NCBI GenBank assembly: GCA_030066335.1
Contig: JASJBV010000005.1
Location: 1-34,802, forward strand
Length of the DNA: 34,802 nt
From: Gammaproteobacteria bacterium
Lineage (GTDB): Bacteria; Pseudomonadota; Gammaproteobacteria; GCA-001735895
Direction: 5' to 3'
The position numbers and the translations under genes are program-made. This document shows, in pieces, positions 1 through 34,802 of the stretch (position 1 is its first letter; each line of letters begins with the position of its first letter). The notes under the pieces are model-generated. The model searched no databases. It saw nothing but the letters and a program-made list of their open reading frames with translations, and was not told the DNA's origin.

Positions 1-140
1 GTAGATAATGCAGGAGCAATTATCGAGGGATGCGAATCGGCCCGTGCCCTGCAAAATCCGTTTATTTTCGGGAAGCCGCAGGCCACTCAGTGTGGGCGGC
101 ATTTCTAGGTTACTTCTTGTTGCTGTAGACAAGAAGTAAC
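1..140. repeat. Composite multi-hairpin intergenic repeat (left end truncated by window)
   Basis: Three consecutive inverted repeats: GATAAT(4-9)/ATTATC(19-24); GCCGC..CCAC/GTGG..GCGGC (75-100); perfect 11-bp GTTACTTCTTG(109-119)/CAAGAAGTAAC(130-140). The first resembles the reverse complement of 7943-7967. Confidence 0.6.
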
Positions 141-394
141 TCGCACGCGCACTCGACATTCACTACGCAAGAACAGGCAGAATTTGAGTGCGAAACCCTT
201 TCTTAGTGAGTTGCTATTGTCATTAATATTGCCACGCTGTCGCTCGCATTGACGGGTCTATAAAATTGCTCATTACAACAAAGCAGAAAATAAATTCACA
301 ACAACCCCAATTCCACCTTGCCGAATCCCTATTTCTGCACTTTACTTAGATAACCCAATAATAAATTCAATAAAACCAGGAAACCTCGTTTCAA

Positions 395-1426
395 ATGACT
401 ACCCATGTCCTGATCTGCGATGACTCCAGCGTCGCGCGCAAGCAGATGGCCAGATCGCTGCCCGGCGACTGGGATATCGATGTGTCGTTTGCGCAAAATG
501 GCGAGGAGGCCCTGTCTGCAATCAAGGAAGGCCTGGGGGATATCCTGTTCCTGGATCTGAATATGCCGGTGATGGATGGCTACGAGACCCTCGAGCATAT
601 TCAGCAACAGGACCTGCCGACGATGACCATCGTCGTATCCAGTGACATCCAGCCGGAGGCGCATAGCCGGGTGCAGAAAATGGGCGCCCTCGATTTCATC
701 AAGAAACCGACCTGCTCGGAGGAGATTGCCGGGCTGCTGGACCAGTTCGGCCTGTACCGTGCTGAGGATAAAGTCACCCAGGACGAGGATACGATTGAAC
801 TTACGCCGGCCATCATCCGCAAGGGTGAGGTCGGCGAAATCAACACCCGCGACTGCATGCAGGAAGTGGCCAATGTCGCGATGGGCCAGGCCGCCGACCT
901 GTTGGCGCGCCTGCTCAATGCTTTCGTCAAGCTACCGATTCCCAAGGTCAACCTGCTCGAGGTCAACGAACTGCAGCGGGCCCTGTCCTTGACCGAGCAG
1001 GGCGATACCTATTCGGCGGTGTGCCAGGGGTTTATCGGCTCCGGTATCAGCGGTGAGGCGTTGCTGATCTTTACCGATTCCAGCTTCCACGACATCGCCG
1101 AACTGCTCAACTTCCAGGGCGAGCTGGATGACGCGGCGGAGCTGGAATTGATCATGGAGGTTACCAACATCCTGGTCGGGGCCTGCATCAATGGCTTTGC
1201 CGAACAACTGGATACCCATTTCAGCCAGGGCCACCCGGTCGTCATGGGGCAGCATGTCAAGGTCAGTGACCTGGTCCATGCCAATGCCGATACCTGGAAC
1301 CGGGTCCTGTCGATCGAGATTACCTACGAGATCGAAAACCATAATATTTGTTGCGACCTGTTATTGCTGTTCACCGAGGATTCGCTGGACATCCTCAACC
1401 GGCAAATTTCCTACCTGATGGATTGA
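395..1426 (+). CDS. Response regulator with N-terminal REC domain and C-terminal CheC-like phosphatase domain
   Basis: REC residues present (ICDDS, FLDLNMPVMDG, VVSSD, FIKKP). C-terminal CheC-type motifs D-CMQ-E-VA-N-X22-P and E-LIM-E-VT-N-X22-P. Confidence 0.88.
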   Translation: MTTHVLICDDSSVARKQMARSLPGDWDIDVSFAQNGEEALSAIKEGLGDILFLDLNMPVMDGYETLEHIQQQDLPTMTIVVSSDIQPEAHSRVQKMGALDFIKKPTCSEEIAGLLDQFGLYRAEDKVTQDEDTIELTPAIIRKGEVGEINTRDCMQEVANVAMGQAADLLARLLNAFVKLPIPKVNLLEVNELQRALSLTEQGDTYSAVCQGFIGSGISGEALLIFTDSSFHDIAELLNFQGELDDAAELELIMEVTNILVGACINGFAEQLDTHFSQGHPVVMGQHVKVSDLVHANADTWNRVLSIEITYEIENHNICCDLLLLFTEDSLDILNRQISYLMD

Positions 1427-1435
1427 TACAGCCGC

Positions 1436-2404
1436 ATGGATCAACAAGCACAAGTCGACCTCAATGAATTTCACTGGCTGATAGACATGGTGCAGACCAT
1501 CGATGTCGGCCTGGTGGTGCTGGACAAGGATTTCACGGTCAAACTTTGGAACGGATTCATGGAGAGCCACAGTGGTCTTCCGCCGTCAAAGGTCAAGGAG
1601 CGCAACCTGTTCGAGTCATTCCCGGAGTTGTCGCAGGACTGGCTGGTACACAAGGTCAACACGGTGTTCATGCTGAAGACCCGCTCGTTCATGACCTGGG
1701 AGCAACGGCCCTACCTGTTCAGGTTCAAGCATTACCGGCCGATCACCGGCAGCGAGCCGGATATGTATCAGAATGTGACCATCACCCCGCTGATCTCCAC
1801 CGATGGCAACGTCAATCACGTGGCCCTGATCATTTACGATGTCACCGAGTACGCCTCCAACCGCAAGGCGTTGGAGAAGGCCAATGCGGAACTGGAAAAA
1901 CTCAGTCGCACCGACCGCCTGACCGAACTGAATAACCGGGGCTACTGGGAAGAGTGCCTGTTGCAGGAATTCCGCCGCTTCCATCGTTACCACTCGACCT
2001 GTTCCCTGGTCATGTTCGATATCGATCATTTCAAGCAGGTCAATGATACCTATGGTCACCAGGCCGGCGACGAGGTGATCCGCGAGGTGGCCAGGCTGCT
2101 CAGGGAAAACCTGCGCGAGACCGATATCGGCGGCCGTTATGGCGGCGAGGAATTCGGCGTGATCCTGAGCAACACCGATGCCGAGTCAGCGATGGCGTTC
2201 TGCGAACGCCTACGCAAGCAGATAGAGGCGCAGGAAGTGGTTTACGAAGAACTCAGGATCAAGATCACGGTCAGTCTGGGCATCAGCCAGGCGGATGAGA
2301 GTACCTCGGGCTACACTGCCTGGCTGGAGCAGGCGGACAAGGCGCTGTATGCCTCCAAGCAGGGCGGGCGTAATCAGACCCAGATTTATCAATCCAGCAG
2401 CTAG
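1436..2404 (+). CDS. PAS-domain diguanylate cyclase (GGDEF)
   Basis: PAS-like N-terminus (IDVGLVVLDKDFTVKLWNGFMESHSG). C-terminal GGDEF domain with GGEEF signature and RETD I-site five residues upstream. Starts 9 nt after the upstream gene. Confidence 0.92.
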   Translation: MDQQAQVDLNEFHWLIDMVQTIDVGLVVLDKDFTVKLWNGFMESHSGLPPSKVKERNLFESFPELSQDWLVHKVNTVFMLKTRSFMTWEQRPYLFRFKHYRPITGSEPDMYQNVTITPLISTDGNVNHVALIIYDVTEYASNRKALEKANAELEKLSRTDRLTELNNRGYWEECLLQEFRRFHRYHSTCSLVMFDIDHFKQVNDTYGHQAGDEVIREVARLLRENLRETDIGGRYGGEEFGVILSNTDAESAMAFCERLRKQIEAQEVVYEELRIKITVSLGISQADESTSGYTAWLEQADKALYASKQGGRNQTQIYQSSS

Positions 2405-2427
2405 GGCTGGCGGTTGCTCCAGGCTGA

Positions 2428-3588
2428 CTACTGCGGCCGCTCGGTGGTCACCAGGGTCAACGCCAGTTCCTCTCCCGCGCGCAGCAGGTTCAGGCTGACC
2501 TCGTCACCGGGTTTATGTCCGGCAATAATCTCCAGTACGTTGCGCACCTTCTGCACCGGTTTGCCGTCGATCGCGGTGATGATGTCACCGGTTTCGATGC
2601 CGGCGAGATCGGCCGGACTGTCGATGAATACGCCGACCACCAGCACCCCGCGGATATTCGGATCGCCGGATTCCAGCGCTGCCTGGGCCGTGATCTCGGT
2701 GCCTTCAACCCCCATCCAGCCACGGCTGACCCGGCCATTTTCAATGATTTCCTGCATCACTTCGACCGCCAGCGTGGCCGGGATCGCAAAGCCGATGCCC
2801 TGCGAACCGCCGGACTGACTGAAGATCGCGGTATTGATCCCGATCAGGTCGCCATTGGCATTGATCAGGGCGCCACCGGAGTTGCCGGGATTGATCGCGG
2901 CGTCGGTCTGGATAAAATTCTCGAAGGTGTTGAGGCCGACCCGGTTACGCCCGGTGCCGCTGATGATGCCCATGGTCACGGTCTGGCCAACATTCAACGG
3001 ATTGCCGATGGCAAGGACCACGTCGCCGACCTGGATGTCGTCGGCATTGTTGGCGAGGCTGATATTCTGCAGGTCATTGAGCGGGATATGCAGCACCGCG
3101 ATATCGGTTTCGCGGTCCTGGCCGATCAGCTCGGCCTCGCTGCTGCGACCGTCCGCCAGCGAGATCAGGATTTCATCGGCGCCGTCGATGACGTGCTGGT
3201 TGGTGACGATATAGCCGGAGCGGGTCATGATCACGCCCGAGCCGAGATTGGTCTCGGTCTTGTCGCGCTTGAATTTTTTCAGTTGATCGCCGAACAGCTG
3301 GTCGAACACCGGGTCATCCAGCAACGGATGCAGGCTTTGCTTGACGGTTTTACTGGTGTAGATGGTGACCACCGACGGTGACGAGGATTGCACCGCATCG
3401 GCATAGGAAAATGGCCCGGTCTGCGGCAGGCGCTGGGGCGCGGTGGTCACCTGGTGCTGATGCTGCGAGAACAGGGCGACAACATCAGCGGTGGTGATCT
3501 CACCCTGCCAGAACAGGTAGGCAAAGGCGATGATCAGACCGAGGATGGCCGAACGCAGGATGAAAAAAATCAGCTTTTTTGATTTCAT
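2428..3588 (-). CDS. DegS/AlgW-type periplasmic serine protease (N-terminal TM, trypsin-like domain, single PDZ)
   Basis: N-terminal membrane anchor; catalytic triad motifs TNQHVIDGA, ETDIAVL, GNSGGAL; one C-terminal PDZ domain (GVFIDSPADLAGIETGDIITAIDG). Confidence 0.92.
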   Translation of the reverse strand: MKSKKLIFFILRSAILGLIIAFAYLFWQGEITTADVVALFSQHQHQVTTAPQRLPQTGPFSYADAVQSSSPSVVTIYTSKTVKQSLHPLLDDPVFDQLFGDQLKKFKRDKTETNLGSGVIMTRSGYIVTNQHVIDGADEILISLADGRSSEAELIGQDRETDIAVLHIPLNDLQNISLANNADDIQVGDVVLAIGNPLNVGQTVTMGIISGTGRNRVGLNTFENFIQTDAAINPGNSGGALINANGDLIGINTAIFSQSGGSQGIGFAIPATLAVEVMQEIIENGRVSRGWMGVEGTEITAQAALESGDPNIRGVLVVGVFIDSPADLAGIETGDIITAIDGKPVQKVRNVLEIIAGHKPGDEVSLNLLRAGEELALTLVTTERPQ

Positions 3589-3630
3589 AAGCTAATTTTA
3601 TCATAGTGGACTCATACAAGGCGTTGGTGA

Positions 3631-4374
3631 TTGAGCATGAAATTATATGAATTAACCCGATTCTGTCATGACTACCTGGCGGTGGATGCATTCACCGATT
3701 ATTGCCCCAATGGCTTACAGGTCGAAGGCAAGTCGAATGTCAATCGGCTGGTGACCGGGGTTTCTGCCAACCTCGACCTGATCGATGCCGCCATCGCGGT
3801 GGAAGCCGATGCCATCCTGGTACATCACGGTTATTTCTGGAAGGGCGAGGCCCAGCCGCTGGTTGGCTACAAGGCCGAGCGGATCCGCCGCCTGATGCAG
3901 CATGACATCAGCCTGATTGCCTATCACCTGCCGCTGGATGCCCATCTCACCGTCGGCAATAACGCGCAACTGGCGATGCAGATGGGTTGGGTCGTGACCG
4001 GCCAGGACGAGCTGTTGTGGCTGGGCGAACTGCGCCAGGTCAGCAGTATCGACCAGCTGACGGATGACCTGGGGGAAACCATCGACTCCAATCCATTCCT
4101 GATCTACGGCGGCGACCATGACGTGCAGCGCCTGGCCTGGTGCACCGGTGCGGCGCAGTCAGCCATCGAGAAAGCTGCCGAGCATGGTGCGGATGTGTTC
4201 GTGTCCGGTGAAATCTCGGAACAGACGGTGCACCTGGCGAAGGAACTCGGCATCCATTTCATTGCGGCGGGCCACCATGCGACCGAGCGGTACGGGGTGC
4301 AGGCACTGGGCGAGTTGCTGGCCAACCGGTTCAACATTCAGCATCAATTCATCGATATCGAAAATCCGGTTTAA
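3631..4374 (+). CDS. Nif3-like dinuclear metal center hexameric protein (YbgI family)
   Basis: Family motifs FTDYCPNGLQVEG, DAILVHHGYFWKGE, FVSGEISEQTVHLAKELGIHFIAAGHHATERYGV. TTG start at 3631 or ATG at 3637. Confidence 0.92.
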   Translation: MSMKLYELTRFCHDYLAVDAFTDYCPNGLQVEGKSNVNRLVTGVSANLDLIDAAIAVEADAILVHHGYFWKGEAQPLVGYKAERIRRLMQHDISLIAYHLPLDAHLTVGNNAQLAMQMGWVVTGQDELLWLGELRQVSSIDQLTDDLGETIDSNPFLIYGGDHDVQRLAWCTGAAQSAIEKAAEHGADVFVSGEISEQTVHLAKELGIHFIAAGHHATERYGVQALGELLANRFNIQHQFIDIENPV

Positions 4375-4597
4375 CAGCGGCATTTTCCGTCATTCCCATT
4401 ACATTTTTTTCTGACCCTATTAACTCAGATTAGGGCTATTTGACCAGCCTCAGCTAACGGGCGGTTTTTCAACATTATTCCTCGACGAAATAAGAGAATT
4501 AGTATATTCTTGCGGCCGATTTTTTTTGCAGTTTGCCCAACAAACACTATTTCCTGGCAGGCTGTTTCACAGTTTCTAATGTTGGAGAGAAATTCAG

Positions 4598-5173
4598 ATG
4601 TCGTCTGAAGCAATTGATCATTCCCGCCGACGCTTTCTCACCGCCGCGACCAGTGTGGTCGGTGCTGCTGGTGTAGTCGCTGTTGCCGTACCCTTCCTTT
4701 CGACCTGGAAACCCAGCGCTCGGGCCCAATCCGCCGGTGCACCGGTAGAGGCCGATATCAGCAAGCTGGAACTGGGTCAGCAAATCATTGTCAAATGGCG
4801 TGGCAAACCGGTGTGGATCGTACGCCGTGATGAAAAAGCCCTGGCCACCCTGGCCGAGATCGAAGGTGAATTGAGCGATCCCGGCTCCGATGAAAGCCTG
4901 CAACCGGCTTACGCGAAGAATCAACATCGTTCGATCAATCCCGAGTACCTGGTGATGATCGGTATCTGTACCCACCTGGGTTGTTCACCGACTTATCGTC
5001 CCGATATTACCGCGGACTGGCTGGGCGGCTTCTTCTGCCCCTGTCACGGTTCCAAGTTTGACTATTCCGGCCGGGTCTATTCCGGCGTGCCGGCCCCGAC
5101 CAACCTTGAGATCCCTCCGCATCGTTTTGTCAGTGACAACGTGGTGTTAATTGGTGAAGACGGAGAAGCGTAA
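4598..5173 (+). CDS. petA: Ubiquinol-cytochrome c reductase iron-sulfur (Rieske) subunit
   Basis: Tat-like N-terminus ([14 protein letters not shown]); Rieske motifs CTHLGC and CPCHGS; followed by petB and petC. Confidence 0.97.
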
Positions 5174-6396
5174 TGAGTGCTAAAGGTAATGGTTTAATGG
5201 GCTGGATCGATGCCCGATTTCCTCTAACCAAGATGGTGGAGGAGCATCTGTCCAAATACTATGCGCCGAAGAATTTCAATTTCTGGTATTTCTTCGGTTC
5301 GCTGGCGCTGCTGGTCCTGGTCATCCAGATCGTCAGTGGCATCTTCCTCACCATGTTTTACAAGCCGGACGGTGAACTGGCTTTCGCTTCGGTCGAATAC
5401 ATCATGCGCGATGTCGACTGGGGCTGGCTGATCCGCTATATCCACTCTACCGGTGCATCCGCGTTCTTTGTCGTGGTCTACCTGCACATGTTCCGCGCGA
5501 TGATCTACGGCTCCTACCAGAAGCCGCGTGAGCTGATCTGGCTGTTCGGCATGTTCATCTTCCTGGCCCTGATGGCCGAGGCCTTCATGGGTTACCTGTT
5601 GCCCTGGGGCCAGATGTCCTACTGGGGTGCCCAGGTCATTATTTCCCTGTTCGGTGCGATCCCGGTGGTGGGTGACGAACTGACCCTGTGGATTCGTGGT
5701 GACTACGTCATCTCCGATGCCACCCTGAACCGTTTCTTCGCCCTGCACGTGGTAGCGGTACCGATCGTGCTGCTAATGCTGGTGGTGATGCATATCATTG
5801 CCCTGCACGAGGTAGGTTCCAACAATCCTGACGGTATCGACATCAAGAAGAACAAGAACGAAGAAGGGGTACCGGTCGATGGCATCCCGTTCCATCCCTA
5901 CTATACGGTCAAAGATATTGTCGGGGTCGTGGTATTCCTGGCCCTGTTCAGCGTGGTCGTGTTCTTCATGCCGGAAATGAATGGTTACTTCCTGGAGTAT
6001 GCGAACTTTGTGCCGGCCAATCCGTTCAAGACCCCTGAGCACATCGCGCCGGTGTGGTATTTCACGCCGTTCTACGCGATCCTGCGCGCGGTACCGGATA
6101 AGCTGCTCGGGGTTATTGCGATGTTCGCGGCCATTATCGTACTCTTCGTGCTGCCCTGGCTCGACCGCGGCAAGGTCCGCTCGATCCGTTATCGTTCCAG
6201 TGCTTTCAAATGGCTGCTGGTGATGTTCGTGATCAGCTTCATCGGCCTGGGTTACCTGGGCGCCTTACCCGCTACTGAGGGCCGGACCCTGTTCGCACGA
6301 ATCTTTACGATCGGTTATTTCGGTTATTTCATTGGCCTGTGGTTCATCAGTAAGAACGAGAATACCAAACCGGTTCCAGAGAGGGTTACATCATGA
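5173..6396 (+). CDS. petB: Cytochrome b subunit of the bc1 complex
   Basis: Multi-TM protein with characteristic cytochrome b segments (GYLLPWGQMSYWGAQV, PEHIAPVWYFTPFYAILRA). TAATG overlap with petA. Confidence 0.97.
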   Translation: MSAKGNGLMGWIDARFPLTKMVEEHLSKYYAPKNFNFWYFFGSLALLVLVIQIVSGIFLTMFYKPDGELAFASVEYIMRDVDWGWLIRYIHSTGASAFFVVVYLHMFRAMIYGSYQKPRELIWLFGMFIFLALMAEAFMGYLLPWGQMSYWGAQVIISLFGAIPVVGDELTLWIRGDYVISDATLNRFFALHVVAVPIVLLMLVVMHIIALHEVGSNNPDGIDIKKNKNEEGVPVDGIPFHPYYTVKDIVGVVVFLALFSVVVFFMPEMNGYFLEYANFVPANPFKTPEHIAPVWYFTPFYAILRAVPDKLLGVIAMFAAIIVLFVLPWLDRGKVRSIRYRSSAFKWLLVMFVISFIGLGYLGALPATEGRTLFARIFTIGYFGYFIGLWFISKNENTKPVPERVTS

Positions 6397-7157
6397 AGAA
6401 GTCATTCATAGCTTTAATTGGTTTGGTACTGCCAGTCAGTGTCTGGGCTGCCGGCGGTGGACCGATCTACCCCGATGACAAGATCACTATCGACTGGGAC
6501 GACAAGGCCTCGATGCAGCGCGGTGCGCAACTGTTCGTCAATTACTGCCTGAGCTGTCACTCCGCCGGTTACGCGCGTTACAACCGGGTCGGAAAGGATC
6601 TGGGCATTGCCGACGAATTAATGTCGGAAAACCTGATCTTCACCACCGACAAGTACGGTGAAAAGACCAAGGTGGGTTCGCTGATGAAGACCACCATGAC
6701 CACCGAGTATGCCGAGGCCGCTTTTGGTACCGTACCCCCGGACCTGTCATTGATTGCGCGTTCGCGCGGTACCCACTGGCTGTATAACTACCTGCGCGGT
6801 TTCTACATCGACGAGTCGCGCCCGATGGGGGTCAACAATGGCGTGTTTCCCGCGGTCGGTATGCCGCATGTGCTGGTTGAGCTCGAGGGTATGAAGCGCG
6901 CTGTAAAAGAGATGCAGGATGATGGCCACGGTGGTGAGCAAGAGGTTATCGTCGGCTTTGAGCAGGTGACCGAGGGCAGTATGACCAGCAAGGAATTCGA
7001 CCAGGCAATGAAAGACCTGGTGGCGTTTCTCGATTACCTGGCCGAGCCCTACAAGCAAACCCGTAAGAACGTCGGTACCGGTGTGCTGATCTTCCTGTTC
7101 TTCTTCGGCATTCTGGCCTATCTGCTGAAGAAGGAATACTGGAAAGACGTCCACTAA
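6393..7157 (+). CDS. petC: Cytochrome c1
   Basis: Signal peptide, CLSCH heme c motif, C-terminal TM anchor; ATGA overlap with petB. Confidence 0.96.
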   Translation: MKKSFIALIGLVLPVSVWAAGGGPIYPDDKITIDWDDKASMQRGAQLFVNYCLSCHSAGYARYNRVGKDLGIADELMSENLIFTTDKYGEKTKVGSLMKTTMTTEYAEAAFGTVPPDLSLIARSRGTHWLYNYLRGFYIDESRPMGVNNGVFPAVGMPHVLVELEGMKRAVKEMQDDGHGGEQEVIVGFEQVTEGSMTSKEFDQAMKDLVAFLDYLAEPYKQTRKNVGTGVLIFLFFFGILAYLLKKEYWKDVH

Positions 7158-7179
7158 TCGTCGCGGAAAAGGTAACTAT

Positions 7180-7812
7180 TTGAATATGTCAGCTGTCGCA
7201 AACAGACGCTCGGTGATGACCTGTTTTTCATCACCGATCGACCCCCAGTGTCATCGCAGCCGTATCGTGTTGGCGGAAAAGGACATTACCGTCGAAATCT
7301 ACGATGTGGATATGGATAACCTGCCGGAAGACCTGCTGGACCTGAATCCCTATGCCACCGTACCGACGATGGTCGATCGTGACCTGGTGCTTTACGACGC
7401 CAGGGTACTGATCGAGTACCTGGATGAAAGGTTTCCGCACCCACCGCTGATGCCGGTGGATCCGGTCTCCCGCGCTAAGGCTCGCCTGGGACTGTTTCGC
7501 ATCGAGAGCGACTGGTACAGCCTGCTGCCGGACATAGAACATGGTACCGAGAAGAAAAAGGAGCAGGCCAAGAAGGCGCTGAAGGAAAGCCTGCTCAACT
7601 CGATCGAGGTGTTCGCGGCTATGCCCTATTTCCTGTCGGAAGAGTTCAGCCTGCTCGATTGCAGCATCGCCCCGATCCTGTGGCGTTTGCATCATTACGG
7701 GATCGAGTTGCCGCCCTCGGCCAAGCCGATACTCGAATACATGAAGCGGATATTCTCCCGCACCTCGTTCCAGAAGAGCCTGTCCGAGCAGGAACGGGAC
7801 ATGGTCGAATAG
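7180..7812 (+). CDS. sspA: Stringent starvation protein A (GST-fold)
   Basis: Protein MTCFSSPIDPQCHRSRIVLAEKDITVEIYDVD...LNPYATVPTMVDRDLVLYDARVLIEYLDERFPHPPL is SspA-like; lies between petC and sspB. Start is TTG at 7180 or ATG at 7186. Confidence 0.95.
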   Translation: MNMSAVANRRSVMTCFSSPIDPQCHRSRIVLAEKDITVEIYDVDMDNLPEDLLDLNPYATVPTMVDRDLVLYDARVLIEYLDERFPHPPLMPVDPVSRAKARLGLFRIESDWYSLLPDIEHGTEKKKEQAKKALKESLLNSIEVFAAMPYFLSEEFSLLDCSIAPILWRLHHYGIELPPSAKPILEYMKRIFSRTSFQKSLSEQERDMVE

Positions 7813-7839
7813 TTCTAGCGAACGAATTCATGAATCCTC

Positions 7840-7875
7840 AAGGCCGGTATTAAGCATAATACCGGCCTTTTTTTT
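7840..7875 (+). terminator. Rho-independent terminator after sspA
   Basis: Perfect 13-bp stem AAGGCCGGTATTA / TAATACCGGCCTT with AGCA loop, followed by a T-tract. Confidence 0.95.
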
Positions 7876-8013
7876 GCACAGGGACGTGCTTATGCTGGGA
7901 GGCCATGGATGGCAACGAGCAGTATTTACATGGATGCACTTCGACAATATGCTCCTGCATTGTCTACCTACGGCCATCCATGGCCTAGTATGCCGTGAAG
8001 CACAGGGATGTGC
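7876..8013. repeat. Structured intergenic repeat with outer palindrome, nested hairpin and flanking direct repeats
   Basis: Direct repeats GCACAGGGACGTGC (7876-7889) and GCACAGGGATGTGC (8000-8013); perfect 13-bp inverted repeat GGCCATGGATGGC (7901-7913) / GCCATCCATGGCC (7973-7985); nested GACAAT(7943-7948)/ATTGTC(7959-7964). Confidence 0.75.
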
Positions 8014-8149
8014 GAGAACGGCGCTTGTGCATGGATAAGCTTAGCAAAGCCTATGTGCTGCTGTTCCAAACCTGTCACTTGTCGGACTGGAAACTACCGA
8101 TCAGGATATTTGTGACGGATGCACTCCTACCGGAAGCCCTCGGAAGCGC

Positions 8150-8155
8150 TATAAT
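8150..8155 (+). promoter_or_regulatory. Candidate -10 box for an sspB promoter
   Basis: Exact TATAAT 30 nt upstream of the sspB ATG, downstream of the sspA terminator; the -35 is poorly matched. Confidence 0.45.
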
Positions 8156-8185
8156 CAGGATAAAGGAATATCGATTACAAGACTA

Positions 8186-8587
8186 ATGACCTCGAATAAA
8201 CCCTATCTGATCCGCGCCCTGTATGAATGGCTGGTCGATAATGATGCGACGCCACACATCATGGTGAATTCCCGTCATCCCCAGGTTGAAATTCCGCCCG
8301 GGATCGAGAAAGACGGCCAGGTGGTGTTGAATATTGCCAACCGTGCGGTGCGGGGTCTGCAGATCCTCAACGACCATATTCAATTTTCCGCGCGTTTCAA
8401 TGGCGTCCCCCATGACATCTTCATTCCGATCGAGGCGGTGATGGCGATCTACAGCCTGGAGGATGGCGAGGGCATGATGTTTGCCGAGGATAACTCCGGC
8501 GCAGAATCGACCGAAGCGCAGTCCGAAGACGCTGATGCCCAGTCAGCGCAGAAGCGAAACCGGCCCGGCCTGAAAATCGTCAAGTAG
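8186..8587 (+). CDS. sspB: ClpXP protease specificity-enhancing factor SspB
   Basis: PYLIRALYEWLVDNDATPHIMV...; acidic linker; C-terminal RPGLKIVK ClpX-binding (XB) motif. Confidence 0.96.
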   Translation: MTSNKPYLIRALYEWLVDNDATPHIMVNSRHPQVEIPPGIEKDGQVVLNIANRAVRGLQILNDHIQFSARFNGVPHDIFIPIEAVMAIYSLEDGEGMMFAEDNSGAESTEAQSEDADAQSAQKRNRPGLKIVK

Positions 8588-9469
8588 ATGAATAAGGCGG
8601 ATTTACCTATCGGCATCGTCGGCGTGGGCCTGATGGGGCATGGTATCGCCAGGAGTATCCAGCAGCATGGTTACTCGATTTCGCTGCTGGAGCATGCCGG
8701 CAACCAGCCGCTGGATGACCTGCTGGAAAAGGGGGCAGAGCTGGTGCAGACCCCGGCAGACCTGGCCGCTGCCAGCGAAATCATCATTATCTGTGTGACC
8801 GGTTCGCCCGAGGTGGAGCAGGTCGTGTTTGCCGAGGATGGGATCCTGCAGGGTATCCAGCCAGGTAACATCGTGATTGACTGCTCAACCGCGATCCCCG
8901 CCTCGACGCTAAAGGTTTACCAGGCCCTGAGCGAGGCCGGTGCCCGCTATATCGATGCGCCGATGACACGTACCCCGAGGGAGGCCGAGGAAGGTCGGCT
9001 CAACCTGATCGTCGGCGGCGACCCGGTATTGTTTGATTCCTTACTGCCGCTGCTGCAGTGTTTTGCCGAAAATATCACCCTGGCCGGAGCGGTTGGTAGC
9101 GGTCATCAAATGAAGCTGTTGCATAATTTCGTCTCCCTCGGGTTTTCTGCGTTGTTGGCCGAAGCCACCGCCAGTGCCCGCCGTGCCGGTATCGAAGATG
9201 AGGTGTTGATCGAAGTTCTGGCCAAAGGCGGCGGCGGCGGGGTGATCCTGCAGCGCCTGGCCCCTTATATCCAGCAGGGCGATGACAGTGGGTTTCGTTT
9301 TTCCATCGCCAATGCCGCCAAGGACATGGGGTATTACCAGGAAATGCTGGCGAGTATGGATTTTGATGGCAGTATCGCCAACGTGGTGAATGATCTGTAT
9401 CAACGGGCGCTGGCTGACACGCCGGCGCAGACCCCGGTGCCGCGTCTGCTCGATTTTCTGTCGCAGTAA
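8588..9469 (+). CDS. NAD(P)-dependent beta-hydroxyacid / 3-hydroxyisobutyrate dehydrogenase-family oxidoreductase
   Basis: Rossmann motif GIVGVGLMGHGIARS; DAPMTRTPREAEEGRLNLIVGG; GSGHQMKLLHNF catalytic Lys region. Confidence 0.9.
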   Translation: MNKADLPIGIVGVGLMGHGIARSIQQHGYSISLLEHAGNQPLDDLLEKGAELVQTPADLAAASEIIIICVTGSPEVEQVVFAEDGILQGIQPGNIVIDCSTAIPASTLKVYQALSEAGARYIDAPMTRTPREAEEGRLNLIVGGDPVLFDSLLPLLQCFAENITLAGAVGSGHQMKLLHNFVSLGFSALLAEATASARRAGIEDEVLIEVLAKGGGGGVILQRLAPYIQQGDDSGFRFSIANAAKDMGYYQEMLASMDFDGSIANVVNDLYQRALADTPAQTPVPRLLDFLSQ

Positions 9470-9481
9470 ACTTAGCCTGGC

Positions 9482-9856
9482 TCAATAAGATGCCGCGTCG
9501 AACGCGTTAGGTATCCATTCAATCTGCGCTTGCTGCGGACCGGGCTGGTCCTGGATCAGCAACGCATCAAAGCGAACATCATGCTGCTGGAATTGCTGAT
9601 GGTGACTGATAAAGCTCAGGGCGCTGCGGCTGATTTTTTGTTGTTTGCTGGGCGGGATGCTGTAGGCGGCACCACCGAATGCTTGGCTGGTGCGATATTT
9701 GACCTCGATAAAACACAGCTGATTCTGATCCAGCATGATCAGGTCGATCTCGCCGAAACGACAATGATAGTTCTGCTCCACCAGCTTGAGTCCCTGCAGT
9801 TGCAGCCAGTGTAATGCCTGTTGCTCGAAATACAGTCCCTTGTGTTTGTTGCTCAT
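9482..9856 (-). CDS. yraN: UPF0102 / YraN family nuclease-like protein
   Basis: KGLYFEQQALHWLQLQGLKLVEQNYHCRFGEIDLIMLDQNQLCFIEVKYR is typical of YraN; adjacent to lpoA. Confidence 0.93.
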   Translation of the reverse strand: MSNKHKGLYFEQQALHWLQLQGLKLVEQNYHCRFGEIDLIMLDQNQLCFIEVKYRTSQAFGGAAYSIPPSKQQKISRSALSFISHHQQFQQHDVRFDALLIQDQPGPQQAQIEWIPNAFDAASY

Positions 9857-11826
9857 TGATTGTCGACGATTTCGAACTCCGAGCCGAGTAGTTTGGATTT
9901 GCCGCGTTCAAAGGTTGCCAGTAACAGCTGACGATGGATGCGTCCCTGCCGGTCGAGGCTGACCTGGCCGCTGTTCAGGGCCAGCTCCTGCTCCGGGTTT
10001 ACCAGCAGCTTGCGCAGGGCGGGGATCAGGCGATAGGCATCGAGGCCGAGGGCAAAGAACTTGGCATAGCGCTGGCTCTGGTTCGGCCAGTTCTGGCGGA
10101 TCTGCTGGTAATCGGCATTGTTGTCATGGTCGAGTGCCCAGGGGGTATCGACGTACAGGATCTCGTTGAGATCGCGATCGGCATCGGTATCGGTAACCCC
10201 GGAGGAAATGCTGGAGGTGGCATACACCGGCAGGTCCTTGGCATGATGGAATTTCAACTGCGGCTTGATCAACCTGGCCTGGCGAGGATTGCCGGCAATG
10301 AATACCATGTCCACATCGCGGCGTCGGCGCGGAATGAATTCCGCTTTCTGGTCGATGACCTTTTGCAGGATGGAGAGACGGCTTTGACTGCTGTTCAGAT
10401 TCAATAGCTGCTTGATCGATGCCGAGTAATCATTCTTGCGCGACGGGTAGTTTTGACTGGCGACGACCTGGCCGCCGAGGCCTTCAAAGCGCTCGGTGAA
10501 AGCTTTTTGCAAACGTTCGCCGAGTTTGTTGTCCGGGGTCAGGGTCACCGCATGGTAGCGGCCATGGATCAGGGCGAAATCGGCAATCTGCTCGGCCTCG
10601 TCCTCCGGCCGCAGACCGAACTGATACAGGTTGTTGATGCCGATGCTGGCATCATCCGCGTAATTCAGGGTCAGGGTCGGCACCTGCAGTGATTCGTTCA
10701 TCTGCAATTGATTCACCAGTTTCTTATCCAGCGGCCCGACGATAAAGTCGGCGCCATTCTGAATCGCCTGGTTGTACTGGATCAGAAACTCTTCCGGATT
10801 GTCGCTGACGTTGACGATCTCGAGTTCCGGCTTGGCCGCCGGGTCATTGTAATAGGCATGCAGGAATCCGTTCTGGATCGCCTCGGCCACGTTTTTGAAC
10901 TTGTCGGAAAACGGCAGCATCAACGCGATGCGGGTCGGCACGATATGGATCAGGCGGCTTTCGCTCAACAGCTTCTCGCTGTAATAAAGTCCTGCTTCAT
11001 GCGTCGGATATAACTCGTACCACTTCTTGACCCACGGCTCCATCTTGCTCGGCAGCATATTGGAGCGACGCGCGATCAGGTTGAGTTCGAGCCAGCCGCG
11101 CATCTGCGGTTCCTGTTTCTGATACAGAGCGTCGATGACATTGGATTCGGAGATCCGGTTCAGCGCATCCCAGATAAATTCCTGGTTCTGCTGGATTTCG
11201 GCCTCGCTGTCGAGATACTGGCTGATCTGCATGCGCAGCTGGGCCGATTCCATCGGGTTGCCGATGGCGAGAATGCCCTCGGAACGGATAGTCAGCGCCA
11301 GCACCTTGTAATCGTCGTCGACCAGCGTCTCCAGGTCCGGTAAGTTACCCAGGCTTTGATAGGTCTTGCCGTTGTCGAAATAGATGCCCGAAAGTAACAC
11401 GTCTCGATGAGTCAGTTCCGGCTCCAGCAGTTCTTCTTCCGCCAGTGATTGATACAGGTTCTGGACATCCTCGTAGCGTTGCATCTGGTACAGCATCAAT
11501 GCCATTTTCTGCAGATAGCGCGAGCGCTCCGGTTGCTCCGAGTTCTGCGCCAGGTACTGGTACATGCTCGCCGCTGGTTCCCATTCCTGTTGCTGTTCGT
11601 ATTGCTCGGCAATCAGCCGGTCCTCGATCGTGGTCTTGCCGGTCAGCGGCGGTCCTTCCAGTTCCGGGCCCGGGCCGGGGGCCTGACAGCCGAAGATGAA
11701 CAGGGCGGCTGCCAGCAGTAACAGCAGCCTGAGAGGGCGGAATAAAGCAGGGTGATCAGCAGGTTGATGCTGGCCGAGTTGGTGGGCGATTTCGAACATG
11801 TCCGGTCTGTTACAATGCGATACCAA
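9853..11826 (-). CDS. lpoA: Penicillin-binding protein activator LpoA (LppC family)
   Basis: N-terminal lipoprotein-like segment (LLLLLAAALFIFGCQ), TPR-like region, C-terminal periplasmic binding-like domain (RIALMLPFSDKFKNVAEAIQNGFLHAYY). Start may be the internal ATG at 11799. Confidence 0.9.
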   Translation of the reverse strand: MVSHCNRPDMFEIAHQLGQHQPADHPALFRPLRLLLLLAAALFIFGCQAPGPGPELEGPPLTGKTTIEDRLIAEQYEQQQEWEPAASMYQYLAQNSEQPERSRYLQKMALMLYQMQRYEDVQNLYQSLAEEELLEPELTHRDVLLSGIYFDNGKTYQSLGNLPDLETLVDDDYKVLALTIRSEGILAIGNPMESAQLRMQISQYLDSEAEIQQNQEFIWDALNRISESNVIDALYQKQEPQMRGWLELNLIARRSNMLPSKMEPWVKKWYELYPTHEAGLYYSEKLLSESRLIHIVPTRIALMLPFSDKFKNVAEAIQNGFLHAYYNDPAAKPELEIVNVSDNPEEFLIQYNQAIQNGADFIVGPLDKKLVNQLQMNESLQVPTLTLNYADDASIGINNLYQFGLRPEDEAEQIADFALIHGRYHAVTLTPDNKLGERLQKAFTERFEGLGGQVVASQNYPSRKNDYSASIKQLLNLNSSQSRLSILQKVIDQKAEFIPRRRRDVDMVFIAGNPRQARLIKPQLKFHHAKDLPVYATSSISSGVTDTDADRDLNEILYVDTPWALDHDNNADYQQIRQNWPNQSQRYAKFFALGLDAYRLIPALRKLLVNPEQELALNSGQVSLDRQGRIHRQLLLATFERGKSKLLGSEFEIVDNQ

Positions 11827-11855
11827 TTGCTTAGTTTACATGGTTAACTGGTTAA

Positions 11856-12701
11856 ATGTCAGGCAAACTTTATATCGTCGCCACCCCCATCGGTAACCTC
11901 GATGACATCAGCCTGCGCGCGATCGATACGCTACGCGAGGTCGACCTGGTTGCCGCCGAGGACACCCGCCACAGCCAGGGCCTGTTGCGTCACCTGGGCC
12001 TGCACAAGTCGATGATTTCGCTGCATGAACACAACGAGCGGGAACGCATCCAGCGCATCCGGCAGGAGCTGGAGCAGGGCCGAAATATCGCCCTGATCTC
12101 GGATGCCGGCACCCCGCTGATATCCGATCCCGGGTTTCCGCTGGTGCGGGCGTTGGTCGAAGCCGGCCTCGAGGTGGTGCCGGTCCCCGGTGCCAGTAGC
12201 CTGCTCGCCGCGTTATGTGCCGCGGGCCTGCCCACCGATCATTTCAGTTTCCATGGCTTCCTGCCGCACAAGAAGGCCGAGCGGCGGACGCGTATCGAGG
12301 CCCTTAAACGGCTCGCCGGGACCCAGGTTCTGTTCGAGTCGACGCACAGAATCCTGGCCTTGCTGGAGCAAATCGGCGAGGTCATGCCCGCGGCGCAGCT
12401 GGTCGTCGCCAAGGAGCTGACCAAGCAGCATGAACGTTTCATTCGCGGTGATGCCGCGCAATGTCTGCAGGAACTGGCCAGCGATCCGTTGCTGAAAAAG
12501 GGTGAATTCGTGGTGCTGATTCATCAGCCGCGTCAGCAGCAGACGGATACGCTGGCCATCGACAGCGACCAGCTGTTGCGCCGGCTTTTGCAGGATCTGC
12601 CGTTGAAAAAAGCGGTGAAGCTGGCGGTCGACATCACCGGCCAGAAGAAAAACCAGCTGTATCAAAGGGCCCTGCAGATCAACGATGATAACGAGGCCTG
12701 A
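11856..12701 (+). CDS. rsmI: 16S rRNA (cytidine(1402)-2'-O)-methyltransferase
   Basis: LYIVATPIGNLDDISLRAIDTLREVDLVAAEDTRHSQGLLRHLG and SDAGTPLISDPGFPLVRALVEAG; divergent from lpoA. Confidence 0.97.
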   Translation: MSGKLYIVATPIGNLDDISLRAIDTLREVDLVAAEDTRHSQGLLRHLGLHKSMISLHEHNERERIQRIRQELEQGRNIALISDAGTPLISDPGFPLVRALVEAGLEVVPVPGASSLLAALCAAGLPTDHFSFHGFLPHKKAERRTRIEALKRLAGTQVLFESTHRILALLEQIGEVMPAAQLVVAKELTKQHERFIRGDAAQCLQELASDPLLKKGEFVVLIHQPRQQQTDTLAIDSDQLLRRLLQDLPLKKAVKLAVDITGQKKNQLYQRALQINDDNEA

Positions 12702-12751
12702 TTGCAGCGCATACGAGCTAAACGCCTATTCATTGTTGTCGCCAGATTGGT

Positions 12752-12757
12752 TAAAAT
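12752..12757 (+). promoter_or_regulatory. Candidate -10 box for rnpB
   Basis: TAAAAT about 7 nt upstream of the predicted RNase P RNA 5' end; the -35 match is weak. Confidence 0.45.
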
Positions 12758-12764
12758 AGCACCA

Positions 12765-13104
12765 AGTCAGCCGGATAATCGCTGGTATCGTCAGATACTG
12801 GAGGAAAGTCCGGGCTCCACAGGGCAGGGTGCCAGGTAACACCTGGGGGGCGTGAGCCTACGGAAAGTGCCGCAGAAAATATACCGCCTGCCAGCTTGCT
12901 GGCAGGTAAGGGTGAAATGGTGCGGTAAGAGCGCACCGCGCTGCTGGTAACAGCAGTGGCAGGGTAAACCCCACTCGGAGCAAGACCAAATAGGAAAGCG
13001 ATGGCGCGGCCCGCGTTGCTTTCGGGTTGGTCGCTTGAGGCCGGTTGGTGACTTCCGGTCCAGATGAATGATTATCCAAGACAGAACCCGGCTTACAGGC
13101 TGAC
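12765..13104 (+). ncRNA. rnpB: RNase P RNA (bacterial class A)
   Basis: Conserved core segments GAGGAAAGTCCGGGCTCCACAGGGCAGGGTGCCAGGTAAC, GGGTGAAATGGTGCGGTAAGAGCGCACCG, GTAAACCCCACTCGGAGCAAGACCAAATAGG, and 3' CAGAACCCGGCTTACAGGCTGACT. Confidence 0.97.
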
Positions 13105-13110
13105 TTTTTT

Positions 13111-13263
13111 AATTTCACCACGAAGAACTCGAAGAACACGAAGGTTTTTAAGGCATTCGCTCGTCATTTAGTATGCTGTTATCTTTGCAAGTGGTGCGGT
13201 CTCAGAATCAGTCACTCAGCAATATCAAACTTCGTGATCTTCGTGCCCTTCGTGGTTAATTAC
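13111..13263. repeat. Palindromic, CACGAAG-rich intergenic element with imperfect terminal inverted repeats
   Basis: Left arm 13111-13150 (TTTCACCACGAAGAACTCGAAGAACACGAAGGTTTTTA) and right arm 13225-13262, whose reverse complement is TAATTAACCACGAAGGGCACGAAGATCACGAAGTTTGA; about 75 nt between arms. Confidence 0.75.
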
Positions 13264-13421
13264 CCCCTCAAAACCCCGTTACATCAGCATCTCTTAATAT
13301 TTTACTTTAAGTTTGTGTGGTTAATGGTTGTTTTTTAATACTGATAACCGTTCGTCATAAAACAAATCGCTAAGTCCTTGTTGTCATTAAAGAAATTCTA
13401 TTCACCAAAGCCGTTTTTTAC

Positions 13422-13449
13422 TTGACTTGTGGGGTTTCTGGGCCATACT
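13422..13449 (+). promoter_or_regulatory. Candidate sigma70 promoter of the dcw cluster (Pmra)
   Basis: TTGACT (13422-13427), 16-bp spacer, CATACT (13444-13449), upstream of mraZ. Confidence 0.6.
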
Positions 13450-13485
13450 GTGTCTATTGGTGGGGAATAGTGTCATTTTGTGGAT
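13429..13485 (+). promoter_or_regulatory. Candidate MraZ operator: array of GTGGGG-like boxes
   Basis: Boxes at 13429 GTGGGG, 13438 CTGGGC, 13448 CTGTGT, 13460 GTGGGG, 13470 GTGTCA, 13480 GTGGAT; spacing 9/10/12/10/10 nt. Confidence 0.6.
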
Positions 13486-13500
13486 AATAAAGGCGTATAA

Positions 13501-13950
13501 GTGCTTAAATTCCGAGGGGCCTCAAATCTATCGCTAGATGCCAAGGGCAGGATGGTATTGCCTGCGCGTTATCGTGAGCGTCTGGCCGAAATATCTAATA
13601 GTCAGCTGGTGGTGACCATTGACACCGATCAGCCCTGCCTGTTGTTGTATCCGCTCAATGAATGGGAAATCGTCGAAGACAAGATCAACGCGTTGCCTGG
13701 TTTTAACAAGGTGGTGCGCAAGATCCAGCGCAAGCTGATTGGTTATGCCACCGATATCGAAGTGGATGCCAACGGTCGGATCCTGCTGTCAGGCCCGCTG
13801 CGGACCTACGCCAAGCTGGAAAAGAAAGTGGTTCTGATTGGTCAGGGCAATAAGTTCGAACTTTGGGATGAGCAGTTGTGGGAGCAGCACTGCATGGAGC
13901 AGGATGACGATGACGAGATCCCACCGTCACTGGCGGAGTTGTCACTATGA
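13501..13950 (+). CDS. mraZ: Transcriptional regulator MraZ
   Basis: FRGASNLSLDAKGRMVLPARYRERL plus a second DANGRILLSGPLRTYAKLEKKVVLIGQGNKFELWD repeat; GTG start; first gene of dcw. Confidence 0.97.
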   Translation: MLKFRGASNLSLDAKGRMVLPARYRERLAEISNSQLVVTIDTDQPCLLLYPLNEWEIVEDKINALPGFNKVVRKIQRKLIGYATDIEVDANGRILLSGPLRTYAKLEKKVVLIGQGNKFELWDEQLWEQHCMEQDDDDEIPPSLAELSL

Positions 13951-14891
13951 GCCAGTCTGAGTTCTCGCATCAACCGGTTTTATTCCACGAGGTGCTGGAG
14001 GCATTGGCGATCAAACCCGATGGAGTCTACGTCGACGGTACTTTCGGTCGTGGCGGCCATGCCGCTGCGATTCTACAGCGCCTCAATGAGCATGGGCGCC
14101 TGCTGGTGATGGACAAGGACCCCGAGGCTATTGCCACTGCGCAGCAGGCCTACGCTGATGATGCGCGGGTGACCGTGATTCATGACGATTATGCGCATAT
14201 GTTGGATCAACTGGATCAAAGGGGGCTGAGGCAACTGGTCGATGGCGTCTTGCTCGATCTCGGCGTGTCTTCGCCGCAATTGGATGATGCCAGTCGTGGT
14301 TTCAGTTTCCAGCACAATGGGCCGCTGGATATGCGGATGAATCCGCAGCAGGGCATGTCGGCGGCTGAATGGATCATGACGGCGAGCGAGAAAGAGATCG
14401 CCGCGGTGTTATGGGAACTGGGTGAGGAACGTTTTTCGCGCCGGATCGCGCGGCGCATCGTCGACTATCGGCAGCAGCAGCCCATCAACGACACGGCCAC
14501 CCTGGCCAACCTGATCAGTGAATGTGTGCCTAAGGCCAAGCAGCATAAGCATCCGGCCACGCGCAGTTTTCAGGCGATCCGGATCCGGGTCAACGAGGAG
14601 CTGGAGCATATCCAGCACCTGTTGAACGATATCTTCGAGGTGTTGAAGATCGGCGGGCGCCTGCTGGTGATCAGTTTCCATTCGCTCGAGGACCGCTTGA
14701 TCAAGCGGTTTTTCAAACAGCATTCGACGGCCCCGGCGCTGCCCAGAGGTTTACCGTTGCGTGATAGCGAGATCCCGGTGAGCGTGCGCCTGCGCACCAT
14801 CGGTAAAGCGATCAAGGCCGGTGCCGAAGAGGTCGCGGTCAATCCGCGCGCCCGCAGCGCGGTGCTCAGAATAGCCGAACGGGTAGCCTGA
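13947..14891 (+). CDS. rsmH: 16S rRNA (cytosine(1402)-N4)-methyltransferase
   Basis: HQPVLFHEVLEAL, GTFGRGGHA, DGVLLDLGVSSPQLDDASRGFSF; dcw position 2. Confidence 0.97.
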   Translation: MSQSEFSHQPVLFHEVLEALAIKPDGVYVDGTFGRGGHAAAILQRLNEHGRLLVMDKDPEAIATAQQAYADDARVTVIHDDYAHMLDQLDQRGLRQLVDGVLLDLGVSSPQLDDASRGFSFQHNGPLDMRMNPQQGMSAAEWIMTASEKEIAAVLWELGEERFSRRIARRIVDYRQQQPINDTATLANLISECVPKAKQHKHPATRSFQAIRIRVNEELEHIQHLLNDIFEVLKIGGRLLVISFHSLEDRLIKRFFKQHSTAPALPRGLPLRDSEIPVSVRLRTIGKAIKAGAEEVAVNPRARSAVLRIAERVA

Positions 14892-15163
14892 TGACCAAAT
14901 TGTACTGGCTGATGCTGCTGATCGTTCTGGTAACCGGCAGCGCGCTGACCGTGATTTATGTCAAGCATGAGAGCCGTTTGTTGTTCGCGGAATTACGTAA
15001 GGTGCAAAAACAGCAGGATGAGCAGGTGATTCACTGGAGCCGTCTGCAGTTACAGAATAGCACCCTGGTCACGCAATCCAATGTGGAGACGGTGGCACGC
15101 AAGAAGCTGGGTATGGTGCTGCCGGAACGGGTACAAATTGTGACTCTGAAAGATCATGAGTGA
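14891..15163 (+). CDS. ftsL: Cell division protein FtsL
   Basis: Short single-TM protein with coiled-coil segment between rsmH and ftsI. Confidence 0.93.
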   Translation: MTKLYWLMLLIVLVTGSALTVIYVKHESRLLFAELRKVQKQQDEQVIHWSRLQLQNSTLVTQSNVETVARKKLGMVLPERVQIVTLKDHE

Positions 15164-16886
15164 TAACAGTTCTTCATCTTCGTCGACCAACGCCTTTTTT
15201 GCCGGCAGGCACTATTTCGTGCTGCTGGCCATCCTGCTGCTGTTTATCGGCCTGGTTGGCCGGGCCGGCTACCTGCAGGTGTATAACCAGGAATTCCTCC
15301 TCGATGAAGGCAGTCAGCGTCAACTGCGGACCATTGCCACGCCGGCTTATCGTGGCAGTATCGTTGATCGTTTCGGTACCCCGCTGGCGATCAGTACCCC
15401 GGTCGACTCGGTATGGGCCGATCCACGCCAGGCCCTGCTCGACAAGCCGGGCCTGGAAAAGGTATCAGAGCTGTTGGGTCTGGATGGCGAACAGGTCGAG
15501 ACCAAGCTCAAGCAGCGTGCGGACAAGGAATTCGTTTACCTCAAGCGTCGCATCGAGCCCGAGCTGGCGCAACAGGTGGTGGCCGAGGCCAAGGGGGTTT
15601 ACCTGCAGCGTGAGTACAACCGATTTTACCCGGCCAGTGAAGTGGTTTCGCATGTGATCGGCTTTACCGACATCGATAATATCGGCCGCGAGGGTCTGGA
15701 ACGGATTTACCAGGACTGGTTGAAGGCCAAGCCAGGTGCGCGCCAGGTGTTGCGCAACCGCAAGGGTGAGGTGATCGAGGAAATCGCCCAGGTTACCGCG
15801 GCGCGCCCGGGCAATGATTTGCAGACCAGTATCGATATGCGTCTGCAGTACATCACCTATCGCAGCCTGGCCAAGGCGATCAAATATCATGCTGCTGCCT
15901 CCGGCAGCGCGGTGTTGCTGGATGCCAGCAACGGCGAGATCCTGGCCCTGGCCAACCTGCCATCCTATAACCCCAATCAGTCCAGCAAGCAGGCGGCGGA
16001 GAAACGGCGCAATCGGGCGATTACCGATGTATTCGAACCGGGTTCGACGATCAAGCCGTTCACCCTGGCGGCGGCCCTGGACCGGGCTCTGTTCAGCAGC
16101 AACGACGAGATCGATACCGCGCCCGGCTACATGAAGGTGACGGGCTATGCGATCAGGGATTTTCGCAATTACGGTGTGCTCGACCTGGCCGGGATCCTGC
16201 GTAAATCCAGTAATGTCGGCGCATCCAAGATCGCGCTGGCGATGGAGTCGCAGGAGTTATGGCAGGCCTTCAATGACTATGGCTTCGGCCAGCCGACCGG
16301 AGTTGATTTCCCGGCCGCCTCGGCTGGTTATTTCAGTCATTACACCGACTGGCAGCCGCTCGATCATGCCACCATGGCCTTTGGCTATGGCCTGTCGTTA
16401 TCGGCCCTGCAGCTGGCGCGTTCCTACTCGCTGTTTGCCAACGATGGCATCCTCAATCCATTGACCCTGGTCAAACAGGACGAGCAACCACCCGGACGCC
16501 AGGTCATGAAGGCGGTGACTGCACGCAGCCTGCTGAAAATGATGGAGGAGGTGGTTGGGCCCAAGGGCACCGCCCAGCAGGCGGCGATACCCGGTTATCG
16601 GGTTGCCGGTAAAACCGGCACGGTGAAAAAGACCGCGGCCGGTGGCGGCTACGAGCAGGACAGTTACATGTCGGTGTTTGCCGGTATTGTACCGGTTAGC
16701 AATCCGCGCCTGGTGATGGCGGTCATGATCGATGAGCCGCAACAGAATGGTTATTACGGCGGCCAGGTTGCGGCCCCGGTATTCAAGGAGGTGCTGACCC
16801 ACGCGCTGCGCCTGATGAATATCTCGCCCGATGACCTGTCGACCCTGCAGCAGATAGCCCAGGCGGCGGGGCGCGAGGTATTATGA
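15156..16886 (+). CDS. ftsI: Peptidoglycan D,D-transpeptidase FtsI (PBP3)
   Basis: N-terminal TM; RGSIVDRFGTPLA; active-site EPGSTIKPF (SxxK), SSN, KTGT. Confidence 0.97.
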   Translation: MSDNSSSSSSTNAFFAGRHYFVLLAILLLFIGLVGRAGYLQVYNQEFLLDEGSQRQLRTIATPAYRGSIVDRFGTPLAISTPVDSVWADPRQALLDKPGLEKVSELLGLDGEQVETKLKQRADKEFVYLKRRIEPELAQQVVAEAKGVYLQREYNRFYPASEVVSHVIGFTDIDNIGREGLERIYQDWLKAKPGARQVLRNRKGEVIEEIAQVTAARPGNDLQTSIDMRLQYITYRSLAKAIKYHAAASGSAVLLDASNGEILALANLPSYNPNQSSKQAAEKRRNRAITDVFEPGSTIKPFTLAAALDRALFSSNDEIDTAPGYMKVTGYAIRDFRNYGVLDLAGILRKSSNVGASKIALAMESQELWQAFNDYGFGQPTGVDFPAASAGYFSHYTDWQPLDHATMAFGYGLSLSALQLARSYSLFANDGILNPLTLVKQDEQPPGRQVMKAVTARSLLKMMEEVVGPKGTAQQAAIPGYRVAGKTGTVKKTAAGGGYEQDSYMSVFAGIVPVSNPRLVMAVMIDEPQQNGYYGGQVAAPVFKEVLTHALRLMNISPDDLSTLQQIAQAAGREVL

Positions 16887-18403
16887 TGATTTCACCGCGC
16901 ACCACTGCCATGATGACACTGGATAACTTGTTACAGGGTTATGCCGATGTGACCTTGCCCGACATCGAGGTGCAGGGTATATCGGCGGATAGTCAGCGCA
17001 TCAAGTCCGGCGATGTGTTCATCGCGCTGTCCGGTTACTCCCGTCACGCGATCGATTTTGTCGTCGATGCGGTGAATGCCGGTGCGGTGGCGGTGATTTA
17101 CGATGCCGATGATAGCTATTGCAAACAACGGATCCCGCTGCTGGCCAAGCAGCTGGATATCATCTGGATCCCGGTCAAGCACCTGCGCCAGGTCAGCGGC
17201 GAAATCGCCAGCCGGTTTTACGGTCATCCCAGTCGCCAGCTGCAGTTGATCGGGATTACCGGTACCGACGGCAAGACCAGTGTCACCCACATGCTGGTGC
17301 AAGCGCTGAATAAGCTCGATATCAAAACCGGCAGTGTCGGTACCCTGGGTTACGGGGTGGCCAACCAGTTACAGATGACGGCGCATACCACGCCGGAAGC
17401 CATTCAATTGCAGTCCCTGCTGTTCAATCTGCAGCAGAAAAACTGCGCGGCTGTAGTCATGGAAGTGTCTTCACATGCGTTGGATCAGTACCGGGTCAGC
17501 GGTTGCCAGTTCGATATCGCGGTGTTGACCAACCTGGGTTCCGATCACCTGGATTACCATGGCGACCAGGCGCTCTATGCAGCCGCCAAGTCCCGCCTGT
17601 TCGCGATGCCGGGACTGAAGGCCAGGGTGCTGAACCTGGATGATGATCTCGGTTTCCGCCTGGCCCAACAATACCAGGGCGAGACGGTGGCCGGATTTAC
17701 CCGTCAATCCAGGTACGCTCAACAAGCGCTGGTTTACCTGGTGTCGTCCGAACTCAACCGTCAGGGCTTGAAAGTGGTAATCGCCTGTGCCGGCCAGATG
17801 CTCGAGATCCAGACCGGTTTGATCGGGGATTTCAACAAAGAAAACTTGCTGGCCTGTAGCACGGTATTGCTGCAACTGGGTTACAACGCGCGCCAGATCG
17901 AGCAGGCCATGCAGGGCATGCAGCCAATCCCGGGACGGATGGAATTTTTCCCGGCCTATCCTGAGCAGCCGGCGGTGGTGATCGACTTTGCCCATACCGA
18001 ACAGGCGCTGGCGGCCTGCCTGCAATCGGTCAAGGGTACCTACAGCGGCAGCCTGACCTGCGTCTTCGGCTGCGGTGGCGACCGCGACCAGGGCAAGCGG
18101 GCAAACATGGGTGCGGTTGCCGAGCAACTCGCGGACCGGGTGATCCTGACCGACGACAACCCGCGCAATGAGGATGCCGATAAGATAACCCGGCAGATTT
18201 TAACCGGCTTCGACGATCCGCAGGCGGTGGCAGTGATCCATGATCGCCGACAGGCGATCGAGACTGCATTGCAGCAGGCGGGCGAGGATGACCTGGTGGT
18301 CATTGCCGGCAAGGGACATGAACAATTCCAGTTGATCAAAGGCGACAGAATTCCATTCAGCGACCATTTTGTGGTCAACCAGATTCGCGAGGGCCAGGCA
18401 TGA
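16883..18403 (+). CDS. murE: UDP-MurNAc-L-Ala-D-Glu:meso-DAP ligase
   Basis: GITGTDGKTSVTHM P-loop; DDNPRNED meso-DAP specificity motif. Confidence 0.97.
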   Translation: MMISPRTTAMMTLDNLLQGYADVTLPDIEVQGISADSQRIKSGDVFIALSGYSRHAIDFVVDAVNAGAVAVIYDADDSYCKQRIPLLAKQLDIIWIPVKHLRQVSGEIASRFYGHPSRQLQLIGITGTDGKTSVTHMLVQALNKLDIKTGSVGTLGYGVANQLQMTAHTTPEAIQLQSLLFNLQQKNCAAVVMEVSSHALDQYRVSGCQFDIAVLTNLGSDHLDYHGDQALYAAAKSRLFAMPGLKARVLNLDDDLGFRLAQQYQGETVAGFTRQSRYAQQALVYLVSSELNRQGLKVVIACAGQMLEIQTGLIGDFNKENLLACSTVLLQLGYNARQIEQAMQGMQPIPGRMEFFPAYPEQPAVVIDFAHTEQALAACLQSVKGTYSGSLTCVFGCGGDRDQGKRANMGAVAEQLADRVILTDDNPRNEDADKITRQILTGFDDPQAVAVIHDRRQAIETALQQAGEDDLVVIAGKGHEQFQLIKGDRIPFSDHFVVNQIREGQA

Positions 18404-19779
18404 TCCGGATGTCAGCCGCTGAATTAACCTCTGTGTTCCCGGGCAGCAGCACAAGTGATGCTGATTACAGCTTCGAAGGGGTGGAAATCGATAGTCGCAA
18501 GCCTTGTGATGGGCGTTTATTCATCGCGATCAAGGGCGAGCAATTCGATGGACATGATTTTGTCGCCGCAGCCCAGGAAAAAGGTGCCGTAGCGGCCCTG
18601 GTAGAGACTCCGGTCGATTGTCCGATGCCGCAACTGGTGGTCTCAGATACCCGCCAGGCGATGGCAGAGTTGGCGCGGTATTGGCGCCGGCAGCTGAACC
18701 CGACCGTGGTCGCCATTACCGGCAGTAACGGTAAAACCACGGTCAAGGAAATGCTGGGGCAAATCCTCGCCGCGCAGCAACCCATCCTGGTGACCCAGGG
18801 TAACTTGAATAACGATATCGGCGTACCCCTGACCCTGTTCAGGTTGAGTGCCGAGCATCGCTTTGCGGTGATCGAGATGGGTGCCAACCATCGGCATGAA
18901 ATCAGGCAGTTGGTAGGCATAGCCGAACCCGACATCGTTTACGTGAATAATGCCCAAGCCGCGCATGTCGAGGGCTTTGGTTCACTGCAGGGGGTGGTCG
19001 AGGCCAAGGGCGAGATGTATCAGTTCTGCAGCCCCGGCGCGTGTGCGGTATTCAACGCTGATGAACCGGCGGTGGAGTACTGGCGCTCGGTAGTGGCCAC
19101 GCAAAATCACCTCAGCTTTTCCAGCCAGTACCAGGCTGATGTCACGGCCGAGGTGGAGCTGCAACAGGGCATAGGTCTGCAGCTGGCTTATGCCGGGCAG
19201 CAGGCGCAATGCCAACTGCAGCTGTTTGGCGCGCATAACGCCCAGAATGCGCTGGCAGCCATCACCCTGGCCGTTGCCTGTGGCCTGCAGTTAGCGGCTG
19301 CCGCGCAAGCGTTAGAGGCCTTTCAGGGCGTCGCCGGCAGGCAGCAACTGGTTAAAGGGGTCAAAGACTCTACCCTGATCAACGACAGTTACAATGCCAA
19401 CCCGGATTCATTATCGGTAGCGATCCACGTAATGTGCGAGATGCCCGGTGAGCACTGGCTGGCACTGGGTGACATGGCCGAACTGGGGGCGCAGGCGCTG
19501 GATTTTCATAAACAGGCAGCGACCCAGGCCCAGCAAGCCGGCGTCACCCGTTTCTTTGCCCTCGGCGACATGAGTTGCCAGGCCGCCCGTGAATTCGGCG
19601 CCGCGGGTCATTGTTTTTCCAGCCATCAGGAGATGGCGGATTTTATCGAGCAACAGATAGACAGCAACGTGGTATTGCTGGTCAAGGGTTCACGCAGCGC
19701 AGGTATGGAGCAAGTGGTATCACTGCTAACCCAACACAACGCTAACAATCATCCGTCAGGAGTTAGTCATGCTGTATAG
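18400..19779 (+). CDS. murF: UDP-MurNAc-tripeptide:D-Ala-D-Ala ligase
   Basis: [29 protein letters not shown]; dcw position. Confidence 0.97.
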
Positions 19780-20851
19780 TTTTGCTGAATACCTCACCCA
19801 GTTCTACGGCGGCTTCAATGTATTCCAGTACCTGACGCTACGCACTATCCTGGGGGTATTGACCGCGTTGCTGATCTCGCTGCTAGTCGGGCCGTTCATG
19901 ATCCGCTACCTGAGCAGCTACAAGATCGGCCAGAGCGTGCGCGATGATGGTCCGGAGTCGCATTTCAGCAAGGAGGGTACCCCGACCATGGGTGGCGCCC
20001 TGATCCTGGTGGCGATTGTCATCAGCACCCTGTTGTGGAGTGACCTGTCATCACGCTTCGTGTGGATTGTGTTGTTCGTTACTGCCGGTTTTGGCGCGAT
20101 TGGCTGGGTCGACGATTACAAGAAAATCGCGCTGGGCAATTCCAAGGGATTGTCGGCCAAGGCCAAGTACCTGTGGCAGTCGGTGCTGGGATTCGTCGCT
20201 GCCTATGTATTGTTCATGACCGCCGAGATGCCGATCGAAACCTCGTTGATCGTGCCTTTCTTCAAGGATTTCGTCCTCGAGCTGGGCTGGTTTTACATTA
20301 TCCTGGCCTATCTGGTCATCGTCGGCAGCAGTAATGCGGTCAACCTGACCGATGGCCTGGATGGCCTCGCAATCCTGCCCACGGTTCTGGTGGGTGGGGC
20401 CCTCGGCGTTTTTGCCTATGTCACCGGGAATACCAACTTTGCCAGTTACCTGGGCATTCCCTATGTACCGGGGGTCGGCGAGATGGTGGTCTTCTGCGGT
20501 GCCCTGGTCGGCGCCGGACTCGGTTTTCTCTGGTTCAACACCTATCCGGCCCAGGTGTTCATGGGCGATGTCGGGGCGTTGGCCCTCGGCGCTGCGCTGG
20601 GTACCCTGGCGGTCATCGTGCGCCAGGAACTGGTGCTGTTTATCATGGGCGGGATCTTTGTGGTCGAGACCGTCTCGGTGGTACTGCAGGTTGCATCCTA
20701 CAAGTTAACCGGGCGCCGGATCTTTCGCATGGCGCCGATTCACCATCATTTTGAATTAAAGGGCTGGCCGGAGCCCAGGATCATCGTGCGCTTCTGGATC
20801 ATCACGGTAATCCTGGTGTTAATCGGCCTGGCGAGTCTGAAGATACGGTAA
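19769..20851 (+). CDS. mraY: Phospho-MurNAc-pentapeptide transferase
   Basis: Polytopic; [39 protein letters not shown]. Confidence 0.98.
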
Positions 20852-22185
20852 TGCACAGCATGAAACTGCCAATCACCCAGCATCAGGACCAGCGCTATCT
20901 GGTTGTCGGTCTCGGTCTGACCGGCTATTCGGTAGCCTGTTACCTGCTCACACGCGGTTATCGCTGCTGGGTCCAGGATGATCGTGCCGAGCCGCCGTAT
21001 CGGCAGCAATTAACACAGCGCTTTGCCGAGGTTGAAATCATCAATGCACCGCTGGCGGAGCTGGAGCTGGATGGCTTCGATTGCCTGGTGGTCAGTCCCG
21101 GCCTGTCGATTCGTAGTGACAGCATCCAACAGGCGGCAAAGTCCGGCAAGCGCATCATCGGCGATATCGAGTTGTTTGCCGAGGCGGTGGACAAGCCGGT
21201 ACTGGCGATTACCGGTTCCAATGGCAAAAGTACCGTGACTAGCCTGGTCGGCGAGATGATCGCGGCCGACGGTTACCAGGTCGGCGTCGGCGGCAATATC
21301 GGCGTGCCGGCGCTCGAACTGCTGGAGCAGGAAGTTGATTTTTACGTGCTCGAGTTATCCAGTTTTCAACTGGAAACCACCTATTCGCTGCGTCCGCAGG
21401 CGGCCACGGTGCTGAATATCAGCGAAGATCACATGGACCGTTACCACGACCTGGCCGATTACCAGCAGACCAAGCAATCGATTTATCGCCATGCCGGAAC
21501 TTGCATCAGCAATGCCGATGATGCCTTGACCCGGTTTGCCGATAACGATATCCGCTTTTCGCTCAGTGATAGCTCGGTGCAGTACTCGGTTACCGATTCG
21601 GTGCCGCCGATGCTGGCGATCAATCGTCGTGGTTTAATCAGCACCGCTGAACTCAAGCTCAAGGGCCGGCATAACTGGGCCAATTGCCTGGCGGCGCTGG
21701 CGCTGGCGCAAACGGTCGGTATCTCCGAACAGGCGATGATCGAGGCCCTGCGGAATTTCCCGGGCCTGGCGCACCGCAGCCAGTGGGTCGCCCAGCGCAA
21801 CGGCGTGGTCTGGATCAATGATTCCAAGGCGACCAATCCGGGCGCTACCCAGGCGGCCATCCAGGGCCTGGATGAACCGGTGATCCTGCTCGCCGGCGGT
21901 CAGAGCAAAGGCGCGGATATGCAATCCCTGTGTGCAACCCTCGAGCGACAGGTCAAGACGGCTCTGGTCTTCGGCGCGGATGCCGGACAGATGCTCGCCG
22001 ACTGGCAGGGTTGTACCGAGCTGGAACAGGTTAACGATCTGGCCGAGGCGGTGCAGCGCGCGAGCGAGATCGCGCTGGTCGGGGATATCGTGCTGTTGTC
22101 ACCGGCCTGTGCCAGTTTCGATATGTACAGCGGTTTTGCCGAGCGCGGTGAGCATTTCATCGCACTGGTGGAGGCGCTGGCATGA
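20851..22185 (+). CDS. murD: UDP-MurNAc-L-Ala:D-Glu ligase
   Basis: [40 protein letters not shown]. Confidence 0.97.
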   Translation: MHSMKLPITQHQDQRYLVVGLGLTGYSVACYLLTRGYRCWVQDDRAEPPYRQQLTQRFAEVEIINAPLAELELDGFDCLVVSPGLSIRSDSIQQAAKSGKRIIGDIELFAEAVDKPVLAITGSNGKSTVTSLVGEMIAADGYQVGVGGNIGVPALELLEQEVDFYVLELSSFQLETTYSLRPQAATVLNISEDHMDRYHDLADYQQTKQSIYRHAGTCISNADDALTRFADNDIRFSLSDSSVQYSVTDSVPPMLAINRRGLISTAELKLKGRHNWANCLAALALAQTVGISEQAMIEALRNFPGLAHRSQWVAQRNGVVWINDSKATNPGATQAAIQGLDEPVILLAGGQSKGADMQSLCATLERQVKTALVFGADAGQMLADWQGCTELEQVNDLAEAVQRASEIALVGDIVLLSPACASFDMYSGFAERGEHFIALVEALA

Positions 22186-23387
22186 GTTCACAGGCGATCC
22201 GCACCGCGCAGTTACAACAGATCAAGGCACCGTTGATCCCCAGCGCGCTGGACGGTCAGATCGTACTGATCTTTGGCCTGTTGACCCTGATCGGCCTGAT
22301 CATGGTGACCTCGGCTTCGATCGGGGTCGCGGATGCGCAGTTGAACGATCCGTTCTATTACGGCAAGCGCCAGTTTCTGCGCCTAACGCTGGGGGTCTTG
22401 CTGGTGTGGATCGGTTACCGCGTCCCGACCACGGTGTGGAAGAACAGCGGCATGTTGCTGATGCTGTGTTCGATCCTGTTGCTGGCCGTGGTGTTGATCC
22501 CCGGGGTCGGACGCACGGTCAACGGTTCCACCCGCTGGCTCGACCTGTTCTTTTTCACCATCCAGGTTTCGGAAATCGCCAAGCTGTTCCTGATCATCTA
22601 TCTCAGCGGCTACCTGATCCGTCGTTGCGACGAGGTGCAAAGCGGGATCATGGGCTTCGTCAAGCCGATGCTGGTGCTGGCGGTGGCCAGTGCATTACTG
22701 CTGATGGAACCGGATTTTGGTGCCGCGGCGGTATTACTGATGACCGGCCTCGGCATGATGTTTCTCGGCGGGGTACGCTTCGGCCAGTTTATCCTGTTTG
22801 TCATCGGCACCCTCAGTATCATGGTGGTGGTAGCGGTGGCCTCGCCTTACCGGATGGCACGGATCACGTCTTTTCTCGATCCCTGGGCCGATCCCTTTAA
22901 CAGCGGCTTCCAGTTGACCCAGTCATTGATCGCGATCGGCAGCGGTGGCCTGTTCGGCAGTGGCCTGGGCGGCAGCATCCAGAAGTTGTTCTACCTGCCG
23001 GAAGCGCATACCGATTTCCTGTTTGCGATCTATGCCGAGGAGTTCGGCCTGGTTGGCGTGGCCCTGTTGATCATGATTTATGCCTGGTTCGTGCTGCGCT
23101 GTTTCCAGATCGGCAAGACCGCGCTGCAGAAGCAAAAGCCATTCGGTGCCTACCTGGTGTATGGCGTCGGCCTGCTGGTCAGCATCCAGGCCGTGATCAA
23201 TATCGGCGTCAACATGGGCGCGCTGCCGACCAAGGGACTGACCCTGCCTTTCATCAGCTATGGTGGTAACAGCATCCTGATCATGTCGTTCGCGATCGGC
23301 CTGGTGCTCAGAGTGCATTACGAGAATGTGATGGCGGATGATCCGCCCAAGCGGCGGCGCCGCAAAACCGCGCAGGTGCCATCATGA
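22182..23387 (+). CDS. ftsW: Peptidoglycan glycosyltransferase FtsW
   Basis: SEDS-family polytopic protein; PEAHTDFLFAIYAEEFGLVG, LPTKGLTLPFISYGGNS. Confidence 0.97.
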   Translation: MSSQAIRTAQLQQIKAPLIPSALDGQIVLIFGLLTLIGLIMVTSASIGVADAQLNDPFYYGKRQFLRLTLGVLLVWIGYRVPTTVWKNSGMLLMLCSILLLAVVLIPGVGRTVNGSTRWLDLFFFTIQVSEIAKLFLIIYLSGYLIRRCDEVQSGIMGFVKPMLVLAVASALLLMEPDFGAAAVLLMTGLGMMFLGGVRFGQFILFVIGTLSIMVVVAVASPYRMARITSFLDPWADPFNSGFQLTQSLIAIGSGGLFGSGLGGSIQKLFYLPEAHTDFLFAIYAEEFGLVGVALLIMIYAWFVLRCFQIGKTALQKQKPFGAYLVYGVGLLVSIQAVINIGVNMGALPTKGLTLPFISYGGNSILIMSFAIGLVLRVHYENVMADDPPKRRRRKTAQVPS

Positions 23388-24490
23388 TTGCTGCCAACGA
23401 CAATAACGGACAAGGTCCCATCATCGTCATGGCGGGTGGTACCGGTGGGCATGTGATTCCGGCACTGTCGGTGGCCAATGAATTGAGACAGCAGGGCGAA
23501 AGCATTATCTGGATCGGAACCCAGGCCGGGATCGAAGCGCGCCTGGTACCGGCCCAGGATTTCCCGATCGAATGGTTGACCGTGCAGGGCCTGCGCGGCA
23601 AGGGCATCAAGACCATTGCCCTGGCACCCTTGAAGTTAATCCAGGCCTGCTGGCAGGCCTGGCAGATCCTCAAGCGGCATAAACCCCGGGCGGTACTGGG
23701 TATGGGCGGCTTTGCCTCCGGTCCGGGGGGATTAATGGCCTGGCTGATGCGAATACCGCTGGTCATCCACGAACAGAATTCGATTATCGGCATGACCAAT
23801 AAAATTCTCAGCCGCTTTGCCCGGGTCTGCCTGTTTGCTTTCCCCCAGGCTGCGCAGGGCATCCGTCATGCGAGCGTGATCGGCAACCCGGTACGCCGCG
23901 AAATTCTCGACATTGAAACTCCGCAGCAAAGATTGGCCGGCCGTGACCAGCAAACCATGCGCGTACTGGTGCTCGGCGGCAGTCTCGGTGCGCGCCGCTT
24001 GAACCAGGTTCTGCCGGCGGCGCTGGCTTTATTAGCCGAGACCCAACGCCCTGAACTTCGCCATCAATGCGGCAAGGCCCATCTGCAGGATTGCCGGGCG
24101 TTATACCGGGAACATGCGGTGGAGGCAGAGGTCAGCGATTTCATCGAGGATATGCAGGCAGCCTATGCCTGGGCCGACCTGGTGATCTGCCGAGCCGGTG
24201 CCTTGACGGTGGCCGAATTAAGTGGCGCGGGTATCGCCTCGATTCTGGTACCTTTTCCTTACGCGGTAGACGACCATCAATATCACAATGCCCGCTACCT
24301 GGCCGAAGCCGATGCCGCGATCCTGGTCCGGGAGCAGGATTTTACCGCGGAGTGGTTATCCGCCCAGCTGATTCACCTGCAACAAAACCGCGAGCAATTA
24401 CGCCAGATGGCCGAGCAGGCGCATGCCAAGGCTTACACCGATGCCACCCAGCGGGTGGCCAGTGCCGTGCTGCAGGTGGCTATATCATGA
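23384..24490 (+). CDS. murG: UDP-GlcNAc:undecaprenyl-PP-MurNAc-pentapeptide GlcNAc transferase
   Basis: [47 protein letters not shown]. Confidence 0.97.
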
Positions 24491-25908
24491 CCCGTTCACC
24501 TCGCCAGTTGATGCGCCGCATCCAGCATATCCATTTCGTGGGTATCGGTGGTGCCGGTATGAGCGGTATTGCCGAGGTGTTCCATAACCTGGGTTACCGG
24601 ATCAGCGGTTCCGACCTCAATGACAGTGCCATGCTCAGGCACCTGGCAGCGCTCGGTATCCAGGTATCGATCGGGCATGCCGCGGCACAGGTCGAGGGCG
24701 CGCACGTGGTGGTGGTATCCACCGCGATCGATGAGACCAACCCCGAATTGGCGCATGCCAAGGAACAACGGATACCGGTGGTCAGACGGGCGGAAATGCT
24801 GGCCGAGTTAATGCGCTTCCGCCACGGCATCGCGGTCGCCGGCACCCATGGCAAGACCACGACGACCAGCCTGGTCACCTCGGTGCTGGCCGAGGGCGGT
24901 CTGGATCCGACCTATGTCATCGGCGGCAAACTCAACAGCTCCGGCAGTCATGCCAAGCTGGGGGATAGCGAATACCTGGTGGCCGAGGCGGATGAATCCG
25001 ATGCGTCGTTTCTGTACCTGCAGCCGATGATGGCGATCGTCACCAATATCGACCAGGATCACCTGTCGACCTATGAAGGTGACTTCGAGCGCCTGCAGCA
25101 GACCTTTATCGAATTCCTCCATCACCTGCCGTTTTACGGGCTGGCGGTGATGTGCCTGGATGATCCGGTGGTACGGGAAATCCTGCCGCGGGTCTCGCGT
25201 CCGGTGTTGACCTACGGCGAGGCGGAAGATGCAGATATCCGCATCAGCGATATCCAGCCGGATGCGGCGGTGACCCGTTTCACCCTGCACCTGCCCGACC
25301 AGTCCGAACTGCCCATCAGTCTCAACCTTGCCGGTCAGCATAATGTCCTCAACGCCACCGCGGCCGTCGCCGTGGCCTGGGAACTGGAGGTACCGCTTGC
25401 CAGCATCCAAAGCGCACTCCAGCAGTTTGCCGGGATCGGTCGCCGCTTCCAGATCACGGAAAATCTGCAGGTCGACGACAAGCAGGTGCGCCTGATCGAT
25501 GATTACGGTCATCACCCGAACGAGATCAAGGCCACCATCGATGCCATTCGTGCGGCCTGGCCGGCGCAACGCTTATGCGTGGTGTTTCAACCGCATCGTT
25601 TCAGTCGAACCCGTGACCTGTTCGAGGATTTCACCCAGGTATTATCCGAGGTCGATCAACTGGTATTGCTCGAGGTCTATCCCGCCGGCGAGAAACATAT
25701 CAAGGACGCGGATGGACGCGCGCTCAGTCGCGCGATTCGCAACCGCGGCCTGGTCGACCCAGTGTTCGTCGAAGAACTGGATCAATTGGCGAGTATTCTA
25801 CCCGCGGTCATCGAGGACCAGGATATCCTGCTGACCCTCGGCGCCGGATCGATAGGCCATTTTGCCAGCGAGCTGGTCAGTCAACAGCAGGGAGGGGCGG
25901 TCCAATGA
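24487..25908 (+). CDS. murC: UDP-MurNAc:L-Ala ligase
   Basis: [35 protein letters not shown]. Start set to ATG 24487 (ATGA overlap with murG), not the upstream extension in the ORF track. Confidence 0.97.
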
Positions 25909-26801
25909 CCCAGGTTGACCAGGAATTTCAAATCAGGGGCAAGTTGCTGCATGACGAGCCGATGGCGCGCCACTGCAGCTGGCGCACCGGTGGCGTGGCT
26001 GACCTGTTCTTTGAACCGGCCGACAAGGAAGACCTGGCGAACTTCATCGCCCAGATCAAACCGGGTGTCGATATCACCTGGGTCGGCCTCGGCAGTAATC
26101 TGCTGGTGCGTGACGGCGGGGTACGCGGGGTCGTGATCGGTCCGCTCAACCGGCTCAATGCGCTGAAGTTGCTGGATGAAAACCGGGTCTACGTCGAATG
26201 CGGCGTCACCTGCTCCAAATTTTCCCGTTTCTGCGTCAAGCATAACCTGGCCGGTGCCGATTTTCTGGCCGGGATCCCCGGTACCATCGGCGGTGCGCTG
26301 GCAATGAATGCCGGGGCCTGGGGTGGTGAAACCTGGCAGCATGTAGACACCCTGGAAATGATGACTCGCCAGGGCGAGATCATCCAGCGCGACAAGGACG
26401 AATTCGAAGTGGCTTATCGCAGCGTTAAACGTAATCCAGATGAATGGTTCAGTGCGGCCATTTTCAAGTTTCCCCAGCTGCAGGAGCAGGATCAAAGCAA
26501 CATCAAGCGCCTGCTGGAAGAGCGCAATGCCAAACAACCGATCGGCCTGCCTTCCTGTGGCTCGGTATTCAAGAACCCGGAGGGCGATCATGCAGCGCGC
26601 CTGATCGAGGCCTGTGGCTTGAAGGGGCACTGCCTCGGTGGTGCCTGCGTTTCGGACAAGCATGCCAATTTCATTATCAACTCGGAACAGGCGACCGCGG
26701 CGGAAATCGAGGACCTGATCGCGCTGGTTCAGCAGCGGGTGCAGGAACAGTTCGGTATCCCGTTGCATACCGAGGTCAGAATTATCGGAGACCGGTTATG
26801 A
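25905..26801 (+). CDS. murB: UDP-N-acetylenolpyruvoylglucosamine reductase
   Basis: [56 protein letters not shown]. Confidence 0.97.
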
Positions 26802-27757
26802 GTTACCAGCATTTACAGCCTGCTGCCGATACCGCGCAGAAAAGTGGCAGAGTCGTGGTGCTGATGGGTGGCACCTCGGCCGAACGTGAAGTATCGCTAA
26901 CCTCGGGTGGCTTCGTGTTACAGGCGATGCTCGATGCCGGGGTGGATGCGCAGGGGCTGGATGTCGGTAGCGATGTGGTAGCGCAACTGGCAGAGCTCAA
27001 GGCCGACCGCGTATTCAATATCCTGCATGGCCGGGGCGGCGAGGATGGCCAGATCCAGGCCCTGCTCGAGGTCCTCGAGCTGCCGTATGTCGGCAGTGGG
27101 ATCAAGGCCTCGGCGGTGACTATGGACAAGTTGATGAGCAAGCGTCTGTTGCAGGGTTGCGGTATCAGCACCCCGCCGTTCATGCAAATGCGCAGCGAAC
27201 AGGATTGTGCGCTGGTGCTACAGGCCCTGCAGCTACCGATGGTGGTCAAACCAGTGCTGGAAGGTTCCAGTATCGGCATGTCCAAGGTGGACAATGCAGA
27301 TGAACTGTTGCCGGCGTATCAACTGGCGGCCCAGTATGGTCCGGTGATGGCCGAACAATGGGTCGATGGCGGCGAATACACCGTGGCCTGGCTCGGCGAT
27401 ACGGTGCTGCCGGCGATCAAGGTCGAAACCCCCCGGGTTTTCTACGACTACGAGGCCAAGTACCAGTCTGACGAAACCCGCTATATCTGCCCCTGCGGCC
27501 TGGATCAGGCCAGCCTGCAGCAGCTGGAACAGATCGTCGCCGAGACCATCGACGTCAGCGGGGTCAGGCACTGGGGACGGGTGGACGTGATGCGCGATGA
27601 GCAGGGTGAATTTCATGTCATCGAGATCAACACGGTACCCGGCATGACCGATCACAGCCTGGTACCGATGGCGGCGAAACAGGCCGGATTAAGTTTCCAG
27701 CAACTGGTGTTAAAACTGCTGGAATTGACCCTGAAGCAGGAGGTGGCCAATGTTTAA
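26798..27757 (+). CDS. ddl: D-alanine--D-alanine ligase
   Basis: VLMGGTSAEREVSLTSG; LHGRGGEDGQIQALLE; EINTVPGMTDHSLVPMAA. Start at ATG 26798 (ATGA overlap with murB). Confidence 0.97.
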   Translation: MSYQHLQPAADTAQKSGRVVVLMGGTSAEREVSLTSGGFVLQAMLDAGVDAQGLDVGSDVVAQLAELKADRVFNILHGRGGEDGQIQALLEVLELPYVGSGIKASAVTMDKLMSKRLLQGCGISTPPFMQMRSEQDCALVLQALQLPMVVKPVLEGSSIGMSKVDNADELLPAYQLAAQYGPVMAEQWVDGGEYTVAWLGDTVLPAIKVETPRVFYDYEAKYQSDETRYICPCGLDQASLQQLEQIVAETIDVSGVRHWGRVDVMRDEQGEFHVIEINTVPGMTDHSLVPMAAKQAGLSFQQLVLKLLELTLKQEVANV

Positions 27758-28601
27758 ACCCTATTTATTCTGGCAGGGCAAGGCGGCCACGAAAACCACT
27801 CGCAAAGCGACCAGGAAAGCAACGGCGAAAACCCGGAAAAGGCCGCAGGCGCGCAGGAACGAACAGCAGGAACGAATCCAGCTTGAGATCGACCGTAAAT
27901 GGGTGCTGGGCGCAGCCGTGATCATGCTGGTGACGCTGGCGGTTTACCTGATGCCGAAGGAACAATGGCTGCCGATCGAGAAAATCCGGATCAGCGGAAA
28001 ATTCCAGCAACTGGATACGCAGGCGATGCAACAGCAGCTGCAGCCTTATCTGGGCCAGGGTTTCTTTGCCCTCGATATCCAGCAGATTCAGCAGGAGATC
28101 AGTCAGCAGGCCTGGGTCAAGAATGTCTCGGTCAGACGTATCTGGCCCAACCAGATTTATGTCAACGTGGAAGAAAAGCAGGCGGCGGCACGTTGGGATG
28201 ACGAGCATCTGCTCAGTGCCGAGGCGGTCATCTTTCCGGCCGATGTCAGCAAGTTTGCCCAGCTGCCTAAGATCAACGGCTATTCCAAGCAGACCCGGGA
28301 ATTGCTCGAACGTTACAGTCGGCTGCAACAGCGCTTCGATGCGCTGTCGATTCGGTTAACCGCGATGGTCGAGGATAACAAGGGCTCATTGAAGCTGGAG
28401 CTGGATGAGCGCCTGTTGGTCAGTCTCGGTGCCGGCAACAATGCCACCAAGATTGGCCATCTACTGGCGGTTTATCCGCAATACATAGCGCCCAAGCTGG
28501 AGTTTATCGAGCAGATAGATTTTCGTTACAGCAATGGTTTTGCCATTGCCTGGAAACAGCAATACCTGGATAAGATGCAACGGGGAAGTAACAATGTCTA
28601 A
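27750..28601 (+). CDS. ftsQ: Cell division protein FtsQ with long basic N-terminal tail
   Basis: Single TM (WVLGAAVIMLVTLAVYL), POTRA-like IEKIRISGKFQQLD, VRRIWPNQIYVNVEEKQAAARW; between ddl and ftsA. Confidence 0.96.
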   Translation: MFKPYLFWQGKAATKTTRKATRKATAKTRKRPQARRNEQQERIQLEIDRKWVLGAAVIMLVTLAVYLMPKEQWLPIEKIRISGKFQQLDTQAMQQQLQPYLGQGFFALDIQQIQQEISQQAWVKNVSVRRIWPNQIYVNVEEKQAAARWDDEHLLSAEAVIFPADVSKFAQLPKINGYSKQTRELLERYSRLQQRFDALSIRLTAMVEDNKGSLKLELDERLLVSLGAGNNATKIGHLLAVYPQYIAPKLEFIEQIDFRYSNGFAIAWKQQYLDKMQRGSNNV

Positions 28602-29829
28602 AAAGGCAGAAAATAATTTGATAGTTGGCCTGGATATAGGCACCTCCAAGGTGGTCGCCATCGTTGGCGAAGTCACGGTGGAGGGCGAGATTGAAATCAT
28701 CGGTATCGGTACCCAGCCATCGCGTGGCCTGAAAAAAGGTGTCGTAGTCAATATCGAATCCACCGTCCAATCCATCCAGCGTGCCGTCGAGGAAGCCGAA
28801 CTGATGGCCGGCTGCCAGATCCGCTCGGTGTATGCCGGGATTGCCGGCAGCCATGTCAAGAGCATCAACTCGCATGGCATCGTCGCAATCAAGGACAAGG
28901 AGGTGACGCCGGCTGATGTGTCACGCGTGATCGATGCCGCCAAGGCGGTGGCAATCCCGGCCGACCAGCGTATCCTGCACGTACTGCCCCAGGAATTCCT
29001 GATCGACAACCAGGAAGGTATCCGCGACCCGGTCAGCATGTCCGGGGTGCGCCTGGAAGCCCGGGTGCATCTGGTGACCGGGGCGGTCAGCGCGGCGCAG
29101 AACATTATCAAGTGCGTTCGCCGCTGTGGCCTGGAGGTGGATGACATCATTCTCGAGCAACTGGCCTCGAGTGCTGCGGTGCTGACCGACGATGAGAAGG
29201 AACTGGGGGTGTGCCTGGTCGACATCGGCGGCGGCACCACCGATATCGCGGTATTCACCGAAGGCGCGATCCGCCATACCGCGGTGATCCCGATTGCCGG
29301 CGACCAGGTGACCAACGACATCGCGGTCGCCCTGCGCACGCCGACCCAATATGCCAACGATCTGAAAATCAAATACGCCTGTGCCCTGCGCCAACTGGCG
29401 ACCGACGATGAAACCATCGAGGTGCCCAGTGTCGGCGACCGCGAACCGCGGCGACTGGCGCGGCAGACCCTGGCCGAGGTCGTGGAACCCCGCTACGAGG
29501 AACTGCTGAGCCTGGTGCAGGCCGAGCTGCGCCGCAGCGGCTTCGAGGAAATCTGTGCCGCCGGCATCGTATTGACCGGCGGCAGCTCGAAGATGGAAGG
29601 GGTTATCGAGTTGGCCGAGGAAATTTTTCACATGCCGGTACGCCTGGGCATACCGCAGCATGTCAGTGGCCTGGTGGATGTGATTCGGAATCCGATTCAT
29701 GCCACCGGTGTTGGCTTACTGTTGTTTGGCAACAAGCAACAAACCAGTTTTTCCAGTGCGGAACTGGAAGAAAATGCTGGAGACAGCTTATGGAAGAAGA
29801 TGAAAAGCTGGTTCCAGGGGAATTTTTAA
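28594..29829 (+). CDS. ftsA: Cell division protein FtsA
   Basis: LIVGLDIGTSKVVAIVGEV; CLVDIGGGTTDIAVF; VLTGGSSKMEGV. Start at ATG 28594, overlapping the ftsQ stop. Confidence 0.97.
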   Translation: MSKKAENNLIVGLDIGTSKVVAIVGEVTVEGEIEIIGIGTQPSRGLKKGVVVNIESTVQSIQRAVEEAELMAGCQIRSVYAGIAGSHVKSINSHGIVAIKDKEVTPADVSRVIDAAKAVAIPADQRILHVLPQEFLIDNQEGIRDPVSMSGVRLEARVHLVTGAVSAAQNIIKCVRRCGLEVDDIILEQLASSAAVLTDDEKELGVCLVDIGGGTTDIAVFTEGAIRHTAVIPIAGDQVTNDIAVALRTPTQYANDLKIKYACALRQLATDDETIEVPSVGDREPRRLARQTLAEVVEPRYEELLSLVQAELRRSGFEEICAAGIVLTGGSSKMEGVIELAEEIFHMPVRLGIPQHVSGLVDVIRNPIHATGVGLLLFGNKQQTSFSSAELEENAGDSLWKKMKSWFQGNF

Positions 29830-29859
29830 CTTAACCAAAAAGTAAGAGGAGAGAATCTA

Positions 29860-31017
29860 ATGTTTGAGCTTATGGATGCATTTACCGAGAATGCGGTAAT
29901 CAAGGTAATGGGCGTCGGTGGCGGCGGCGGTAACGCCGTGCAGCACATGGTCGAGTCCGGCATAGAGGGCGTCGAATTCATGTGCGTCAACACCGATGTG
30001 CAGGCGCTGAAGAAAATGAATGCGAAGACCACGATCCAGATTGGCAGCAGTATCACCAAGGGTCTGGGCGCGGGGGCGGATCCGGGGATCGGTCGCCAGG
30101 CCGCAATGGAGGATCGCGAACGGATCCAGGAGGCGATCTCCGGTACCGATATGCTGTTCCTGACCTGCGGCATGGGTGGCGGCACCGGCACCGGTGCGAC
30201 CCCGGTGATCGCCCAGATCGCCAAGGAGATGGGTATCCTGACCGTAGCCGTCGTGACCAAGCCCTTTGGTTTCGAGCGCGGCAAGCGCATGGCGCTGGCC
30301 GAGCAGGGAATCAAGGAATTGGCCGACTCGGTGGATTCGCTGATCACCATCCCCAATGAAAAACTGATGCCGGTGATGGGCAAGTCGGCCACCCTGCTCG
30401 AGGTGTTCCAGAAAGCCAATGATGTACTGGGCGGCGCGGTACAGGGCATTGCCGAACTGATTACCTGCCCGGGCCTGATCAATGTCGACTTTGCCGATGT
30501 CAGAACCGTGATGTCGGAAATGGGCATGGCGATGATGGGCAGTGGTACCGCTACCGGTGAAAACCGGGCGACCGAGGCTGCCGAAGCCGCGGTGTCCTCG
30601 CCGTTACTGGAAGATGTCAACATCGCCGGTGCCCAGGGTATCCTGGTCAATGTCACCGCCGGCATGGATCTGTCCATCGGTGAGCTGGATGATGTCGGCA
30701 GCGCGATCACCAAGCTGGCCTCGGATGATGCGACCGTTGTCGTGGGCACTGTTATCGATGCTGAAATGAACTCCGGCGAATTACGCGTGACCATGGTCGC
30801 TACCGGACTTGGCAACGAAAAACTGGCTCCGCCAGCGGCCGAGGTATCTCCGGTAAGGCCGGAAAAAACCGGCGAGGTGGATTACAGCAAGCTGGAACAG
30901 CCCACGGTTATGCGCAGCAACAAGCGCGTGGTGGGTGATACGGTGGAAATTCCGGAAGACAAGGAAAGCATGGAATACCTGGATATCCCGGCGTTCCTGC
31001 GTCGCCAGGCCGACTAA
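29860..31017 (+). CDS. ftsZ: Cell division GTPase FtsZ
   Basis: GVGGGGGNAVQHM; GGGTGTGATPVIAQ tubulin signature; C-terminal peptide EYLDIPAFLRRQAD; SD AGAGGAGAG. Confidence 0.98.
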   Translation: MFELMDAFTENAVIKVMGVGGGGGNAVQHMVESGIEGVEFMCVNTDVQALKKMNAKTTIQIGSSITKGLGAGADPGIGRQAAMEDRERIQEAISGTDMLFLTCGMGGGTGTGATPVIAQIAKEMGILTVAVVTKPFGFERGKRMALAEQGIKELADSVDSLITIPNEKLMPVMGKSATLLEVFQKANDVLGGAVQGIAELITCPGLINVDFADVRTVMSEMGMAMMGSGTATGENRATEAAEAAVSSPLLEDVNIAGAQGILVNVTAGMDLSIGELDDVGSAITKLASDDATVVVGTVIDAEMNSGELRVTMVATGLGNEKLAPPAAEVSPVRPEKTGEVDYSKLEQPTVMRSNKRVVGDTVEIPEDKESMEYLDIPAFLRRQAD

Positions 31018-31038
31018 ACGCCTGAACTTCTCTTACGT

Positions 31039-31079
31039 CCTGGCTGCCCAGGGAGGGGCAGCCCAGGTTATCCCTCCCC
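31039..31079 (+). other. Structured ftsZ 3' region with overlapping alternative hairpins
   Basis: CCTGGCTGCCC (31039-31049)/GGGCAGCCCAGG (31056-31067) with one bulged base; alternative GGGAGGG (31051-31057)/CCCTCCC (31072-31078). Confidence 0.4.
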
Positions 31080-31273
31080 ACAGCTCAACGCTGTACTTGC
31101 CCGTCCCCGCAATTCACCATCAGCACAACCGGCAAATGGTTGCTGGATTGATGTCGATCAAAGACTCACCTGATTAACCCGGATGCACTAAATTGGTGAC
31201 GTAGAACATCGGATTTCAGGGTGCTATCATGCGCGCAACTAAGATAAAACCGATCGTCCATGGTAGCTGAAAA

Positions 31274-33829
31274 ATGAAATCAACGGTGTTTGAAGTCGAA
31301 GTCCGCCCGAATATTCCGGAAAAGCTCAAAGGCCTGTGCGAGCTGGCAAACAACCTGTTGTACAGCTGGGATCGCAACGTGCGCGGCCTGTTCTATCGAC
31401 TGGACCTTGAGTTATGGGATCGTTGCGGGCACAAGCCCAAGGTGTTCATGCGGCGGATCTCGCAACAGACCCTGGATGAGGCGGCCAAGGACAATGTGTT
31501 CATGGAAGAGTACCACCGGGTCATGTCTGCGTATAACAGCTACCTGCAGAAAATCACCCATGACGAAATCGATGGTTACCTCGATGTCGATAACGACCTG
31601 ATTGCCTATTTCTGCGCCGAATTCGGCCTGCACGAAAGTTTTCCGATCTATTCCGGTGGCCTCGGCATCCTCGCCGGCGACCATTGCAAGGCGGTTAGTG
31701 ACCTTGGCGTCCCGTTTATCGCGATCGGCTTGCTTTATCGCCAGGGCTATTTCACCCAGCGTATCGATGGCCATGGCAACCAGATAGCGAAATATCCCAC
31801 CACCAGCTTCAGCGAACTGCCGATCGAACTGGCGCGCGATGAGGATGGTGAACCGGTTTATGTCGAGGTCAATTTTCCCGGGCGTACGATCAAGCTGCGG
31901 GTCTGGCAATCGATGGCCGGACATACCCGTATGTATCTGATGGACAGCAACCTCGATGAGAATTCGGAGGAGGATCGCCAGATCACGTTCCAGCTATACG
32001 GCGGTGACAAGATCATGCGCATCAAGCAGGAAGTGATACTCGGCGTCGGTGGCGTGCGTCTGATCCGCAAGCTGGGTCTGAATCCGACCGTGTGGCATAT
32101 CAATGAAGGCCATGCCGCGTTTCTGATAATCGAGCGCTGCCGTGAACTGGTGGAGCAGGGCATGGATTTCGAGGCAGCGCTGGAACTGGTCAGCTCGAAT
32201 AACGTCTTTACCACCCACACCCCGGTACCGGCGGGCCATGATATTTTCGACAAGCAATTGATGAAGGAATACTTTGTCGATTGTCTCAATCGCATGCACA
32301 TGGATTTCGAGGCCTTTATGGAGCTGGGTACCTCACCCAATGCCGAGCACAGCTTCAACATGACCGCACTGGCACTGCGTGGTTCGCGCTTCCATAACGG
32401 CGTCAGTCGCATCCACGGCAGCGTGGCCTCGGACATGGAGTCCTATGTGTGGCCGGATATCCCGCATTATGAAAACCCGATCTCCTACGTCACCAACGGC
32501 GTGCACGCGCCAACCTTTCTCGCGCGCGAATGGGTCAACCTGTTCGATATGCGCTTCAGCGTCTGGCGCAACCAGCTGCTGAATAAAAATTTCTGGAAGC
32601 GCATCGACCAGATTCCGGACCATCGCTTCTGGAGTCTGCGTCAGGAATTGAAATCGCAGATGCTGGAAAATATGTATGAACTGACGATGTCGCGCTATAA
32701 GAAAAACCAGGCCAACGATGCCCTGATCAAGCGGATCACCAGCATCATCGGCAATCCGGATGCAGATGTACTGGTGCTCGGATTTGCCCGCCGCTTCGCC
32801 ACCTATAAACGAGCCACCCTGTTGTTCAAGGATGCCGAACGCCTGGCGCGATTGCTCAATGATCCGGAACGTCCGGTAATCCTGATGTTTGCCGGCAAGG
32901 CCCATCCCAATGACGAGCCCGGGCAGGATTTGATCCGCACCATTCATAACTACGCTCATCGTCCCGAATTCCAGGGCAAGATCATCCTCTTGGAGGACTA
33001 CAACATGGCGATGGCGCGCAGCCTGGTCACCGGGGTCGATGTCTGGGTCAACACGCCGCAATACCCGCTCGAGGCCTGCGGCACCTCGGGGATGAAGGCG
33101 GCGATGAATGGCGTACTCAACCTGAGCGTGCTCGATGGTTGGTGGGGCGAGGCCTACAACGGTAAGAATGGATGGGGTATCTCTCCGCACGGGGTCGACG
33201 TCGATCATGAAATTCGTGATCGCGAGGAGGCCAACGACCTGATGGATATCCTGGAAAACGAGGTGATCCCGACTTTCTACAATCGTGGCAAGCAGGGCTA
33301 TTCCAAGTACTGGGTCAAGCTGTCCAAGGGTGCGATGAAATCCTGTATCCCACGCTTTAATGCTTCGCGCATGGTCATGGACTATGTCAAGAAATTCTAT
33401 GCGCCGGCCAGTAAACAGGGCCGGGAGTACGCCGATAAAGATGCGGCCCCGGCCCGCGAGTTGGCGCTATGGAAGCAAAAAATCCGCAGCAACTGGCATA
33501 ACATCAAGCTCGAACTGGCGGAACCGGGGCAAAACTCGATCCTGAATGATGAGATGCTGCATATCGAGGTCAAGGTCAATCTCAATGGCCTATCGCATGA
33601 AGATGTGGCGATCGAGTGCGTGCTGGGTAAATACCATGAACAGAATCATCAGTTGGCGGCGAATGAACATCATCGCTTCAGCTACCAGCAGGACGACGGC
33701 GACTACAAGATTTTCTCCATCGATCTACAGCCGCCCAAAGCGGGTCTTAATCATTACAAGATCCGCATGTACCCCTATCATACATTGCTTAGTCACCCAT
33801 TGGAGACCGGGCATCTGATCTGGTTATAG
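31274..33829 (+). CDS. Alpha-glucan (glycogen/maltodextrin) phosphorylase, GT35 family
   Basis: N-terminal NLLYSWDRNVRGLFYRLD; FCAEFGLHESFPIYSGGLGILAGDHCKAVSDLG; HINEGHAAF; ARRFATYKRATLLF; EACGTSGMKAAMNGVLNLSVLDGWW. Confidence 0.95.
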   Translation: MKSTVFEVEVRPNIPEKLKGLCELANNLLYSWDRNVRGLFYRLDLELWDRCGHKPKVFMRRISQQTLDEAAKDNVFMEEYHRVMSAYNSYLQKITHDEIDGYLDVDNDLIAYFCAEFGLHESFPIYSGGLGILAGDHCKAVSDLGVPFIAIGLLYRQGYFTQRIDGHGNQIAKYPTTSFSELPIELARDEDGEPVYVEVNFPGRTIKLRVWQSMAGHTRMYLMDSNLDENSEEDRQITFQLYGGDKIMRIKQEVILGVGGVRLIRKLGLNPTVWHINEGHAAFLIIERCRELVEQGMDFEAALELVSSNNVFTTHTPVPAGHDIFDKQLMKEYFVDCLNRMHMDFEAFMELGTSPNAEHSFNMTALALRGSRFHNGVSRIHGSVASDMESYVWPDIPHYENPISYVTNGVHAPTFLAREWVNLFDMRFSVWRNQLLNKNFWKRIDQIPDHRFWSLRQELKSQMLENMYELTMSRYKKNQANDALIKRITSIIGNPDADVLVLGFARRFATYKRATLLFKDAERLARLLNDPERPVILMFAGKAHPNDEPGQDLIRTIHNYAHRPEFQGKIILLEDYNMAMARSLVTGVDVWVNTPQYPLEACGTSGMKAAMNGVLNLSVLDGWWGEAYNGKNGWGISPHGVDVDHEIRDREEANDLMDILENEVIPTFYNRGKQGYSKYWVKLSKGAMKSCIPRFNASRMVMDYVKKFYAPASKQGREYADKDAAPARELALWKQKIRSNWHNIKLELAEPGQNSILNDEMLHIEVKVNLNGLSHEDVAIECVLGKYHEQNHQLAANEHHRFSYQQDDGDYKIFSIDLQPPKAGLNHYKIRMYPYHTLLSHPLETGHLIWL

Positions 33830-33881
33830 CGGGCAGAATTCGTACGCGGTTGTGATCCGGTTATCGTCGATGCAGAAATGA

Positions 33882-33907
33882 AAAAGCCACCCAACGCGGT
33901 GGCTTTT
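33882..33907. terminator. Bidirectional intrinsic terminator between convergent genes
   Basis: AAAAGCCACC / GGTGGCTTTT perfect 10-bp stem with 6-nt loop between glgP-like (+) and DsrE-like (-). Confidence 0.88.
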
Positions 33908-33934
33908 CCATTTTGAAGGTATTGAACTAACGGG

Positions 33935-34378
33935 TTACCAGGACAGTGTCTTTACCTGGGGATCAAACAACAGTCCCTGCACCAGTTCAGGGTTACCCAT
34001 CTTAACCCCTGGAATAAAATCATTCTTGCCCAGTCCAGCGGCTTTTGAGCAGGCACCGCAGGCGATGACAATACCACCATCGGCGATGAAATCGCGCAGC
34101 ATATCCTGGATGGATTTACCATCCTTGGCCATCAGGCCGTGGACATGGGAGGCACGCTTTTTATCGATCAGGTAAATGCCCCTGACATTCATCCAGATCG
34201 CAACCGGCTTGTAACCATTTTTCAGTACTTTTTCGTGGGCGAACAAAATGGCCTTGGCTGCAGCCCAGGTATCGTCAGTGGTCAAATTGATGAACAATCC
34301 GCCTTTACTCTCGGCGAATGAGGATGTCGACAGCAGTGATAACAGCACAGCGGTGACAATAGCTTGAAACTTTTTCAT
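33935..34378 (-). CDS. DsrE-family protein with N-terminal signal peptide
   Basis: Signal peptide MKKFQAIVTAVLLSLLSTSSFAES; DsrE-like fold segments (GLFINLTTDDTWAAAKAILFAHEKVLKNGYKPVAIWMNV) and IACGACSKAAGL cysteine motif. Confidence 0.82.
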   Translation of the reverse strand: MKKFQAIVTAVLLSLLSTSSFAESKGGLFINLTTDDTWAAAKAILFAHEKVLKNGYKPVAIWMNVRGIYLIDKKRASHVHGLMAKDGKSIQDMLRDFIADGGIVIACGACSKAAGLGKNDFIPGVKMGNPELVQGLLFDPQVKTLSW

Positions 34379-34464
34379 GGCATTTCCTCAAGTAGTTGTT
34401 GTTGGTTATATTTTATTTTTATCAACTACCGAGGAGAATGCGGCATATTGTCACACCAGGAAGT

Positions 34465-34490
34465 CTGGGCTTGGTGCAGGCCAAGTCCAG
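34465..34490. other. Intergenic hairpin
   Basis: CTGGGCTTGG/CCAAGTCCAG, 10-bp stem with one G-T pair and 6-nt loop. Confidence 0.5.
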
Positions 34491-34546
34491 GCAGATGTCA
34501 GGGATATAGCTTAGTAATCGGAAAACCTTATTTACATCCGCGGATG

Positions 34547-34802
34547 TCAGCGGGTTCGGAACTGCTGGACGATCGCGCTTAATTGCTGCGCGACCCCCGA
34601 CAGCTGCCTGGTCGCCGTCTCCACTTCGCTGGCATCACTGGCGGTACGCGTGGTGGCCTCATTGATATTGACCACGCTTGCGTTGATCTCCGTCGACACC
34701 TGGCTGTGCTGCTGCGCGGCCTGGGCGATTTGCCGGCTCATATTCGAGATGCTATCGACCGAGGTAATGATACTGTCCAGCCAGGTCGAGCAGGCAGGGA
34801 CC
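34547..34802 (-). CDS. Methyl-accepting chemotaxis protein, C-terminal signalling domain (partial, runs off window)
   Basis: Open frame to the window edge: LDSIITSVDSISNMSRQIAQAAQQHSQVSTEINASVVNINEATTRTASDASEVETATRQLSGVAQQLSAIVQQFRTR. Confidence 0.85.
   Translation of the reverse strand, partial: VPACSTWLDSIITSVDSISNMSRQIAQAAQQHSQVSTEINASVVNINEATTRTASDASEVETATRQLSGVAQQLSAIVQQFRTR

Follow-up and report, generated by a model that had tools for sequence, protein, structure and literature searches.

The intergenic stretch between sspA and sspB in a draft gammaproteobacterial genome (3.04 Mb, 230 contigs, 82% complete) raises the question of whether its palindromic sequence is a mobile DNA repeat, a source of structured RNA, or both. 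The window analysed here is one whole contig of this genome (G000:C175; 34,802 nucleotides), and an earlier note, made from the sequence alone, had delimited a structured repeat in it at 7876-8013. Two dispersed hairpin modules, termed type 1 and type 2, make up this segment in mosaic fashion, and the element is better delimited as 7876-8040. The features of the locus are listed below, R1 denoting the type-2 covariance model, which gathered 70 copies from many genera, and R2 the type-1 model (116 copies).

7180..7812, + strand: sspA, the gene 5' of the array, whose terminator is used (NCBIfam NF007016 SspA, E 2.9e-86; 288 bits, short of the curated 314-bit cut-off).
7840..7875, + strand: intrinsic terminator of sspA, the docking site, with a 13-pair stem and 4-nt loop (7840-7869) and then 8 T (terminator scan; fold -20.3 kcal/mol).
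7876..7889, + strand: type-1 hairpin A, GCAC-A-GGGA-C-GTGC, loop CANGGANG, 0 nt 3' of the T-tract (sequence; R2 match 7876-7927).
7890..7927, + strand: remainder of type-1 unit 1, with TTAT, the outer stem, inner hairpin B GGCCATGGATGGC (7901-7913, loop CATGGATG) and a GTATT end (R2 match; fold -11.7 kcal/mol).
7926..7939, + strand: hairpin A no. 2, with a decayed stem (TTACATGGATGCAC) and CATGGATG retained (sequence; no fold on its own).
7941..7985, - strand: type-2 unit in inverse orientation, closing with CGA after hairpin 2 (the genome's best R1 match, 69 bits).
7972-7985, - strand: hairpin 1 of this type-2 unit, GGCCATGGATGGCC.
7964-7967, - strand: GTAG tag of this type-2 unit.
7943-7964, - strand: hairpin 2 of this type-2 unit, GACAATGC-AGGA-GCATATTGTC.
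7987..8026, + strand: type-1 unit 2, split by the type-2 unit, with outer stem GCCGT/ACGGC and a GCGCTT end (R2 match 7972-8026, 72.9 bits; fold -16.8 kcal/mol, z -3.7).
8000-8013, + strand: hairpin B2 of type-1 unit 2, GCACAGGGATGTGC, inside the outer stem GCCGT/ACGGC.
8027..8040, + strand: hairpin A no. 3, a remnant (GTGCATGGATAAGC) and probable right end of the array (sequence; inference).
8186..8587, + strand: sspB, the gene 3' of the array (NCBIfam NF008769, E 1.5e-49).
1..26, + strand: second type-2 copy, truncated to GTAG, hairpin 2 and CGA, at the contig end (R1 match 39.6 bits, 5' end cut).

All motifs named in the earlier note are present, including the direct repeats said to flank the element (GCACAGGGAYGTGC at 7876-7889 and 8000-8013), the nested GACAAT...ATTGTC hairpin, which lies on the minus strand, and the second copy at the start of the window (GTAGATAATGCAGGAGCAATTATCGA at 1-26, cut by the contig end). 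The direct repeats are, however, not target-site duplications but hairpins that recur within the repeat unit. The outer palindrome, given as 13 bp, likewise exists but spans 14 bp (7900-7913 with 7973-7986) and is composed of hairpins B and 1, which belong to separate modules, either half of the inverted pair forming a hairpin by itself. Folding of the 138-nt element exceeds chance, outdoing 198/200 shuffles on the plus strand (z -3.1) and 200/200 on the minus strand (z -4.5). Beyond what had been recognised earlier, it is a two-module composite with its left edge fixed to a T-tract and a constant GGA loop.

Elsewhere in the window, the contig start falls inside another composite repeat (1-160). 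Here GGTTACTTCTTGTTGCTGTAGACAAGAAGTAACTCGC, a sequence resembling a hairpin found 3' of the type-1-like repeats of a distant genome (L362-L369), comes after the truncated type-2 copy. The segment 13112-13262, 3' of the RNase P RNA (12763-13111), contains a long inverted arrangement of the CACGAAG/CTTCGTG motif (CACCACGAAGAACTCGAAGAACACGAAGG ... CTTCGTGATCTTCGTGCCCTTCGTGG), and at another locus (L025) type-2 units lie inside a motif similar to this arrangement.

Type 1 is a 53-nt unit in which hairpin A is followed by TTAT and then by hairpin B within an outer stem of five pairs; both hairpins have five pairs around NGGA. These units run in tandem and end in GCTT, GTTT or ATTT, the left edge being fixed and the right edge fuzzy. 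Type 2 is a unit of 45-49 nt comprising CGA, hairpin 1 of the CANGGANG form, 2-5 nt, the GTAG tag, hairpin 2 of the form RYAATGC-A(N)GGA-GC(N)AATTRY, and a terminal CGA. In the tag T, A and G are nearly invariant (G 58/64), and the last G is able to pair in hairpin 2. With the element as query, BLAST recovers some 20 additional copies from the genome (E<1e-4). Many are at contig ends, as expected because repeats break assemblies. The covariance models retrieve 34 type-2 (E<1; 26 below 1e-4) and 29 type-1 matches. Tandem type-2 units of 47-49 nt occur at contig ends at L218 (G478:C85) and L118 (1-240); since assemblies break at such arrays, copy numbers from draft genomes are underestimates. 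Matches to R1 were found in 54/274 genomes sampled across Gammaproteobacteria, representing 42/221 genera, and in 14/399 genomes across the phylum, the carriers outside the class being confined to two families.

The earlier note had drawn attention to a single compensatory change between its two copies, and this observation holds in bulk. Among 64 distinct type-2 sequences (alignment A2), both sides of a pair are changed in 122 cells, as against 43 in shuffled alignments and at most 23 with the partners slid; 96.8% of the paired cells are standard pairs, whereas slid pairings are only 25-44% paired. The type-1 alignment (A4) shows 297 double changes against 92 in shuffled versions, and in its outer stem both sides vary in all five pairs. 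Alignments A2 and A4 had been fitted to the covariance models, and A1 and A3, aligned with MAFFT, gave the same result (39 double-change cells in A1, 14 shuffled). With many covarying copies, the pair originally noticed thus exemplifies a general rule, and the strong covariation in both types supports selection for folding, which the earlier note had suggested while setting it against two outcomes, an absence of further copies or of stem covariation; the copies are many and their stems covary. Mismatches in type-2 stems are symmetric (G.T 9, A.C 7). Type-1 stems read on the sense strand have 64 G.U against 14 A.C, or 25 against 14 without one pair, an excess that may stem from one subfamily or lineage. 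We conclude that the element belongs to a real, widespread and covarying family of mobile palindromes, i.e. REP/BIME-like DNA.

The first base of the array directly adjoins the T-tract of the sspA terminator (base 0), and this placement recurs. Among type-1 array starts sampled in the genus and family, 50/56 are placed 0-1 nt 3' of a tract of five or more T that directly follows a predicted stem, as compared to 18/1400 random positions, and the 50-mers upstream of the array starts have a mean fold of -16.5 kcal/mol against -10.0 kcal/mol in the control. The 6/56 exceptions comprise three internal units and three cases with a type-2 unit between the T-tract and hairpin A. At the sspA site in congeners, an array is present in the window and at L191, L195 and L197, whereas the terminator stands alone at L189, L192 and L194. 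L191 and L197 have other versions of the array, and L195 has four tandem type-1 units with every GGA loop sense to sspA; in all the sspA-site arrays the GGA loops share the strand of the gene upstream. The filled and empty sites therefore indicate that arrays were gained or lost, each time at the same base. At L353/L354 (G279), a convergent and probably bidirectional terminator has an outward array on either side, each sense to its own gene. More generally, type 1 is always sense to the gene upstream, whereas type 2 is not, its orientation relative to genes being near random (25:20, from crude ORF calls). A search of the congener genome G275 with the type-1 model returned no match, and none of the type-1-like repeats examined in G009, from another family, is at a T-tract; docking is hence claimed for this genus and family alone. 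Group IIC introns also target terminators, inserting directly 3' of the intrinsic terminator hairpin in a fixed orientation. Type-1 units share this placement and orientation, but are 53-nt non-coding units with neither ribozyme nor reverse transcriptase.

The two types are also nested. Type-2 units split type-1 units between TT and ATGC, as in the window, form tandems of 46-49 nt (L042, L094, L118), and lie within the loops of larger palindromes (L159, L223, L234, L246), flanking arms of at least 9 bp being found around 17% of them versus 2.4% of controls. At L113 (10450-10560), L146 and L223, the surrounding palindromes read CGTCATTCCGGC...GCCGGAATCC or CATACCGGAC...GATCCGGTATCC and hold type-2 units in their loop, which gives the impression that one family of repeats serves another as a target. 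In G249 and at L090, type-2 copies are nested in the loops of larger GGA-loop hairpins, with TGCAGATTTTGCA on one side and GGAGCAAAAATCTGC on the other. Dispersed copies, nested insertions and the filled and empty states of one site in congeners support the REP/MITE-like mobile palindrome envisaged earlier. Copies, docking, orientation, nesting, covarying stems and constant loops can all be read from the sequences themselves, and on that basis both mobility and docking are well supported.

Against variable stems, the loops are constant: CANGGANG in hairpins A, B and 1, and A(N)GGA (AGGA or ANGGA) in hairpin 2. The loop columns read C 62/62, A 62/62, N (T32 G15 C9 A5), G, G, A, T49/C11/A3, G 63/63 in type-2 hairpin 1, and C103, A104, N, G, G, A, T70/C22/A11, G 103/105 in type-1 hairpin B. 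A scan of GTDB contigs with a pattern covering GTAG and hairpin 2 only returned 66 stretches, mostly chance matches, of which about 13 are genuine (in Methylomicrobium, Methylobacter, Cellvibrio, Pseudoalteromonas, Colwellia and others), and a CANGGANG hairpin lies upstream in 13/13 of these. A genome-wide test for NGGA tetraloops found no excess outside the repeat clusters. Because the stems change freely and CANGGANG does not, the loop is likely to be recognised by a protein, which would act in trans.

A candidate for this protein is suggested by the form of the loop. High-affinity CsrA/RsmE targets are CANGGANG hexaloops (PMC4894983), and the CsrA SELEX consensus RUACARGGAUGU is situated in hairpin loops, with bridging across 10-63 nt (PMC7652899). 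The invariant and free loop positions (C A N G G A N G) agree position by position with the CsrA/RsmE consensus, and ACARGGAUGU is matched exactly within GCACAGGGATGTGC at 8000. The sense GGA sites of the window are at 7882, 7907, 7932, 8006 and 8033, with spacings of 25, 25, 74 and 27. The genome encodes a canonical CsrA with L4 and R44 present. Among genomes at least 90% complete, csrA is found in 51/52 carriers and 45/52 non-carriers, a co-occurrence that is consistent but weak since non-carriers commonly have the gene too. CsrA is the most likely, albeit unproven, RNA partner, and the hairpins may represent mobile CsrA-binding sites. In the comparison with Rfam that had been proposed for the locus, the CsrB/RsmY/RsmZ models gave no match and RNase P was the sole accepted match in the window. 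Matches to SdsR and the L20 leader at the terminator are weak, below gathering and not credible. The arrays resemble CsrB/RsmY/RsmZ and the CsrA SELEX hairpin in their serial hairpins with CANGGANG/ANGGA loops at dimer-bridging spacing (PMC7652899, PMC4894983). Unlike those RNAs, each the product of a single sRNA gene, they are dispersed mobile repeats behind terminators.

Among previously described repeats, the closest comparison is with the GTAG-tagged REPs/BIMEs of Di Nocera et al. 2013 (PMC3733652). Type 2 shares with these the short intergenic palindromes in many copies, GTAG by the stem-loop and compensatory stem variation, in agreement with the kinship to published REPs that the earlier note had raised, and also the head-to-head and nested clusters and the enrichment in Gammaproteobacteria. 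It differs in having two hairpins per unit with CGA at each end, and in that loops of GTAG REPs are mostly TY or CMA whereas all loops here are (N)GGA; the text of that paper contains no mention of terminators or GGA loops. The units likewise recall REPINs, which are moved by RAYTs, in being two-hairpin replicating units that form tandem clusters, but REPINs are inverted REP pairs, whereas here the hairpins are in direct order, present the loop on the same strand and have no adjoining RAYT (PMC3116915). In the literature searched, which is an incomplete sample, we found no earlier description of the type-1 or type-2 sequences, nor repeats with CsrA-type loops or terminator docking; relative to it, base-precise docking and invariant CsrA-type loops are new.

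We consider it probable that two REP/BIME-like mobile palindrome families are nested in one array at this locus, with type 1 docked at terminators and the sense transcripts probably binding CsrA. On this reading, type-1 units insert right behind intrinsic terminator T-tracts in one orientation, where they are harmless to genes, and multiply in tandem, since the short T run at the unit end can be the next docking point. Type-2 units insert in either orientation into type-1 arrays, other palindromes and elsewhere. T-rich docking beside a hairpin and the T run at the unit end could recall IS200/IS605 chemistry, and the mobiliser may act in a similar fashion on single-stranded hairpin DNA. A classical REP/REPIN-RAYT system, with a REP-associated tyrosine transposase moving the units, would account for the GTAG next to hairpin 2, the BIME-like inverted grouping and the presence of Y1_Tnp matches in 43/48 carriers, as well as for the one RAYT-like Y1 transposase in this genome (NF047646, E 1.7e-13; 50.7 bits, below the cut-off of 80). 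Cognate REPs normally adjoin their RAYT (PMC3116915), whereas our repeat flanks 0/40 Y1_Tnp loci from 16 other carrier genomes and not the genome's own either (L031), so that the REPIN/RAYT arrangement is absent from these loci, and the link to a RAYT raised in the earlier note was not found there. Moreover, there is no Y1_Tnp gene in G011, G119, G235 and G239, all of them carriers of the repeat with a completeness of at least 97%. This system, already weakened by these observations, is improbable as the source of the units. The parental IS of the CGA-bounded type-2 unit was sought as Y1_Tnp alone.

A stronger contender, to which we give appreciable weight short of probability, is a pure DNA element in which the GGA loops are the site of an HUH-type or other single-strand transposase and CsrA is uninvolved; the constancy of the loop would then reflect the inability of other loop variants to move. 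The nested and tandem insertions, the enrichment in larger-palindrome loops, the almost exclusively Watson-Crick pairs and the GTAG tag next to a bulged hairpin, as in REPs (PMC3733652), are all in keeping with it, as are the random orientation of type 2 and its symmetric G.T/A.C mismatches, which resemble those of DNA palindromes without RNA selection and count against an RNA role. It has no transposase to offer, given the Y1_Tnp results above, and agreement of the loop with the CsrA/RsmE consensus would be unlikely with an unrelated protein. A further alternative, that the arrays are CsrB/RsmZ-like sponges or 3' tails selected by the host at particular genes, has in its favour the sense orientation of every type-1 array, the 25-27 nt GGA spacing, the recurrence of sspA-terminator arrays in several congeners and the sense-strand G.U excess. 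We regard it as hardly probable, as the arrays vary in presence between congeners, with none in G275, lie 3' of the terminator and have no CsrB/RsmY/RsmZ counterpart in Rfam. Overall, the locus is more in line with a selfish element, possibly with side-effects on regulation, than with an essential function for the host.

Under the favoured reading of two nested, terminator-docked palindrome families, the loop-binding protein acting on transcripts would most likely be CsrA, and read-through RNA of sspA and other docked genes would therefore carry hairpins capable of binding a CsrA dimer, 25-27 nt apart, and might act as a weak CsrA decoy. Counting against such an RNA role, the arrays lie 3' of terminators, so that most transcripts would be without them. 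The further proposition that the mobile repeats spread CsrA-binding hairpins through bacterial genomes by docking exactly at the 3' ends of transcription units, with CsrA being titrated by the read-through RNA of numerous genes, appears rather doubtful; in that case the docking target might be the 3' end of the transcript or else the terminator strand when exposed. If the favoured reading is true, widespread palindromes of Gammaproteobacteria that pass for "junk" obey two unexplained rules, a CsrA-consensus loop and base-precise terminator docking. The first of these would tie mobile DNA to a global post-transcriptional regulator, and the second would point to a transposition mechanism that reads terminators.
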